Below the pieces are notes generated by a model, which ran no database searches, was not told where the DNA came from, and worked only from the letters and a program-made list of their open reading frames with translations. From Maledivibacter sp. (GTDB lineage: Bacteria > Bacillota > Clostridia > Peptostreptococcales > Caminicellaceae), in the NCBI GenBank assembly GCA_025210375.1, contig JAOASB010000004.1, forward strand, positions 1 through 64,000: a stretch of DNA of 64,000 nucleotides. Reading direction: 5' to 3'. Positions 1-64,000 of the stretch are shown here, one piece after another. A program made the position numbers and the translations under genes. Positions within the stretch are counted from its first letter, which is position 1. Each line of letters starts with the position of its first letter.

Positions 1-37
1 ATAAAATATAAGATGGAGTTTGAAAGGAGGCATAGCA

Positions 38-310
38 ATGACTGATTTTAACGACTATTTAGATGAGTGTATGAAAGACCCAGATTTTAAGAAGGAATAC
101 GATGACTTAGCTGTCGAATATGAGATTAAACAAGCCATGATAGATGCGAGGAAAGAAAAAAAGCTTACTCAGAAGGAACTGTCAAAACTGACAGGCATAC
201 AGCAAAGTCACATTAGTAGACTTGAAAATGCTAACTATAATCCTAGCATTGCATATCTTAAACGGATTGCTCATGCTCTAGGGAAAGAACTTCATATAGA
301 ATTTAGATAA
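38..310 (+). CDS. HigA-like XRE-family antitoxin/regulator
   Basis: A 90-residue protein made of a short acidic N-terminal helix followed by a classic Cro/C1 helix-turn-helix (residues about 30-85; motif LTQKELSKLTGIQQSHISRLE). This layout is typical of HigA-type antitoxins, which bind their own promoter and neutralise a RelE/HigB mRNA nuclease. I chose ATG 38 because a full AAAGGAGG site lies at 23-30; an in-frame start further upstream would fall before this site. The partner toxin would be expected just upstream and is cut off by the window edge, so the toxin-antitoxin assignment is inference. The HTH itself is clear. A hairpin terminator follows directly. Confidence 0.75.
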   Translation: MTDFNDYLDECMKDPDFKKEYDDLAVEYEIKQAMIDARKEKKLTQKELSKLTGIQQSHISRLENANYNPSIAYLKRIAHALGKELHIEFR

Positions 311-313
311 GCT

Positions 314-346
314 AACCCGACTGCAATCATGTAGTCGGTTTTTATT
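314..346 (+). terminator. Terminator after HigA-like gene
   Basis: A 9-bp stem (CCGACTGCA at 317-325 against TGTAGTCGG at 330-338, one G-T pair) with a 4-base loop is followed by a run of T. Confidence 0.75.
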
Positions 347-701
347 TTTTAATTACATTTCTATCACAATAGCAAAAAAATCTGTAAAAATACCTTCTAA
401 ATGTCCTAAAAGATGAAGGGAATATATGAACATTGAAAACTGAATATAAAAATATTTAAGTACGTTACTCCTATGATCCATAGGAGCAAATAATGATACT
501 TCTACTCAGTCCTAATCATCGTCTGGAGAGTAGCCTGCCTGTAGGGGAGGAAAATAAACGTCTATATTTGAGAGAGAATATAGAGGTCTTTTATGAAGCA
601 GATTAACTAACTGTTGCTTAAATATTTTAAAATCTTTGAAAAAACTAACAAAAAAAATTATAATAAAGACAACAATACTTAAAAGATAGGTGTGAATACT
701 T
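347..701. other. Gene-free spacer before rhuM
   Basis: No credible coding frame is seen here. It holds two modest hairpins: a small inverted repeat around CTCCTATG at 468-486, and TCTATATT (561-568) against AATATAGA (577-584). The second is not followed by a clear T run. It may be leader or remnant sequence of the mobile region around it. Confidence 0.4.
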
Positions 702-1714
702 ATGGATAAGAATAAATCGGAGATTATCATATATCAAACTGAGGATGGACAGACAAAGATTGAGGTAGCAATGGAAGAAGATACTGTTTGGTTGTCACAA
801 ACTCAGATGTGTGAATTGTTTCAACGAGATAAGTCAGTAATATCAAGGCATATAAATAATATTTTTAAAGAAGGCGAATTAAAAAGAGATTCAACTGTTG
901 CAAAAAATGCAATAGTTCAAAATGAAGGAAATAGAAATGTACGAAGGGAAGTAGAATATTATAATCTTGACGTAATTATTTCAGTTGGCTATAGAGTAAA
1001 ATCTCACAGAGGTACGCAATTTCGTATATGGGCTACTGAAAGACTTAGAGAATACATTATAAAAGGCTTTACAATGAATGATGAACTTCTTAAAAAAGCT
1101 GGTGGTGGCAATTACTTCGATGAACTATTAGAGAGAATTAGAGACATTCGTTCTTCCGAAAAGGTATTTTGGAGGAAAGTATTAGACATCTATGCTACCA
1201 GCATTGATTATGATCCAAAGGTAGAAAGCTCCATAATATTTTTTAAAACAATACAAAATAAAATGCACTGGGCAGCACATGGGCATACAGCAGCAGAAAT
1301 TATTTATAATAGAGCAAATGCCAAACTACCATATATGGGAATGACATCATTTATAGGTAATAAGCCTAAAAAGGCAGATACAATAATTGCTAAGACTACT
1401 TAAAAGAAGATGAAATAAATATACTAAATAGAATAGTAACAGCATACCTAGAATTTGCAGAATTACAGGCTATTAGAAAAAAACCAATGTATATGAAGGA
1501 TTGGTTAGCAAAATTAGATGATTTCCTAAGAATGACCGACAATGAGATATTAAATCATGCAGGGACAATTAGCCATAACCAAGCTAAAGAAAGAGCCAGT
1601 CATGAGTATATAAAATACAAAGAAAAAATAAAAAATGAATTATCTGCAGTAGAGAAGCATTTTATAGAATCGATTGATAATGCAGAGAAAATGCTAAAAA
1701 AATCAAAGAAATAA
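702..1714 (+). pseudogene. RhuM-family protein, frameshifted
   Basis: The first 233 residues (702-1403) match the RhuM family, a widespread protein of pathogenicity islands and mobile elements of unknown biochemical role (motif VWLSQTQMCELFQRDKSVIS). The frame ends at TAA 1401-1403. The expected continuation (KEDEINILNRIVTAYLEFAE, then a motif KPMYMKDWLAKLDDF) is present in another frame from about 1404 to TAA 1714. Family members read AKNYLK at the joint; here one A appears to be missing near 1396. Repairing that single base gives about 337 residues, close to the usual length, so this is a one-base deletion or a sequencing error. ATG 702 has a weak AGGTG site. Confidence 0.8.
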
Positions 1715-1738
1715 GATTGAACTACTCCCCAAAATTTA

Positions 1739-1759
1739 ACTATCCCGAAATTCAGGATA
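1739..1759 (+). terminator. Possible weak hairpin after rhuM
   Basis: CTATCC (1739-1744) pairs with GGATAG (1754-1759). There is no T run, so terminator function is doubtful. Confidence 0.3.
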
Positions 1760-1934
1760 GCTAAAGATACAAGTATATGTTATATATTTAGTTTACTACT
1801 ATTCAAATATAAGAATCGACTAACCATCGGGTTCTTTTTCCTTATTCCAATAACCCGATTAAAATCTAACCCCTTATCCCCTATATCTCAAATAGAGAGT
1901 AGGGGATTTCTTATACAAAAAAGCAGAAAGGAAA

Positions 1935-2108
1935 ATGGCAATGAAAATAACAAGAGAATACAACGGAAAATCTACCTTTGAAGACATATTAAAGCTCTAT
2001 CTTGAGAATATATCAAATGAAGTCATTGAAAAAAATAAGGAGGAAGCTTATAATAAAGATACAACTCTAACACCTCATCAAGAAAAAAATGAGGTGTTAG
2101 ATAAATGA
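1935..2108 (+). CDS. Small protein upstream of and coupled to serine recombinase
   Basis: A 57-residue charged protein (begins MAMKITREYNGKSTFEDILK) with a ribosome site AGAAAGG at 1925-1931. Its TGA stop overlaps the recombinase ATG as ATGA (2105-2108), so the two genes are translationally coupled. Small proteins of about this size and N-terminal pattern commonly precede serine recombinases in clostridial mobile elements; the function is unknown. An inverted repeat lies in its last codons and covers the recombinase ribosome site (see separate entry). Confidence 0.65.
   Translation: MAMKITREYNGKSTFEDILKLYLENISNEVIEKNKEEAYNKDTTLTPHQEKNEVLDK
2067..2100 (+). promoter_or_regulatory. Hairpin sequestering the recombinase ribosome site
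   Basis: A perfect 12-bp inverted repeat, CTAACACCTCAT (2067-2078) and ATGAGGTGTTAG (2089-2100), lies inside the end of the small upstream gene. The right arm contains GAGGTG (2091-2096), the likely Shine-Dalgarno for ATG 2105. Translation of the upstream gene would melt the stem. This is inference from base pairing. Confidence 0.5.
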
Positions 2109-2440
2109 AAGCAGCGATATACATACGTGTATCAACAAAGCATATAGAGCAAGAATCTTCACTACAAAACCAAAAAGATATGTTCATAAAATACATATCA
2201 ACAAAGGGTTGGACACTCTACAAAATATACAAAGACGTAGACTTTGGTACTCATGGAAAAAGACTTGGATTTATAGAAATGGTAGAAGATGCAAAGGTAG
2301 GAAAATTTGACGTAGTACTAGCAAAAGAACTATCAAGGCTAGCAAGAAACATAGGAATAAGCCATGGATTCAAACAAGTAATAATGGCAAATAACATCCA
2401 CATCATATGCTTAGATGGGGTGGTGTGGGAGAAGTTGTAG
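2105..2440 (+). pseudogene. Truncated serine recombinase (resolvase domain only)
   Basis: The protein starts with the resolvase fold signature AAIYIRVSTKH, including the nucleophilic serine (S9 or its neighbour), and has the later catalytic-domain motif LAKELSRLARN (about residues 78-88). Large serine integrases of this type run to about 500 residues with recombinase and zinc-ribbon domains. This one stops at residue 111, right after HIICLDG, with a non-homologous tail. It is therefore probably inactive as an integrase and marks a decayed element. Up to 2520 I see only short frames that I cannot assign. Confidence 0.75.
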
Positions 2441-2523
2441 TTGGTTGGTTAAGCTATAGAGTATGAAGATGAGCAGGGAGCATCCGCGAAGGTTGGACGT
2501 AATTTCAAGCTTACAAATTAGAG

Positions 2524-3069
2524 ATGAGGTTGTATAATAAAATGAAGTACAAAATAGATTTTTTACTAAGGGCAGTATTGATATCTGTAGTGTTTATTGT
2601 TATAGTTGGAATTGGTTATACTAATATGCAATATAGATTAGATTACATTGAGATCATAAACGAGTGTTTCGAAGGTGGATATGATGATCAGATAATACGA
2701 GATAAAGTTATCATTGGTAATCAAGAGTATCTATTTTATGGTAGGGATGATATTGGATATGGATATATAAAATTAGAAAGAGGTTTAAATAAGAAATACA
2801 AAATTTTGAGAAAAGATAAATCATCACAGTATTTTCAAATTATTAACCCAGTAATCAAATCTAAGATGTTTAATATAATAATTGGGCACAATCCCCAAGA
2901 AGGCTCTATTAGTTGTGAGCTTAGTGATAGTTTTATTCATAATAATATTGTGACAGGAGATTTCATTTTAATATATAATTCTGATACATATACCACTATT
3001 ACTAAGGAAGAAATAGTTTTTAAAGATGAGAATGGTATTAATATTACAGAAAAAGTGACAAAATTATAA
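2524..3069 (+). CDS. Unknown single-pass membrane protein
   Basis: 181 residues with one N-terminal membrane segment (about 13-33, FLLRAVLISVVFIVIVGIGY) and a 145-residue external domain rich in beta-forming residues. I do not recognise the family. A second start at ATG 2542 (MKYKIDFLL) has a better-placed GAGG (2526-2529) and may be the real one. A hairpin terminator follows. Its place between a broken recombinase and gene remnants suggests cargo of a former mobile element. Confidence 0.55.
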   Translation: MRLYNKMKYKIDFLLRAVLISVVFIVIVGIGYTNMQYRLDYIEIINECFEGGYDDQIIRDKVIIGNQEYLFYGRDDIGYGYIKLERGLNKKYKILRKDKSSQYFQIINPVIKSKMFNIIIGHNPQEGSISCELSDSFIHNNIVTGDFILIYNSDTYTTITKEEIVFKDENGINITEKVTKL

Positions 3070-3150
3070 ACACCCATGAAACTACGTCTAACACGCCGTT
3101 TAGCCATTCATATTAACTATATATGATTTATGAGTTAATTTATCAATTTT

Positions 3151-3195
3151 AAATAGCCTTCCTTGATAATTCAACCAAAGAAGGCTATTTCATTT
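3151..3195. terminator. Bidirectional terminator
   Basis: An 11-bp perfect stem, AAATAGCCTTC (3151-3161) and GAAGGCTATTT (3180-3190), with an 18-base loop and A/T runs on both sides. It separates the converging genes 2524-3069 and 3231-3725. Confidence 0.7.
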
Positions 3196-3230
3196 ACAGA
3201 CACTCTTTTCTAGTTTTTATATGCCAAATA

Positions 3231-3725
3231 CTATACTAAAATAGAAAAAGGTTCTTTAACATAGGAATAGTAATCTTTCATTGTAAAATCAGGGGGTAAA
3301 CATGCAAAATTACTATGACCTTCCATTATATGGTCTTTATTAATCCTAAGCCATTCAACAAACATTTCTGGGTCGTTTTCACGAACATCTTCAACCCATT
3401 TTTCTCCTTCGGCTTGCAAAAACTTAAGTCCTTCTGCATAAGATAAATTCATACTATCAGATTTCTTTAAACTTTCATTAATATTATTTATAAAACTCTC
3501 CATTGTTTCACCTCCGATTGTATATTTTCTTGGTAATTTGTCCATCTTAATATTTTTAGGAACATTTAGATTCTTTGAATCTGCAGCTTCAGTTAATTCT
3601 AATTTTACAGATTGTTTTTCTTGTCCTTCAGTCTGTAAACTCTTACCTTCAGACAAATTTTTGCCTTTAAAAACCGTATAGTTCTGTATAAGACCGTTAT
3701 TAGCAGTACCTATTGAATTTATCAT
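3231..3725 (-). CDS. Conserved-looking hypothetical protein
   Basis: 164 residues, no signal peptide or membrane segment, polar N-terminal half and a C-terminal part with aromatic patches (WVEDVRENDPEMFVEWLRIN). I do not recognise it. ATG 3725 (MINSIGTANN) is chosen over the in-frame GTG at 3737 because GGGGTGGG at 3740-3733 sits 7 bases before it. Two decayed genes on the same strand lie just upstream, so it may be the last intact member of an old operon. Confidence 0.5.
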   Translation of the reverse strand: MINSIGTANNGLIQNYTVFKGKNLSEGKSLQTEGQEKQSVKLELTEAADSKNLNVPKNIKMDKLPRKYTIGGETMESFINNINESLKKSDSMNLSYAEGLKFLQAEGEKWVEDVRENDPEMFVEWLRINKDHIMEGHSNFACLPPDFTMKDYYSYVKEPFSILV

Positions 3726-3813
3726 TTTTATACCCACCCCATCATATATATTTTTTTATTAGTTACCTTCATATACCGAATAGCTAAAATGATAAACAAA
3801 ATTTGTATAGGTC

Positions 3814-4065
3814 TCAACTTGAAATTTGATTAGTTAATATAATTTTATTTCCATCAGCAGTAGAAGATATTTTAGCACTTTTGAACTCCGATGTTGCATT
3901 CCATACATATCAATCTTGGCCATTTTTCACATGTAGAGATGTTCTTGAAAGATTTCCTTTTGTAATACTATATGCTTTATATGCACTACCATTAGGTTCA
4001 GCATCATCATAATCATTCATAATATCTAAGCTCTTATTAAATACATCGGCACTTATAGAAAAAAG
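3814..4065 (-). pseudogene. Decayed gene remnant, C-terminal part
   Basis: Read on the minus strand, an 83-codon frame runs from about 4065 to TGA 3816-3814 with a protein-like composition (includes NDYDDAEPNGSAYKAYSITK). One internal TGA lies at 3912-3910, just before YVWNATSEFKSAKISS, and an upstream TAA sits at the 5' edge. It looks like the end of an extracellular or phage-type protein; the family was not recognised. Confidence 0.45.
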
Positions 4066-4102
4066 TTAAGCTCATAAATTATTTTATTAACAATATTTTC
4101 TT

Positions 4103-4270
4103 TTATTCAATTACACTTAAAATATCCATAAAGCCTAGTGAAATATACGAATCATAGTTTGTGCATTCTCCAAGTTCTATTTCTTAGGTTACAAATCCTT
4201 GTGCTAGATTGTAATGTTTATTTACAATTTCTAAAAAAAGAGACAAGCTATAGCAAAAACTAAAATGCGT
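4103..4270 (-). pseudogene. Decayed gene remnant with internal stop
   Basis: The minus-strand frame reads FLEIVNKHYNLAQGFVT, then TAA at 4186-4184, then EIELGECTNYDSYISLGFMD and on to TAA 4105-4103. The reading frame is kept across the stop, which is the pattern of a recently broken gene. Family unknown. Confidence 0.45.
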
Positions 4271-4350
4271 GGATGATGAGCTAGTAGAAGTATCAAAAGC
4301 TTATAGTAAATATATAGAATCTTAGCTGATTAAGGCTGAAATAATTATGG

Positions 4351-4608
4351 ATGGTATTGCCAATAGAAATGCAATTAAGTCTTGGGATTGGAGTCAACAA
4401 AAAAAGGCTATACAGTATGAAGTCCAAAGACATAATATATTTGCAGATATTTATAACAGCAAATGAGAATATGGATAAAGCCGGTGAAATTGTAGGAAAT
4501 GTAAATATTTATTTAGATCAAACAGTAGATTCCTATGATATTATAAGAGGTTCAATGAAAGATTTAATGGAGCAATTTCAGAAGCTAGAGAAAGCAGGCT
4601 TAATATAA
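4351..4608 (+). pseudogene. Possible gene remnant, two frames
   Basis: The first part looks coding in the frame of ATG 4347 (reads MDGIANRNAIKSWDWSQQ) up to a TGA near 4464. The later part looks coding in the frame of ATG 4351 (ends MKDLMEQFQKLEKAGLI). There is no good ribosome site. A frameshifted remnant is the simplest reading; it could also be non-coding. Confidence 0.3.
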
Positions 4609-4766
4609 TTAGAATAGAATAAAATAAAGTAAAAGTTAATGGATCAATAAAGAAGGGTATTATATATACAAGGTTTTTTTATTATAATGTTTTGTATTAA
4701 AGACAAATACCACTTTGCCATTGGGTCAAAAATGATATTTATGTATGTCAAAATATTGAAATTCTC

Positions 4767-4795
4767 TTGACACTTGTAACGAACTATGATAAAAG
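4767..4795 (+). promoter_or_regulatory. Candidate sigma-A promoter before chemoreceptor
   Basis: TTGACA (4767-4772), a 17-base spacer and TAAAAG (4790-4795, a poor -10). The -35 is perfect. It lies about 250 bases upstream of the chemoreceptor start and upstream of a family B element. Confidence 0.4.
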
Positions 4796-4862
4796 TATAG
4801 CAAGTACTCACTCAATTGAGAAATAGAAGAGGATCTAATAATGAATAGAGTTTAAGTCTGTC

Positions 4863-4966
4863 TATAGATATTCTAGTTAAACAGTCAATTTATACACATT
4901 AAAAATCCCTAGAAACATAGGATGTTTTGAGATGTATAAATTAAGTTTAACTTTTGGGAATCTATA
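4863..4966 (+). repeat. Family B element, copy B1
   Basis: A 104-bp imperfect palindrome flanked by TATA on both sides (4863-4866, 4963-4966). The arms carry AATTTATACA/TGTATAAATT and GTTAAAC/GTTTAAC around a central loop with CCCTAGAAACATAGG. It sits 81 bases upstream of the chemoreceptor ATG, so it is probably transcribed in the leader. Confidence 0.8.
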
Positions 4967-5047
4967 ATGTAAGAAAATTAATGTTTATGAGAGGATATAG
5001 GATCTCACTGAACATAATATATAATATATCATACAAGGAGTGGGAAA

Positions 5048-7054
5048 ATGAAGAAAAAATTAATTATCTATAGTTTTGTCGTAGTATTAATCAGTGTACT
5101 GTTTGCATCTATTATCCAATATTACTCTATAACATCTACAATTAATCATTATAGAGATTCAGTTGCTGTGAGTATGAAAAATGCATCCTTTTCTATTCAG
5201 AAAGTCTTCTCTTCTGTTTTCAATGATTTGTTGTATCTATCAGAAAGAAAAGAGTTATCTATCACCAAAGATTTTGGATTAAAGGATGAAAGAACTCGTC
5301 AATTAAATGATTTCAAAGCCTTTGTATCTAACAAGAAAATTTATGATCAGTTACGTTACATAGATAAAACAGGTCAAGAAATTTTACGTGTGAACTATAA
5401 TAAGGGAGATGTAGTTAGTGTAGATGAAAGTAAACTTCAATCTAAATCAGGAAGTTATTATGTAGATGATGCATTGGGTTTAAATGATGGAGAAATTTAT
5501 ATTTCTAGATTTGACCTTAATAAAGAAAAAGGGAAAATAGAAAAGCCTATAAAGCCTATGATACGCTTTGTAACTCCTTTTATGAATAACCGTAATCAAC
5601 TAGATGGGTTGATTGTATTTAATTATTTAGGTGAAAATCTAATTAATGATTTAAAAGAAGTAGATCATTCGGCAAACTCAAGTATCCAGCTAGTGAATGG
5701 AGACGGATACTATTTATACAATGGTGATGAGTCTAAAGAGTGGGCATTTATGCGTGATGAAGAGGAAGGTTTTTTCAAAGATTATCCCGAAGCTTGGGAC
5801 AAGATAAAAAAAGAAAAGAACTATGACTTTGAAACAAGTAAAGGGCTTTTTAGTGTTCTTCCCGTAGATCCAGATCAATTTGCTGAGAATTTGGTTGGGT
5901 CGAAAATGAATCAAAATGAGTCTAACAATTTTTATGTTGTGGTTTATGTTGAGAAAGAAATCATAGCAAAAGTATATAGAGAGGGGCTTATAAAGGGCAT
6001 TGTTATATTCCTAATTACTGCGTTTATAGGAAGTTTTTTAGTAAGATTATACATAACTAAAAAAGAAGATGAGGAGAAGCATAAAAAAAGTTTGGAAGAA
6101 AATTTAGAATTTAACAAGACTGTAGTAGATAAGACACAGTCTAGTGCTGATATTATTTCCAAGGTTTCATCTGAAATTTATGATGCAACAGAAGACGCAA
6201 ATCGAGGGCTACAACAAATCATCCATGAATTAAATAACGTAACTACAAGTATTAATGACAATGCCAATACCATAGAGCAATCCAATGATCAAATAGAATC
6301 AATTGCCGAAAAATCATATATAGTAGAAAGTATGTCAAGGGATGCAGTTAAAAAGAATAAAGACATAGTTGGGTATGCAGAAGAAGGTAATTTAAGTATT
6401 GGGGAACTAACATCTATGATTTCAAAAATTAGCAAATCCACAGACTACGTATTTGAAGAAATAGGAGAACTAGTAGCAAAGTCAAATGAAATAGGCCAAA
6501 TTATTACCTTGATAACAGACATTACAGAACAAACAAATTTGCTTGCGTTAAATGCTGCCATTGAAGCTGCTAGAGCCGGTGAACATGGCAAAGGGTTCGC
6601 AGTTGTAGCTGAAGAAGTACGTAAACTTGCTGACGTATCTGGAAAATCAGCTACCAAAATCTCACAATTAATTATAGATGTACAGGAAAAAGCAAAAACT
6701 TCCGATGAATTTATTACGGATAGCAGATCAATAGTTGAAGAAAGTGTTAAAAAGTCTGAAGAAGCAAATAAGCAGTTTTCTGCTATTTCATCAGAAATAA
6801 TTAAAATGTCAAAGTTAATTAGTGAAATCACGACAAAATCTACAGAACAACATAATCTAACTAAAGTAATGAAAGATGCTATGGCTATAATTATTAGGAA
6901 CACAGAAGTAAATACAGCGGCTGTAAATGACATAAATGATGTTATTCAGAATCAAGCAGCGTCTTTTGAGGAGATAGGTGCAAGTATTGAAGAATTATCT
7001 AGTATGTCAGATGAGCTGAATAGCATTAGCAAAATGAATGAAGAGCAAGAATAA
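5048..7054 (+). CDS. Methyl-accepting chemotaxis protein, Cache-type sensor
   Basis: 668 residues. A membrane segment at about 5-27 and another at about 312-333 enclose an extracellular sensor of about 280 residues resembling dCache. The cytoplasmic part carries the highly conserved signalling tip ([20 protein letters not shown], around residue 495) that contacts CheA/CheW. No clear HAMP domain follows the second membrane segment; a short charged linker leads straight into the coiled coil. ATG 5048 has the ribosome site AAGGAG at 5036-5041. Monocistronic, ended by a strong terminator. The ligand cannot be read from sequence. Confidence 0.9.
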
Positions 7055-7137
7055 TGACGATAGGTGATGTAGTATTGATATAAGTTCGAAATATCATATT
7101 GACACTTGCTAATAAAATAAAAGCAGAAGAATCGACT

Positions 7138-7192
7138 CTCCCCTATGGTAGATAGTTAAAATAATATAACTGTCTACCATAGGGGAGTTTTT
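7138..7192. terminator. Strong terminator between chemoreceptor and AraC gene
   Basis: A stem of about 20 bp (CTCCCCTATGGTAGA at 7138-7152 against TCTACCATAGGGGAG ending at 7187) is followed by TTTTT. The genes converge here. Confidence 0.9.
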
Positions 7193-7231
7193 GCGGTGGG
7201 AAGAAAAGGGAAATTTCAGTTATTACTTTTC

Positions 7232-8080
7232 CTATTTATCTGTATAAATTTTTCTATATTTTGTTGGAGTGGTTCCAACCTTTTTTTTGAATATCTGATT
7301 AAAGTACGATTGACTATTGAAACCAACAATTTCAGTGATCTGTTTCATAGAATATTGGGTGTTTTTTAGGAGATTCTTTGATACTGATATCCTTTTTTCA
7401 ATGAGATAATCGATAGGAGAAGAACCGGTATATTTTTTGAACTCATGGACTAGATAAAATTTATTCATATAAGCCACTGAGGCTAAAGAATCTAGGCTCA
7501 GTTCTGAGGCATAATGAACATCAATATATTTCTTTATAAAAGCACAGTCCTTATTAATACTCTTTGTAGAAGCCAATACCAAATTTGATTCAGTTCTTCG
7601 CCTTATATTGAAAATTAAAATTTCCATGATATTTTGACAAATCGATTGATAATGTTTTCCGCAGCCTTGGAGTTCTTTAAGTATTGTGTCTAGATAAAAA
7701 AGAATTTCATCTTTACATTTAGAATAATTGTATATGCTATATGAGGTCGTTGTTCCACAATGATTAGAGCTTCCATTAATAATTAGAGAAATACCATCTA
7801 TCCCCAATACTATGTATTCTAAAGGGTTAGAATCCTTGGATGATTCCGTATGGAGAACGTTTGCATTTACTATAATTAAATCGTCTTCTTTCACAGTAAA
7901 ATCTTTATCTTGTATTTTAAAATGACCACTTCCGTGGACAACATAAAATAATTCAGTAAAAGGATGCATATGCATAGTGCTGTGCCAGTCATCTTCATAT
8001 TTGGCTCTTGATGCATATCTAAGTTTCGCATTAAGTTTACTTAATTCATTACCCTCAGATTCAAATAAATTATTTGACAC
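7232..8080 (-). CDS. AraC-family regulator of the galacto-N-biose operon
   Basis: 282 residues: an N-terminal cupin-like sensor (about 30-95, with HMHPFTELFYVVHG) and a C-terminal pair of AraC helix-turn-helices (about 180-280; GFNSQSYFNQIFKKKVGTTP is the signature region). GTG 8080 has AAGGAGG 9 bases upstream. It diverges from the sugar ABC transporter/phosphorylase operon, so it probably activates that operon when an intracellular sugar binds the cupin. Three exact 11-bp repeats in the shared intergenic region are likely binding sites (separate entry). Confidence 0.88.
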   Translation of the reverse strand: MSNNLFESEGNELSKLNAKLRYASRAKYEDDWHSTMHMHPFTELFYVVHGSGHFKIQDKDFTVKEDDLIIVNANVLHTESSKDSNPLEYIVLGIDGISLIINGSSNHCGTTTSYSIYNYSKCKDEILFYLDTILKELQGCGKHYQSICQNIMEILIFNIRRRTESNLVLASTKSINKDCAFIKKYIDVHYASELSLDSLASVAYMNKFYLVHEFKKYTGSSPIDYLIEKRISVSKNLLKNTQYSMKQITEIVGFNSQSYFNQIFKKKVGTTPTKYRKIYTDK

Positions 8081-8118
8081 AACTATGATCCTCCTTAAAG
8101 GTTATTAATATAATTTTA

Positions 8119-8172
8119 TTATATTGCTTTAAAATTTGAAAAGCAATATAAATAAAAAAACAAGCAATATAA
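8119..8172 (+). promoter_or_regulatory. AraC-type operator: three exact 11-bp half-sites
   Basis: AAGCAATATAA occurs at 8141-8151 and 8162-8172 as direct repeats exactly 21 bp apart (two helical turns), and in inverted form at 8119-8129. The inner site abuts the -35 region of the downstream promoter. Two-turn-spaced direct repeats are the usual footprint of AraC-family dimers. Confidence 0.7.
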
Positions 8173-8175
8173 TTA

Positions 8176-8204
8176 TAGAAAAAAATATACATAATGGTTA
8201 TAAT
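8176..8204 (+). promoter_or_regulatory. Activator-dependent promoter for sugar ABC operon
   Basis: TATAAT at 8199-8204 is a perfect -10. At 17 bp upstream there is only TAGAAA (8176-8181). The poor -35, with an operator half-site ending 4 bp upstream, suggests dependence on the divergent AraC protein. Confidence 0.5.
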
Positions 8205-8244
8205 TGTAATTGATATAAAAGATCATATTTAGGGGGAGACCATT

Positions 8245-9597
8245 ATGAAAAAAGTATTGGCTTTATTAATTTCAGTTTGTTTATTGGTATCACTTGCTGC
8301 TTGTTCTGAAAATAGTGAAACCACTGATTCAAAAAGTGAATCACAGGAAAAGGTTTTAAAGATTGCCGGTTTAAATGGTGGGTATGGCGATGAGCATTGG
8401 AAAGAGTTAGCTTCTAAATTCGAAGCCGCAAATGATGGAGTTAAAGTTGAACTTACACTTGAAAAGAATATTGCTGAAGTCTTAAGACCTCAAATTCAAG
8501 CTAAAAATGTTCCCGATATTATATATTTGGCTGTTGGGGCTGAGGGCAAATTAACGGATACTTTGATAAAAGAGAGAGCTATACAGGATATAACAGATGT
8601 GTTTGATATGGAAGTTCCCGGTGAAGGTGTTAAAGTTAAGGATAAAATAGTGCCAGGCTTTACGGATACTTTAATAACAAAACCATATGGAGATGGTAAA
8701 ATATATTTGGCACCATTATTTTACGCACCCTGTGGACTTTTTTATAACCAAGACCTTTTTGGAGAAGGAAAATATAAATTCCCTGAAACTTGGGATGAAC
8801 TATTAGCCCTTGGAGAAACTGCTAAGAGTGATGGTATATCTTTATTTACTTATCCAACCACTGGATACTTTGATGCATTCTTCTATGCCCTTCTTAATGA
8901 AGTAGGAGGATCAGAATTGTTTAACAATGCGATGAATTACGAGGAAAAAGCTTGGACAAGTAATGAAGCAACTAAGGCATTTGAATTAATAGGAGAATTA
9001 GCTAAGTATACCCATCCAGATACAGTATCTCAAGCAAATGGGGAAGGATTTACAAAAAATCAACAGCTAATATTAGACAATAAAGCGTTATTTATACCTA
9101 ATGGAACTTGGTTACCGGGAGAAATGAAGGATGCACCTAGAGCAGATGGATTTAAATGGGGATTTACAGCCTTACCAAAGGTTAAAGCAGGTGGAAATGC
9201 TTATTCCTATACATTCTTTGAGCAAATGTATATACCAGAAGGGGCTAAGGAGGTTGACCTTGCTAAAAAATTCATGGCATATATGTATTCTGATGAGGCC
9301 GCAAAAATAATTCATGAAAAATCTGGTGCAGTACAACCAATAGTTGGGGTATCAAAATTTATGACTGAGGGAGATCAGAACAAGCTATTCTACTCAGTAT
9401 ATGATAATGGTGCTAAAGCTGCCATGGGTGGATTTGCAGCGGCTCCTCCAGTAGAAGGAGTTGACCTTACAAGCGGAGATGGGATTCTTTTTGGAACAGT
9501 AAATTCTATTGTATCGAAGAATAAAACTGTAGAACAGTGGCAGAACGAAGTTGTTGAAGCCGCGGCTAAGATCCGAGAAGCGATAAATGCCCAATAA
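8245..9597 (+). CDS. Sugar ABC transporter substrate-binding lipoprotein
   Basis: 450 residues, family 1 extracellular solute-binding protein. The signal peptide ends in a lipobox LAAC with the lipidated cysteine at residue 20. The body has the usual alternating fold (YYAPCGLFYNQDLFG-type region about 165-180). It captures an oligosaccharide outside the membrane for the two permeases downstream. From context the ligand is expected to be galacto-N-biose or lacto-N-biose. No ATPase gene lies in the operon, so a shared MsmK-type ATPase elsewhere must energise it. ATG 8245 has AGGGGGAGA upstream. Confidence 0.88.
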   Translation: MKKVLALLISVCLLVSLAACSENSETTDSKSESQEKVLKIAGLNGGYGDEHWKELASKFEAANDGVKVELTLEKNIAEVLRPQIQAKNVPDIIYLAVGAEGKLTDTLIKERAIQDITDVFDMEVPGEGVKVKDKIVPGFTDTLITKPYGDGKIYLAPLFYAPCGLFYNQDLFGEGKYKFPETWDELLALGETAKSDGISLFTYPTTGYFDAFFYALLNEVGGSELFNNAMNYEEKAWTSNEATKAFELIGELAKYTHPDTVSQANGEGFTKNQQLILDNKALFIPNGTWLPGEMKDAPRADGFKWGFTALPKVKAGGNAYSYTFFEQMYIPEGAKEVDLAKKFMAYMYSDEAAKIIHEKSGAVQPIVGVSKFMTEGDQNKLFYSVYDNGAKAAMGGFAAAPPVEGVDLTSGDGILFGTVNSIVSKNKTVEQWQNEVVEAAAKIREAINAQ

Positions 9598-9616
9598 CCA
9601 CTTTAAAAGTAGAGTT

Positions 9617-9653
9617 ACAGTATGGTGGATAAATTATCCACCATACTGTTTAT
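9617..9653 (+). terminator. Attenuating hairpin between binding protein and permeases
   Basis: A perfect 15-bp stem (ACAGTATGGTGGATA at 9617-9631; partner 9635-9649) with a 3-base loop and a short T run. Such hairpins let the binding protein be made in excess over the permeases. Confidence 0.75.
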
Positions 9654-9669
9654 TATGAGGAGGGAAATT

Positions 9670-10560
9670 GTGAATAACAGAAGTTTGAAATTATTTATTA
9701 TTATTTGTCTTACTCCTGCACTCATGTTATTTTCAATTTTTATGATAATTCCAACCCTAAGTGTATTTAAAATGTCGTTATATAAGTGGGGCGGATTGTC
9801 AGCAAAAAAAGCTTTTGTAGGACTAAATAATTTTAAAATTTTGATAGGAGATGCCAATTTTTTAAGATCTTTTGAGAATACAATTTTTATTATTGTGATG
9901 GTTAGCATTATAACAATGACCATAGCAATAGCATTTGCATCGATTTTGGTTCGCGAAAATATTAAGGGTGAAAATTTTTTCAGAATTATATTTTATATAC
10001 CTAATATTTTATCCGTTGTAGTTATATCATCTATTTTCTCAGCAATATATGATCCCAGCCAAGGTCTTATAAATAGCTTTTTTAAAATATTAAAGCCAGA
10101 GAGTTGGGTAAATATACAGTTTCTTGGGAACCAAAGAATTGTAATTTATTCTATAGCTGGAGCAATGATTTGGCAGGCTATAGGGTATTATATGGTAATG
10201 TACATGGCTAGTATGTGTTCCATACCAGTTCAGTTATATGAGGCGGCGGAATTAGATGGTGCAGGTAAGATAAGACAATTCTTTGATATCACTTTGCCTT
10301 TAGTTTGGGATACAATTAGGACAACTCTAACCTTTTTTATCATAAGTTCTATCAATTTAAGTTTCCTATTTGTAAAGGTAATGACTAGTGGAGGCCCAGA
10401 TGGATCATCGGAGGTATTCTTAAGTTACCTATATAAACAAGCCTATAACAATGCAAGTTATGGTTATGGCATGGCTATAGGGGTCATAGTTTTCTTATTT
10501 TCATTCTTATTATCTGGTATTATTAACAAAATAACAAAACGTGAAACCTTACAGTACTAG
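9670..10560 (+). CDS. Sugar ABC permease, MalF type
   Basis: 296 residues with about six membrane segments and the binding-protein-dependent transport signature EAAELDGAGKIRQFFDITLP (EAA loop, about 195-215), which docks the ATPase. GTG 9670 is chosen because GAGGAGGG lies at 9657-9664; in-frame codons upstream fall inside the terminator hairpin. It pairs with the MalG-type permease that starts 10 bases after its stop. Confidence 0.88.
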   Translation: MNNRSLKLFIIICLTPALMLFSIFMIIPTLSVFKMSLYKWGGLSAKKAFVGLNNFKILIGDANFLRSFENTIFIIVMVSIITMTIAIAFASILVRENIKGENFFRIIFYIPNILSVVVISSIFSAIYDPSQGLINSFFKILKPESWVNIQFLGNQRIVIYSIAGAMIWQAIGYYMVMYMASMCSIPVQLYEAAELDGAGKIRQFFDITLPLVWDTIRTTLTFFIISSINLSFLFVKVMTSGGPDGSSEVFLSYLYKQAYNNASYGYGMAIGVIVFLFSFLLSGIINKITKRETLQY

Positions 10561-10569
10561 GAGGGGCAT

Positions 10570-11454
10570 ATGGATAAGAAAAGGAACTTGATAAAAGCTG
10601 ATACTATTTATAGATTATTTATATATGCTGCGTTAATAACTTTAGCTATTAGTATAATAGTACCAGTATTATGGGTGTTTATGGCGTCAATCAAAGAGAA
10701 TTCAGAGTTTTATGGTAATCCTTGGGCTCTACCAAAGGGATTCCATTTTACAAACTTTATAGATGCAATTGAAAAAGCAAAAATGGGGGAGTACTTTTTA
10801 AATTCAGTTACAGTAACATCCTTAGCGCTAGTTATATTATTAGTGGTTGCTATTCCGGCTGCATATGTTTTAGCTAGATTTGAATTTAAGGGTAAAAAGA
10901 TTTTGAATAGACTATTTATGGCCGGTCTTTTTATCAATATAAATTATATCGTTGTCCCAATATTTTTAATGTTATTAGGCTGGGATGGATATATTATGAG
11001 AATCTTTGGTAAAGGGATATTTTTAGATAATATTATTGTGTTAGCTATAGTTTATGCTTCGTCGGCAATACCATTCACAATCTATTTGATATCCAACTAT
11101 TTTAGAACATTACCCAAAGCCTATGAAGAAGCAGCCTTTATAGATGGGTGCGGATACTTTAGAACTATGCTTAGTATAATGATTCCTATGATAAGACCTA
11201 GTATTATAACGGTTGTGTTATTCAATTTCTTAGCTTTTTGGAATGAGTATATTATAGCCTTAACCTTGATGACAGGATCATCAAAAACTTTACCAGTAGG
11301 GTTAATAAATCTAATGCAATCTCAAAAGGCAGCAGCCAATTATGGGCAATTGTACGCAGGACTGGTAATAGTAATGATTCCAACATTAGTTTTGTATATC
11401 CTAGTACAGAAAAAATTAACACAGGGAATGAGTATTGGAGGAGTAAAGGAGTGA
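10570..11454 (+). CDS. Sugar ABC permease, MalG type
   Basis: 294 residues, six predicted membrane segments, EAA loop EEAAFIDGCGYFRTMLSIMI at about 190-209. The ribosome site AGGAGGGG lies at 10559-10566. Its TGA overlaps the GTG ahead of the phosphorylase gene. It forms the membrane channel of the importer with the upstream MalF-type protein. Confidence 0.88.
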   Translation: MDKKRNLIKADTIYRLFIYAALITLAISIIVPVLWVFMASIKENSEFYGNPWALPKGFHFTNFIDAIEKAKMGEYFLNSVTVTSLALVILLVVAIPAAYVLARFEFKGKKILNRLFMAGLFININYIVVPIFLMLLGWDGYIMRIFGKGIFLDNIIVLAIVYASSAIPFTIYLISNYFRTLPKAYEEAAFIDGCGYFRTMLSIMIPMIRPSIITVVLFNFLAFWNEYIIALTLMTGSSKTLPVGLINLMQSQKAAANYGQLYAGLVIVMIPTLVLYILVQKKLTQGMSIGGVKE

Positions 11455-11459
11455 TGAAA

Positions 11460-13622
11460 ATGTTAAAATCTAAGGGTAATGTAACACTCCCTAGTGAAGA
11501 AGGGTTTTTAGAAGAAACAAAGGAGATATTAGAAAGGCTGGGGGCCGATGCAATTAGGGATAGTGATGGGACTAAACTCTCAAAAGATATAAAAAATTTG
11601 GATGCAAAGATTTATACCACCTATTTTGTAAGTAGAGGGCACAATGATTTCGCAAAGCAAAATATGAAGGAATGTCAACAGTTCTACTTAATGAGCAAAT
11701 TTAATTTAGCAGATTCTATAAAGTTAGAAATATTCTTTATGGAAGATTATTTTCCTCAGCAGATAAGACCCGATTATGATCATGATCCTAAGAAATGGTG
11801 GGAAGTTATAGATAGAACTACGGGAGAAGTCGTAGATAGCGAAAAATGGGATGTAGATAAAACAGAAAACAAAGTAACAATCCATGAATCAAAGCCCTTT
11901 CATGAATATACAGTTTCATTTTTAGTATATGCTATATGGGATCCAACACAAATGTATAATCACATAACAAATAACTGGGGAGAAAAGGAACATGACATCC
12001 CCTTTGATGTAAGAAGATCTAAATCTGCAAAATATATATTAGATCATATTGATAACTGGCTTGAAGAAAATGAGCATACGGATGTAGTAAGATTCACAAC
12101 ATTCTTTTATCATTTCACACTTGTATTTAACAACATAGGAAAAGAAAAGTTTGTGGATTGGTTTGGATATAGTGCAAGTGTATCAACGGCAGCCTTAGAA
12201 GCATTTGAGAAAGAAAAGGGTTACAGATTAAGACCAGAGGATATAATTGACCAGGGTTACTATAATACTTCTTTTAGAATACCTACAAAGGAATTCCTAG
12301 ATTTTATGGACTTTCAACAAAACTTTGTATCAAAAACCGCTAAGAAGTTAGTTGATAAGGTACATGAATCTGGCAAAGAGGCCATGATGTTTTTAGGAGA
12401 CAACTGGATTGGTACAGAGCCTTACGGTAAATATTTTGATAGTATAGGATTAGACGCTGTTGTTGGTTCCGTTAATAGTGGGGCTACCCTAAGAATGATT
12501 TCAGAAATTCCAGGGGTTAAATATACGGAAGGAAGATTCTTACCATATTTCTTCCCGGATACCTTTAGAGAAGGTAATGACCCCACAGTTGAAGCAAAAA
12601 CAAATTGGATATCTGCAAGACGTGCTATTATGAGGAAGCCCGTCGATAGAATTGGTTATGGTGGATATCTATCCTTAGCCTATAAGTTCCCTAAATTTAT
12701 AGATTATATTGAAAATGTATGTAATGAATTTAGGGGAATCTATAATAACATTAAGGGTATAAAGCCATATTGTGGGTTGAAGGTTGGAATTCTTAACTCT
12801 TGGGGGAAAATCAGATCTTGGCAAACCCATATGGTTGCCCATGCCCTATGGTATAAACAGATTTATTCATACCTCGGAATACTTGAATGTTTAAGTGGTG
12901 CTAGCGTAGATGTTTCATTTATTAGTTTTAGTGAAGTAAAGGAAAAAGGAATCCCACGGGATATAGATGTATTAATAAATGCTGGAGACCATGATACGGC
13001 ATTTAGCGGAGGCAAGGAATGGCTTGATAAAAATCTTATAACTACTATTAGGAAATGGATATATAATGGTGGTGGCTTTGTAGGTGTGGGAGAACCATCT
13101 GCGAAACATTATCAAGGTAGATATTTTCAATTAGCTGATGCCTTAGGGGTGGATAAGGAACTAGGTTTCTCCTTAAGTACAGATAAATATTTTATAAAAC
13201 AAGAAGATAAACATTTTATAACCGAAGATGCAATAAATACAATTGATTTTGGAGAAAGTATGAAGAATATTTATTCATTAAGTGATAAAACAGAAATTCT
13301 TGAGTATAGCAATGGAGAAATCCACTTATCTGCTAATGAATATGGAAAGGGTAGATGTGTTTATATAGCAGGACTTCCATATAATCAAGATAATACTCGA
13401 CTACTATTAAGAAGTATGTATTATTGTGCCCACAAGGAAGAGCAATTATATAAATGGTTTGCTGATAATATCTTTGTAGAAGTACATGCATATCCTGAAA
13501 TCAAGAAATATGCTATAGTAAATAATTCAGATAGTCCTCAAAAATCTGTGATTTATAATGGAGAAGGCAATACTTTCGACGTAAATCTAAAAGCCTGTGA
13601 AATTCGATGGGCTGAAATGTAG
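11460..13622 (+). CDS. lnpA: 1,3-beta-galactosyl-N-acetylhexosamine phosphorylase (GH112)
   Basis: 720 residues, the full length of GH112 enzymes. The N-terminus (GNVTLPSEEGFLEETKEILE) and the barrel motif MMFLGDNWIGTEPYG match family members; D314 in this motif corresponds to the likely general acid. The enzyme phosphorolyses galacto-N-biose or lacto-N-biose inside the cell to galactose-1-phosphate and GalNAc/GlcNAc, saving one ATP. Close relatives act on galactosyl-rhamnose, so the exact acceptor is uncertain. ATG 11460 is chosen: AAGGAG at 11445-11450 is 9 bases upstream, whereas GTG 11451 and ATG 11454 are too close. Last large gene of the ABC operon. Confidence 0.87.
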   Translation: MLKSKGNVTLPSEEGFLEETKEILERLGADAIRDSDGTKLSKDIKNLDAKIYTTYFVSRGHNDFAKQNMKECQQFYLMSKFNLADSIKLEIFFMEDYFPQQIRPDYDHDPKKWWEVIDRTTGEVVDSEKWDVDKTENKVTIHESKPFHEYTVSFLVYAIWDPTQMYNHITNNWGEKEHDIPFDVRRSKSAKYILDHIDNWLEENEHTDVVRFTTFFYHFTLVFNNIGKEKFVDWFGYSASVSTAALEAFEKEKGYRLRPEDIIDQGYYNTSFRIPTKEFLDFMDFQQNFVSKTAKKLVDKVHESGKEAMMFLGDNWIGTEPYGKYFDSIGLDAVVGSVNSGATLRMISEIPGVKYTEGRFLPYFFPDTFREGNDPTVEAKTNWISARRAIMRKPVDRIGYGGYLSLAYKFPKFIDYIENVCNEFRGIYNNIKGIKPYCGLKVGILNSWGKIRSWQTHMVAHALWYKQIYSYLGILECLSGASVDVSFISFSEVKEKGIPRDIDVLINAGDHDTAFSGGKEWLDKNLITTIRKWIYNGGGFVGVGEPSAKHYQGRYFQLADALGVDKELGFSLSTDKYFIKQEDKHFITEDAINTIDFGESMKNIYSLSDKTEILEYSNGEIHLSANEYGKGRCVYIAGLPYNQDNTRLLLRSMYYCAHKEEQLYKWFADNIFVEVHAYPEIKKYAIVNNSDSPQKSVIYNGEGNTFDVNLKACEIRWAEM

Positions 13623-13633
13623 TGGGTGATTAA

Positions 13634-13798
13634 ATGAAAAAAATTAAAATTTTAAGTGAAGCCATTATTTTTATTCTCTCGGTGTTTTTAGTTATAAAGG
13701 GTCAAAGTATAAAGAATTATCTGGGATTATTGATTATGTTAATAGGGCTTTTCGGGATTTTATTTGAATTATATTTATACAATAAAAAGAATAGATGA
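13634..13798 (+). CDS. DUF6903-like small membrane protein
   Basis: A 54-residue, two-helix membrane protein: helices about 8-22 and 29-47, ending LFELYLYNKKNR. The pattern of a short hydrophobic pair ending in LYxYNKK resembles the DUF6903 family as I remember it. It starts 12 bases after the phosphorylase stop and probably belongs to that operon, perhaps as an accessory of the transporter. Function unknown; the ribosome site is a weak GGGTGAT. Confidence 0.65.
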   Translation: MKKIKILSEAIIFILSVFLVIKGQSIKNYLGLLIMLIGLFGILFELYLYNKKNR

Positions 13799-13804
13799 CT
13801 AACT

Positions 13805-13929
13805 GAGTAAATTGCATAATCACTTTTTATAAAAAACATACCATCAAATATGCCTATATATTAAGTAATTAAATCAAGGATGATATTCCCATATTAGGCT
13901 CAGCTAAGTAAGGGTTATGCAATTTCCTC
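13805..13929 (+). repeat. Family A element, copy A1 (shortened)
   Basis: 125 bp. It keeps both ends (GAGTAAATTGCATAAT and GTTATGCAATTTCCTC) and the inner CCATCAAATATGC block but lacks the segment around CTACATGTAG. The flanks AACT and AAAT do not match, unlike most copies. Confidence 0.8.
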
Positions 13930-13986
13930 AAATATAAAATAATCCCCCTAAAACAAATTGAACTGATGTTTAGGGGTTAGGTGAAT

Positions 13987-14328
13987 TTAAGTAATGTTTG
14001 AATTTTCTAGAAATTCTATATATGCTAATATATGTTTATTAAATTTTGAAGTATGGTTTGATAAAGACATTAATATTTGTTCGATCAATGCATTTGGAGA
14101 GACATCACAGGATGTAATTAATAGATGATTTGGGGTTATTTTTAAGGCTTCGCAGATTTTCATAACTGTTTCCAATGATGGAGTGGTATTGCCCCTTTCA
14201 ATATTTCCTATATATTGTACTGAAAGACCAGTTAGTCCTGCAAGCTTTTCTTGGGTTAATTCCTCTTCAAGCCTATATTTTTTGATGCTTTTCCCAAGTA
14301 TTTTCAAATTGATAATTTTATCTTCCAA
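13987..14328 (-). CDS. XRE-family transcriptional regulator
   Basis: 113 residues with an N-terminal helix-turn-helix (about 10-65; LTQEKLAGLTGLSVQYIGNIE) and a C-terminal helical tail. The start is TTG 14328, supported by AGGAGGTGA just upstream. Stand-alone and divergent from the chemoreceptor region; no target is evident. A long palindrome and two family B elements occupy the 580 bases between its start and the chemoreceptor. Confidence 0.82.
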   Translation of the reverse strand: MEDKIINLKILGKSIKKYRLEEELTQEKLAGLTGLSVQYIGNIERGNTTPSLETVMKICEALKITPNHLLITSCDVSPNALIEQILMSLSNHTSKFNKHILAYIEFLENSNIT

Positions 14329-14376
14329 GGTATCACCTCCTATAACTATAGAATATGTTTAATTGATATATTTAAT

Positions 14377-14414
14377 AAGCAACTATAAAGAGTAATTACT
14401 CTTTATAGTTGCTT
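14377..14414. repeat. Perfect 18-bp inverted repeat
   Basis: AAGCAACTATAAAGAGTA (14377-14394) is followed after two bases by its exact reverse complement (14397-14414). Near-palindromic, able to extrude a cruciform or, read rightward, to act as a terminator (GATTTT follows). It lies upstream of the XRE gene, so it is not that gene's terminator. Confidence 0.75.
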
Positions 14415-14517
14415 GATTTTATGCTATAATTACAAAAAATGCTGTGATAAAACAAATTTTGCATTAGTTTATCATGAAAAAATGTTTTAAATTGTGATGT
14501 TTAATCTAAAAAAACAA

Positions 14518-14630
14518 TACAGAGGCTTCAGTCAAAGCTTTAATTCATATATATGAAAAATCCCCAGAAGCATGGGATATATGGGATATTCTGATATATG
14601 CAAATTAAGATTTACTTGGAACTCTCTATA
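14518..14630 (+). repeat. Family B element, copy B2
   Basis: About 113 bp between TACA (14518-14521) and TATA (14627-14630). A more diverged copy, with the core CCCCAGAAGCATGGGATAT. Confidence 0.7.
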
Positions 14631-14782
14631 AAATAAAGTTTTTTAAAATTTTTTTTTGTTAAAGAAAAAAATATTATAGCCGATATATTCAAATGGTTAT
14701 GCTGATATGGGGGGCTTATATATGGGTATAGATTTAACAAGTGCTTTGAAAAGTCAGATATAAAAAATATGTGAATATTAAG

Positions 14783-14886
14783 TATAGATATTCCAGTTAA
14801 ACAGTTAATTTATACACATCAAAAATCCCTAGAAACATCGGATATTTTGATATGTATAAATTAAGTTTAACTTTGGGAAATCTATA
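14783..14886 (+). repeat. Family B element, copy B3
   Basis: 104 bp flanked by TATA on both sides, nearly identical to B1. It ends 23 bases before the second chemoreceptor's ATG. Thus both chemoreceptors in the window carry a B element in the same orientation directly upstream. Confidence 0.82.
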
Positions 14887-14909
14887 TTATTAATCAAGGG
14901 GGCTAAGAA

Positions 14910-17006
14910 ATGAAGTTGAAAACACGTTTAATATTTGTAAATTTAGGAGTAATGGTTATCCTATCAGCATTTGTTATGGGTTATTTAATGATTGATGCAT
15001 ATATAAATGTAAAGGAAGAACGTGTAGAAAAAATTCAGATGCAAACAGATAATATTTCCAATGAGATGGAAGCGATTTTAAATGAAGCTTCAGATGATGC
15101 ACAGACTTTGGCCAGTACATTGATTCGGATAAAGAAAAGTGGAGAACCAAGTAGAGATATGGTTAATGCATTACTAAAGGATGTGTTGGAAAATAACAAA
15201 GACTGTACATCGGTATGGGCAGTTTGGGAGCCAAATGCCTTTGATGAGAAGGACATAGAGAATATCAATGCTAGGGGAGCAAATGGTACAGGCCGATATG
15301 TGCCATTATGGGAGAGAAATGGAGAAAATCTTGCCTTTAGAAGCTGTGTAAATGTTGATGGTGAATACTACGATGTACCGAAAAAAACGAGAAAGAGATA
15401 TATAACAGATCCCACTATATATCAAGTCAATGGAAAGAATAATATAGTAATATCTTTTTCTGAACCAATCATAGTGGATGGAAAGTTTCTAGGGGTTGCT
15501 GGATTAGACATATCACTGGAAATGCTTGTTCAAATAAATTCGCAAGTAAAATTATTTGAAAAGGGATTTGGTAGATTAGTGAATGACAAAGGATTGGTAT
15601 TAGCACATCCCGAACAAAATAGAGTAGACAAAATTGGAGGGGAGTTTGAAGGGGATAAAGGAAAAGAATACTTAGACAAAATACATAATGGAGAAAAGTT
15701 CATGAATACCTCATGGTCAACTAGTATGGAACAATATGTATATAAATACTATACTCCCATTAATTTTCAAGGAAGTGATCTTAAATGGTCATATACAACT
15801 ATTGTTCCTAAGAAAGAGCTAATGAAAGATATTAATCACATGATTAGACTTATGATCACTATAACAGTTATTGGAATAGTTATAGTAGGAAGTATTCTTC
15901 ATTATAATAGTAGGTATGTAGTTGATTCCATAGCTGTGCTTTCAGATACCATCGTAAGGTTATCAAGGTATAATCTGACTTTTGATGAAAATAATAAGCT
16001 ATTACAATTCTTAAAAAGAAAAGATGAAATTGGCGAAATGTCAAATTCAGTGGCAACAATGCAGAATAATTTTATTGGGTTGATTAAGCAAGTACAGGAT
16101 GTATCAAGTCATGTTTCTACATCTTCAGAAGAGTTAAGTGAAACCGCACAGCAATTAGCAAATAGTTCGGAGGAAGTATCAAAAACCATTGATGAGTTAG
16201 CAAAGGGCGCAATGGATCAAGCTCAGGATACGGAAACAGGGGCGTCTAAAATCAATGATCTTGGGGATTTGATTAATCAAAATCAAACCTATATGGATAA
16301 TGTAAACAGCTCATCGAATAATGTGTATAGATTGACAAATGAAGGATTAGAAGTTATTCAGGATTTAACATATAAAACTAGGGAAAGTGGAGAAGCAACC
16401 AGTCAGATCTCTGAAATTATAGAGGAAACAAATGAGAGTTCTGACAAAATAGGAAAAGCTAGTGGGGTTATAGCATCTATTGCAGAGCAGACAAATTTAT
16501 TGGCATTAAATGCTGCCATTGAAGCAGCAAGAGCAGGTGAAGCCGGTAAAGGGTTTGCAGTGGTAGCAGAGGAAATAAGAAAGCTAGCAGAACAAGCTAC
16601 TTATTCAACTAAAGAAATAGATAGGGTAGTAAATGAATTACTTAAAAATTCTTCAAGAGCAGTTGAGAAGATGGAAGAAGTTAGGGTAATAGTTGATAAA
16701 CAAATTGAGAGTGTTAAAGAAACTGAAGGAAAGTATAAGGAAATATCAGTGGCAGTTGGGTTATCCGAAGGTGCCATTGAAAAAATGAGTGACTCTGTAG
16801 AGGAAATGGAAAACACAAAATCTAATATTCTTGATATCATACAATCACTTTCTGCAATAGCTGAGGAAAATGCCGCTGGTACAGAAGAAGCATCGGCATC
16901 CACACAGCAGCAATCGGCTTCTATCCAAGAAATGGCCGATGCCAGTGGGAATCTTTCAAAATTAGCCATGGAATTACAGCAAACTATATCTAAATTCCAA
17001 ATATAA
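14910..17006 (+). CDS. Methyl-accepting chemotaxis protein, dCache sensor with HAMP
   Basis: 698 residues. Membrane segment about 7-29; extracellular double-Cache-like sensor about 30-310 (contains [14 protein letters not shown] and [19 protein letters not shown], typical of dCache_1); second membrane segment about 312-332; HAMP about 333-390; signalling coiled coil with the tip [20 protein letters not shown]. dCache_1 sensors often bind amino acids, but no specific binding motif can be asserted here. The ribosome site AGGGGG precedes ATG 14910. Confidence 0.93.
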
Positions 17007-17067
17007 AATTAACAATACTAACAAAACAGTATGGAGATTTACATAATGATTTTAATGAGGGATAAGG

Positions 17068-17089
17068 GGGCAGGTAGCTGCCCTTTTTT
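17068..17089 (+). terminator. Terminator after second chemoreceptor
   Basis: GGGCAG (17068-17073) pairs with CTGCCC (17078-17083), followed by TTTTTT. It separates the chemoreceptor from the convergent ger operon. Confidence 0.85.
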
Positions 17090-17125
17090 CTTTGGGGAAT
17101 TAAGCTGATGGAAATCATCATAGTT

Positions 17126-18271
17126 TTAATAATCTCCTCGACCCATATTATCTACTTCAATGTCTACATTAACAACTATTTCAGAATCACAAACTACTTC
17201 GTTCCAATCAATACCTTTATGTCTTCCGTATTTGCTTGCAGCGACTTTACCTAATTCAAGACAATCTATTTTATAATCTTTTTGCATTTTATGTATAAAA
17301 TCAGCACTCATTTTTTCCACCCTTTCTTTCATTCTATTCTCAAAAATTTTCATAGTTTCTGGATTAGAATTTATATCAGGTAGCAACTCATTTTCGATTA
17401 TATCTCCCTTTAAAGATAAATTTATATAAAAGCTATATCTATCATCCTTTTTTTCACAGCGAACCTTCCTCGATGTTTGTGCATTATAACCTATGGATTT
17501 CTTTGAGTCCTCTCTCAGTACCAGTATACCCCTTACATCGTTTTCTCTTAATAGATTCATGACCCTTGTCTCGTCTATATCTATCCTTTGAGTCATTTTA
17601 TCTTTTTTGAATAATGCCATTCCCGTAATTTTTAGTTTATTATCTTTTATTTCAATATAGGGTAATACGACGTTTCTTCCCTCTGCCCCAACTCGTACAA
17701 AAACATCTATAAGGTTATAGTTATCAGAAAAAAAATTATTCACCTTAGAATTTTCGATCATACCTTCAATGTAATCTGCAGAATTAGCATATGATGGTAT
17801 CTTAAAATTAAGAATATCTTCGACCCTTCCCTTGCATACAGCCAAAACAACGGTATCGTTAATTGAGGCATCTTTAAAGTCAATATCGATCAAATTTTTT
17901 ATACCAAACTTTGAATATTCCTCACTAAAAATATATGCCTTTTCAACTCCTGTAAGCATTTTTTTATCTAAATATAGCTGTAATTCCTCAATGACATGGG
18001 AAAGTGAATTATCTACTACTGTATAGGTTTTACTACAGACTTTTTCTTCTTCATAGTAATCGTAAAAGGACATGGAAACACTAAATTTTTTATCACAAGG
18101 AGATAGATCAATGCCAAAGCCAGAAGGAATATTAAGGCTTTCAACGGGTAAATACACTACTTCGCTACGGAAATATATGTAGAGTAGTATGAAAAAAATG
18201 AATATAAAGATTCTTTGTTTTTTGATAATTAGATTGTAGAAGGATTTAGTTTTATGGAATTTTTTATGCAT
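17126..18271 (-). CDS. gerAC: Ger(x)C-family germinant receptor subunit
   Basis: 381 residues, third gene of a GerA-type receptor. GerC proteins sit on the outer face of the spore inner membrane. Here the N-terminus has a membrane segment (about 19-36) but no lipobox cysteine, unlike the classic lipoprotein form. The C-terminal Ger(x)C part (about 200-370) includes IENELLPDINSNPETMKIFE. ATG 18271 is chosen because GGAGGTG lies 3-9 bases upstream; the TTG at 18298 that overlaps the previous stop is less likely. Confidence 0.85.
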   Translation of the reverse strand: MHKKFHKTKSFYNLIIKKQRIFIFIFFILLYIYFRSEVVYLPVESLNIPSGFGIDLSPCDKKFSVSMSFYDYYEEEKVCSKTYTVVDNSLSHVIEELQLYLDKKMLTGVEKAYIFSEEYSKFGIKNLIDIDFKDASINDTVVLAVCKGRVEDILNFKIPSYANSADYIEGMIENSKVNNFFSDNYNLIDVFVRVGAEGRNVVLPYIEIKDNKLKITGMALFKKDKMTQRIDIDETRVMNLLRENDVRGILVLREDSKKSIGYNAQTSRKVRCEKKDDRYSFYINLSLKGDIIENELLPDINSNPETMKIFENRMKERVEKMSADFIHKMQKDYKIDCLELGKVAASKYGRHKGIDWNEVVCDSEIVVNVDIEVDNMGRGDY

Positions 18272-18294
18272 AGGCACCTCCAAAATTGGTAAGC

Positions 18295-19365
18295 TCAATG
18301 CTTAGGTTTAAATGATATCAGTAAAGCTATTAATGTAAAAAATATTAAATTAAAAGAAGTAAAGGTTGGAGATGTAAAAGACAGTATTTTTTCTTTTAAT
18401 GAATCATCGGAAAGTATTAAAGCAAAATAAACCATTAAAGGATAGATATATATACATATTTTTTTTATATCAATTTCAATAAGTTTATTTATACCTAAGG
18501 TAGAGGCAAAATAATAATTTGAAATAGTCCTAATTATTATTAATATCCAGATAAAGGTGAATATATATCGAAAATTATTAATTATAGGTATTTGAATACT
18601 TTCAAAAACAAATATATAAGACCAGTAGCTTTTAGGAATGATATCTATACCTAAATAAACTATGGTACTAAATACAGCCCATACCCATATCAATCCAGAT
18701 ACGCCCAAGGACTTTAAAGTTTTTTTCTTTATATACCCAGGGTCTTTTACATATGGATAAAGCAAAAAAATGGCTTCCCAGCCAGTATAAAAATATGCAG
18801 TTTCTTTATTTGCTTTGAAAATGCTCGATAAACCCGAACCAAATACAGGTTGTATATTTGATATATCACCAGATTTAAAAATAACTATAGAGAATAAAAT
18901 TATCACATAACCGAAATTAATTAATTGATTTGTTTTACCTAGAACCCTTAACCCATTACAAGATGTATAGGCAGCTAATGAAATTGCTATTATAACCACC
19001 TTTAAAGGAGATAAAAAAGGAACAATATAAGTTCGTGTAAGATTAACAAAATCTGATGTAACTGTTAAGGTAACAAGTATAAACTGTGAAATAAATATGA
19101 AATTTAATATGCTTCCCAAAAATTTACCAAAATATTTTTTGCTTAAAACCAATATGTCATCATTGGGATGCTTATTTATGATAAAGCTGGCTATGAGAAT
19201 AACATAAAGGGGATATATTAATCCAATTATAGCTGAAATCCATGCGTCTTGGGCGGCAATTTTTACTAGGGCATTAGCAAATCTTAAAAAAGCCGGGCCA
19301 ACTGAGAACCCTATCAATAAAGAGCCTAGCTGACTTGAAGTTATAAGTTTTTTCTGTTTATTCAT
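18295..19365 (-). CDS. gerAB: GerAB-type spore germination permease
   Basis: 356 residues, about ten membrane segments, APC-superfamily fold. GerB subunits form the part of the germinant receptor that binds small molecules such as amino acids. It overlaps the gerAA stop by 8 bases, so the two are translationally coupled. Motifs: LITSSQLGSLLIGFSVGPAF at the first helix; FYTGWEAIFLLYPYVKDP mid-protein. Confidence 0.88.
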   Translation of the reverse strand: MNKQKKLITSSQLGSLLIGFSVGPAFLRFANALVKIAAQDAWISAIIGLIYPLYVILIASFIINKHPNDDILVLSKKYFGKFLGSILNFIFISQFILVTLTVTSDFVNLTRTYIVPFLSPLKVVIIAISLAAYTSCNGLRVLGKTNQLINFGYVIILFSIVIFKSGDISNIQPVFGSGLSSIFKANKETAYFYTGWEAIFLLYPYVKDPGYIKKKTLKSLGVSGLIWVWAVFSTIVYLGIDIIPKSYWSYIFVFESIQIPIINNFRYIFTFIWILIIIRTISNYYFASTLGINKLIEIDIKKICIYIYPLMVYFALILSDDSLKEKILSFTSPTFTSFNLIFFTLIALLISFKPKH

Positions 19366-20836
19366 TATCTTTCCTCCAAAGGTGCTTCCTGAAATCCTTC
19401 TGTCGTATAGGATTATTATTTGGGATGGATTCAGGTCTAGTATTCATCTCCCATAATGGGGCCCTAATAAATATATCCTTTAAATCATTACTTTCAATAG
19501 ATACATAAGGAATTCCAAAACTTTCTAAAGAGAATAGATGAACTATCAAAAAGAATATGCCACATGTTATGCCTAAAAATCCCATAGCATTTGTAAGAAT
19601 AAGCATGGGGAATCTAATAAATCGTATACTAAGAGACATTTCATAATTAGGAATTAAAAAAGTAGCTACGACGGTTATTCCGATTATAAGTAGGGTGGTA
19701 GGACTTGCTATATTTGAGTCAACTGCAGCATTTCCTATAATGATTCCTCCTACTATACTTAAGGTTGATGCTATTCTTGGTGGAAGTCTTAGTCCTCCTT
19801 CTCTTAAAAATTCTACTACTATTTCCATTGCTAATATTTCAAGAAAGGGGGTCAACGCTATGCCTTCCCTTGATTGTACAATTGGATTAATAAATTTTAC
19901 AGGTATCAACTCGATATTGTATTGTAGCAGAGCTAAATAGGTAGATGGTAATGTTATGATTATGAAAACTGCAAATATTCGTAGAAGTCTTGTAAAGGAT
20001 GAGACTATTGTTCGCTGATTATAATCTTCAACAGCTTGAAAAAATTCTATAAATATGGCTGGAGTAGTAAGCACATAGGGAGTCCCATTTAATATAATGG
20101 CTATTCGTCCTTCAAGTATATTCGCTTTTATTATATCTGGTCTTTCAGTACCGTATACCTGTGGGAATACGGAATAGGCACTTTTTTCTATATATTGCTC
20201 AAGGATACCAGTATCATTTACTGCATCCACATTTATACTGTTTATTCTATCACGAACTTTTTTTAAAACATCCTCATTCACTATATCTTCAATGTATATT
20301 AATGCTAATTCAGTTTGGGAACGTGTACCAACTTGCAAATCTTCTATTGTTAAGTGCTTGTCTTTAATTTTTCGTCTTAGAATACTGATATTAGTTTCTA
20401 TATTTTCTACAAAGCCTTCTCTAGGACCTCTAACCGATGATTCAGTTGGAGGATCAGTTATAGATCGAAAATCCCCACCTAATGTATCTATTATAATGAA
20501 CTCACTTATGCCATCAATTAATATAACCGTTCTTCCAGATTTAATATTATCTATAGCAGAACCAATATTTTTTTCTGTTTGTGTATTTGATGATGGTATG
20601 TATCTTTTACATATATACTCCGCAGTATTTTTATGGGGAAATACTTCTTCTTCTATTTGAAACATTAGTGGTTTCAAAATACTTTTATCAATGGCATCCT
20701 TATTTACTAATCCATTTACATATATTAAGGCAGCGTCAAGGATTTTCTTATTTCCAATAAAAAAATGTTTGACAATCACAGGACTATTAGGACCTATCTC
20801 ATTGATAATTAAATCTATATTTTCATTTAGTTGCAT
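19358..20836 (-). CDS. gerAA: GerAA-type germinant receptor subunit
   Basis: 492 residues: a soluble N-terminal half (about 1-275) and a C-terminal membrane half with about five segments. Family signatures include DGISEFIIIDTLGGDFRSI, PPTESSVRGPREGF and IPVKFINPIVQSREGIALTP. First gene of the ger operon; with AB and AC it senses germinants in the spore inner membrane. ATG 20836 has a weak GGGTGG site. I did not find a convincing forespore promoter upstream. Confidence 0.93.
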   Translation of the reverse strand: MQLNENIDLIINEIGPNSPVIVKHFFIGNKKILDAALIYVNGLVNKDAIDKSILKPLMFQIEEEVFPHKNTAEYICKRYIPSSNTQTEKNIGSAIDNIKSGRTVILIDGISEFIIIDTLGGDFRSITDPPTESSVRGPREGFVENIETNISILRRKIKDKHLTIEDLQVGTRSQTELALIYIEDIVNEDVLKKVRDRINSINVDAVNDTGILEQYIEKSAYSVFPQVYGTERPDIIKANILEGRIAIILNGTPYVLTTPAIFIEFFQAVEDYNQRTIVSSFTRLLRIFAVFIIITLPSTYLALLQYNIELIPVKFINPIVQSREGIALTPFLEILAMEIVVEFLREGGLRLPPRIASTLSIVGGIIIGNAAVDSNIASPTTLLIIGITVVATFLIPNYEMSLSIRFIRFPMLILTNAMGFLGITCGIFFLIVHLFSLESFGIPYVSIESNDLKDIFIRAPLWEMNTRPESIPNNNPIRQKDFRKHLWRKDNE

Positions 20837-21026
20837 TGTTATTTACCACCCTATTACATAATAGTATAAACTTACATATTAAAGATTTTAGCCTAAAATC
20901 CTTGTTTTATACCTTCCTATTGATACTGATTATAAAATAAAAGAAATTTATAATATAAAATCCAAGATTTATATGGGCAGTGGCAATTGAATCTTAATTT
21001 ATGCATAGGAAAATATTAAAATAATA

Positions 21027-21055
21027 TTGACAATGACAGTAGTAACTACTATAAT
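21027..21055 (+). promoter_or_regulatory. Perfect sigma-A promoter for azlCD
   Basis: TTGACA (21027-21032), exactly 17 bases, TATAAT (21050-21055). A 13-bp palindrome AGTAGTAACTACT (21038-21050) fills the spacer, a standard place for a repressor operator. Related AGTAGTT and TAGTTACT half-sites follow downstream up to about 21090. Confidence 0.85.
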
Positions 21056-21135
21056 AATCACTAATATTAGTAGTTGGTTTGGTAGTTACTAAATTCGCGA
21101 ATGATATTTAAGAACATTAAGGAGGCTCAATAAAG

Positions 21136-21846
21136 GTGAAAAATTTAAAAGTACAATATAGCTTTAAACATGGAGTGATAGATGGGTTACCAATTGTCAT
21201 TGGTTTTCTCCCCATAGGGATGGCATTTGGAATATTATCAAAAACCACGGGGATTACAATGCTGGATAGTATATTATTTTCGGTACTTGTATTTGCAGGG
21301 GCAAGTCAATTTATAGCCTTAAACCTATTAATGGTAGGTGCCGGAATAGGAGAAATAATCTTAACCACCTCCCTAGTAAATTTCAGACATTTTTTAATGG
21401 GGGCATCCCTTGCAACAAGAATGACAGAAGATATGAAGAGGTGGAGTCCCTTCATCGCATTTGGGATAACCGATGAGGTTTTTTCTATAGCATCATTTAA
21501 GGATGGAACATTAACCAAAGAATATATGATTTCCCTTGAACTTATGGGATATTCTGCTTGGGTCTTTAGTACAGCATTAGGATATTTTGTTGGGGGAATA
21601 CTACCAATTGCTGTTAAAAGTAGTATGGGAATAGCTTTATACGCAATGTTTGGGGCGATTTTGATACCAGAAATAAAAAAATCAAATAAAGCCGCAATAC
21701 TAGCAGGTTTATCGGGAGTTATAAATACTATATGCAAGTATTTCTTTGCTCTGCCTCAAGGCTGGAGCATAGTTATATCCATTATAATAGCATCATTTTT
21801 AGGGTTGTATCTATTTAAGGAAGGGGAAATGGAAGAATATGAATAA
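21136..21846 (+). CDS. azlC: AzlC-family amino acid exporter, large subunit
   Basis: 236 residues, about seven membrane segments, with the AzlC signatures GLPIVIGFLPIGMAFGIL (near 20) and FAGASQFIALNLL (near 57). AzlCD pairs export branched-chain amino acids or analogues. GTG 21136 has GGAGG at 21121-21125. It overlaps azlD by 8 bases. Exporting surplus branched-chain amino acids would suit an amino-acid fermenter. Confidence 0.9.
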   Translation: MKNLKVQYSFKHGVIDGLPIVIGFLPIGMAFGILSKTTGITMLDSILFSVLVFAGASQFIALNLLMVGAGIGEIILTTSLVNFRHFLMGASLATRMTEDMKRWSPFIAFGITDEVFSIASFKDGTLTKEYMISLELMGYSAWVFSTALGYFVGGILPIAVKSSMGIALYAMFGAILIPEIKKSNKAAILAGLSGVINTICKYFFALPQGWSIVISIIIASFLGLYLFKEGEMEEYE

Positions 21847-22159
21847 TCAAATATTATTAATTATAGGAATGATGTTGGCAACCTATATACCAAGATTACT
21901 TCCTTTTATCATGGTATCCGGAAAAAAATTACCCAAAAGATTGGAAATGCTGTTAAAGTATATACCCTATACGGCTTTAGGGGCATTGATAATACCGGGT
22001 GTTTTTTCTGCTATACCCCACATGCCATTGGTTTCATTATCAGCCATAGTTTTTTCCTTTGTGTATGCTTGGTATAAGGGTGGTATAATAATACCTGTAT
22101 TAGGGTCAATACTAGTTGCCTTTGGTATGATTCTAATGAAAAATGGATATATTTTTTGA
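21839..22159 (+). CDS. azlD: AzlD-family small membrane subunit
   Basis: 106 residues, four hydrophobic segments, starting MNNQILLIIGMMLATYIPRL, with the AzlD motif LLKYIPYTALGALIIPGVF. It is the small partner of AzlC and overlaps the end of azlC. Confidence 0.9.
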   Translation: MNNQILLIIGMMLATYIPRLLPFIMVSGKKLPKRLEMLLKYIPYTALGALIIPGVFSAIPHMPLVSLSAIVFSFVYAWYKGGIIIPVLGSILVAFGMILMKNGYIF

Positions 22160-22206
22160 TTTTAACTATAAAAGGAGACAAAATAGATAGTTGGAGGTAA
22201 GATCAT

Positions 22207-23052
22207 ATGAATGGTGAATCATTGATTATTGAAGATATGAAAAAATTAGGACTAAGCGAATATGAGGTAAAGGCATATTTAAAGCTTTTAGAAGAGTATC
22301 CTGTAAATGGTTATGTTTTAAGTAAAAATTCAGGGATTCCACGATCGAGAATATATGAGGTGCTAGATAGCTTGAAAAAAAAGCAAATAGTATTTGAACA
22401 AATTGAAAAAAATACTACTTTATATCATCCTCTAGAACCTAAGCTATTGATAAGTAAGCTTAAAAACAATTTTGATGATATATTGAATAATGTTGATGAA
22501 TACACTAAGAGGGTTTATTCAAAGCAGGAAAATGATAACGAGTTGATTGTTATCAAAGGTAGAAATAATATTATTGACTTTATAAATGCTTTAATCAGTG
22601 AGGCCCAAAAAAGAATAGCAGTATCAATATGGGAAGAGGAAACAAATGATATTTCAAAAGCTTTAAATGAGGCAATAAATAGAGGAGTATTGTTAAGGGG
22701 AATATACTTTGGAAAAAACAATCCATATGAAGAAATAATTACCCATAGAAGGATAGAACGGTATTTATCAGAGAAAAGTGAAAGATATATGCTAATTATA
22801 ATTGATGGTATCCATGTTGTTTCTGGAATTATATCAAGGGGGGAAGACAGTCAAGTGACATGGACTAGGGATGCTGGTTTTGTGGAGATAAGCGAGGATT
22901 ATATTGCCCATGATTTGATGGTAAATCTTTATTCAAATAAATTAGAAGTAGATGAAAGAAAAGAGTTTGAGTGCTATTTAGATAATATCAGAAAGGAATA
23001 TTTTGGATTTACAGAAGAAGAATTTAAGAAGTTTGATATAATCACAAATTAA
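22207..23052 (+). CDS. TrmB-family transcriptional regulator
   Basis: 281 residues: N-terminal TrmB-type winged helix (about 10-80; LGLSEYEVKAYLKLLEE, SGIPRSRIYEVLDSLKKK) and a C-terminal phospholipase-D-like effector domain with ends near FVEISEDYIAHDLM. It lies 47 bases after azlD and is likely co-transcribed, so it probably controls this operon through the palindrome in its promoter. The ribosome site GGAGGTAAG precedes ATG 22207. Confidence 0.85.
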   Translation: MNGESLIIEDMKKLGLSEYEVKAYLKLLEEYPVNGYVLSKNSGIPRSRIYEVLDSLKKKQIVFEQIEKNTTLYHPLEPKLLISKLKNNFDDILNNVDEYTKRVYSKQENDNELIVIKGRNNIIDFINALISEAQKRIAVSIWEEETNDISKALNEAINRGVLLRGIYFGKNNPYEEIITHRRIERYLSEKSERYMLIIIDGIHVVSGIISRGEDSQVTWTRDAGFVEISEDYIAHDLMVNLYSNKLEVDERKEFECYLDNIRKEYFGFTEEEFKKFDIITN

Positions 23053-23119
23053 GAGTAAAATAGAGCATAAGTATTGCAGGATAATTATTAAATTTTCAAA
23101 TTGTTTTATATTCATACTT

Positions 23120-23212
23120 GAGGAAAATTCCATAACTCTTGATCGGCTAAGCCTAATAGGAGGAATCTCTATAGTAGATGGTTTCTATAGAAAGTAATTA
23201 TGCAATTTGCTC
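23120..23212 (-). repeat. Family A element, copy A2 (shortened, inverted)
   Basis: 93 bp with ends GAGGAAAATTCCATAACTC and GCAATTTGCTC. An exact ACTT duplication flanks it (23116-23119 and 23213-23216). The rest of the 23053-23433 gap has no other feature I can support. Confidence 0.85.
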
Positions 23213-23433
23213 ACTTAAGAATGATCTAAACTATGAAAGAACAAATTATTATTTCAAATCATAAAATCAATAATTTTGAAATTGGCATAAAATTTGCTTG
23301 ATTAGTATCTGTTCCTGATTCGTTTTAGTTGTAATTATTGAAGTTGATAAAATAAATATTGTACAAAAAATATAAATTGTCAAACATTAATCTAATTAGT
23401 TTAAGTAGTAAGGGACAGAAGGAGGGAAATAGT

Positions 23434-25188
23434 TTGGATATTAAACAATTAAAGTCAGTAGCTGAGGAAATTGTGGTGGCAACTAGTAAAATTCTCAATG
23501 ATGTTACGGTAGCAATTGTTGATCAAAATGGAAATTATATGGCCATTGATGAATTTTATATAATTAGAAAAGGTACTGAAGAGTGGAAACCCTATATTGA
23601 TGAAATTATAAAGAAAAGAAAAGTGACTATCATTGAAAATCCTGGACTTAATCCACTTTGTAAAGGATGTGAAAATGAAGGAAATTGTCCACAAACCTTA
23701 GAAATTTCAGTTCCATTTAATTTTGACAATAGATTTTTTGGATATATCAGTGTTATAACATTTTCTAATGAGATGAAGGACTATTACATTAAACGCATAG
23801 ATCAGACAGTTGAGTATTTGAACAGTATGGTTAAGCTCATGGTTAGTGCTGCAAAGGAACAAGCGACCAGAATTCATGCCGAAAGGATGTTTTCCGAACG
23901 AGAGGCTATCATTAATTCTATGAATTACGGTGTTGTTGATTGTGATATTGATGGACGAATTAAGTGTGCTAATCATACTTTTTGCAATTTTATTGGCGCT
24001 GATAGACCTATTGAAAACCAGCTTATTACTGAAATTTTAACCTCTACTGCTATTGAAGAAGTTCTAAATAACAAGGGTGAACTAGAGGGGCGTGAGGCAC
24101 AAGTATTTATTAACAATGAAATGCATAGAATGGTTGTAAGTGCTACGGTGATAAAAAGTGAATCAAATGAGGATATTGGTTTCGTATTTAGCCTTCATAA
24201 AGCTGCATATATTAGGAGTTTAGTCTTTGGGAGTAAAGAAGAATGCTCTGAGAATGCCTTAAGCTCTATTATTGGGAAAAGTGCAGCTATGATTGAACTC
24301 AGGAAGAGAATAGAAAGCATCGCTAACAGTTGTTCGACTGTGATGATTAATGGGGAGACTGGAACTGGAAAAGAATTGGTTGCCCGAGCTATACACAGTC
24401 TAAGTTCAAGAAGGGATAAACCTATTGTAACCATTAATTGTGCCGCCATCCCGGATAACTTGTTAGAAAGTGAACTTTTCGGATATGAGGAGGGTGCATT
24501 TACAGGAGGGCGTAAGGGTGGAAAAGCAGGTATTATTGAAGTTGCTGATGGAGGAACTTTATTTTTAGATGAGATTGGCGATATGCCCTTGCACCTTCAA
24601 GCTAAACTGCTTCGGGTATTACAAGAAAAAGAAATCTTAAGAATTGGTGGATATGTACCGACTCCAATCGATATACGAGTGATATCAGCAACCCATCAAG
24701 ATCTGGATGAACTCATAAAACGGCAGCTGTTTAGGATGGATCTATATTATCGTTTAAATATCATACCTATTGAAATTAGTCCACTACGAGAACATATTTC
24801 GGATATAGATGATTTAATCGACTATTTTATCATGAAATATAATCACAAGCTTAATAAACAGATTATAGCGTGTTCAAGGGACTATATTGAAGCTATGAAA
24901 CAATACACATGGCCAGGCAATGTGCGAGAACTTGAGAATGCTATTGAGTATTCAATAAATATTCAAACGGGCAATATTTTAACTACTGATAGTCTTCTAC
25001 AAAAAATTTCTGATTATGATTTGGAAGAAAGAAGTACAATGAGTTTAAAACAAAGGACCTTAGAATATGAAAGAAAAGTTATACAAAACGTTGTTAAACA
25101 GTATAAAAATGAGTCTAATGGTATAGAAAAAGCTGCACATTTATTAGGCATTAGTAGGGCATCATTATATAGGAAACTAAAAGGCTAG
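23434..25188 (+). CDS. Sigma-54-dependent activator of the downstream GRE operon
   Basis: 584 residues. A GAF/PocR-like sensor (about 1-140) carries a cysteine cluster CKGCENEGNC (C-x2-C-x5-C); a PAS domain follows (about 160-260); then the AAA+ domain with Walker A GETGTGKE (about 306) and a sigma-54 contact loop reading GAFTGG in place of the usual GAFTGA; a Fis-type helix-turn-helix ends the protein. TTG 23434 is chosen because GGAGG at 23421-23425 lies 8 bases upstream. A near-perfect sigma-54 promoter lies 430 bases downstream ahead of the GRE operon, so that operon is the likely target. Confidence 0.9.
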   Translation: MDIKQLKSVAEEIVVATSKILNDVTVAIVDQNGNYMAIDEFYIIRKGTEEWKPYIDEIIKKRKVTIIENPGLNPLCKGCENEGNCPQTLEISVPFNFDNRFFGYISVITFSNEMKDYYIKRIDQTVEYLNSMVKLMVSAAKEQATRIHAERMFSEREAIINSMNYGVVDCDIDGRIKCANHTFCNFIGADRPIENQLITEILTSTAIEEVLNNKGELEGREAQVFINNEMHRMVVSATVIKSESNEDIGFVFSLHKAAYIRSLVFGSKEECSENALSSIIGKSAAMIELRKRIESIANSCSTVMINGETGTGKELVARAIHSLSSRRDKPIVTINCAAIPDNLLESELFGYEEGAFTGGRKGGKAGIIEVADGGTLFLDEIGDMPLHLQAKLLRVLQEKEILRIGGYVPTPIDIRVISATHQDLDELIKRQLFRMDLYYRLNIIPIEISPLREHISDIDDLIDYFIMKYNHKLNKQIIACSRDYIEAMKQYTWPGNVRELENAIEYSINIQTGNILTTDSLLQKISDYDLEERSTMSLKQRTLEYERKVIQNVVKQYKNESNGIEKAAHLLGISRASLYRKLKG

Positions 25189-25333
25189 CTTCAATAATGT
25201 TGAGTAAGTATAATTAACAACATAAACATAAGTAAGATTTATAATAAATTGAATAAATTAATGATCTTAAAAGGGGTTATCTCAAAATAGGGAATGAATT
25301 CTGGGGCTGAGATGTCCTTTTTTTTGTTGGTCA

Positions 25334-25388
25334 AAAATCGAGCAGGAGGGAAATTTATTTAAATTTCCCTCCTGCTCGATTTTGTTAA
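25334..25388 (+). terminator. Strong terminator after sigma-54 activator
   Basis: An almost perfect inverted repeat: AAAATCGAGCAGGAGGGAAA (25334-25353) pairs with its complement ending at 25384. It isolates the activator gene from the operon it controls. A weaker hairpin (ATCTCA/TGAGAT with T8) precedes it. Confidence 0.9.
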
Positions 25389-25436
25389 TATTTGGATTGT
25401 ATTGTAGACTTTTTGACAAATTCATTTTTTTGTAAA

Positions 25437-25555
25437 ACTGTCTTGTTTGTGATATTTCAGTATCAATTTTGAGATTGTAATCAAGGCTTTGATATGACTA
25501 TGTATTATGGATGCATGATACAAATGTCGCATTTTTGAGTCTGGATCAAGACAGT
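25437..25555. promoter_or_regulatory. Candidate upstream activator sites
   Basis: ACTGTCTTG (25437-25445) and its exact complement CAAGACAGT (25547-25555) lie 62-180 bp upstream of the -24/-12 promoter, the usual range for sigma-54 activator sites. Function is inferred from position only. Confidence 0.35.
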
Positions 25556-25616
25556 AAATAATCATAAGGCCATAATATCTTTTGAAAATATAATGCATTC
25601 AACAGAATTATAAAGG

Positions 25617-25632
25617 TGGCACGATATTTGCT
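25617..25632 (+). promoter_or_regulatory. Sigma-54 (-24/-12) promoter of the GRE-ort operon
   Basis: TGGCAC (25617-25622), five bases, TTGCT (25628-25632): a match to the consensus TGGCAC-N5-TTGCW. It also shows that the GRE cannot start at the in-frame GTG at 25616. Confidence 0.9.
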
Positions 25633-25669
25633 ATATAACCATGAAGTGATAAAGAGGAGGGAAAAATTC

Positions 25670-28090
25670 ATGACACAAATGATTAAATATTGTAATAAAG
25701 ATTTTGATAAATCGATTACAGATCGTATTGCAAAAATTAGGGAAGAAGTAATTTCTGCTAAACCGACTTTGTGTAGTGAGAGAGCATTACTTGTTACTGA
25801 ACTATATAAAGAAACAGAAGATGTACCTAATGTAACAAGAAGAGCAATTGCACTCAAAAAAATTCTTGATAACATGACACAAAATATCTGGGATGGAGAG
25901 TTGATTGTAGGAAGTCATGGAAGTAACGGAAGGAGATCAGCACCCGTTTTTCCAGAGTTTGCTACAGAATGGCTAAAGGAAGAGCTAGATGAAATGTTAG
26001 AAACAAGGGAACAGGATACCTTCGTAGTTCCTCAAAATGTAAAGGATGATATTAAAAGTATCTTTCCATATTGGAATAATAAAACCATATACAACAGATA
26101 TCGTGCCATGCTTCCTGAGGAAACTAAGCAGGCTAGAGATTCATATATGTTTACCCGTGATCTTTTTGAACGAAATGGTTATGGTCATACAGCTTATGAT
26201 GTTGAAAAAATACTAAAGGTTGGAATCATAGGTATTAAGAATGAAGTTGAAGAAAAGCTTAGTGCTGTTGATTTAACCACTAGTGAAGGTATTGAAAAGA
26301 AACTCTTTTATGAAGGACTTATCATTTGTCTCGATGCAGTTGTTAATTATGCTAAGCGTTATGGACAAAAGGCCTTAGCCCTTGCCGTTAAAGAGAAGGA
26401 CACCATAAGAAAAAAAGAACTTGAAAAAATAGCAGATGTTTGTAATTGGGTTCCTGAGAATCCAGCAAGGGACATATGGGAAGCTATTCAAGTTGTAGCT
26501 TTTATGCAAATTATCATTCAAACAGAAACAAGCGGTGATTCAGTTTCCCCAGGAAGATTAGATCAATATCTATATCCGTATTATAAAAGTGATATAAAAG
26601 AAGGACGCTATACCATAGATGAAATTCAAGAGCTTCTAGATTCTCTATGGATTAAGTTCAATGAAATTGTTAAAGCCCAGGATAGTGAATCTATTCATAT
26701 TCACCCAGGTTTTCCTATGACTCCAAACCTTACAATTGGAGGGCAAACACCTGACGGAGACGATGCTACAAATGAGCTAAGCTACTTAATGCTTAATAGC
26801 CAAAAACATATAAGATTAACAAATCCTCAGTTTACAGTTCGTTTTCATAAGAATACTCCAGAGGATTTCAAAATGAGGGTTGCAGAAATTGTAAAGCTTG
26901 GGACTGGGATGCCAGCTATGTTTGGTGATGAAGGATGTATGGGGGCTATGCAAAGATCTTTTCCGGACATGCCTATAGAGCGTATTAGAGACTATAGTAT
27001 TGTTGGTTGTGTAGAGCTTGCTCCAAAGGGATTCCAAGCTAGAGTTAATGGTGGATTTTTAAATGTGGCTCGTGTTGTAGATCTTGCTTTAAATGATGGT
27101 GTAGATAGGTTGACAGGTAAGCAAGTTGGACCTGAAACCGGTAAGCCCGAGAGCTTTAAAGCCTTTGACGATGTGCTTGAGGCTGTTCGTACACAAATGG
27201 AGTATTTTGTGAAACACCAAGTGATAAATGCTGCAGTAGTGGATATGGTACAGAGAGAATATATGCCGCATCTATTCCTTTCAAGCTTAATAGAAGGTTG
27301 TATAGATAATGGTAAAGACATGACTAGGGGTGGGTCCCTTTGGGGTGCAACACCTATATTACATGTTGGATTAGCAACAGCTGCCAACTCTTTAGTAGCT
27401 GTTAAGAAAACTATCTTTGAAGATAACACCCTTAAGATGGAGGAATTAATTGAAGTATTAAATAGTAATTTCTCTGGAGAAAGAGGAGAAGAAGTGTACG
27501 AAGTGCTACAGAGTCTTCCTAAATATGGAAATGATAATGATTATGCAGATGATGTCATGAAAACTATGACAAATATGTTCTTTGATGAAATTGAGAAACA
27601 TAAGGATATTGATGGTAGAGCTTATACTTCTATGATCCTTACCCTTGGGGCAACTGTTCCTCATGGATGGAAAACAGGAGCCACTGCGGATGGAAGAAAA
27701 TCAGGGACACCGGTTTCGGATTCCATGTCACCATCCAATCTAGGAGAGAGTGAAGGCCCTACGGCTGTACTTCTATCGGCTGGAAAGATAGATCAAAGTC
27801 GTGTTCTTGAGGGTAATGTATTAAATCTTAAATTCAATAGGAATGCATTATCAGAAGAACAGTCCCTAAAGAAATTAATGGATTTAGTTAGTACCTATTT
27901 CAACACACTAAAAGGACAAGAGGTACAAGTAAATGTTGTAGATGGAAAAGTCTTAAGAGATGCACAAAACAACCCACAAAACTACAGTGACCTTATTATT
28001 CGTATCGCAGGCTATAGCGCACGTTTTGTGGAGCTAGCAAAGGAATTACAGGATGACATTATAGCAAGAGAAGAACATGAATTTTTATAA
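25670..28090 (+). CDS. hplG: Glycyl radical enzyme, probable 4-hydroxyproline C-N lyase (HplG-type)
   Basis: 806 residues, the size of 1,2-eliminating GREs (CutC, HypD, glycerol dehydratase). The active-site loop GCVE has C447 and E449; the radical loop RIAGYSARF has G781. These residues place it among eliminases rather than pyruvate formate-lyase, which has two adjacent cysteines. The substrate is inferred from context: ortA and ortB follow, and HplG is known to open 4-hydroxy-D-proline to 2-amino-4-ketopentanoate, the OrtAB substrate. Another amino acid giving the same product (for example 4-hydroxyornithine) is possible. ATG 25670 has GAGGAGGG upstream and lies after the sigma-54 promoter. 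Confidence 0.75.
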   Translation: MTQMIKYCNKDFDKSITDRIAKIREEVISAKPTLCSERALLVTELYKETEDVPNVTRRAIALKKILDNMTQNIWDGELIVGSHGSNGRRSAPVFPEFATEWLKEELDEMLETREQDTFVVPQNVKDDIKSIFPYWNNKTIYNRYRAMLPEETKQARDSYMFTRDLFERNGYGHTAYDVEKILKVGIIGIKNEVEEKLSAVDLTTSEGIEKKLFYEGLIICLDAVVNYAKRYGQKALALAVKEKDTIRKKELEKIADVCNWVPENPARDIWEAIQVVAFMQIIIQTETSGDSVSPGRLDQYLYPYYKSDIKEGRYTIDEIQELLDSLWIKFNEIVKAQDSESIHIHPGFPMTPNLTIGGQTPDGDDATNELSYLMLNSQKHIRLTNPQFTVRFHKNTPEDFKMRVAEIVKLGTGMPAMFGDEGCMGAMQRSFPDMPIERIRDYSIVGCVELAPKGFQARVNGGFLNVARVVDLALNDGVDRLTGKQVGPETGKPESFKAFDDVLEAVRTQMEYFVKHQVINAAVVDMVQREYMPHLFLSSLIEGCIDNGKDMTRGGSLWGATPILHVGLATAANSLVAVKKTIFEDNTLKMEELIEVLNSNFSGERGEEVYEVLQSLPKYGNDNDYADDVMKTMTNMFFDEIEKHKDIDGRAYTSMILTLGATVPHGWKTGATADGRKSGTPVSDSMSPSNLGESEGPTAVLLSAGKIDQSRVLEGNVLNLKFNRNALSEEQSLKKLMDLVSTYFNTLKGQEVQVNVVDGKVLRDAQNNPQNYSDLIIRIAGYSARFVELAKELQDDIIAREEHEFL

Positions 28091-28188
28091 AAATATCAAT
28101 AAATATGAGCTTGGAATGCAAAAAAATATATATAACATATGCATCGCTACCATGAAGCGTTGAAATTGTTATTAGGAGAAGTTAGCCC

Positions 28189-28956
28189 ATGCAAGAGTCG
28201 AATAAGGGATTAATTTATAATATACAACGTTATAGCCTCCATGATGGTCCAGGTATTCGTACAATCGTATTTCTTAAAGGATGTCCTCTTCGTTGTAAAT
28301 GGTGTTCTAATCCAGAATCCCAGAAGATGGATATAGAAATGATGGGTTCCCAGGAGGTAGGACGTATAGCAACTGTAGATGAGATTTTTGATGTGGTCTC
28401 TAGAGATAAAGTGTTTTATGATGAATCCAATGGTGGAATGACATTATCTGGAGGCGAACCACTTATGCAGCCGGATTTTGCAAATGCACTTGTATTGGAG
28501 GCAAAGAAAAGAAATATTCATGTTGCAATTGAAACTACAGGATTTCAACAGTGGGAATCCCTTTGGAAGGTAGTTGAAAAAATAGACCTTGTTCTATTTG
28601 ACATAAAGGTTATGGATTCTAAACGTCATGAAAAGTTTGTTGGAGTACCTAATGAGCTTATTTTGGAAAATGTTAAGAAACTAGCCGGAATGAACAAGGA
28701 TATAATAGTTCGAATACCCATAATACCAGGTTGTAATGATAGCTGGGACAATCTAGCTAAGACAAGTGAATTCTGTAAAAATATTGGAGTTAAAAATATC
28801 GAGCTTCTACCCTATCATAGGTTAGGAGAAGCTAAATATGATAAATTAGGTAGAACCTATGAGCTGAAGGGTTTAAGCACTCCATCAAAGGAAGAACTTA
28901 GGGAAATTGCTTCTGAACTTACAGAGGAGTTTAAAGTAAAGTTGTCTGTTATATAG
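28189..28956 (+). CDS. Radical-SAM activating enzyme for the upstream GRE
   Basis: 255 residues. CPLRCKWC (about 31-38) holds the CxxxCxxC [4Fe-4S] ligands that bind S-adenosylmethionine; the opening YNIQRYSLHDGPGIRTIVFL is typical of GRE activases. It abstracts hydrogen from G781 of the GRE. It lacks the extra ferredoxin-like cysteine clusters that activases of other eliminase GREs usually insert after the CxxxCxxC, so it resembles the short PflA form. The ribosome site AGGAGAAG precedes ATG 28189; the gap to the GRE is 98 bases. Confidence 0.88.
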   Translation: MQESNKGLIYNIQRYSLHDGPGIRTIVFLKGCPLRCKWCSNPESQKMDIEMMGSQEVGRIATVDEIFDVVSRDKVFYDESNGGMTLSGGEPLMQPDFANALVLEAKKRNIHVAIETTGFQQWESLWKVVEKIDLVLFDIKVMDSKRHEKFVGVPNELILENVKKLAGMNKDIIVRIPIIPGCNDSWDNLAKTSEFCKNIGVKNIELLPYHRLGEAKYDKLGRTYELKGLSTPSKEELREIASELTEEFKVKLSVI

Positions 28957-29016
28957 AGTTTATATAATAATTTTAGCAGAAAAATTTTAATTTTTAAAAA
29001 TAAAGGAGAGATTGTA

Positions 29017-29334
29017 ATGAAGGCAAGAAAAGGAGATTGGGTAGAAATCGAAAATTTGATTCTCCAGCCCGAAGAGAGATCAACCAATTTACCAGAGGAT
29101 ACTAGAAAAGTTCCATTAAATATGTGGGTAAGGGGTTTTTTGCAAACCGATGAAGCCGAAGTTGGAGAAGAAGTTGAAATTATAACATTAACAGAAAGAA
29201 AAATTAGTGGGAAATTGGTTGAAATGGCACCAAGACATAATTATGACTATGGAGATACGATCATAGAATTAATTCAAATAGGTGAAGAACTTAAAAGAGA
29301 ACTTGCAAAAGCTTTAGAAAGAGGTGTTAAGTAA
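29017..29334 (+). CDS. ortA: 2-amino-4-ketopentanoate thiolase, alpha subunit
   Basis: 105 residues matching OrtA of clostridial ornithine fermentation (KARKGDWVEIENLILQPEER at the start, PRHNYDYGDTIIELIQIGEE near the end). With OrtB it cleaves 2-amino-4-ketopentanoate with CoA to acetyl-CoA and alanine. The ribosome site AAAGGAG precedes ATG 29017. Its TAA overlaps the ortB ATG (TAATG), so the subunits are made together. The usual upstream ornithine genes (oraS, oraE, ord) are absent. Confidence 0.88.
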   Translation: MKARKGDWVEIENLILQPEERSTNLPEDTRKVPLNMWVRGFLQTDEAEVGEEVEIITLTERKISGKLVEMAPRHNYDYGDTIIELIQIGEELKRELAKALERGVK

Positions 29335-30746
29335 TGAAGGATATGTCTTATGAAGGAGTTATGAGTAGAAACAATGAAATAATGAAGGCAGCAGTAGGTA
29401 TTGACTATGCTAAGTTTGAACAAAGTAAAATAGCCTTCGATTACGAAGGGTTAATGAAAGAAGTTCCTTACTCTTTTAAAGAAATTAGAGAGATTCAAAG
29501 AGAAACCAAGGTTGGAGATACACCACTTTTTGAGCTTAAGAATTTAACTACTCTTGTAAGAAGCGTTAGTGAAAAGGGTAAGGGAGCTAGGATTTTTGTT
29601 AAGGATGAGGCAGCAAATTGTTCAGGTTCATATAAGGATAGAAGAGCTTCACTTTCGGTTTATCATGCCCAAAAACATGGATATAAAGGAGCTATTTCTG
29701 CTACTTCTGGGAACTATGGAGCAGCAGTAGCATCCCAGGCATCACAAAGAGGAATTAAATCCATCGTTGTCCAAGAAGTATTTGATTCAAGAAAAGTAGG
29801 ACAACCAGAGATATTAGAAAAAGGAAGAAAGTGTGAAGCCTTTAACTCAGAGGTTGTACAGCTTACAACTGGACCCGAATTATTCTATGTATTTCTAAGA
29901 TTATTAGAGGAAACTGGTTATTTCAATTCATCACTTTATTCACCATATAGTATTGCAGGTGTTGAGACTCTAGGATATGAGATCGCTGAAGAACTTATGG
30001 AGAAAGAAGGTAAGTTTCCAGATGCAGTAGTAGTAACTAATGCAGGTGGAGGAAATCTTACAGGAACAGCTAGGGGATTAATCAAAGCAGGAGCTGTAGA
30101 TACAAAAATAATTGGAGCATCCGTAAATCTTAAAGGACTTCACATGGCTTCTGATACAGATTTCAATAAGAAATCCTTTACAACAGGGCATACAGGTTTT
30201 GGTATCCCTTTTGCTACATTGCCTGATAGATCCGATGTTCCAAGAAATGCCGCTAGAACCTTAAGATACATGGATAGATATGTTTCTGTAAATCAAGGGG
30301 AAGTATTTTATGTAACACAAGCATTAGCTGTTCTTGAGGGCCTTGAAAGAGGACCAGCAGGAAATACATCTTTAGCAGCTGCTTTAGCTATTGCTAAAGA
30401 GATGGATGAGGATCAAATAATTGTTGTTCAAGAAACTGAGTATACAGGTGCTGGTAAACATCCAACTGCACAATTAACATTTGCTAAGGAAAATGGAATT
30501 GAAGTAAGAAGAGGAAATCCAAATGAAGAGATACCAGGAAAGAGTATCGTAATTCCTAATAGCTTTGATCAAATTGAAGCAAGAGAAATTAACTTAGATA
30601 AGATGAAAAGATCCTTCGTTAAGAATGCAGTGGTAAAGGCAGGGGTTACAATAGATGAATTAACCAAGGAAGATATAGAATTTTTAGCTGAAGATTGCAA
30701 GATATCAGTTAGTATGGTAAGTGATATCTTAAAGGAAATGAAATAG
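29334..30746 (+). CDS. ortB: 2-amino-4-ketopentanoate thiolase, PLP-binding beta subunit
   Basis: 470 residues, fold type II PLP enzyme related to threonine synthase. The PLP lysine is in GSYKDRRAS (K101); the phosphate-binding loop is near TNAGGGNLTGTARG. This subunit carries the chemistry that makes alanine from carbons 1-3 of the substrate while the acetyl group goes to CoA. One-base overlap with ortA. A leaky hairpin follows before the next gene. Confidence 0.88.
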   Translation: MKDMSYEGVMSRNNEIMKAAVGIDYAKFEQSKIAFDYEGLMKEVPYSFKEIREIQRETKVGDTPLFELKNLTTLVRSVSEKGKGARIFVKDEAANCSGSYKDRRASLSVYHAQKHGYKGAISATSGNYGAAVASQASQRGIKSIVVQEVFDSRKVGQPEILEKGRKCEAFNSEVVQLTTGPELFYVFLRLLEETGYFNSSLYSPYSIAGVETLGYEIAEELMEKEGKFPDAVVVTNAGGGNLTGTARGLIKAGAVDTKIIGASVNLKGLHMASDTDFNKKSFTTGHTGFGIPFATLPDRSDVPRNAARTLRYMDRYVSVNQGEVFYVTQALAVLEGLERGPAGNTSLAAALAIAKEMDEDQIIVVQETEYTGAGKHPTAQLTFAKENGIEVRRGNPNEEIPGKSIVIPNSFDQIEAREINLDKMKRSFVKNAVVKAGVTIDELTKEDIEFLAEDCKISVSMVSDILKEMK

Positions 30747-30761
30747 AGATATATAATTAAT

Positions 30762-30812
30762 TAACACTTTAGAAAATATGGGGATTTATAAAGATTCCTA
30801 TGTTTTCAGAGT
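30762..30812 (+). terminator. Imperfect hairpin after ortB
   Basis: A stem with mismatches (ACACTTTAGAAAATA, from 30762, against TGTTTTCAGAGTGT) and no strong T run. It is a candidate attenuator or processing site within the operon, not a clear end. Confidence 0.4.
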
Positions 30813-30857
30813 GTAGAATTTATAGATTAATATGAGCATGAGTAGGAGGACAAAGTA

Positions 30858-32213
30858 GTGTGTAAAGCAGTCACAGAAAAAACAAACAATATAATTGATA
30901 GAGAAAAAAAATATTTATCATATACAACTAGAGTGCCCTACTATCCATTGGTAGTTGATGAAGCAAAGGGTTGTGTCATAAAGGACATAGAAGGAAATGA
31001 ATTTATAGATTTTCTGTCAAGTGCCGCGGTTATCAATACTGGTCATAATCATCCAAGAATTGTAAAAGCAATTAAGAATCAGATTGATAAATTTATTCAT
31101 TATACACCGGCTTATATGTATCATAAGCCCCATACAGAATTAGCAGAAAAGCTAGTTAATATTTCACCAGGTAATTTTGAAAAAAGAGTTGCCTTTGGGT
31201 TATCTGGGTCTTCCTCGGTGGATGGTGCAATTAAAGCAGCTTGTAGCTTTACTAAAAGGCGTAAAATAGTTTCTTTTCTAAGATCCTATCATGGCACAAC
31301 CGTTGGAGCTATAAGTGTATCGGGATATAGTACGGATATGAAAAAGAATCTAGGACCTTTAATGTCAGATGTTCATTTTATACCTTATCCAGATTCCTAC
31401 CGAGGTAATTATAGTAATGGAGATGTGGAGTGCATTTCCGGATATATTGATTATTTTAAAGAATTGCTAGCAACAGTGGTTCCCCCTGAGGAGATTGCTG
31501 CTGTTATATATGAGCCGATTCAAGGAGATGCGGGGGTAGTTATACCACCAGTAGGATACTATAAAGAATTAGATAAAATATGTAAGCAGCACGGAATATT
31601 ACTTATTGCAGACGAAGTTCAGACAGGGTTTGGTAGGACTGGAAGGATGTTTGCATCGGAATATTTTGATATAGAACCAGATATTTTGGTTTTTGGAAAA
31701 GCCATGGCTTCGGGAATGCCTCTTAGTGGATTGGTAGCTAGAAAAGAGATATTTGAAAATTGGGGTACACCAGCCCACTTCTTTAATACTGCCGGTAATC
31801 CTATTTCATGTGCCGCAGCTATTGAAACAATCAATGTCATCAAAGAAGAAGGATTAGTTGAAAATTCAAATGACCAAGGAAATTATATACAGGACAGATT
31901 TAAAGTCTTAATGGATAAATTTGAGTGTATTGGTGATGTCAGAGGAAAAGGATTGCTAATTGGTGTAGATATAGTAAAGGATAGAGCTACAAAGGAAAGA
32001 GATATTGAGAAGACGGCTAAAATTTGTTGGAGATGTTGGGAAAAAGGATTGATTCTAGCCTTCTTTAGTGGTTCTGTTCTAAGAATTGCTCCACCTTTAA
32101 CCTTGAGTAGAAAAGAAGCAGAAGCAGCTATGGATATCATTGAAGCTTCAATAGCTGATGTAGAAGCAGGCAAGGTTTCAGATGAAGTATTGAATGAAAT
32201 TAAAGGCTGGTAG
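30858..32213 (+). CDS. Class III PLP enzyme, isoleucine 2-epimerase-like
   Basis: 451 residues, fold type I class III aminotransferase family; PLP lysine K281 in LVFGKAMASGMPLS. Several stretches (SSAAVINTGHNHPRIVKAIK, FIHYTPAYMYHKP, VLRIAPPL and the GW end) resemble lactobacillar isoleucine 2-epimerase more than ordinary 4-aminobutyrate or acetylornithine transaminases. In this operon an epimerase makes sense: it could racemise the D-alanine expected from OrtAB, or act on 2-amino-4-ketopentanoate. Acting on hydroxyproline itself is chemically harder because it is a secondary amine. A transaminase role remains possible. GTG 30858 follows AGGAGGAC. Confidence 0.7.
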   Translation: MCKAVTEKTNNIIDREKKYLSYTTRVPYYPLVVDEAKGCVIKDIEGNEFIDFLSSAAVINTGHNHPRIVKAIKNQIDKFIHYTPAYMYHKPHTELAEKLVNISPGNFEKRVAFGLSGSSSVDGAIKAACSFTKRRKIVSFLRSYHGTTVGAISVSGYSTDMKKNLGPLMSDVHFIPYPDSYRGNYSNGDVECISGYIDYFKELLATVVPPEEIAAVIYEPIQGDAGVVIPPVGYYKELDKICKQHGILLIADEVQTGFGRTGRMFASEYFDIEPDILVFGKAMASGMPLSGLVARKEIFENWGTPAHFFNTAGNPISCAAAIETINVIKEEGLVENSNDQGNYIQDRFKVLMDKFECIGDVRGKGLLIGVDIVKDRATKERDIEKTAKICWRCWEKGLILAFFSGSVLRIAPPLTLSRKEAEAAMDIIEASIADVEAGKVSDEVLNEIKGW

Positions 32214-32415
32214 TATTTTAGTCTTATTGTAACTTGAAAAAATATTAATAAAATATATAATTGTGATAAAATTAGCTGAATTGAAAGATTTTAAATTTAA
32301 AATTATTAGTAATGTATAGCAAATATCTATATTTACATAGCTTTCATTTTAAATTTTATTGCTAAAATTATGTCTTTCAATTATAAGCATATATATCTTG
32401 AAAGGAGATACTAAT

Positions 32416-33768
32416 ATGAATGAACAAAATGGACTTAAAAAAGAACTGAGTTTTTTCACGGTTCTTATGCTAGTAATTGGAATTGTAATAGGGTCTGGAG
32501 TATTTTATAAGCCCCATGCATTATATACTGCTACTAACGGGGCACCTGGGCTTGGTATATTAGCATGGATAGTTGGAGGGATTTTAGCCCTATTTGGTGC
32601 ATTAACAGCTGCAGAATTATCTGCTGCCATTCCTAAGACTGGTGGTATGATTCCATGGATCAGAGAAGGATTTGGGGATGTTCCTGCTTATTTACTTGGT
32701 TGGAGCCAGACCGTAGTTACGTGGCCTTCATTTATTGCCGCTTTAGGTGTTATTTTTGGGAAAACAGCTATTATATTGCTAGGGGTCAGTGAAAGCTGGA
32801 GCTTACCTATAGCTATTTGTGCCATAGTATTTCTAATTTCTATGAACTGTATTTCTACTAAATTAGGTGGACAAATTGGTTCAGTATCTACTGTAATAAA
32901 GTTAATCCCATTAATTTTTATTATCATTATAGGGTTGGTTAAAGGGCCTTCTGTTGGTAATGGAGCGGCTAATCTTTTACCATTCACAGTAGCAGATGGG
33001 GATACAAGTATATTTGCAGCTCTTTGTGCAGCTACTTTAGCTACTTTATATGCATACCAAGGATGGATAGATGCTGGAGCCCTTGCTGGTGAAATGAAAA
33101 ATCCGTCTAGGGATTTACCATTGGCTTTGACTTTAGGACTTAGTATCATTATGACAATTTATATTGCTATAAACATTGCTTATTTATTTGTACTTCCTGC
33201 TTCTCATTTTGTACAATCAGAAACTCCTGCAATGGATGTTGCTAAGGTTCTATTTGGAGAAACAGGTGGAACGTTAATTAATGTAGCTATATTGATTTCC
33301 GTGTTTGGAGCGCTTAATGCAAACATTATGGCAGGTATACGTGCGCCATATACCCTTGCTATTAAAAATCAACTTCCTTTTTCTAACTGGTTGAAGAAAG
33401 TTAATGAAAAAACCCACACTCCAATAAATTGTGGTATTTATATGGCAGTTGTAGCTAGTATCTACGCGTCAACTGGTGGATTTGATTTCCTAACTAATAT
33501 TACTGTTGTTACAACTTGGATATTCTATATTGTAGTATTTTTAGCTGTAATTAAGCTTAGAATAACTCAGCCAGAATTAAATCGTCCATATAGGGTTCCT
33601 CTTTATCCAATTATTCCTATTATAGCTATTGTTGGTGGAGCAGCAGTTGTATTTATGGCCTTAAAAAGTGACTTTTCCAATAATGTAATGGGTATAGTTA
33701 TTACGTTATTAGGACTTCCAGTTTATTATGTAATTAGAAATAAGTTTGTAGAAGAAGAAGCTCAGTAA
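32416..33768 (+). CDS. APC-family amino acid permease
   Basis: 450 residues with about twelve membrane segments; the first helix has the APC signature VIGIVIGSGVFYKP. Probably imports the amino acid used by the operon (hydroxyproline, if the pathway call is right) or exchanges substrate for alanine. ATG 32416 follows AAAGGAGAT; the longer in-frame start lacks a ribosome site. The 200-base gap upstream holds no promoter I can support. Confidence 0.85.
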   Translation: MNEQNGLKKELSFFTVLMLVIGIVIGSGVFYKPHALYTATNGAPGLGILAWIVGGILALFGALTAAELSAAIPKTGGMIPWIREGFGDVPAYLLGWSQTVVTWPSFIAALGVIFGKTAIILLGVSESWSLPIAICAIVFLISMNCISTKLGGQIGSVSTVIKLIPLIFIIIIGLVKGPSVGNGAANLLPFTVADGDTSIFAALCAATLATLYAYQGWIDAGALAGEMKNPSRDLPLALTLGLSIIMTIYIAINIAYLFVLPASHFVQSETPAMDVAKVLFGETGGTLINVAILISVFGALNANIMAGIRAPYTLAIKNQLPFSNWLKKVNEKTHTPINCGIYMAVVASIYASTGGFDFLTNITVVTTWIFYIVVFLAVIKLRITQPELNRPYRVPLYPIIPIIAIVGGAAVVFMALKSDFSNNVMGIVITLLGLPVYYVIRNKFVEEEAQ

Positions 33769-33828
33769 TTATATAAACAAGTGACATATAAAACTTACTA
33801 GCAACTCGTGTTTCCAGTAAAAAAGATA

Positions 33829-33877
33829 AAAACAGCCTTGAACCATTATAAAAATTAGGTTTTTGGCTGTTTTTTTC
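33829..33877 (+). terminator. Terminator after permease gene
   Basis: AACAGCC (33831-33837) pairs with GGCTGTT (33865-33871) across a structured loop, followed by a T run. Confidence 0.8.
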
Positions 33878-34030
33878 TTTATAAAATTATAGCAGATTTT
33901 CAACCTCTCAAAGGATAAATGAAAATAATAATCATAATCATTTACAACGGGTTCTTTTCTTGATATACTATATTTATGTTTAAATGGCATAAATTATCGC
34001 GGCAAAATTTATGTTATGGAGTTGATTTAA

Positions 34031-34630
34031 ATGGCAAGAATGAGAGGACCAAGATTTAAGAAATGTAGAAGATTAGGACTTAATGTTTGTGGACATCCAA
34101 AAGCTATGAAGAGAGAGGGAAATGGACAGTCAAGGACAAATAGAAAACTATCTCCCTATGGGGTTCAGCTTTTAGAAAAGCAAAGATTAAGGGCCTACTA
34201 CGAAGTGATGGAAAAGCAGTTTAGAAGATATGTTAAGGCAGCAATAAAAGACAAAGAAAAAACAGGGATTTCATTAATCACAAAGCTTGAATGCAGACTT
34301 GACAATCTAGTATATAGGCTAAACTTTGCTAGTTCCATCAGACAAGCAAGACAAATGGTAGTACACGGACATATCTTAGTAAATGGTAAAAAGGTTGATA
34401 TACCATCCTATGCAGTATCTGTAGGAGATATAATTTCTTTAAGGGAAAAATCAAGTAAAAATGAGATGTTTAGAAACAATTTTCTAGATAATATAACATT
34501 TACATTGCCGTATTTAAGTAAAAGCGAATCTGATCTTTCGGGGAAATTAGAAAGAATACCGGATCGTGAAGAAATTCCAATTGAAATTAATGACCATTTA
34601 GTAGTAGAGTTCTATTCAAAAATTATCTAG
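34031..34630 (+). CDS. rpsD: 30S ribosomal protein S4, stand-alone copy
   Basis: 199 residues, S4 family: N-terminal domain and the S4 RNA-binding domain (about 90-155; [40 protein letters not shown]). Only two cysteines (C12, C20) remain of the four-cysteine zinc site seen in many bacterial S4 proteins, so this is the zinc-free type. It sits outside any ribosomal operon between a catabolic operon and an unknown gene. A second, zinc-type copy may exist elsewhere. GGAG precedes ATG 34031. Confidence 0.92.
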
Positions 34631-34658
34631 AATTTAAAAGTGTATTGCTATTTTGTCT

Positions 34659-34690
34659 ACAAAGGCTATATTTATATGTATAGCCTTTGT
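34659..34690. terminator. Hairpin after rpsD
   Basis: ACAAAGGCTATA (34659-34670) pairs with TATAGCCTTTGT (34679-34690). The following T run is missing, so it may work by other means or in the opposite direction. Confidence 0.5.
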
Positions 34691-34726
34691 AATTACCTAG
34701 ACGATTAGTTGACTTGGGGTGAAAAA

Positions 34727-35416
34727 ATGCAAGGTTTAAATAAAGATAGCTTCCTTTTTTGGGAAAATAAAATTAGAAATACCGATGGTATTTTATTTGG
34801 CAATATAGATAAAAGGAGACTAACAAAGGAATCAGTCATCATATACGTAGGTATACTAGATAGTAAAAAGGGTTTGCTCCGATCGGGCTGGAGTAGTCAT
34901 GGAGATATAAGTACGGCCCTAGGTTTTTTACAGTATGTATTTTTACCAACATCCTTTTATACCTGGATAGATCGAGAAAGTGAAGGTTTTTATATTCCCT
35001 TATCTCCCTTTGATGTACTTAAAAAAGAGGTATTGAAGAATATTAATAAGGAAGATGATATAAATATAAGTAACGATGCCATCAGAATGGAGAGGGCATA
35101 CAATTATCTAAATAGTATATGGAGATATAAAGACAATTTAAAAGCTGTAAAGCTAAAAAAATTCTGTAGAGATTTTAATTATTTATGGGATAGAGAACCT
35201 GAAAAAAGACTATATATTAGGGTGTTTGAAAGATCAGAAGAAATAGTTGACTTTATTTTAGAACAAGGTGAAACTGAATTTGAAGAGGTTATTGAAGAAG
35301 AAATTGATATGACAATTGATGAACTGAAGTTCATATGCCAAAATGCATATGATGAACCCCTAATAAACAGGAATTTCATTGAATTACTAAATACTAGGAT
35401 TCCTATATGGTTTTGA
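34727..35416 (+). CDS. Unknown soluble protein
   Basis: 229 residues, no membrane segment or signal peptide. Aromatic-rich middle (FLQYVFLPTSFYTWIDRESE) and a strongly acidic C-terminal third (EEVIEEEIDMTIDELKF). I do not recognise the family. ATG 34727 (MQGLNKDSFL) follows GGGGTG; the TTG 18 bases upstream overlaps that site. It may be co-transcribed with rpsD, given the weak hairpin between them. Confidence 0.6.
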   Translation: MQGLNKDSFLFWENKIRNTDGILFGNIDKRRLTKESVIIYVGILDSKKGLLRSGWSSHGDISTALGFLQYVFLPTSFYTWIDRESEGFYIPLSPFDVLKKEVLKNINKEDDINISNDAIRMERAYNYLNSIWRYKDNLKAVKLKKFCRDFNYLWDREPEKRLYIRVFERSEEIVDFILEQGETEFEEVIEEEIDMTIDELKFICQNAYDEPLINRNFIELLNTRIPIWF

Positions 35417-35487
35417 CTGAAATCTTCATATAGTACTTGGTATTATTTTCTATTATAGGTGATTTCTCGAAAAGAAATCTAATCAAA

Positions 35488-35540
35488 AGTGGATACACTC
35501 CGTATCCCTTTATCTTATTTGTAGGGGGATTGTATCCACT
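35488..35540. terminator. Terminator between convergent genes
   Basis: AGTGGATACA (35488-35497) and TGTATCCACT (35531-35540) form a 10-bp stem, with inner pairing of TCCC to GGGA. It separates the unknown gene from the tetR/ADH operon. Confidence 0.7.
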
Positions 35541-35603
35541 CATTTTAATTATGATAGGATTTTCAGCTGCTAATGACATACCTTCTTACTATTTTCAATC
35601 TCA

Positions 35604-36149
35604 TTATTTAAAGTCAATCACACTTTTAATAATCAATGTCATATCAAATTTAAACTGTTCTTTTGAAGTTTCTACAAGTAACAAGCCCTTACCAGATGAA
35701 ATAAGTGCCATTGCTATTCCCAATGATTTTTCAGGTGTTACACAATCATTCTTCACGAGAAAATCAGCTAATCTATTGGTAAAACGTACATGCCAATCTT
35801 CCTCTGAAGAATAGGTAGCTGCTAAAACATCGTCCAAAACATTAGTGCCATAGGAGTGATTAATAATATCTATCCCTTCACCGATAAAGATTTCAAAGAC
35901 TTCTTGAAGTGTTTGAAAAGGCCCATGCTGATCCCTACTGAGTTCTTCAAAAATCCTACTATACATATCGGATAAATATGTTTGAATTGCCCAATTATAG
36001 CATTTTTCTTTTGAACCAAATTTTTTGTATATGGATTGCCTAGACATACCTGTAGCATTTGCTATATCTTGCATAGTAGTTTTCTTATAACTTAATCGAG
36101 TAAATGGCAGAAAAATTTTTCTAGCCATCAGAATATCTTTTTTGTTCAT
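35604..36149 (-). CDS. TetR/AcrR-family regulator
   Basis: 181 residues from ATG 36149 (or 191 from a TTG at 36179 that overlaps the preceding gene but lacks a ribosome site). The N-terminal TetR helix-turn-helix is clear (TTMQDIANATGMSRQSIYKK); the C-terminal ligand domain is not recognisable. Second gene after the alcohol dehydrogenase on the same strand, so it probably represses its own operon. Confidence 0.82.
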   Translation of the reverse strand: MNKKDILMARKIFLPFTRLSYKKTTMQDIANATGMSRQSIYKKFGSKEKCYNWAIQTYLSDMYSRIFEELSRDQHGPFQTLQEVFEIFIGEGIDIINHSYGTNVLDDVLAATYSSEEDWHVRFTNRLADFLVKNDCVTPEKSLGIAMALISSGKGLLLVETSKEQFKFDMTLIIKSVIDFK

Positions 36150-36171
36150 TCTTACAACCCCAAACCTTCTA

Positions 36172-37383
36172 TTATTCAAATGATATGTTCAATTCACCCC
36201 TAGTAATTGAATGCAAAATCAACTCAACATCCTTGGACTTCATCGTTTTTGGAACCGCATAAGATTTTTTTGCTTCAATAAGAGCATCCTTAGATATTTT
36301 TGTAAAATCCTTTTTATCTAGACCATCCAATTTAGCTGGTATTTCAATTGTTTTATATAATTTATCAATACGCTCAATAAAATTATCGGCCATTTCTTCA
36401 TTATTCTTAACATTTGATGTACCATTTAATAGAATTTCAAGTTTAGCATATTTACTTAGACATTTCGATTTGTTAAATCTTAAAACCCTCGGTAATAAAA
36501 TTGCATTCGCTAGACCATGGGGGGTGTTATAGCACGCACTAATCTGATGGGATATAGCATGTACATAACCTAAGCTTGATTTTGTAAATGCATATCCGGC
36601 TTGGAAAGAAGCTTGGGCCATCATTTCTCGGGCTTTTAAATCCTCACCATTTGAAACAGCTAAAGGTAGATAGTCGAATATCAACTTAATTGCCATTTCT
36701 GCATGTTGATCAGTTTCCTGTGAAGAATTAGCAGAAATATAGGCTTCAATTGCATGGGTTAGGGCATCCATCCCAACAGCCGCTGTCATATGTGAAGGTA
36801 ATGATTTGATTAATTGTGGGTCAAGGGCGACTGCAATTGGAATTAATTTGGGATCAATAAAGAAATGTTTTTTATGTGTTCTTGCATCTGAAATAACCGC
36901 TGCAATTGTTGTTTCCGATCCACTCCCTGAAGTAGTTGGTGCAGCATAAAATGGCAGAGGATGCTCCTTTATCTTTAATATGCCTACTAGCTTTTCTACA
37001 CTACGTTTATTGGTACTAGCAACTGATATTACTTTTGCAACATCTATTACCGAGCCTCCTCCAATAGCTATTATACTGTCACATTTATTAGAAATACTTA
37101 ATTCTAGTCCTTCTTTTATTTGATTGAACGTCGGGTTTGGTATTGACCCGTTGTAAATACTCACTTCACAGTTATTCTCATGTAATTTTTCAATTAAAGG
37201 CTTTAATTTACCACTCTTTAATAAATATTTTCCCGTCACAAGCAAAGGACGTTTCTTTCCAGACGCAATTAGCATATCGGCTAGTTTTAAAACCGATTCA
37301 CACCCAGAATATACCAATGGCTTTTGAGGGGGCCAAAGCCTATAAAATACTTTCAATCCATACGTAATTGGTGTCGATAACAT
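36172..37383 (-). CDS. Iron-containing alcohol dehydrogenase
   Basis: 403 residues, group III (iron) ADH family. NAD-binding GGGSVIDVAK and metal-ligand regions GMDALTHAIEAYIS and HAISHQISACYNTPHG are intact. It would reduce an aldehyde or oxidise an alcohol with NAD(P)H; the exact substrate is open. ATG 37383 follows GGAAGGAG. Likely regulated by the TetR gene that overlaps or abuts its end. Confidence 0.88.
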   Translation of the reverse strand: MLSTPITYGLKVFYRLWPPQKPLVYSGCESVLKLADMLIASGKKRPLLVTGKYLLKSGKLKPLIEKLHENNCEVSIYNGSIPNPTFNQIKEGLELSISNKCDSIIAIGGGSVIDVAKVISVASTNKRSVEKLVGILKIKEHPLPFYAAPTTSGSGSETTIAAVISDARTHKKHFFIDPKLIPIAVALDPQLIKSLPSHMTAAVGMDALTHAIEAYISANSSQETDQHAEMAIKLIFDYLPLAVSNGEDLKAREMMAQASFQAGYAFTKSSLGYVHAISHQISACYNTPHGLANAILLPRVLRFNKSKCLSKYAKLEILLNGTSNVKNNEEMADNFIERIDKLYKTIEIPAKLDGLDKKDFTKISKDALIEAKKSYAVPKTMKSKDVELILHSITRGELNISFE

Positions 37384-37526
37384 TTTTATCTCCTTCCGAA
37401 TTATTATTTATATAACTATACAAAATTTCTTCCTGTTCTGTTTACATTTTATACTATAATTATATATAATGTCAATTATAAATTTACATTTTAACTGTTT
37501 TTGTAAACTTTCACCTTGAATCCTTA

Positions 37527-37630
37527 TACAGAGATTCCAGTCAAAACTTTAATTTATACATCTCAAAACTCCCCAGAAACATGGGAAATTTTGAGATGTA
37601 TAAATTAAGATTTACCCTAAACTCTCTATA
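37527..37630 (+). repeat. Family B element, copy B4
   Basis: 104 bp between TACA (37527-37530) and TATA (37627-37630). The best hairpin of the family: TATACATCTCAAAA pairs with TTTTGAGATGTATA around CCCCAGAAACATGGG. A family C element is joined to its right TATA. Confidence 0.82.
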
Positions 37631-37674
37631 GGGATTTTAGTATAGACTTTAACTTATACTATGAAAACCCTATA
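37627..37674 (+). repeat. Family C element, copy C1
   Basis: A 40-bp near-palindrome (GGGATTTTAGTATA ... TATACTATGAAAACCC) with TATA on both sides. It shares its left TATA with B4. Confidence 0.82.
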
Positions 37675-37895
37675 TAATCAAATTATATATGAATCCTTAT
37701 TATGAACATATATTTTAATAAGAGTATGTCCTAACTGGCAATGGTTTATAATTAATGTAATAGAAAATACTCCCTTTAAAAAGAAATATAACAATATATA
37801 TGTAAAAGGAAGGAGCAATTGATATAATAAATTAAGGAAGGAAAAATATAAAACATAGGAACTTAAAAGAAAATTACTTGCAAGCAGGTGATCAA

Positions 37896-39650
37896 ATGAA
37901 AAGGACTAAAATAATTGAATATGTGGATTCTCTACTTACAAAAAATAACAATACTATAAGATATGATGGGGAATTTCAAATGATAAGGGATTGTTTTGAT
38001 CTTTATATAATAAATTCACATTCCTTAAAGGGTATTTTACTTTTATTAGACCACAATAATAGGGTAATAAATGTCAATGAAGGTAATGAAAAAAATGATT
38101 TTATTGGGAGAGATTTTAAGAGTCCCTTTAAAGAAGAAATAAAAGTGGATAAAATAATAGGATTTAATCGAGGAAAGCTTGATGTTTATTATCTCAAAAC
38201 CCACTTAACTATACATAGAAAACTGACATATAGTATATGCTATATAACAGATTATGGTACCGATGGTCATGGGGAAGGATTATTGGAATACATTGCTCTT
38301 AGGATTAGTGAGTCCATGAAAATTCTTAGAAAATATAATGAACACAGTATTTTTTTAAATAAATATTTAGATTCCATCGATGAAGGGATATCTACATGTG
38401 ATATAGATGGACGAATTACATATGTAAATAAAGCTTGTTGTGAAATCCTAGGTATAGAAAAAACTGAGGTGTTTAATGGGAAAAGAAAAATATCACCTGA
38501 ATATAGCCCAATATTGACAAGAATATTGAAGGATAAAAAGAGTATTATAGATGTTGAATACTTCCCCAAAAGAAATAATAAGACTGTCCATCTAATAAAT
38601 TCTTCATATCCTGTACTTGATAATGAAAAGGATGAAGTGGTAGGAACCATAGATATATTTAGAGGAATTAAAAGAACAACAAAGCTGGCAAGTACACTTG
38701 TAGGACAAAATGTTCCCTATATGTTCGAAAATATAATAGGTGAAAGCAGTATTTTAAAAGAGAAAATTGGACTAGCTAAAAGCTTTGCTTTAAGTGATGC
38801 TAATGTATATATACAGGGAGAAAGTGGGACTGGAAAGGAACTATTTGCTCAGTCTATTCATAATTTCAGTAAAAGGAAAAATGAGCCATTTATAGCTATA
38901 AATTGTGCGAATTTTCCACTGGAGCTTGTGGATAGTGAATTGTTTGGCTACGAAGAAGGTGCCTTCACAGGGGCCAAGAAGGGCGGTAAAATAGGAAAAT
39001 TTGAACTTGCCAATGGGGGGACCCTATTCCTTGATGAAATTGGTGAAATGCAGCTTCATATTCAAGCAAAGCTACTGAGGGTCTTAGAGACAAGAGCTTT
39101 ATTTAGAATCGGTGGGAATAAACCTATTAAAATAGATGTAAAAATAATTGCTGCTACAAATAGAAATCTATATGATATGGTAAAAAAAGGGGAGTTTAGA
39201 GAAGACCTATATTATAGATTAAAGGTTCTTTTCCTGGAGATTCCTCCACTGAGAGAAAGAGAAAAGGATGTACAGATTCTGTGGGATTACTTTATAAAAA
39301 AGATTGGCAGGGATATGGATAAAGATATTAGAGGCATAGATGCAGGCGGCAAGAGGCTACTTTGTCAATATGATTGGCCAGGAAATATACGGGAGCTTGA
39401 AAATATAATATCAAGGGCCTTATTTATAAGTGATAAAAACGTAATTACAAGGGAAGATCTATTTAAAGCAGGAATAAGCCTAGGAGATATATCTGCAACA
39501 ACAAAAAATAATTTAAAGGAAATTAATAAGGAAATATTAATAAAAACTTTAAAGCAAACCCAAGGGAATAAAAAGAAGACTGCGGAGTTGTTAGGTATAT
39601 CAAGACCAACGGTATATAGAATGATCAAAAAATACAATGTAAAAACATGA
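37896..39650 (+). CDS. PAS sigma-54-dependent activator of tryptophanase
   Basis: 584 residues. An unrecognised N-terminal region (1-145) is followed by a PAS domain (about 155-255; DEGISTCDIDGRITYVNKA), an AAA+ domain with Walker A GESGTGKE (about 308) and intact GAFTGA (about 354), and a C-terminal Fis-type helix-turn-helix (NKKKTAELLGISRPTVYRM). ATG 37896 follows AGGTGAT. The next gene, tryptophanase, has a clear sigma-54 promoter, so this is the likely activator. The N-terminal/PAS region may sense an aromatic amino acid; this is inference. Confidence 0.9.
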   Translation: MKRTKIIEYVDSLLTKNNNTIRYDGEFQMIRDCFDLYIINSHSLKGILLLLDHNNRVINVNEGNEKNDFIGRDFKSPFKEEIKVDKIIGFNRGKLDVYYLKTHLTIHRKLTYSICYITDYGTDGHGEGLLEYIALRISESMKILRKYNEHSIFLNKYLDSIDEGISTCDIDGRITYVNKACCEILGIEKTEVFNGKRKISPEYSPILTRILKDKKSIIDVEYFPKRNNKTVHLINSSYPVLDNEKDEVVGTIDIFRGIKRTTKLASTLVGQNVPYMFENIIGESSILKEKIGLAKSFALSDANVYIQGESGTGKELFAQSIHNFSKRKNEPFIAINCANFPLELVDSELFGYEEGAFTGAKKGGKIGKFELANGGTLFLDEIGEMQLHIQAKLLRVLETRALFRIGGNKPIKIDVKIIAATNRNLYDMVKKGEFREDLYYRLKVLFLEIPPLREREKDVQILWDYFIKKIGRDMDKDIRGIDAGGKRLLCQYDWPGNIRELENIISRALFISDKNVITREDLFKAGISLGDISATTKNNLKEINKEILIKTLKQTQGNKKKTAELLGISRPTVYRMIKKYNVKT

Positions 39651-39813
39651 TACATGTAACAAAATATTGCTATGACTTAAAACATTGAAAATGTAAGCTT
39701 TATATACGTATTGTAAAGGGTTAATGTAAAGTTATGTTACGATACTATCTTCCATTTTTTTGAAGGTAAAATTAAAGTATTGAAAATACTAATTTGTAAT
39801 ACTTAAAAGTTGT

Positions 39814-39829
39814 TGGCATAGTTTTTGCT
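39814..39829 (+). promoter_or_regulatory. Sigma-54 (-24/-12) promoter of tryptophanase
   Basis: TGGCAT (39814-39819), five bases, TTGCT (39825-39829), 89 bases before the ATG. Matches the consensus at all but the last base of the -24 box. GTAACA (39656-39661) and TGTTAC (39735-39740) upstream might be activator half-sites. Confidence 0.87.
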
Positions 39830-39917
39830 TTATTATTTTGAAAGAATGAATATTCACTAAATGAACTGCTTAGTATAAAGCCGACAATATTATTAAAAAT
39901 ATGGGGAGGATAAAATA

Positions 39918-41300
39918 ATGAAGATTAGAAAAGCGGAGCCATTCAAAATTAAAATGGTAGAGCCAATTAGGCTTATTCCTAGGGAAGAAAGGGAAAAAAG
40001 ATTAATAGAAGCGGGATATAATCCATTTGCACTAAGAGCAGAGGATGTATATATTGATTTATTAACTGATAGTGGTACTGGTGCTATGAGTGATAGACAA
40101 TGGTCGGCCCTTATGATGGGGGATGAATCCTATGCTGGAAGTAGAAGCTTTTATAAACTAGAGTCTGTGGTTAAAGACATAACTGGTTATAATTACGTTA
40201 TACCAACCCACCAGGGTAGAGGTGCAGAACAAGTAGTATTCCCTAATCTAATAAAGAAATCTGGGGATTATGTACTAAACAATATGCATTTTGATACTAC
40301 AAAGGCACATGTAGAGATTGCAGGGGGTAGAGCAATTAATTTAATTGATGACAAGGCATTTAATACTACTGAATACGATGATTTTAAAGGAGATTATGAC
40401 CTAGAAAAGCTAGAGAATTTTATAAAAGAACATAGGTTAGAAGATATTTCTTGTATAGTAGTAACTGTAACCTGTAATTCTTCTGGTGGTCAGCCTGTTT
40501 CAATGGGAAATATAAAGGGTGTAAAGGAAATAGCTGATAAATATGGTTTGAAAGTATTTTTGGATGCGGCAAGATATGCTGAAAATGCTTACTTTATTAA
40601 GATGAGAGAAGAAGGATATAAGGATAAGTCTATAGGAGAAATATCTAAGGAAATGTTTAGCTATGCAGACGGAATGATGATGAGTGCTAAAAAAGATGGC
40701 TTAGTAAATATGGGTGGTCTTGTAGCCATAAAGGATGACGAAGAGTTATATACAGCTTGTCGTTCTACAACAGTACCCCTTGAAGGATTTCCAACCTATG
40801 GAGGACTTTCAGGAAGAGATATGGAAGCTCTGGCAGTAGGTTTGGAAGAGGCTTTAGAATTTGAATATTTAGAGTATAGAATGGATCAGGTAAAGTACCT
40901 AGGTGATAGATTAATGGAAGCGGGAGTACCGATACAGTATCCAACGGGAGGTCATGCAGTATTCGTAGATTGTAAAAAAATATGCCCCCATATCCCGTAT
41001 CATCAATTCCCAGCTCAAGCGGTTTGTAATGCAGTATACCTAGAAGCAGGAGTAAGACCCGTTGAAATTGGTTCATTCCTATTGGGAAGAGATCCAGATA
41101 CAGGTGAAAATATAGAATCCCCACTTGAGCTTATGAGACTCACAATACCAAGAAGAGTATATACAAACAGACATATGGATGTAGTCGCCGATGCTGTAAT
41201 AGAAGTATTTAAAAATGCAGATAAACTAGTTGGATTTGAATTTGAATACGAACCAGAGGTTTTAAGACACTTTACTGCTAAATTAAGACCGGTGAAATAA
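39918..41300 (+). CDS. tnaA: Tryptophanase
   Basis: 460 residues, beta-eliminating lyase family (tryptophan to indole, pyruvate and ammonia). The PLP lysine is K259 in [13 protein letters not shown]. Tyrosine phenol-lyase is close, but two discriminating places follow tryptophanase: [16 protein letters not shown] (isoleucine where tyrosine phenol-lyase has its specificity arginine) and VLRHFTAKL (histidine where the other enzyme has phenylalanine). GGGGAGG precedes ATG 39918. Controlled by sigma-54, unlike the attenuation system of E. coli tna. Confidence 0.88.
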
Positions 41301-41323
41301 TTGAGGGAACTGCTTAATTAAAT

Positions 41324-41441
41324 GAGCAAATTGCATAATTACCTTCTGCAAAAACTATCTACTATATATAGTTAAAAAACCTTAAGAACTATACCATATA
41401 TATTATGCAATTCTGCCAAGTAAGAGTTATGCAATTTCCTC
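41324..41441 (+). repeat. Family A element, copy A3 (short form)
   Basis: 118 bp, both ends intact, inner ATATGC...GCATAT block deleted. Exact AAAT duplication (41320-41323 and 41442-41445). Confidence 0.87.
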
Positions 41442-41460
41442 AAATATATATTTTAAATTT

Positions 41461-41485
41461 AAGGTGGCAAATAATTTGTCACCTT
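41461..41485. terminator. Palindrome after tnaA
   Basis: AAGGTGGCAAAT (41461-41472) and ATTTGTCACCTT (41474-41485) pair with one G-T. A and T runs flank it, but T follows only weakly on the plus strand; it probably ends the tnaA transcript. Confidence 0.5.
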
Positions 41486-41639
41486 AAAAATTCGTACATA
41501 GATAGATTGTTCTTATATACTTTAGGAACCCTTGTGTTTTTAATAATTGAACAAGAATAAAATTAAAAAATCAAAACTCAAGTAATAAATTCAATATATT
41601 CCTCATAATTAATACTAAGTTGATAAGGAGGAATGTATT

Positions 41640-41798
41640 TTGAGACAAGTGAAGATATTTAGTGGGAGGTCTTTAAGATTTGAAGATGATATTAACCAAT
41701 GGCTAAAAGAGAATATAAATTACAATGTTGTTGATATAAAAATGTTCAGAACAGAAGCCTTTTTTTATGCCCTAGTAATCTACGAAGTGAAAAACTAA
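41640..41798 (+). CDS. Cse60-like small sporulation protein
   Basis: A 52-residue protein starting at TTG 41640 behind a full AAGGAGG. The pattern VKIFSGRSLRFEDDINQWLK, then VVDIKMF and FYALVIYE, resembles Bacillus Cse60, a small protein made during sporulation, function unknown. Stand-alone gene hemmed in by family A elements. Confidence 0.7.
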   Translation: MRQVKIFSGRSLRFEDDINQWLKENINYNVVDIKMFRTEAFFYALVIYEVKN

Positions 41799-41806
41799 AA
41801 TATATA

Positions 41807-41924
41807 GAGCAAATTGCATAATTACTTTCTATAAAGATCATCTACTACATGTAGTTTTGAAATCCTCGAAGCTATACCATATATATTATGCAATTCTGCC
41901 AAGTAAGAGTTATGCAATTTCGTC
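41807..41924 (+). repeat. Family A element, copy A4 (short form)
   Basis: 118 bp, flanked by TATA at 41803-41806 and 41925-41928. The right TATA is also the left flank of B5. Confidence 0.87.
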
Positions 41925-42028
41925 TATAGATTTCCCAAAGTTAAACTTAATTTATACATCTCAAAATATCCGATGTTTCTAGGGATTTTTGATGTGTATA
42001 AATTAACTGTTTAACTGGAATATATATA
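41925..42028 (-). repeat. Family B element, copy B5
   Basis: 104 bp with TATA at both edges, inverted relative to B1 (begins GATTTCCCAAAGTTAAAC). It lies exactly between A4 and A5. Confidence 0.82.
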
Positions 42029-42187
42029 GAGCAAATTGCATAATTACTTTCTATAAAGATCATCTACTACATGTAGTTTTGAAGTCCTCGAAGCTATACC
42101 ATCAAATATGCTTATATCTTAAGTAATTAAATTAAGGATGATATTCGCATATTAGGTTTAGCCAAGTAAGAGTTATGCAATTTCCTC
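42029..42187 (+). repeat. Family A element, copy A5 (full length)
   Basis: 159 bp, full-length form. Ends GAGCAAATTGCATAATTAC and GAGTTATGCAATTTCCTC (inverted repeat). TATA flanks at 42025-42028 and 42188-42191. Confidence 0.9.
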
Positions 42188-42224
42188 TATAGATAAGAGT
42201 CTAAGAAAATTAAATATAAAGGGG

Positions 42225-42273
42225 AAAAAGTAAATTGCATTTAAGTTACATAGGTGCAATTTACTTTTTGTAT
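42225..42273 (+). terminator. Hairpin before yjjI-type gene
   Basis: A perfect 15-bp stem, AAAAAGTAAATTGCA (42225-42239) and TGCAATTTACTTTTT (42255-42269). It lies 76 bases before the GRE start, so it is either a terminator for upstream transcripts or a leader attenuator. Confidence 0.65.
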
Positions 42274-42344
42274 TTTACAAGGAGAGGGGTAAAAGAATAT
42301 AATATAAATAGTAATACCCAATGTTTACTTCAAGGAGTGAAAAA

Positions 42345-43838
42345 ATGGATGATATATTAAACATTATTAAGGATAGAATATTAACCTATGAACAAAAGGT
42401 TATAGAACTTGCCAAGGCTGCTGAGAATAGTCTATGTGTATTACCAATAAGTAAGGAGACCCAAGTATATAGGGATGAGGGCATAATTTGTGACCTTTTT
42501 GAAGGTAATGCTCCCTATAGGCCAAGATATATAGTACCTGACTATGATAAATTTATGAAAAATGGCAGTGAATTCTTAGGGCTTAAACCACCAAAGGATA
42601 TTTTTGAAGCCATAAACAACTTACTAATATTATATAAGCATGTTCCATCAATTACATCCTTTCCCGTTTATATAGGCAATATTGATACTCTATTGGAGCC
42701 ATTTATAGAAGATGAAAAGGAAGCATATCACGCAATAAAACTATTTTTGACCCATATAGATAGAACTTTGACGGATTCTTTTTGTCATGCTAATATTGGG
42801 CCAAGGGCCACAAGGGCTGGAAGATTGATATTAGAAGCAGAGAAAGAACTTAATAATGCAGTTCCTAATCTTACATTAAAATATGATGAAGATACTTCAG
42901 AGGATTTTGCCATAATGGCTATAGATACAGCACTTGAGACTGCAAAACCAAGTTTTGCTAATCATGGAATGTTTAAAAGTGAATTTGGGCAAAACTATGG
43001 TATTGCTAGCTGCTACAATGGATTGAATATTGGTGGAGGAAGCTATACTCTTGTGAGACTTAACCTAGCTGGACTGGCTAAAAAGGCTAAAGATGAAAAG
43101 GATTTCATAAATACTGTCATGCCCCATGCAGTTAAAGCTATGGTTGGCTATATGGATGAAAGAATCAAGTTCTTGGTAGAGGAAAGTAAATTTTTTGAAA
43201 CAAGCTTCTTAGTGAAAGAGGGATTGATTAGTATAGATAATTTTACTGCTATGTTTGGGATGTTTGGTTTGGCGGAGTGTGTCAATCACTTGATTAGTTC
43301 TATAAATAAAGAGGATAGATTTGGTCATAGTCAAGAAGCAGATCAATTAGGAATTAGGATAATAGAGGGATTAAATAGGGAAGTGAATAAGTATATAAAT
43401 CCATATTGTAGAGCTTCAGGGGGAAAATATTTATTACATGCTCAGGTAGGTATAGATTCCGATATAGGAATTAGCCCTGGATGTAGAATACCTATAGGTG
43501 AAGAGCCGGAGCTTTATTTACATCTAATTCATTCATCAAAGTTCCATAGTTTTTTTCCTTCAGGAATAGGAGATATCTTTAGCTTTGATAGCACGGCTAA
43601 AAGAAATCCTCAGTATATTTTAGATATAATAAGGGGTGCTTTCAGAGAAAAGGTTAGATATTTTTCACTATATTCCTCTGATAGTGATGTTATAAGAATT
43701 ACGGGATATCTTGTGAAAAAATCGGAAATGGAAAAATTAGATAAGGGAGATCAGGTACTTCATGATACCGTTACTTTGGGTCTTGGTTCCGTAAAAAATC
43801 AGAAGGTACTGGAAAGAAAGGTAAGGGGCGATGATTAA
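42345..43838 (+). CDS. yjjI: YjjI-family glycyl radical enzyme
   Basis: 497 residues, the short YjjI (DUF3029) branch of GREs. The radical glycine is G454 in VIRITGYLVKK; the likely active-site cysteine is C223 in GIASCYNGLNIGG. The reaction of YjjI was not known to me with certainty, so no substrate is given. ATG 42345 follows AAGGAGTG; the earlier in-frame ATG at 42321 does not. It overlaps its activase gene by 8 bases. Confidence 0.85.
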   Translation: MDDILNIIKDRILTYEQKVIELAKAAENSLCVLPISKETQVYRDEGIICDLFEGNAPYRPRYIVPDYDKFMKNGSEFLGLKPPKDIFEAINNLLILYKHVPSITSFPVYIGNIDTLLEPFIEDEKEAYHAIKLFLTHIDRTLTDSFCHANIGPRATRAGRLILEAEKELNNAVPNLTLKYDEDTSEDFAIMAIDTALETAKPSFANHGMFKSEFGQNYGIASCYNGLNIGGGSYTLVRLNLAGLAKKAKDEKDFINTVMPHAVKAMVGYMDERIKFLVEESKFFETSFLVKEGLISIDNFTAMFGMFGLAECVNHLISSINKEDRFGHSQEADQLGIRIIEGLNREVNKYINPYCRASGGKYLLHAQVGIDSDIGISPGCRIPIGEEPELYLHLIHSSKFHSFFPSGIGDIFSFDSTAKRNPQYILDIIRGAFREKVRYFSLYSSDSDVIRITGYLVKKSEMEKLDKGDQVLHDTVTLGLGSVKNQKVLERKVRGDD

Positions 43839-44667
43839 GGGGGTAATCAATAGAATACTCCCCTTTAGTTCAGTAGATGGGCCTGGAAATAGGACTGTAG
43901 TTTTCTTACAGGGATGTAATTTTAACTGCTTATATTGCCATAACCCGGAAACTATAAATAAGTGCAAGCATTGTGGACTATGTGTAAAATATTGTTCATA
44001 TAATGCCCTTACAATGGTTGATGATAAAATTGTATGGAATAGGGAAAAGTGTAGATACTGTGACAAGTGTTTAGAGGCCTGTCAAAATGATAGCTCACCT
44101 AGGACTGTTATAATGCATGTGGAGGATGTAGTAAAGGAAATTGTAAGAATCAAGTCTTTTATTTCAGGAATTACAGTTTCTGGTGGAGAAGCTTTACTCC
44201 AGCATAGGTTCGTTGCTGCTTTGTTTGAAAGAATAAAAGCACTTGGATTGACTAGCTTCCTTGATACTAATGGGTCAATTCCGTTGCACCATCATTGTGA
44301 GCTAGTGAAATACATGGATATGGCTATGGTTGATTTAAAGTCATATAGTTCAAAGGAACATAGGCTTCTTACTGGTAAGGATAATGATATAGTGTTAGAG
44401 AATATCAAATTTTTATCTAAGCTTAATAAGCTTTATGAGATAAGAACTGTTATAGTACCAGGGATTTTAGACAATTATTATAATATAGATATGATCAGTA
44501 GACTAATCGTAGATTTAGATTGTGAAATTAGATACAAGCTTATAAAATATAGACCAGTAGGGGTAAGAACAGGATTTGTTGATAGTTATGTACCAAGTGA
44601 TGATATGATGTGGGAGCTAAAAACTTTGGCAATTCAGAACGGTTGCAAAAATGTAATTATAATTTAA
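43831..44667 (+). CDS. yjjW: YjjW-type GRE activating enzyme
   Basis: 278 residues. Radical-SAM cluster motif CNFNCLYC (about 30-37), then a ferredoxin-like insert with two CxxCxxCxxxC-type groups (CKHCGLCVKYC and CRYCDKCLEAC), so it should carry three [4Fe-4S] clusters. It installs the glycyl radical on the overlapping upstream YjjI-type enzyme. Confidence 0.88.
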   Translation: MIKGVINRILPFSSVDGPGNRTVVFLQGCNFNCLYCHNPETINKCKHCGLCVKYCSYNALTMVDDKIVWNREKCRYCDKCLEACQNDSSPRTVIMHVEDVVKEIVRIKSFISGITVSGGEALLQHRFVAALFERIKALGLTSFLDTNGSIPLHHHCELVKYMDMAMVDLKSYSSKEHRLLTGKDNDIVLENIKFLSKLNKLYEIRTVIVPGILDNYYNIDMISRLIVDLDCEIRYKLIKYRPVGVRTGFVDSYVPSDDMMWELKTLAIQNGCKNVIII

Positions 44668-44748
44668 GCTTATAGTGATGATTTTAATGTTTAAATATGT
44701 TTATAATATAAATATGAAAGATAATTCATTGAATTATGGAGGTAATTT

Positions 44749-45657
44749 ATGAAGGTGAAAATTATTAATAATCCATCTTCCGGGCGGACAACTTTGCAAA
44801 AGTACCTTGAAGTGATAGTGGGGAGATTAGTCTTAGAAGGGGTTTTTAAATCCGTAGATAAATTTGATACTAAGGGGAAAAATGATGCTTATAATGAAGT
44901 CATGACCATAAAGGAAAATCAATATGATTTGATAATTGCTGTTGGTGGAGATGGAACCCTTAGTGAGGTTGTGAATGGTATTGTGAATGCAGGGCTCAAT
45001 ACCCCGGTTACGGTTTTACCGGCTGGTACTGTCAACGACTTTGCAAACCATTTAAATATACCCTATGAAATTGATAGTATTTGTGACATGTTTAGAAATG
45101 GAAAATTTGCTGATATAGACGTTTGTAAATGTAATGATAATTATTTTATAAATGTTGCAGCAGCAGGAATAATGACGGATGTTCCATTAAAGGCAACTGT
45201 GGCTTCAAAAACAGTTTTAGGAAAATTTGCTTACTACGCTGAAGGGATTAAGGAAATACCAAAAAAACTTTTGAAATCTATAAAATATAGGTTTGAATTA
45301 GAAAATGAAGTTTTCGAAGAAGATGTGCTGCTATTTGCAATACTCAACTCTTCCTCTGCCGGAGGCTTTAAAAAATTTGCTCCCCATGCTGGATTAGATG
45401 ATGGAAAATTTGATGTCTGTATACTTAAGAAATCGGATATTTTTGATACAGCAGCAATCTTTGTGAAAATATTAAGGGGAGAGCATATAAAAAATGATAG
45501 TGTAAGGTACTTTCAAACCGATAATCTTTTTGTTACATGTTTAGAAGAGTGTGATATCCATATAGATATTGATGGAGAAGATGGAGGACCTTTACCAGCT
45601 AAATTTGAAATAGTGCCTTTGGCATTGAAATTCTTTATTCCGGATATTAATACTTAG
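44749..45657 (+). CDS. Diacylglycerol kinase-like lipid kinase (YegS/BmrU family)
   Basis: 302 residues with the nucleotide-binding motif VGGDGTLSEVVNGI (about 65-78) and the catalytic-domain marker PAGTVNDFANHLNI. Family members phosphorylate diacylglycerol or related lipids at the inner face of the membrane. GGAGG precedes ATG 44749. Stand-alone; no regulatory link to the yjjIW pair is evident. Confidence 0.88.
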   Translation: MKVKIINNPSSGRTTLQKYLEVIVGRLVLEGVFKSVDKFDTKGKNDAYNEVMTIKENQYDLIIAVGGDGTLSEVVNGIVNAGLNTPVTVLPAGTVNDFANHLNIPYEIDSICDMFRNGKFADIDVCKCNDNYFINVAAAGIMTDVPLKATVASKTVLGKFAYYAEGIKEIPKKLLKSIKYRFELENEVFEEDVLLFAILNSSSAGGFKKFAPHAGLDDGKFDVCILKKSDIFDTAAIFVKILRGEHIKNDSVRYFQTDNLFVTCLEECDIHIDIDGEDGGPLPAKFEIVPLALKFFIPDINT

Positions 45658-45716
45658 AGAATAGCTAAAATTATTATCCCTATCTAGGATAACTTTAAGC
45701 ATATATCAAATCATAT

Positions 45717-45875
45717 GAGCAAATTGCATAATTACCTTCTACAAAAACTATCTACCATATGTAGTCTAAAACTCTTCAAAGCCATACCATCAAATATGCT
45801 TATATCTTAAGCAATTAAAGCAAGTATGATATTCGCATATCAGGTTCTGCCAAGTAAGAGTTATGCAATTTCCTC
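45717..45875 (+). repeat. Family A element, copy A6 (full length)
   Basis: 159 bp with exact ATAT duplication (45713-45716 and 45876-45879). It fills most of the gap between the lipid kinase and DUF3343 genes. Confidence 0.9.
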
Positions 45876-45975
45876 ATATGTAAAATAGCCGAGATTAAAA
45901 ATATCCCGGCTATTTTAAACTATCAAATTTTTGAGTTGAGTTGTCTAAAAAAGCTCAATGCATCTTTTATACTGT

Positions 45976-46215
45976 TTAATTTTCTTCATATACTAGATCA
46001 TAAGTATTATCTATCATTTGATATATTTGTTCTATGTCCTCATTCACCAAATCATCCATTACATTATCGTATTCAAATTTCGCACATACACCGCAATTAG
46101 AACTCAATTTTCTAGGAACAGGCATTAGCTCACAACTTATATTGTTTTTTTTAGAATACCTTTGAAACTTGATAGCTCCTGAATGTGTGAAAAAAAGTGC
46201 TATGTATTTTTTCAT
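45976..46215 (-). CDS. DUF3343 protein (putative Se/S carrier)
   Basis: 79 residues with a CGVC motif near residue 41 (SSNCGVCAKFEYD). DUF3343 proteins are found beside selenium-metabolism genes and are thought to carry selenium or sulfur. Here it is the last gene of a cluster with YedE and a TusA/YedF-like protein, which supports that role. Confidence 0.8.
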   Translation of the reverse strand: MKKYIALFFTHSGAIKFQRYSKKNNISCELMPVPRKLSSNCGVCAKFEYDNVMDDLVNEDIEQIYQMIDNTYDLVYEEN

Positions 46216-46229
46216 TTATATCTCACATC

Positions 46230-46436
46230 CTATTTTTCAGCATGTATTAAATAATCTTCATCCGCATCTTTGATACTCAATTTATAGCCTGCATTTTGTA
46301 AAAACCTTGAAACATTATTTTTAGCTGTGTTATCATCAACTAGAATCTCTATATTTTGTGGATTTGATTTTATAGCATTTTTAGTCATAAGAATAGGCTG
46401 TGGGCAGGACATACCTCTTACATCTATCTTAGCCAA
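46230..46436 (-). CDS. TusA/YedF-like sulfur (selenium) carrier
   Basis: 68 residues, single SirA/TusA fold: AKIDVRGMSCPQPILMTKNA with the persulfide-forming cysteine of the CPxP motif. It starts at TTG 46436, with AAAGGAG 9 bases upstream; the ATG at 46445 lies directly on that site. It overlaps the end of yedE, so it is translationally coupled. Confidence 0.85.
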   Translation of the reverse strand: MAKIDVRGMSCPQPILMTKNAIKSNPQNIEILVDDNTAKNNVSRFLQNAGYKLSIKDADEDYLIHAEK

Positions 46437-47508
46437 TAGAAACATCTCCTTTCTTTTTAGTGGTACTCATTTCTGAATTAAAATAAGCTACTAATCCCAA
46501 TATGATTAAACAAATGATAACTGCAGTTTGGCCATTGGGAGTGGGTCCTTTGGGGGATGAAGCCAATTTGAAGTTATGTGCAATAGCAGCTCCAACGAAC
46601 ATGCCTATAACTGCTATGGCAGAATCAGTATTTCCCTCACCAGCAAGAATAAGCTGTCTTAAAGGGCACCCGCCTAGCAATACAGATCCCCAACCACACA
46701 AGAGCATTCCTAAAAAGTTCCAAAGTGCATCGGAATGGGCTACAGGCTGTGAAGCAAAACCAAGCTTAAAATAGCCTAAAGCAAAGTTACCAATTAAAGT
46801 AAACAACAATATAGATATGAATCCAGAAATCAGATATGTATCTTTAAATAAAATTAAATCCCTTATTCCACCAACCATACACAGTCTAGTTTTCTGAGCA
46901 AGTGCCCCTACTATTAGTCCTGCAACTAGGGATAATAATATCGGTGCTGCCATTGAACCGGGACCCTTTTCACTGAAAAAAATGAAAGCCGGTGCCATAA
47001 ATAATAATATAGCCAATAAAGCATTTACTATTGGAAAGGCAAAGCCTTCGGTTTTTGGTAGCTTATAGCTTCTTTTAAGGTTAAAACCTCTATTTAAGAA
47101 TACAATGCCTAAACCTATACCTACTGCGAATCCAACTAAGCCAATTATGGCATTTAAGTCACCGCCAGCAATTCTTAGAACCATTCTAAGGGGACAACCT
47201 AAAAATACTAGTGCGCCAATCATAACAATTACCCCAAGTGTAAATCGGATGAAAGGAGAAGAACCTCCCTTTGCACTGAATTCTTTGTTACTAAATGCCA
47301 TTAGAAAAGCACCTATTACCAAACCCATGACTTCAGGTCTAAGGTATTGGACTACTGCGGCCCTATGTAGGCCTAAAGCCCCAGCGATGTCCCTTATAAA
47401 GCATGCGATACAGAAACCCATATTTTGTGGATTCCCAAACTTAACTAGTAGCACGGCGATGATTCCTACAATCGCTCCTGTAATAATGATACCTTTTTTT
47501 TCTTTCAC
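46429..47508 (-). CDS. yedE: YedE-family putative selenium transporter
   Basis: 359 residues, about nine membrane segments, two half-repeats each carrying a GCPLR motif (FLGCPLRMVLRIAGGDLNA and LGGCPLRQLILAGEGNTD). YeeE/YedE proteins move sulfur or selenium compounds; the association with DUF3343 and the TusA-like protein favours selenium. GTG 47508 follows GGAGG. Divergent from the cysteine desulfurase-like gene. Confidence 0.87.
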   Translation of the reverse strand: MKEKKGIIITGAIVGIIAVLLVKFGNPQNMGFCIACFIRDIAGALGLHRAAVVQYLRPEVMGLVIGAFLMAFSNKEFSAKGGSSPFIRFTLGVIVMIGALVFLGCPLRMVLRIAGGDLNAIIGLVGFAVGIGLGIVFLNRGFNLKRSYKLPKTEGFAFPIVNALLAILLFMAPAFIFFSEKGPGSMAAPILLSLVAGLIVGALAQKTRLCMVGGIRDLILFKDTYLISGFISILLFTLIGNFALGYFKLGFASQPVAHSDALWNFLGMLLCGWGSVLLGGCPLRQLILAGEGNTDSAIAVIGMFVGAAIAHNFKLASSPKGPTPNGQTAVIICLIILGLVAYFNSEMSTTKKKGDVSIG

Positions 47509-47704
47509 AAAAAAGCCTCCTTTTTTATATGTTGGAAAATATTAGTACATAACTATTTTATCAATATCTCATTATGAAGTTAAATCAATAATTTCTATAG
47601 CATAAGCTTTACCCATAGAAAAAAATTATAAGAAATGGTAATAGGTGTAAAAATCTTATATAATTCAAGTAGAGATAATTAATCTACTTTTTAGGAGGGG
47701 TAAA

Positions 47705-48853
47705 ATGGACGGCGTATATTTGGATAATGGAGCTACATCATTTCCCAAGGCACCTGGGGTAGCAGAGAGTATGACAAATTATTTGACTAATATCGGATGT
47801 AATATAAATCGGGGAGCATATAATTCATCCTTTATGGCAGAGGATATGGTATATGAAACAAGGGAGCTATTATGTCAATTATTTAATTTTGATAAGCCAG
47901 AGAACGTGGTATTTACGAAAAATATTACTGAGGGCTTAAATGTATTAATGAAAGGACTTTGTAAAAAGAATGATCATATTATTGTTTCATCCATGGAGCA
48001 TAATGCAGTGATGCGACCTATAAACGCTTTAAAGCATATGGGAGTAGAATATACAAAGGTGAAATGTAATGATAAAGGAGAATTAAATACAGCCCATATA
48101 CTGAACCATATAAAGCATAATACTAAAGCAGTAATTATGACCCATGCATCTAATGTTTGTGGAACAATCTTGGATCTTGAAGAAGTTGGGAATATATGCA
48201 GGGATAGAAATATAAACTTCATAATAGATACGGCCCAAACGGCAGGATTTTTAGACATAGACTACAAAGGATTAAAGGCTGATGCCATAGCCTTTACAGG
48301 GCATAAGGGGTTGTTAGGGCCCCAGGGAATAGGTGGATTCATAATAAATGATAAACTGGTTAGAGAAATGAGCAGTTTTATTGAAGGTGGCACAGGAAGT
48401 TTATCAGAACATGAGATTCAACCGGAATATATGCCCGATAAATTTGAAGCGGGAACAATGAACATACCTGGAATATTTGGGTTAAATGCTGCACTTAAAT
48501 ACATATTGAATAAGGGGACTAATGAAATAAGGAAAAAAGAGTTACTTTTACTGGAAAGCTTCCTAAGTAGGGTTTCAGATATTGAAGAAGCTAGATTAAT
48601 TGGGAAAAAATCACTAGAGGGCAGAACCGCCCTTGTATCTATCGACTTTCCTAGATATGATAATGCAGAGATTTCATATAAGCTGTACAAAGAATTTGGA
48701 ATTATGACAAGGTGTGGGCTTCATTGTGCCCCGTCCGCCCATATGACACTTAATACATTTCCAAAGGGGACAGTTAGATTTAGTTTTAGTCACTTTAATA
48801 CCCTTGAACACATTGATTATGCAGTGAATAGCATAAGCCAATGTGTTAAATAG
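47705..48853 (+). CDS. Cysteine desulfurase-family protein
   Basis: 382 residues, class V aminotransferase fold. PLP lysine in AFTGHKGLLGPQG; active-site cysteine region TRCGLHCAPSAH. It would release sulfur from cysteine or selenium from selenocysteine. Facing the YedE/TusA/DUF3343 operon, it completes a likely selenium-handling module. AGGAGGGG precedes ATG 47705. Confidence 0.88.
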   Translation: MDGVYLDNGATSFPKAPGVAESMTNYLTNIGCNINRGAYNSSFMAEDMVYETRELLCQLFNFDKPENVVFTKNITEGLNVLMKGLCKKNDHIIVSSMEHNAVMRPINALKHMGVEYTKVKCNDKGELNTAHILNHIKHNTKAVIMTHASNVCGTILDLEEVGNICRDRNINFIIDTAQTAGFLDIDYKGLKADAIAFTGHKGLLGPQGIGGFIINDKLVREMSSFIEGGTGSLSEHEIQPEYMPDKFEAGTMNIPGIFGLNAALKYILNKGTNEIRKKELLLLESFLSRVSDIEEARLIGKKSLEGRTALVSIDFPRYDNAEISYKLYKEFGIMTRCGLHCAPSAHMTLNTFPKGTVRFSFSHFNTLEHIDYAVNSISQCVK

Positions 48854-49011
48854 AAAGACAGACTAACATTATTTTTTCGTGTGGCCTATTTGTTTAATTG
48901 AAATATTACCATAAATTACATATTATTAAAGTAAAGGAATAATCAAATTAATGAAGAATCTAAAAATATGGAAGCATATATCATATAATTGGCCGTAAGG
49001 AGAGAAGTATT

Positions 49012-50352
49012 GTGAATAAGAGAATTGTATTTTTGGGTTCATTATTACTTGGCTTGAGCATTATATGTAATTTTTTACTTTTAGATATAGTCACAGCACA
49101 ACAAGCACAGGTATATGGTTATAAAACTTACTCAAAGAATGTAGTGATTGAAATCGATGGAGAAATATTGAAGCTTGATGTACAACCTATGATAGTCGAT
49201 GATAGAACATTAGTACCCTTTAGAAAAATTTTAGAAGCCCTGGGAGCAAAGGTAGATTGGTATGGAGAAACTAGAAAAGTCACGGCTATAAAGGACAATT
49301 TGGTTATAGAGCTTAGGATCGATAATAAAGTTGCCCTAATAAATAAAGAGGCTACTGAATTAGAGGTTCCAGCAATGATTGTGGAAGGAAGAACCCTTAT
49401 ACCAGCTAGATTTATAGCTGAGGCATTGGGATGTTCTGTAGACTGGAATGGAAATACTAGGACGGTAAGTATTGATACTTTAATTGAAAAAACCAGCAAT
49501 AAAAAAGAATTTAGTTTCCAAGGAATAGTCATTGGGGATTCAGAGGATAAGGTGATTGAAGCTTTAGGAAGTCCTCCACGGAAAGACTTAAGTAAATATG
49601 GTTTTACATGGTATATATACAATGGAGATTATAGTAAATACATTCAAATAGGTATAAAGGATAATAAAGTTGTGGGGATATATACAAATGCACGGAATTG
49701 GAAATCAGATAAAAAAATTACTATAGGGTCAACTAAAAAGGAGGTCAATAGCAAGTATAGTAATCCTTTAAGTGGGATTAAGAAAGGAAACACAATATAT
49801 AACCTAGACACTTCCCAAGGGGATACCTACCTAATCGATGATTACTATATAACTATATTTTATGACAAGTATAATGACAACACTGTAACGGCTGTACTAC
49901 TTATAGAAAAAGAAACAGAAGAAACATTAAACAGCTTCTTTGGTGAACCTAGTTATGAGTTAAGAAAAAGCTATGAAAGACAAAGCATTGATTTGGCCAA
50001 TGCCATAAGAGCAAGACATAATAAGCCTGCATATATCTGGGATGAAAATATTTCTAGTGTAGCTAGAAAACATAGTCAAGATATGGGTGATAGGAATTAT
50101 TTTTCACATCAAAATCCAGATGGGAAATCACCCTTTGATAGAATAGAAAATAACAATTTGAAGTTCATAATGGCAGCTGAGAACATAGCGGCAGGGCAGC
50201 CAAGTGCTATAATTGCCCATGAAAACTGGATGAATTCTGAGGGACATAGAAAGAATATTTTAGGAGATTGCAAAAAAATGGGAGTGGGAGTTTATTTAGG
50301 AGGGTCATACCATATTTATTATACTCAGAACTTCTACACTCCTAAAAACTAA
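49012..50352 (+). CDS. Secreted protein with copper-amine-oxidase-like stalk and CAP domain
   Basis: 446 residues. A signal peptide or anchor (about 5-29) is followed by two stalk repeats of the copper amine oxidase N-like type (about 40-155; PMIVDDRTLVPFRKILEALG and PAMIVEGRTLIPARFIAEAL), a CAP-associated domain (about 165-300) and a CAP/SCP (YkwD-type) domain (about 322-445; HSQDMGDRNYFSHQNPDGKS, AENIAAGQ). Such proteins sit on or near the cell wall or spore surface. GTG 49012 has AAGGAGAG upstream. Confidence 0.88.
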   Translation: MNKRIVFLGSLLLGLSIICNFLLLDIVTAQQAQVYGYKTYSKNVVIEIDGEILKLDVQPMIVDDRTLVPFRKILEALGAKVDWYGETRKVTAIKDNLVIELRIDNKVALINKEATELEVPAMIVEGRTLIPARFIAEALGCSVDWNGNTRTVSIDTLIEKTSNKKEFSFQGIVIGDSEDKVIEALGSPPRKDLSKYGFTWYIYNGDYSKYIQIGIKDNKVVGIYTNARNWKSDKKITIGSTKKEVNSKYSNPLSGIKKGNTIYNLDTSQGDTYLIDDYYITIFYDKYNDNTVTAVLLIEKETEETLNSFFGEPSYELRKSYERQSIDLANAIRARHNKPAYIWDENISSVARKHSQDMGDRNYFSHQNPDGKSPFDRIENNNLKFIMAAENIAAGQPSAIIAHENWMNSEGHRKNILGDCKKMGVGVYLGGSYHIYYTQNFYTPKN

Positions 50353-50374
50353 ATGCTAAAATTTTATAGAAAGC

Positions 50375-50424
50375 AAATTAGGATGGAGGGCAGAGATTGT
50401 CGCTTTCCATCCTAATTTTTTTGA
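50375..50424 (+). terminator. Terminator after CAP-domain gene
   Basis: AAATTAGGATGGA (50375-50387) pairs with TCCATCCTAATTT (50406-50418), followed by more T. Confidence 0.85.
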
Positions 50425-50552
50425 ATATTTAATTGTTCTTGAATAAAAACATAAGCCCTTAGGAAGAATGATATTGAAAATCATTATCGTTTATAGTATA
50501 ATTACATTAGACATTGTATACAGTATACGTCAAACCAGAACAAAAACTAATT

Positions 50553-50709
50553 GAGGGAACCTCATAACTCTTACTTGGCTAAACCTACTATGGGATATCA
50601 TCCTTGATTTAATTGCTTAAGATATAAGCATATTTGATGGTATAGTTATTGGGATTTTAAAACTACATGTGTAGATGGTTCTTATAAAAAGTAATTATGC
50701 AATTTGTTC
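50553..50709 (-). repeat. Family A element, copy A7 (full length, inverted)
   Basis: 157 bp with exact AATT duplication (50549-50552 and 50710-50713). It lies about 90 bases upstream of pflB. Confidence 0.9.
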
Positions 50710-50801
50710 AATTAACAAATAAGAGTTATTGTGAAGATAGAAATTGCAAATAATAGAAGCAAGATAAGAGTAGCCTATAGTCATGGAAGGATGTGAATAA
50801 T

Positions 50802-53027
50802 GTGAAGCAATGGAAAAATTTCAATAAGGGTAGATGGATGAAGGAAGTAGATGTCCGCAATTTTATTCAAGAAAATTATATCCCCTATGAAGGTGATGAA
50901 AGCTTTTTAGCCCCTGCAACACATAGAACAGAGGAATTATGGAATAGGGTTCTTATGCTTATGAAAGAAGAAAGAGCTAAGGGGGTTTTAGATGCAGAAA
51001 CAAAAAAAGTTTCTTCAATCACTTCATATGCTCCGGGATATATAGATAAGGAGCTAGAACAAATAGTTGGTTTGCAGACAGATAAACCCCTTAAGAGAGG
51101 AATTGTACCATTTGGAGGACTTAGGGTGGTAAGAAAGGCTCTAAATGCCTATGGATATGAACTAGACGAGCAAACTGAAGAGATATTTTTGAAATATAGG
51201 AAAACCCATAATGATGGTGTATTTGATGCATATACGGATGAGATGAAAAGGGCAAGAAGCTATGGCATTATATCAGGACTTCCCGATGCCTATGGACGTG
51301 GAAGAATAATAGGAGATTATAGAAGAGTTGCTTTATATGGTGTTGATAAACTAATTGAAGAAAAGAAATTAGAATTAAAGCAGCTAGAGATGGATTATAT
51401 GGAGTCCAGGGTGGTAAGACTTAGGGAGGAAATAGCTGAACAAATACAAGCTTTACATGAGCTTAAAAAAATGGCTGAAGAATATGGCTTTGATATATCC
51501 CATCCTGCTCAAAATGCAAAGGAGGCAGTACAGTGGACATATTTCGCATATCTTGGAGCTATCAAGGAGCAAGATGGAGCGGCAATGTCCTTGGGACGTG
51601 TTTCTACCTTTTTTGATATTTATTTTGAAAGGGATATAAAGGATGGATTATTGACAGAAAATGGGGTTCAAGAAATCATAGATCATTTTGTAATGAAGCT
51701 TAGAATGGTACGTTTTCTTAGAACAACAGATTATAATGAGTTGTTTTCTGGTGATCCAACTTGGGTAACAGAAGTCATTGGGGGTATGGGTGTAGATGGA
51801 AGAACATTAGTGACCAAAACAAGCTATAGAATTCTTCACACCCTATACACTCTTGGACCTGCTCCGGAACCTAATTTAACTATTTTGTGGTCAGTAAATC
51901 TTCCGGAAGACTTCAAAAGATATTGTTCAAAGGTTTCTATAGATACAAGCTCTATTCAATATGAAAACGATGATTTAATGAGGGAATGGTTTGGTGACGA
52001 TTATGGAATAGCTTGTTGTGTGTCAGCTATGAAAATAGGTAAGCAAATGCAGTTTTTTGGTGCGAGAGCTAATTTAGCTAAGGCACTTCTATATGCAATA
52101 AATGGTGGTAAAGATGAAAAAACTGGGGAGCAGGTTGGTCCCGAATTTGCTCCTATTAATTCACAGTATTTAGAATATGATGAGGTCATAAGAAAATTTG
52201 ATCAGGTAATGGATTGGCTAGCTCAACTTTATATAAATACTTTAAATATCATCCATTTTATGCATGATAAGTACAACTATGAAAAACTTCAGATGGCATT
52301 ACACGACAAGGATGTTTTAAGGACCTCAGCTTGTGGAGTGGCAGGGCTTTCTGTAGTTGCTGATTCACTATCAGCAATTAAGTATTCAAAGGTAAAAGTA
52401 ATTAGAAATGAAGACGGTTTAGCTGTGGACTATGAGGTTGAAGGGAACTACCCCGCATTTGGTAATAATGATGATAAGGTTGATGATATAGCTGTGGATA
52501 TAGTAAAAATATTTATGAATAAGCTCCGTAAACATAAGACCTACAGAAGCTCAATACCTACACTGTCCATTTTAACCATAACTTCTAATGTAGTTTATGG
52601 TAAAAAGACTGGAAGTACACCGGATGGTAGAAAGGGAGGAGAGCCATTTGCACCGGGAGCAAATCCAATGCATGGTAGGGACGAGAAAGGTGCAGTAGCT
52701 TCTATGGCATCTGTGGCTAAAATACCCTATGAACATTCTGAGGATGGGATATCCTATACCTTCTCAATAGTACCAAAGGCTTTGGGTACAAATGAAGAAG
52801 AAAGAGCAATGAACCTTGTGGGCATATTAGACGGTTATTTTCATAATTTAGGCCATCATATAAATGTTAATGTATTAAACAAAGAAACCTTAATGGATGC
52901 CATGGAACATCCAGAAAAGTATCCTCAACTCACTATTCGTGTTTCAGGTTATGCAGTAAACTTTATTAAATTAACCAGAGAACAGCAATTAGACGTAATC
53001 AAAAGAACCTTCCATGAAAGATTCTAA
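50802..53027 (+). CDS. pflB: Formate C-acetyltransferase (pyruvate formate-lyase)
   Basis: 741 residues. The paired active-site cysteines are C405-C406 ([14 protein letters not shown]), and the radical glycine is G716 ([11 protein letters not shown]). It converts pyruvate plus CoA to acetyl-CoA and formate. GTG 50802 ([12 protein letters not shown]) matches the usual N-terminus; GTG 50793 is only 2 bases from the GGAAGG site. Followed after 20 bases by its activase. Confidence 0.95.
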
Positions 53028-53047
53028 CTATAAAGAAGGTGTTACCT

Positions 53048-53779
53048 ATGAACATTACTGGAAGAATACATTCCGTAGAAACCTGTGGCACCCTAGATGG
53101 GCCTGGGCTTAGATATGTAGTGTTTTTTCAAGGATGTTCTTTGAGATGTCAGTATTGTCACAATCCGGATACGTGGAAAATCGATGAAGGGAAGGAAGTA
53201 ACTATAGATAATCTTATTGAGGATATACTTAAATATAGGGCATTTATGAAGTTCTCAAATGGGGGTGTTACTGCAAGTGGTGGAGAACCATTGTTACAAC
53301 ATGAATTTCTAAAAGAATTATTCAAAAGATGTAAACAGGAGAATATTCATACTGCAGTAGATACTTCCGGGTGTATTAAGTTAGATGCTGTAAAAGAGGC
53401 AGTAGAATATGCTGATCTAGTATTATTGGATATAAAGTCCTATAATACTAATAAGTTTAAAACAATAACTGGAGCATCAATTACTCCTATCCTTGAGTTC
53501 ATTAATTATCTGGAAAGTATAAAAAAACCGACTTGGATAAGGCATGTATTAGTTCCTGGGTTAACCGATGACTTATATGAGATAGATGAATTAGCGAAAT
53601 TCCTAGCTACTTTAAAGTGTGTAGAAAAAATTGAAGTTCTTCCATTTCATAAGATGGGAGAATATAAGTGGGAACAATTAGGCTATGGATATAAGTTGAG
53701 GGACACAAAGCCACCAACTAAGGAAATACTTAAAAAAGTAAAAGAAGTATTTGCAAAATATAAACTGAATATTTCCTAG
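53048..53779 (+). CDS. pflA: Pyruvate formate-lyase activating enzyme
   Basis: 243 residues, radical SAM. CSLRCQYC (about 29-36) carries the [4Fe-4S] ligands; the opening IHSVETCGTLDGPGLRYVVF is the PflA signature. It generates the radical on G716 of PflB. ATG 53048 follows GAAGGTG; the GTG at 53039 belongs to that ribosome site. Confidence 0.93.
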   Translation: MNITGRIHSVETCGTLDGPGLRYVVFFQGCSLRCQYCHNPDTWKIDEGKEVTIDNLIEDILKYRAFMKFSNGGVTASGGEPLLQHEFLKELFKRCKQENIHTAVDTSGCIKLDAVKEAVEYADLVLLDIKSYNTNKFKTITGASITPILEFINYLESIKKPTWIRHVLVPGLTDDLYEIDELAKFLATLKCVEKIEVLPFHKMGEYKWEQLGYGYKLRDTKPPTKEILKKVKEVFAKYKLNIS

Positions 53780-53786
53780 ATATCTG

Positions 53787-53815
53787 AGACTATAGATTAA
53801 TCTATAGTCTTAGTC
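53787..53815. terminator. Palindrome after pflA
   Basis: A perfect 24-bp palindrome built from AGACTATAGATT and its complement (53787-53810), followed by a T-rich stretch. Probable terminator. Confidence 0.6.
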
Positions 53816-53952
53816 TTTATCTATGATTTTTATTAAGCCAAGGCTTATCCTATTATTTATAGAGTAAAAAATACTATCTTAAGAATATGAAATAAAAAAA
53901 TAAAATTGTAGCATCTTGTCCGAATTAGTATATAATATATATGTTAAAACCA

Positions 53953-54056
53953 TACAGGGATTTTAGTATAGACTTTAACTTATACAAGTCCAAAATGCCT
54001 AAAATCATCGCATATTTGTCCATGTATAAATTAAAGTTTTGACTGGGATATCTATA
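53953..54056 (+). repeat. Family B/C hybrid element, copy B6
   Basis: 104 bp between TACA (53953-53956) and TATA (54053-54056). The left 30 bp follow family C (GGGATTTTAGTATAGACTTT), the right part follows family B (TGTATAAATTAAAGTTTTGA). It shows that B and C share ends. Confidence 0.75.
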
Positions 54057-54215
54057 TTCATAGGAGATTCAAGACTTTATTCCGTCTTTTTGTTTCTAAG
54101 ATATTCATCAAATTTTGATGTGCCGTCCAGATATGCCTTGGAAATCAAAACTAATAGCATACCTGCAAACTTCCTATGAATAATGTGGGTTAAAAAATAT
54201 AGAAAGGATGATCTT

Positions 54216-54737
54216 ATGAAAAAAAATCCAGTAGTTAAGATAGAAATGGAAAATGGAGAACAAATCAAGGTAGAATTATATGCCGATAAAGCACCAAATA
54301 CAGTTAATAATTTCATCTCACTTGTTAGAAAGGGTTTTTATGATGGATTGATATTCCATAGGGTTATTAGAGGATTTATGATACAAGGTGGATGCCCAGA
54401 GGGATCAGGTATGGGAGGACCCGGCTATTCAATTAAAGGAGAGTTTTCAATGAATAGCTTTAATAATGATGTAAAGCATACCAAGGGTGTTATTTCTATG
54501 GCGAGAGCATCAAATCCCAATTCAGCTGGTTCACAATTCTTTATAATGCACAAGGATTCGCCACATCTAGATAGACAGTACGCAGCATTTGGAAAGGTTA
54601 TTGAAGGTTTTGAGGAAGTTGAAAGAATAGCAAATACTGCAACAAATCATATGGACAGACCATTAGAGGATGAAAGAATAAAAGAAGTTACAGTTGAGTT
54701 GTTCGGTGAGGAATATGAAGAACCTGAAAAAATATAA
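54216..54737 (+). CDS. Cyclophilin-type peptidyl-prolyl isomerase
   Basis: 173 residues, single cyclophilin domain with catalytic and substrate-binding motifs FHRVIRGFMIQGG and SAGSQFFIMHKDSPHLD. No signal peptide, so it acts in the cytoplasm. ATG 54216 (MKKNPVVKIEM) follows AAAGGATG; the longer frame upstream lacks a ribosome site. Confidence 0.92.
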   Translation: MKKNPVVKIEMENGEQIKVELYADKAPNTVNNFISLVRKGFYDGLIFHRVIRGFMIQGGCPEGSGMGGPGYSIKGEFSMNSFNNDVKHTKGVISMARASNPNSAGSQFFIMHKDSPHLDRQYAAFGKVIEGFEEVERIANTATNHMDRPLEDERIKEVTVELFGEEYEEPEKI

Positions 54738-54760
54738 AAAATAGAAGCAGCCTGACATCT

Positions 54761-54808
54761 TGTTGACTTTGTCAACAATCTACCTTGTGGAGGTAGATTT
54801 TTTTTGCA
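54761..54808 (+). terminator. Double hairpin terminator after cyclophilin gene
   Basis: TGTTGAC/GTCAACA (54761-54777), then AATCTACC (54777-54784) against GGTAGATT (54792-54799) with a run of T. Confidence 0.85.
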
Positions 54809-54835
54809 TAAAAATAAAAAAATATAAATATATAC

Positions 54836-54864
54836 TTGCATAATTATAAAATAGTATGTATAAT
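54836..54864 (+). promoter_or_regulatory. Sigma-A promoter of amino acid ABC operon
   Basis: TTGCAT (54836-54841), 17 bases, TATAAT (54859-54864), 47 bases before the start codon. Confidence 0.8.
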
Positions 54865-54910
54865 ATTACAAGAAAGATAAATATTTTAAAAATGAGGAGG
54901 AAGAATAAAT

Positions 54911-55708
54911 ATGTTCAGTAAAAAAGGAAAAGGAATTATAGCTATTTTACTTATACTTTCGTTAATGGTTGCATTTTCAGGATGTACAAAGGAGTCAAAA
55001 TTAGATCAAATTAAGAAAAAGGGTAAAATTGTATTAGGTACTGCTGCGGATTATCCACCCTATGAATTCCATAAAGAGATTAATGGTCAAGATACAATTG
55101 TAGGGTTTGACATTGAGATTGCTAAAGCAATAGCTGAAGACCTTGGTGTTGAATTAGAAATAAAGGATATGAAATTCGATGGACTATTAGCTGCTTTAGT
55201 GGCGGATAAAATTGATTTTATAGTTGCGGGAATGGTACCTACAGAGGATAGAGAAAAAAGTGTTGATTTTACAAACCAATATTATAAGGCTGATCAAAGT
55301 ATTCTAATAAAGGCTGAAGACGCAGATAAGTTTAAAACAAAAGAGGATTTTAAAGGAGCTGTAGTGGGGGCTCAGAAAACAACAATACAAGAGGATATTG
55401 CAAAGTCTATAGAAGGTGCTGAAGTAAAAGGTCTTAGTAAAATAACTGATTTAGTGTTAGAACTGTCAAATGATAAAGTGGATGCTGTAGTACTTGTTAA
55501 TCCTGTGGCAAAAGCTTATGCTAAAAGTAATCCACAGCTTTATGTACCGGAAATCTCCTTTGGAACAGAAGATGGGGTTGCAGCAGCAGTAAACGAAGGA
55601 AATAAGGAATTAGTTGATGCAATCAATAAAACCCTAGATAAATTAATAAGTGAAGGCAAAATTGAGCAATTCATTTCTGATGCATGTGGATTAGCTTATA
55701 CAGAGTAA
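54911..55708 (+). CDS. Polar amino acid ABC binding lipoprotein
   Basis: 265 residues, family 3 solute-binding protein. Signal peptide with lipobox FSGC, lipid cysteine C25. Family signatures ADYPPYEFHKE and GFDIEIAKAIAEDLGVE. It delivers an amino acid to the downstream permease/ATPase; the ligand (glutamine, cystine, arginine?) cannot be read from sequence. GAGGAGG precedes ATG 54911. Confidence 0.92.
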   Translation: MFSKKGKGIIAILLILSLMVAFSGCTKESKLDQIKKKGKIVLGTAADYPPYEFHKEINGQDTIVGFDIEIAKAIAEDLGVELEIKDMKFDGLLAALVADKIDFIVAGMVPTEDREKSVDFTNQYYKADQSILIKAEDADKFKTKEDFKGAVVGAQKTTIQEDIAKSIEGAEVKGLSKITDLVLELSNDKVDAVVLVNPVAKAYAKSNPQLYVPEISFGTEDGVAAAVNEGNKELVDAINKTLDKLISEGKIEQFISDACGLAYTE

Positions 55709-55725
55709 GAGAAGATTGTGCTATA

Positions 55726-55752
55726 AAAGGGCTCGGAGAAACGAGCCTTTTT
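55726..55752 (+). terminator. Terminator after binding protein gene
   Basis: GGCTCG (55730-55735) pairs with CGAGCC (55742-55747), followed by TTTTT. It would limit read-through into the permease genes. Confidence 0.85.
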
Positions 55753-55874
55753 ATATATGTAGAAGATATAATAAACAAATATTAAATAGGTATAAGAAAA
55801 GATGCATGATATTATAACGGGTGATTATAGTAAAGATATTTCATGTAAATTAAAAAGTTTTATTTTGCAATAAG

Positions 55875-55922
55875 TATAGGGTTTTCATAGTATAAGTTAA
55901 AGTCTATACTAAAATCCCTGTA
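55875..55922 (-). repeat. Family C element, copy C2
   Basis: A 40-bp core (GGGTTTTCATAGTATAAGTT ... ATCCC) between TATA (55875-55878) and TGTA (55919-55922). It lies 38 bases before the permease start; an apparent ATG at 55922 belongs to its edge. Confidence 0.8.
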
Positions 55923-55960
55923 TGAAAAGCATAGGGATATATTTATTAGGAGGTGCAATA

Positions 55961-56623
55961 GTGGATTTAGTATTTTTAGCAAAGTATTATAAGTTTTTTA
56001 TAAGGGGTACAGGAATAACTTTATTAATCTCCTTTTTTGGGGTTATATTGGGGGTTGCTATCGGAGTTCTTTTAGCATTAATGAAGATGTCTAAAAAGTC
56101 TGTTTTAAGAATGATTGCAGCAACTTATATTGAAATTGTTAGGGGAACCCCTTTGCTGGTGCAGCTATTTATTATTTATATAGGCTTGCCAAAGGTAACT
56201 GGAATACCTTTGTCGGATTTAGCCATAGGAATAATAGCAGTATCATTCAATAGTGCGGCCTATGTTGCAGAAATTATAAGAGCTGGTATTCAATCAATTG
56301 ATAAAGGTCAAATGGAGGCAGCAAGATCCCTAGGTATGCCCCATGGTATGGCAATGAGATTAATTATTATACCCCAGGCTTTTAAAAATATATTGCCTGC
56401 CTTGGGAAATGAATTTATAGTTCTTGTTAAGGAATCGGCAATTGTTTCTGTTATTGGGATACATGATTTAATGTATAATGCGGATACCGTAAGAGGGATA
56501 TCCTTTAAGCCTTTTACACCTTTATTTATAGCAGCAATTATTTATTTTATTATTACATTTACTTTATCAAAGTTAGTAGGGAAGCTAGAGGGGAGGTTGC
56601 GTGCTGGTGATTCAAATAACTGA
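55961..56623 (+). CDS. Polar amino acid ABC permease
   Basis: 220 residues, about five membrane segments, His/Glu-type permease with the EAA loop [23 protein letters not shown] 55961 ([13 protein letters not shown]) is chosen because AGGAGGTG lies just upstream; the longer frame starts inside the C2 element. It overlaps the ATPase gene by about 20 bases. Confidence 0.9.
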
Positions 56624-57329
56624 TTTGAATAAAAAATTTGGAGAACTACATGTTTTAAAGGGAATCGATGAACATATAAAAAAGGGAGAAGTTGTCGTAA
56701 TAATTGGACCAAGTGGCTCTGGTAAAAGTACGCTATTGAGATGTTTAAATCTTTTGGAATCTCCTACGAGTGGTGAAATTGTATTTGAGGGGATTTCAAT
56801 AACTGAGAAAAAAAATGATATAAATAAGCTACGGGAAAAGATGGGAATGGTGTTTCAACAGTTCAATTTATTCCCACATAAAACTGTTTTAGAGAATGTA
56901 ACATTGGCCCCGATAAATGTTAAAAATATAAAAAAAGAAGAAGCACAAAGTATTGCATTTAATTTACTTAAGAGAATTGGTCTAGAGGATAAAGCAGATG
57001 CTTACCCAAGTCAGCTTTCTGGAGGTCAAAAACAAAGGATTGCCATCGCTAGAGCCTTGGCTATGGCACCCGATGTAATGCTCTTTGATGAACCTACCTC
57101 GGCTCTTGATCCAGAAATGGTTGGAGAAGTTTTAGATGTTATGAAGGAGCTAGCAGGTGATGGAATGACCATGGCAGTGGTGACCCATGAGATGGGTTTT
57201 GCAAAAGAAGTGGCAAGCAGAGTTCTTTTTATGGATGAGGGAAAGGTGGTCGAGCAAGGCTCACCAAATGAAATCTTCGACAATCCCAAACACTCTAGAA
57301 CTAAGGATTTTTTAGCTAAGGTATTGTAA
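56601..57329 (+). CDS. Polar amino acid ABC ATPase (GlnQ type)
   Basis: 242 residues. Walker [10 protein letters not shown], signature [15 protein letters not shown], Walker [15 protein letters not shown], switch histidine in [17 protein letters not shown] precedes GTG 56601; GTG 56607 ([11 protein letters not shown]) is an equally good start. It powers the importer formed with the two genes upstream. Confidence 0.93.
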
Positions 57330-57339
57330 AAACAACAAA

Positions 57340-57360
57340 AAGCCAGGAATATCCTGGCTT
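57340..57360. terminator. Bidirectional terminator
   Basis: AAGCCAGG and CCTGGCTT form an 8-9-bp stem around a short loop. On the minus strand it is followed by T-rich DNA and can end the aldolase transcript; on the plus strand it ends the ABC operon. Confidence 0.7.
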
Positions 57361-57361
57361 T

Positions 57362-57482
57362 AGGCTGCCTAAAAACCCGAATTTCTTCGTTGTTGCTTCA
57401 ACCAAGAACCCTTACGTATGTCTGTATACGCTACGGCCTCTCGGTTTCAGCACGCCTCGAACTTCGAATTGTTAGGCAGCCT
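57362..57482. repeat. Element D: G+C-richer 121-bp element with 11-bp inverted ends
   Basis: AGGCTGCCTAA (57362-57372) and TTAGGCAGCCT (57472-57482) are exact inverted ends. The inside is about half G+C by eye, well above its surroundings, and unrelated to families A-C. Single copy here. Confidence 0.7.
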
Positions 57483-57498
57483 GCCATCTTGTTGATTT

Positions 57499-58428
57499 TT
57501 ATAGTGTATTACTAGATCCTAATACATTTTTAATTTTATGCTTAACCATTTTTTGAATAGCGTCTCTACCTTTGCCTAAGTATTTTCTTGGATCAAATAC
57601 TTCAGGGTTTTCAACTATCTCTTTTCTTATGGCAGCTGTCATAGCTAATCTAAGGTCAGTATCTATATTTATTTTGCATACTCCAAGTTTTGCTGCTCTT
57701 CTAAGCATATCCTCAGGGACACCCTTAGCACCTGGTATATTTCCACCATACTTGTTACAAGCTTCAACAAACTCTGGAATAACTGTTGATGCACCGTGTA
57801 GCACCAAAGGATAACCGGAAAGCTTGTGGGTTATTGTTTCAAGTCTTTCAAAGTCAAGCTTAGGTTCTCCCTTAAACTTATATGCACCATGACTTGTACC
57901 GATAGCAATTGCCAATGAGTCAACACCAGTTCTCTCCACAAATTCAACTGCTTGATCAGGGTCTGTAAAAGAAGCATCCTTTGCAGCTACATTAACATCG
58001 TCTTCTATACCAGCAAGTTTACCAAGCTCAGCTTCCACAACAACTCCTTTTTGATGAGCATATTCAACTACCCTTTTAGTCAATTCAATATTCTCTTCAA
58101 AGGGATGCTTGGATCCGTCAATCATAACAGAAGTGAATCCATCATCAATACATTGCTTACAAATCTCAAAATCTGCACCATGATCTAGATGAAGAACTAC
58201 ATCTAAATCTGTGTCTAGAATAGCTGCTTCCACTAATTTTCTTAGATATGCGGGTTTAGCATATTTTCTAGCCCCAGCAGAAACCTGTAAAATCAAAGGT
58301 GATTTTTCTTCCTTAGCCGCATCAACAATACCCTGAATAATTTCCATATTGTTAACATTAAAAGCACCGATTGCATATTTACCTTCATATGCTTTTTTAA
58401 ACATTTCCTTAGAAGTAATTAATGCCAT
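57499..58428 (-). CDS. fba: Fructose-bisphosphate aldolase, class II
   Basis: 309 residues. Metal-binding HLDHGAD and the later GTSHGAYKFKGEP and PLVLHGASTV regions mark the zinc-dependent class II family. It splits fructose-1,6-bisphosphate in glycolysis. GGAGG precedes ATG 58428. Monocistronic. Confidence 0.95.
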   Translation of the reverse strand: MALITSKEMFKKAYEGKYAIGAFNVNNMEIIQGIVDAAKEEKSPLILQVSAGARKYAKPAYLRKLVEAAILDTDLDVVLHLDHGADFEICKQCIDDGFTSVMIDGSKHPFEENIELTKRVVEYAHQKGVVVEAELGKLAGIEDDVNVAAKDASFTDPDQAVEFVERTGVDSLAIAIGTSHGAYKFKGEPKLDFERLETITHKLSGYPLVLHGASTVIPEFVEACNKYGGNIPGAKGVPEDMLRRAAKLGVCKINIDTDLRLAMTAAIRKEIVENPEVFDPRKYLGKGRDAIQKMVKHKIKNVLGSSNTL

Positions 58429-58702
58429 AACAATAGCCTCCTATATAAAATAGTATCCCAGATTAATATAGAAAATATATGTAAGTTATTTTAAGCAGTA
58501 AGTTATCTATTTATAATTTGGGACCATAATAAATGGTTTTCTTTTCACGAGTATTATATAATAATAAAGATAAAAATACTACCCCATATAATGGTATTTG
58601 AAAAAAGAATAAAAAATATTTAATCCCATATTATTCATAGGAAGTTTGAAAATATGCAGGTAGTTTTGAATTTTATATAAATAATCTAGATTAGTGTATA
58701 AT

Positions 58703-58784
58703 AATATTTGATGGTATAGGCTTTGGGATTTTAAGACTACATGGGGTAGATGGCTTTTATAGAAAGTAATTATGGGATTTGCTC
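58703..58784 (-). repeat. Family A element, copy A8 (half copy, inverted)
   Basis: The 82 bp of the left half (ATATTTGATGGTATAGG to GGGATTTGCTC), ending 23 bases before the next start codon. The other end is lost, so no duplication can be tested, though AATT follows its retained end. The rest of the gap from 58429 holds nothing else I can support. Confidence 0.75.
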
Positions 58785-58807
58785 AATTAACATAGTGGAG
58801 GTAATTT

Positions 58808-59527
58808 ATGAAGAAAATGAGACTTGATAGAGTCCTTGGGAATATGGGATACGGCAGCAGAAAGGACTTGAAAAAACTAATTAAATATGGAGCTGTTCAA
58901 GTGGATGGTGAGGTTGTAAAAAAAAGTTCTATTAGTATCGATCCCTACAATAGCATTATAGAAATCCATGGGGAAAGGGTTGAGTATAAAGAATATATAT
59001 ACATAATGATGAATAAACCCCAAGAGGTGATATCGGCTACATATGATAATAGACATAAAACTGTGATGGATCTATTAGATGATAGTTATTTGCATTTTCA
59101 ACCCTTCCCCATGGGAAGACTTGATATTGATACGGAAGGTTTACTCATCATAACAAATGATGGTAAATTATCCCATGAGATACTCTCACCTAAAAAGCAT
59201 ATTCCAAAAACCTATTATGCCCATGTAAAGGGAAATGTTAATGAAGAGGATAAAGAAGCCTTTGAAAAGGGTGTGACCTTAGAGGATGGATATAACACTT
59301 TACCATCCCAGTTAATTATCAAAGAAAGTGGAGAGGTATCAAAGGTAGAACTCACAATATACGAGGGGAAATTCCATCAGGTGAAAAGAATGTTTCAGGC
59401 ACGTAATAAAGAAGTGATATACTTGAAGAGAATAGCTATGGGAGAATTAGGATTAGATACTAGACTTGATTTAGGAGATTATAGGGAATTAACCGATGAG
59501 GAACTAAGTATCTTAAAACCGAAGTAA
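58808..59527 (+). CDS. RsuA/RluB-family pseudouridine synthase
   Basis: 239 residues: an N-terminal S4-like RNA-binding domain (about 4-60) and a catalytic domain with the key aspartate in PMGRLDIDTEGLLI. It makes pseudouridine in ribosomal RNA; the length and the single-subunit form fit RsuA-type (16S) or RluB-type (23S) enzymes. GGAGG precedes ATG 58808. Confidence 0.92.
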   Translation: MKKMRLDRVLGNMGYGSRKDLKKLIKYGAVQVDGEVVKKSSISIDPYNSIIEIHGERVEYKEYIYIMMNKPQEVISATYDNRHKTVMDLLDDSYLHFQPFPMGRLDIDTEGLLIITNDGKLSHEILSPKKHIPKTYYAHVKGNVNEEDKEAFEKGVTLEDGYNTLPSQLIIKESGEVSKVELTIYEGKFHQVKRMFQARNKEVIYLKRIAMGELGLDTRLDLGDYRELTDEELSILKPK

Positions 59528-59534
59528 AAAACTA

Positions 59535-59582
59535 TATAGGGTTTTCATAGTATAAGTTAAAGTCTATACTAAAATCCCTATA
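59535..59582 (-). repeat. Family C element, copy C3
   Basis: A 40-bp core with TATA on both sides (59535-59538, 59579-59582). Same orientation as C2 and near-identical to it. Confidence 0.85.
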
Positions 59583-59658
59583 GGAAATAAATTGGCTGCT
59601 AAACAAAGAGAAATTCATTAAAATTGAAATGATTTTGCTCTTGCTTTGCAGCCTGTTA

Positions 59659-59700
59659 TACAGAGTTTCTATTAAATTAAGTTTAACTGGAATATCTATA
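59659..59700 (+). repeat. Family B remnant, copy B8
   Basis: 42 bp between TACA (59659-59662) and TATA (59697-59700). It keeps only the outer arms (GAGTTTCTATTAAA, GTTTAACTGGAATATC), with the central hairpin deleted. Confidence 0.6.
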
Positions 59701-59702
59701 GT

Positions 59703-60266
59703 TTAATTATTTATGCTGACGCCGGTAATAATAGATATCATTTCATCAATAGAGCTGTTAGATTTTATAGTAAATGTCCCATAACGCAGCTTTGGACTGA
59801 GTTCTAACTCTTCTACTCTATTAAGAAATTCACTGTCGGTTTCAACTAGACCCTGTTCCTTTAGTATTTTAGCAATACCTGCACCTATGGTACCCTTAGG
59901 TATTTCAACCTTTATGTCCTTTATATCTTCTATATTCTTTGTATCCTTTGGCTCGTTATCAACTACTTCAACATTAATATTAGAATCAACTGGAGTTTCA
60001 GAAGAAGTGTCATTGTTACTTACTTCCTGTGAAACATTATCACTAGTTGAGGTATCATTATTGTTGCTATCTACTAAGTTTGTGCTATTGTCCTGTGGAT
60101 TTTCTGCAATGATTTTTTGTGATGGTTCATCCATATTTTTCAAAAGAGGTATACTCATTGCCCCAGAAAGCTTCCATACAATAACAAGAGCCATGATTAG
60201 TACAATAAATAAGCTGAGTAAAGTGTCACTGAAGTCGTAAAAGAAATCCTTAAGCTTTTCTAACAC
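59703..60266 (-). CDS. Small YceG/MltG-like membrane protein
   Basis: 187 residues: one membrane segment (about 14-36), a 75-residue low-complexity stretch rich in N, D, S and T, and a C-terminal domain of about 65 residues (IPKGTIGAGIAKILKEQGLV ...) like the N-terminal part of MltG endolytic transglycosylases. The catalytic part of MltG is missing, so it may bind peptidoglycan or regulate rather than cut. GTG 60266 follows AGGAGG. Confidence 0.75.
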   Translation of the reverse strand: MLEKLKDFFYDFSDTLLSLFIVLIMALVIVWKLSGAMSIPLLKNMDEPSQKIIAENPQDNSTNLVDSNNNDTSTSDNVSQEVSNNDTSSETPVDSNINVEVVDNEPKDTKNIEDIKDIKVEIPKGTIGAGIAKILKEQGLVETDSEFLNRVEELELSPKLRYGTFTIKSNSSIDEMISIITGVSINN

Positions 60267-60408
60267 TGAAAATCCTCCTCAAGTTTCATAGTTTAATAAC
60301 TAAAGCATACCACAAAAACGAGTGAATTTTCAATAGACCAAATTATTTAATTTTCTTATTAAAATTTATTGAAGGTATAAATAGATTTTAATAGAATATT
60401 TATGAGTA

Positions 60409-60567
60409 GAGCAAATTGCATAATTAATTTCTATAAAAATCATCTACTATATATAGTTTTAAAATCTCTGAAGCTATACCATCAAATATGCTTATATCTT
60501 AAGCAATTAAATCAAGGATGATATTCGCATATGCAATTCTGCCAAGTCAGAGTTATGCAATTTCCTC
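60409..60567 (+). repeat. Family A element, copy A9 (full length)
   Basis: 159 bp with exact AGTA duplication (60405-60408 and 60568-60571). Confidence 0.9.
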
Positions 60568-60636
60568 AGTAGATATAAAAGCCTAAACAAAAGGTTTTAT
60601 TATATACATGTTGTTGTAATATTAGGAGGATTAGAG

Positions 60637-61476
60637 ATGGAGGATTTCAGACTGCTAAAGAATACCGATATGAATATAGTTATGAATTATCTGGAAAACA
60701 GACATGTTGAAAGTACATTTATCATAGATAGTATTGAAAAATATGGTTTGGAAAATAATATGCTTTCAAAAAAAAATGGAGATTATTATGGTTATTTTAA
60801 TGATAATTTAGCGGGAATATTTTCATTTAACAATATGGGGAGTTTTACCTGCTACTATGATGATGATAGAGTGTTGAATAAGGTCGCCTTACTTAAAGCA
60901 GTTAAGAAATATAAGCCTAAATTCATAATTGGAATGGAAAGTATAATAACACCCCTATGGGAAAGGCTTGAAAGAACTTTTAAGTGGTATGAATATGATA
61001 AATGTCATTATATGTTATTAAATACTAATAAGTTTAATAGTTTTTGCTGCGATAAAGAAATAATTAATGCTAAAAACTATGATTTTTCAAAATCCATTGA
61101 TTTTCTTATTGAAGTTGAAAAGGCATTTAATAGAAAGCCTAAAACTATAAATGAATTAAAAAACTCTGTATATGAAAGAACAGGTGAGGAAGAATATTTA
61201 TATCTTTTGGATAAAGGAGAAATAGTATCCCAAGCTGTGGTTAAAACAACGACCTCAAGGATTAATCAAATTGAAGGGGTATACACCTTACCAAGGTGTA
61301 GGGGAAATGGATATGCAAAGGCGGTAGTTTCAAAATTATGCATAAATATTATGGATAGAGGGAAAACCCCGGGATTAATAGTTTCTAAATCCAATGATTC
61401 CGCAAAACAAGCCTATAGGGATATTGGTTTTGAGTACTATGATGATTATGTGATGTCTGAAATACGAATCGGCTAA
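60637..61476 (+). CDS. GNAT-family N-acetyltransferase
   Basis: 279 residues. The C-terminal third has the acetyl-CoA-binding pattern GVYTLPRCRGNGYAKAVVSK and the closing SNDSAKQAYRDIGFEYYDDY; the N-terminal part is a degenerate GNAT half. The substrate is unknown. GGAGG precedes ATG 60637. Confidence 0.85.
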   Translation: MEDFRLLKNTDMNIVMNYLENRHVESTFIIDSIEKYGLENNMLSKKNGDYYGYFNDNLAGIFSFNNMGSFTCYYDDDRVLNKVALLKAVKKYKPKFIIGMESIITPLWERLERTFKWYEYDKCHYMLLNTNKFNSFCCDKEIINAKNYDFSKSIDFLIEVEKAFNRKPKTINELKNSVYERTGEEEYLYLLDKGEIVSQAVVKTTTSRINQIEGVYTLPRCRGNGYAKAVVSKLCINIMDRGKTPGLIVSKSNDSAKQAYRDIGFEYYDDYVMSEIRIG

Positions 61477-61531
61477 GGGATATGAAAAAAATAAGCAAGT
61501 CAGGTTACGAAGTAATTTTGATTATTTTCTA

Positions 61532-61576
61532 TGCACTCAGTCACGGGCATACCCATTGTATGTAAGTGATTGAGTA
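61532..61576 (+). promoter_or_regulatory. Leader hairpin before uORF and rluA-type gene
   Basis: ACTCAGTCAC pairs with GTGATTGAGT (one G-T), and inside it GCATAC pairs with GTATG. No T run follows. It lies about 30 bases before the 16-codon uORF. Confidence 0.45.
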
Positions 61577-61606
61577 ACAAAGAAAAGAACCAAAGGAGCG
61601 AATAAG

Positions 61607-61657
61607 ATGACTAGTTTATTTTTTGAATGTGCCAATATATATACTAGAAAGCGGTGA
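61607..61657 (+). CDS. 16-residue upstream ORF coupled to RluA-type gene
   Basis: ATG 61607 has a strong AAAGGAG site (61592-61598) and encodes MTSLFFECANIYTRKR. Its TGA (61655-61657) overlaps the GTG start of the pseudouridine synthase (GTGA), which has only a weak ribosome site of its own. This is the layout of a coupling or leader peptide; function inferred from the layout only. Confidence 0.5.
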   Translation: MTSLFFECANIYTRKR

Positions 61658-62577
61658 ACTGTTTGAAGGAAATAATCATAGGCGAAAATGAAAAAGGGCA
61701 AAGACTTGATAGATTCCTCTTGAAATATTTGAATAATTCTTCAAGAGCAAACATTTATAAATTGCTAAGAAAAAAAGTTGTAAAGGTAAATAGTAAAAGA
61801 GAAAAGGAAAATTATTTTTTACAAAAAGATGATAAAATACAGATTTATTTATCCGATGAAGCTTTTAATAAACTGGTTAAAGAAGAAAGCAATGAGATGG
61901 TTAAAGATTTCAACCTAGATATCGTATATGAAGATAATGATATACTTATTGTTAATAAACCCAAGGGACTTTTAACCCATCCAGATAAAAAGGAATATAA
62001 AAAAACATTAGCAACGAGGGTGCAATCCTACCTTAAGCATCTTCAAACCCATACATTTAAACCAGCTTCCGTTAATAGATTGGATCAGAATACCAGTGGG
62101 CTAGTTATTTTTTGTAAAACCTATGAATCCCTAAAGAAATATAACGAGATGATGAGAGATAGAGATATAAAGAAATATTATCTTTGTATAGTTCATGGAA
62201 AGGTAAGCAAAGAAGGAGAAATAAAGGGCTATCTTTCAAAAAATACCAAAAAAAATGTTGTTGAGATAGCAAAAAATAATTATAATAATAAGGGTCAGTT
62301 TATTCATACAAAATATAGGTCCTTAGAGTGTTATGGTGAATTTACTCTTCTAGAGGTAGAAATACTTACTGGAAGAACACATCAAATTAGAGCATCCTTA
62401 AGCAAGATAAACCACCCAATTATTGGTGATACCAAGTATGGGGGGAAGAAGATGAAAAATATAACTACTCAAGTGTTACATGCCTATAAATTAGTTATAG
62501 ATGATAAAGAATTTATTAAGCAGAGTAAAGAGATAGAACGCATTATTAAAATACTATCTATAGAGAGTTCCAAGTAA
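61654..62577 (+). CDS. RluA-family pseudouridine synthase
   Basis: 307 residues: S4 domain (about 14-75) and RluA catalytic domain with the aspartate in VNRLDQNTSGLVIF (asparagine replaces the usual histidine before RLD). It modifies uridines in ribosomal RNA. GTG 61654 overlaps the stop of a 16-codon uORF. The last codons and the TAA stop lie inside family B element B7, so that insertion reset the C-terminus. Confidence 0.9.
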   Translation: MNCLKEIIIGENEKGQRLDRFLLKYLNNSSRANIYKLLRKKVVKVNSKREKENYFLQKDDKIQIYLSDEAFNKLVKEESNEMVKDFNLDIVYEDNDILIVNKPKGLLTHPDKKEYKKTLATRVQSYLKHLQTHTFKPASVNRLDQNTSGLVIFCKTYESLKKYNEMMRDRDIKKYYLCIVHGKVSKEGEIKGYLSKNTKKNVVEIAKNNYNNKGQFIHTKYRSLECYGEFTLLEVEILTGRTHQIRASLSKINHPIIGDTKYGGKKMKNITTQVLHAYKLVIDDKEFIKQSKEIERIIKILSIESSK

Positions 62578-62662
62578 ATTTTAATTTATACATATCAAAA
62601 TATCCGATGTTTCTTGGGAATTTTGATGTATATAAATTAAAGTTTTGACTGTAATCTCTATA
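62559..62662 (+). repeat. Family B element, copy B7
   Basis: 104 bp with TATA at 62559-62562 and 62659-62662. Its left end supplies the stop codon of the RluA-type gene. Family C copy C4 is joined to its right TATA. Confidence 0.82.
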
Positions 62663-62706
62663 GGGATTTTAGTATAGACTTTAACTTATACTATGAAAAC
62701 CCTATA
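62659..62706 (+). repeat. Family C element, copy C4
   Basis: A 40-bp core, TATA both sides, same sequence and same B-C junction as C1 (37627). Confidence 0.85.
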
Positions 62707-62721
62707 TAATTAATTACTGTA

Positions 62722-62752
62722 AAACTTTATTTTATTTTAAAATAAAGTTTTT
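62722..62752 (+). terminator. A+T-rich terminator-like hairpin
   Basis: AAAACTTTATTTT pairs with AAAATAAAGTTTT (13 bp), with T6 at the end. It lies just before the HEPN-type gene and may end the RluA-type transcript. Confidence 0.6.
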
Positions 62753-62771
62753 TGAAGGGAATGACTTAAGT

Positions 62772-63590
62772 TTGATTAAATCATATAATGTGATAGTTAA
62801 ATTGATTGATAGATATGATTATGGAGGAGCTTTAGAAATACTTAATGAAAAGGGAATGATAGATACTGATTCTGCACTGATAATAAAATCATGTAAATAT
62901 GCAGTAAACTTTGACTTCAAAACCGCCCATGGTATTCTAAGGGGTCTATCAGAAGAAAAAAAGAATGAAAAGGATATAATCAAATTAACTAAAAATCTTC
63001 AGCAATTAATAGATGGTGATCCCACTGCAATTTTTTCTGAGCTTATAGAAAATATTGAATTTCAGCTGGTTAATGAAGAATACATTGATTTTTTAGGGCG
63101 GGTATATAGATTTAAGGAAGCGATTTTTAAATATATTTTTGTTAAGAATCATTTGAACAAAAATAAGTTCTCATTTTTGATTGATGCAATGTCAAAACAA
63201 AGAATACTTAAGATACTTAGGAAAAAATACAAGATATTTAATACGAACCTCATATATGGAATTAGCACTTATATAGATAAATATTTAAGTCGCAAAAAAA
63301 ATTATGTTAATATAGTGAGACTCTTAAATTCTGAGAAAATGATAAGCCTTATAGCACTAAGAAATAATTCTATTGTTGGACATGGATTTAGAGGTGTAAG
63401 TAGTGAGGATATTAAAAAAGCCTATGGAAATCCATATAATGTTGTAGATGATTTTAAGTATTGCTTAAATCTTTTAGATATCAATGTGTCAAAAAACAAG
63501 TATATTTGTATAAATGATCTTATAAAACGAGAATTATCCTGCATAAGCTATGATGGGGATAAGTCAGAATGTATCAATAAAGTAATATAA
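62772..63590 (+). CDS. Orphan HEPN-type protein (Csm6/Csx1-like C-terminal half)
   Basis: 272 residues, mostly helical. Residues 195-210 read ALRNNSIVGHGFRGVS: R197 and H204 form an R-x6-H motif like the catalytic site of HEPN ribonucleases. The surrounding pattern (YDYGGALEIL, NFDFKTAH, RVYRFKEAIFKYI) recalls the part of CRISPR-associated CARF-HEPN proteins that follows the CARF domain. No CARF domain and no CRISPR genes are present. The start is uncertain: TTG 62772 has only a distant GAAGGG. It could be a solo HEPN RNase or the surviving half of a longer protein. Assignment is from motif memory only. Confidence 0.5.
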   Translation: MIKSYNVIVKLIDRYDYGGALEILNEKGMIDTDSALIIKSCKYAVNFDFKTAHGILRGLSEEKKNEKDIIKLTKNLQQLIDGDPTAIFSELIENIEFQLVNEEYIDFLGRVYRFKEAIFKYIFVKNHLNKNKFSFLIDAMSKQRILKILRKKYKIFNTNLIYGISTYIDKYLSRKKNYVNIVRLLNSEKMISLIALRNNSIVGHGFRGVSSEDIKKAYGNPYNVVDDFKYCLNLLDINVSKNKYICINDLIKRELSCISYDGDKSECINKVI

Positions 63591-63658
63591 ATTTTATTAT
63601 TATGCATTTATATGATAATATATATTTATTGTGATTGATTTGAAAGGAAGATGCGGTT

Positions 63659-64000
63659 GTGAAGAAAGAAATATTTGAGTGGGTTAAAACAATAGTTATT
63701 TCGGTTATAATTGCCCTTATGATTACAATGTTTATACGACCTACATTAGTAAAAGGACATTCAATGTATCCTACATTAGAGCCAAATAATTATTTGATTA
63801 TAAATAAAATACCCTATATGATCCATGAACCAGAAAGAGGAGATATAGTTGTTTTTAAATCATCCTTAAAAACCTTAAATGGAAAAGAAAAGGATTTAAT
63901 AAAAAGAGTCATAGCTGTTGAAGGCGATGAATTAGTTGTAAATGACGGTAAAACTTATTTGAATGGTGAAGAAATTAAAGAAAATTATATTAATGAAAAT
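63659..64000 (+). CDS. lepB: Signal peptidase I (partial, runs off window)
   Basis: The first 114 codons are visible. An N-terminal membrane anchor (about 8-27) is followed by the catalytic serine region GHSMYPTLEPNNYLI (serine about 39) and the start of the lysine region GDIVVFKSS and DLIKRVIAVEGDEL, with the general-base lysine in LIKRV. It removes signal peptides outside the membrane. GTG 63659 follows AAAGGAAG. Confidence 0.92.
   Translation, partial: MKKEIFEWVKTIVISVIIALMITMFIRPTLVKGHSMYPTLEPNNYLIINKIPYMIHEPERGDIVVFKSSLKTLNGKEKDLIKRVIAVEGDELVVNDGKTYLNGEEIKENYINEN

Follow-up and report, generated by a model that had tools for sequence, protein, structure and literature searches.

The two-subunit thiolase OrtAB splits 2-amino-4-oxopentanoate (AKP) in a CoA-dependent reaction whose products are acetyl-CoA and alanine in its D form, and OrtAB clusters of the ornithine type should also release D-alanine. 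OrtAB has also been placed on a hydroxyproline route: Duan et al. in 2022 reportedly described HplG, a trans-4-hydroxy-D-proline C–N lyase working with OrtAB, with AKP as the expected intermediate. In the open-access literature we found nothing on HplG beyond a single citation (of Duan et al. 2022 in PMC11528403). A separate group of enzymes relevant here are the PLP-dependent fold-type-I racemases, which use a pair of catalytic residues: the K291A and D234A mutants of the alanine/serine racemase (ASR) are inactive, and D222A and D222N of isoleucine 2-epimerase (IleE) are almost so (PMC6047364). The ASR gene of Thermococcales adjoins a putative alanine transporter, and the broad-substrate relative BAR is induced by D-amino acids (PMC6047364).

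The window, by which we mean the whole stretch of 64,000 nucleotides that was analysed, contains an operon in which genes for a glycyl radical enzyme (GRE), its activase, OrtA, OrtB and a putative racemase follow each other in this order on one strand. The features used below are the following.

23359–25188, + strand: sigma-54-dependent regulator, PrdR-like but below the PrdR cut-off (profile match)
25616–28090, + strand: glycyl radical enzyme, eliminase type (TIGR01774, 736 bits)
28189–28956, + strand: radical-SAM GRE activase (TIGR02494, 304 bits, cut-off 174)
29017–29334, + strand: OrtA, thiolase subunit (NF040739, 127 bits, cut-off 70)
29334–30746, + strand: OrtB, 2-amino-4-oxopentanoate thiolase subunit (NF040741, 830 bits, cut-off 550)
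30844–30849, + strand: AGGAGG ribosome-binding site, 8 nt 5' of the racemase GTG (from the sequence)
30858–32213, + strand: putative PLP-dependent fold-type-I racemase/epimerase (ORF, profiles, PDB search, trees, structure model)
31527–31529, + strand: codon of Asp224 (in EPIQGD), second catalytic base by alignment, equivalent to IleE D222 and ASR D234
31698–31700, + strand: codon of Lys281, PLP Schiff-base lysine by alignment, equivalent to IleE K280 and ASR K291
32359–33768, + strand: APC-family amino acid permease (profile match)

OrtAB, recognized in the operon by the sequence-only reading, is thus present directly upstream of the gene with both subunits above their family cut-offs. From the GRE to the permease that follows the racemase, a pattern scan detected no terminator on the + strand. 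The permease is preceded by TTGAAA-16-TATAAT at 32234–32261 and may have this promoter of its own. Between the regulator and the GRE, a perfect 20 bp hairpin followed by a T-rich stretch (25335–25382) looks like a terminator. Matches to sigma-54 promoters are not above chance (17 found, 28 expected), and no family was matched in an Rfam search. Further along, a second PrdR-like sigma-54 regulator (37878–39650) is followed by a gene of the tryptophanase/tyrosine phenol-lyase family (39918–41300).

The open reading frame at 30858–32213 starts with GTG and encodes 451 amino acids without interruption. The protein matches 69 NCBIfam models and is a class III PLP protein, in agreement with its first description as class III aminotransferase-like. 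It would be named an aminotransferase on annotation, as had been anticipated, because its best match is PRK08360, a model titled 'aspartate aminotransferase family protein', for which it scores 631.7 bits and so exceeds the cut-off of 608. For the GABA transaminase model TIGR00700 it reaches 351 bits where 507 are required, and the ArgD and ornithine aminotransferase (OAT) models lie well under theirs. The leucine/methionine and alanine/serine racemase models score 456 and 439 bits, both below their own cut-offs. A canonical fold-type-III alanine racemase (Alr, TIGR00492) was ruled out, the protein being of the class III, fold-type-I kind; the genome has separate Alr genes at other places.

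The resemblance to isoleucine 2-epimerase that the sequence-only reading had noticed in several motifs goes far beyond chance. In a PDB sequence search the highest scores among solved structures go to BAR (434 bits), IleE (419 bits) and ASR (417 bits), with GabT at 268 bits; the α-amino-ε-caprolactam (ACL) and amino acid amide racemases score 297 (6gio) and 247 bits (2zuk). Maximum-likelihood trees were built from the window protein, relatives found in public genomes, Escherichia coli GabT and ArgD and five PDB chains, the larger tree also taking in the paralogues from the window genome; the ACL racemases lie outside these trees. In the larger tree (61 rows) BAR, ASR and IleE share a group of 44 rows with the window protein (support 97/96), and in the 29-row tree a branch with support 100/99 separates the racemase-type sequences from the rest. 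Forcing the window clade to group with the GABA transaminases is rejected by the AU test (p = 0.00115), as is forcing it to group with the ornithine aminotransferases (p = 2.8e-6). A constraint joining the window clade to all transaminases is not rejected (p = 0.22); its only effect is to place the clade basal to the other racemases, so that the order of branches within the racemases is provisional.

The catalytic residues agree with this placement. At the position where the sequences read ...GD or ...GE, the rows of the alignment that are in the right reading frame have Asp on the racemase side and Glu on the side of the GABA and ornithine transaminases: GabT (E211 in E. coli), the ornithine aminotransferase 7vno, 2eo5 and 11 relatives all have Glu, and the window protein has Asp224. 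More distant paralogues from the window genome have other residues here. An AlphaFold model of the window protein (pLDDT 91.5) aligns best with IleE (Z = 57.3), followed by ASR (55.8), BAR (55.6) and, slightly lower, GabT (53.8), a ranking of a predicted structure that supports the racemase reading but is not decisive. From the trees, the AU tests, the Asp/Lys pair and the model we infer racemase activity, as the sequence-only reading had proposed, and the enzyme is very probably a racemase of some primary α-amino acid. Lys281 would hold PLP as a Schiff base, and Lys281 and Asp224 would handle the α-proton of the external aldimine from opposite faces. The outcome would be a two-base 1,1-proton transfer with no net transfer of the amino group.

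The window protein and five relatives with 64–77% identity form a single clade (100/100 in the 61-row tree). The racemase gene adjoins OrtAB in the window, in L110 (a Sedimentibacter MAG), in L111, in genomes G153 (L037) and G128 (L038) and, at 57% identity, in G130 (L039), and among relatives with 57–77% identity OrtAB is adjacent wherever the locus is long enough for its neighbours to be seen. The contigs of L112 and L119 end or break too early to show this neighbourhood; in L119 (1393–2499) the racemase frame turns in mid-gene into peptidase-like sequence, probably a misassembly of the MAG. In L113, which follows at 55% identity, the 12.8 kb contig carries no OrtAB. Gene order varies: OrtA–OrtB–racemase in the window, L110 and G130, racemase–symporter–OrtA–OrtB in L111 and G153, and racemase–OrtA–OrtB in G128. 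The racemase-linked OrtB proteins are polyphyletic (AU p of 1.4e-6 against a single clade; a minimum of five changes), so that the linkage arose repeatedly. Two sets of OrtAB loci were searched for a racemase gene of this type within about 9 kb (less at contig ends), and none was found: 33 clusters of the ornithine type, which contain OraE and for the most part an Orr-like racemase, and seven more loci in which OraE is missing.

L110 has lost the GRE but still encodes an intact OrtA, OrtB and racemase; upstream of OrtA, a frame-broken relic of the activase (8013–8200; 47 amino acids at 72% identity) remains. An aminotransferase, an HpaI aldolase and an FAH hydrolase occupy the former place of the GRE. 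In G128 OraE has no match, and the racemase–OrtAB unit does not include a GRE. The racemase gene therefore tracks OrtAB and not the GRE, being kept with OrtAB in both cases where the GRE is missing. An AGCS amino acid:cation symporter adjoins the racemase gene in G153 and L110, and similar ORFs occur in L111 and in L112, where the ORF beside the racemase is probably such a symporter. Other OrtAB loci were seen in passing. In L227 (8062–11027; G657) OrtA and OrtB are directly followed by an alanine dehydrogenase gene (551 bits, cut-off 392), a further link between OrtAB and alanine disposal. L091, L094, L105 and L241 carry OrtAB with no ornithine module nearby; a two-component system lies close to it in L091, L094 and L241 and a transporter-like gene in L091, L094 and L105.

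What feeds the operon depends on the GRE, which has Cys465-Val-Glu467, Gly799, Asp308 and Arg476. Its bit scores are 621 for glycerol dehydratase, 506 for HypD and 370 for HplG (7vua), the last near the bottom of its matches and never among the top five of a PDB sequence search. The GRE is not HypD: it scores 621 bits against a cut-off of 1100 for the HypD model and retains only H160, D278, C434 and E436 (HypD numbering), and a true HypD (1424 bits) is encoded elsewhere in the genome, as is an ornithine cluster with its own OrtAB. The 4-hydroxy-D-proline that the sequence-only reading took as a conditional input is thus not established. Asp308 aligns with Asp278 of HypD, a residue that there makes contact with the amine of the substrate (PMC7077986), and Arg476 is an arginine not present in HypD or glycerol dehydratase. 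The predicted structure of the GRE is poor (pLDDT 66, active-site loops below 50) and was left out of the analysis. Two GREs with 64% identity to that of the window, L279:3841–6270 (G918) and L280:12960–15386 (G936), have Asn in place of Asp308; their operons contain a 2-hydroxyacid dehydrogenase and an isopropylmalate-synthase-like gene, with TRAP transporter genes near, and no OrtAB or racemase. This fits a putative role for Asp308 in recognizing the substrate amine in the OrtAB-linked GREs. G936 has a second, divergent GRE in tandem. A GRE beside the ornithine cluster of G055 (L103) turned out to be 4-hydroxyphenylacetate decarboxylase-like.

The context of G130 (L258:13594–19901 and L039:1–10593) may point to another kind of input. 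Here a GntP permease, an IlvD/EDD-type dehydratase of the dihydroxyacid or sugar-acid kind, an FAH hydrolase, a class I aminotransferase, an HpaI aldolase, the GRE, its activase, OrtA, OrtB and the racemase are encoded on one strand, a gene content suggesting a linear dihydroxy amino acid as input at least as much as hydroxyproline. The run is possibly a sugar-acid route to AKP with alanine as the amino carrier. A catalytic alanine cycle can be drawn from it, in which a 2-keto-3-deoxy sugar acid would be aminated with L-alanine, the dihydroxy amino acid so formed would be dehydrated by the GRE to AKP, OrtAB would give acetyl-CoA and D-alanine, and the racemase would close the cycle by returning L-alanine. 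A pentonate would in this way yield pyruvate and acetyl-CoA with no redox steps, and the operon of the window would be a variant supplied with an amino acid by import. We regard this cycle as unlikely.

For the window itself, the scheme that we prefer has OrtAB converting AKP and CoA to acetyl-CoA and D-alanine, upon which the racemase would act to give L-alanine, to be transaminated, oxidized or exported. We infer alanine as the substrate and this direction of flux with moderate confidence. The AGCS symporters beside the gene and the precedent of ASR argue for alanine, and the symporters together with the repeated linkage to OrtAB support the role at the OrtAB/alanine step proposed in the sequence-only reading. 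The 33 ornithine-type clusters count against it, since they should release D-alanine and none carries the gene, as does the canonical alanine racemase present in all six genomes checked. Profile scores give alanine no preference over leucine or methionine.

A true class III aminotransferase, for instance of the alanine or GABA type, could instead remove the amino group of the OrtAB product. The fold, the general sequence family, the name of PRK08360 and the Z score of GabT, nearly as high as those of the racemases, are what such an enzyme would show; yet the rejected tree placements, an Asp224 where the examined GABA and ornithine transaminases have Glu, and GABA transaminase, ArgD and OAT models far under their cut-offs make it quite unlikely. 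Membership of the racemase clade is to be read with the caveat that PH1501 has only slight racemase activity (PMC6047364). A tentative alternative, going beyond the sequence-only reading, retains the two-base PLP mechanism, again with a primary amine, and moves it upstream, so that the enzyme would epimerize AKP, or its linear amino acid precursor, from the L form to the D form accepted by OrtAB. It would then replace the upstream ornithine racemase of the ornithine clusters, which would account for a gene linked to OrtAB lacking the ornithine module and missing from ornithine clusters that make D-alanine and mostly have an Orr-like racemase. AKP is also close to leucine and methionine in size, whose racemase model scores slightly above the alanine/serine one, and G153 and G953, both with the GRE operon, have no racemase of the PF05544 family to set the configuration earlier. 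The symporters and the ASR precedent favour alanine over AKP, and AKP as a substrate of this racemase family is unreported in the open-access literature searched. With Alr in all six genomes, the alanine and AKP readings both need a reason for a dedicated enzyme.

Direct epimerization of a hydroxyproline isomer, the PLP reaction on a cyclic secondary amine that the sequence-only reading had raised as an unusual option, would fill a gap on the hydroxyproline route. That route would have no known epimerase here because PF05544 is absent from G153 and G953 and its only member in the window genome (L055:9037–11208; G000:C29) has the Cys/Thr motifs MCGHG and DRSPTGTG, so that no two-Cys hydroxyproline epimerase is found in this 97% complete genome. 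The member adjoins a gene of the ornithine-cyclodeaminase family, and the pair looks like a trans-3-hydroxyproline dehydratase and reductase, under the model cut-offs. Against hydroxyproline as the racemase substrate are the retention of the gene in L110 and G128, where the GRE is missing, the inactivity of the Pyrococcus relatives on proline (PMC6047364), a neutral aldimine that these enzymes use and that a secondary amine cannot form, and a GRE that is neither HypD nor, by its score, close to HplG. We consider it highly improbable. What probability remains falls to other amino acids as substrates of the racemase.

The racemase reading would give an enzyme of fold type I a defined catabolic job, where the authors of the PH0782 study call the role of their enzyme unclear. 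It would also be tied to a GRE subfamily feeding OrtAB, and a likely widespread misannotation of racemases as aminotransferases would be corrected. With this operon one can test which amino acid the GRE uses and by which enzyme the configuration at OrtAB is determined. Racemases of this type are known, but their OrtAB-linked use is apparently undescribed: no paper in the open-access literature, with most subscription journals outside the search, places such a racemase with OrtAB.

Compared with the known racemases, the window enzyme is closest in sequence among solved structures to BAR (P. horikoshii PH0138, 9wrf), with 47% identity on the model alignment, a common Asp/Lys pair and a common clade, although BAR is archaeal. 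IleE (Lactobacillus buchneri, 4ysn and 5wya) is closest by structure with 43% identity, its D222 and K280 corresponding to D224 and K281, but it sits on another branch among the racemases, has branched-chain amino acids as substrates and lies in another gene context. ASR (P. horikoshii PH0782, 9wqz) shares clade and catalytic pair and is not the nearest branch; its gene lies beside a putative alanine transporter, and the racemase genes of L110, L111 and G153 likewise lie by a transporter. We know of no OrtAB link for BAR or for ASR. With the ornithine pathway (orr, oraSE, ord, ortAB) the window operon has OrtA and OrtB in common, whereas OraSE, Ord and Orr give way to the GRE and its activase, and the racemase of the window is absent from all 33 ornithine clusters. 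The HplG pathway resembles the window in bringing GRE, activase and OrtAB together; it differs in its GRE, that of the window being by bit score nearer to glycerol dehydratase than to HplG, and in the hydroxyproline epimerase, of which no known form was found in the window genome.
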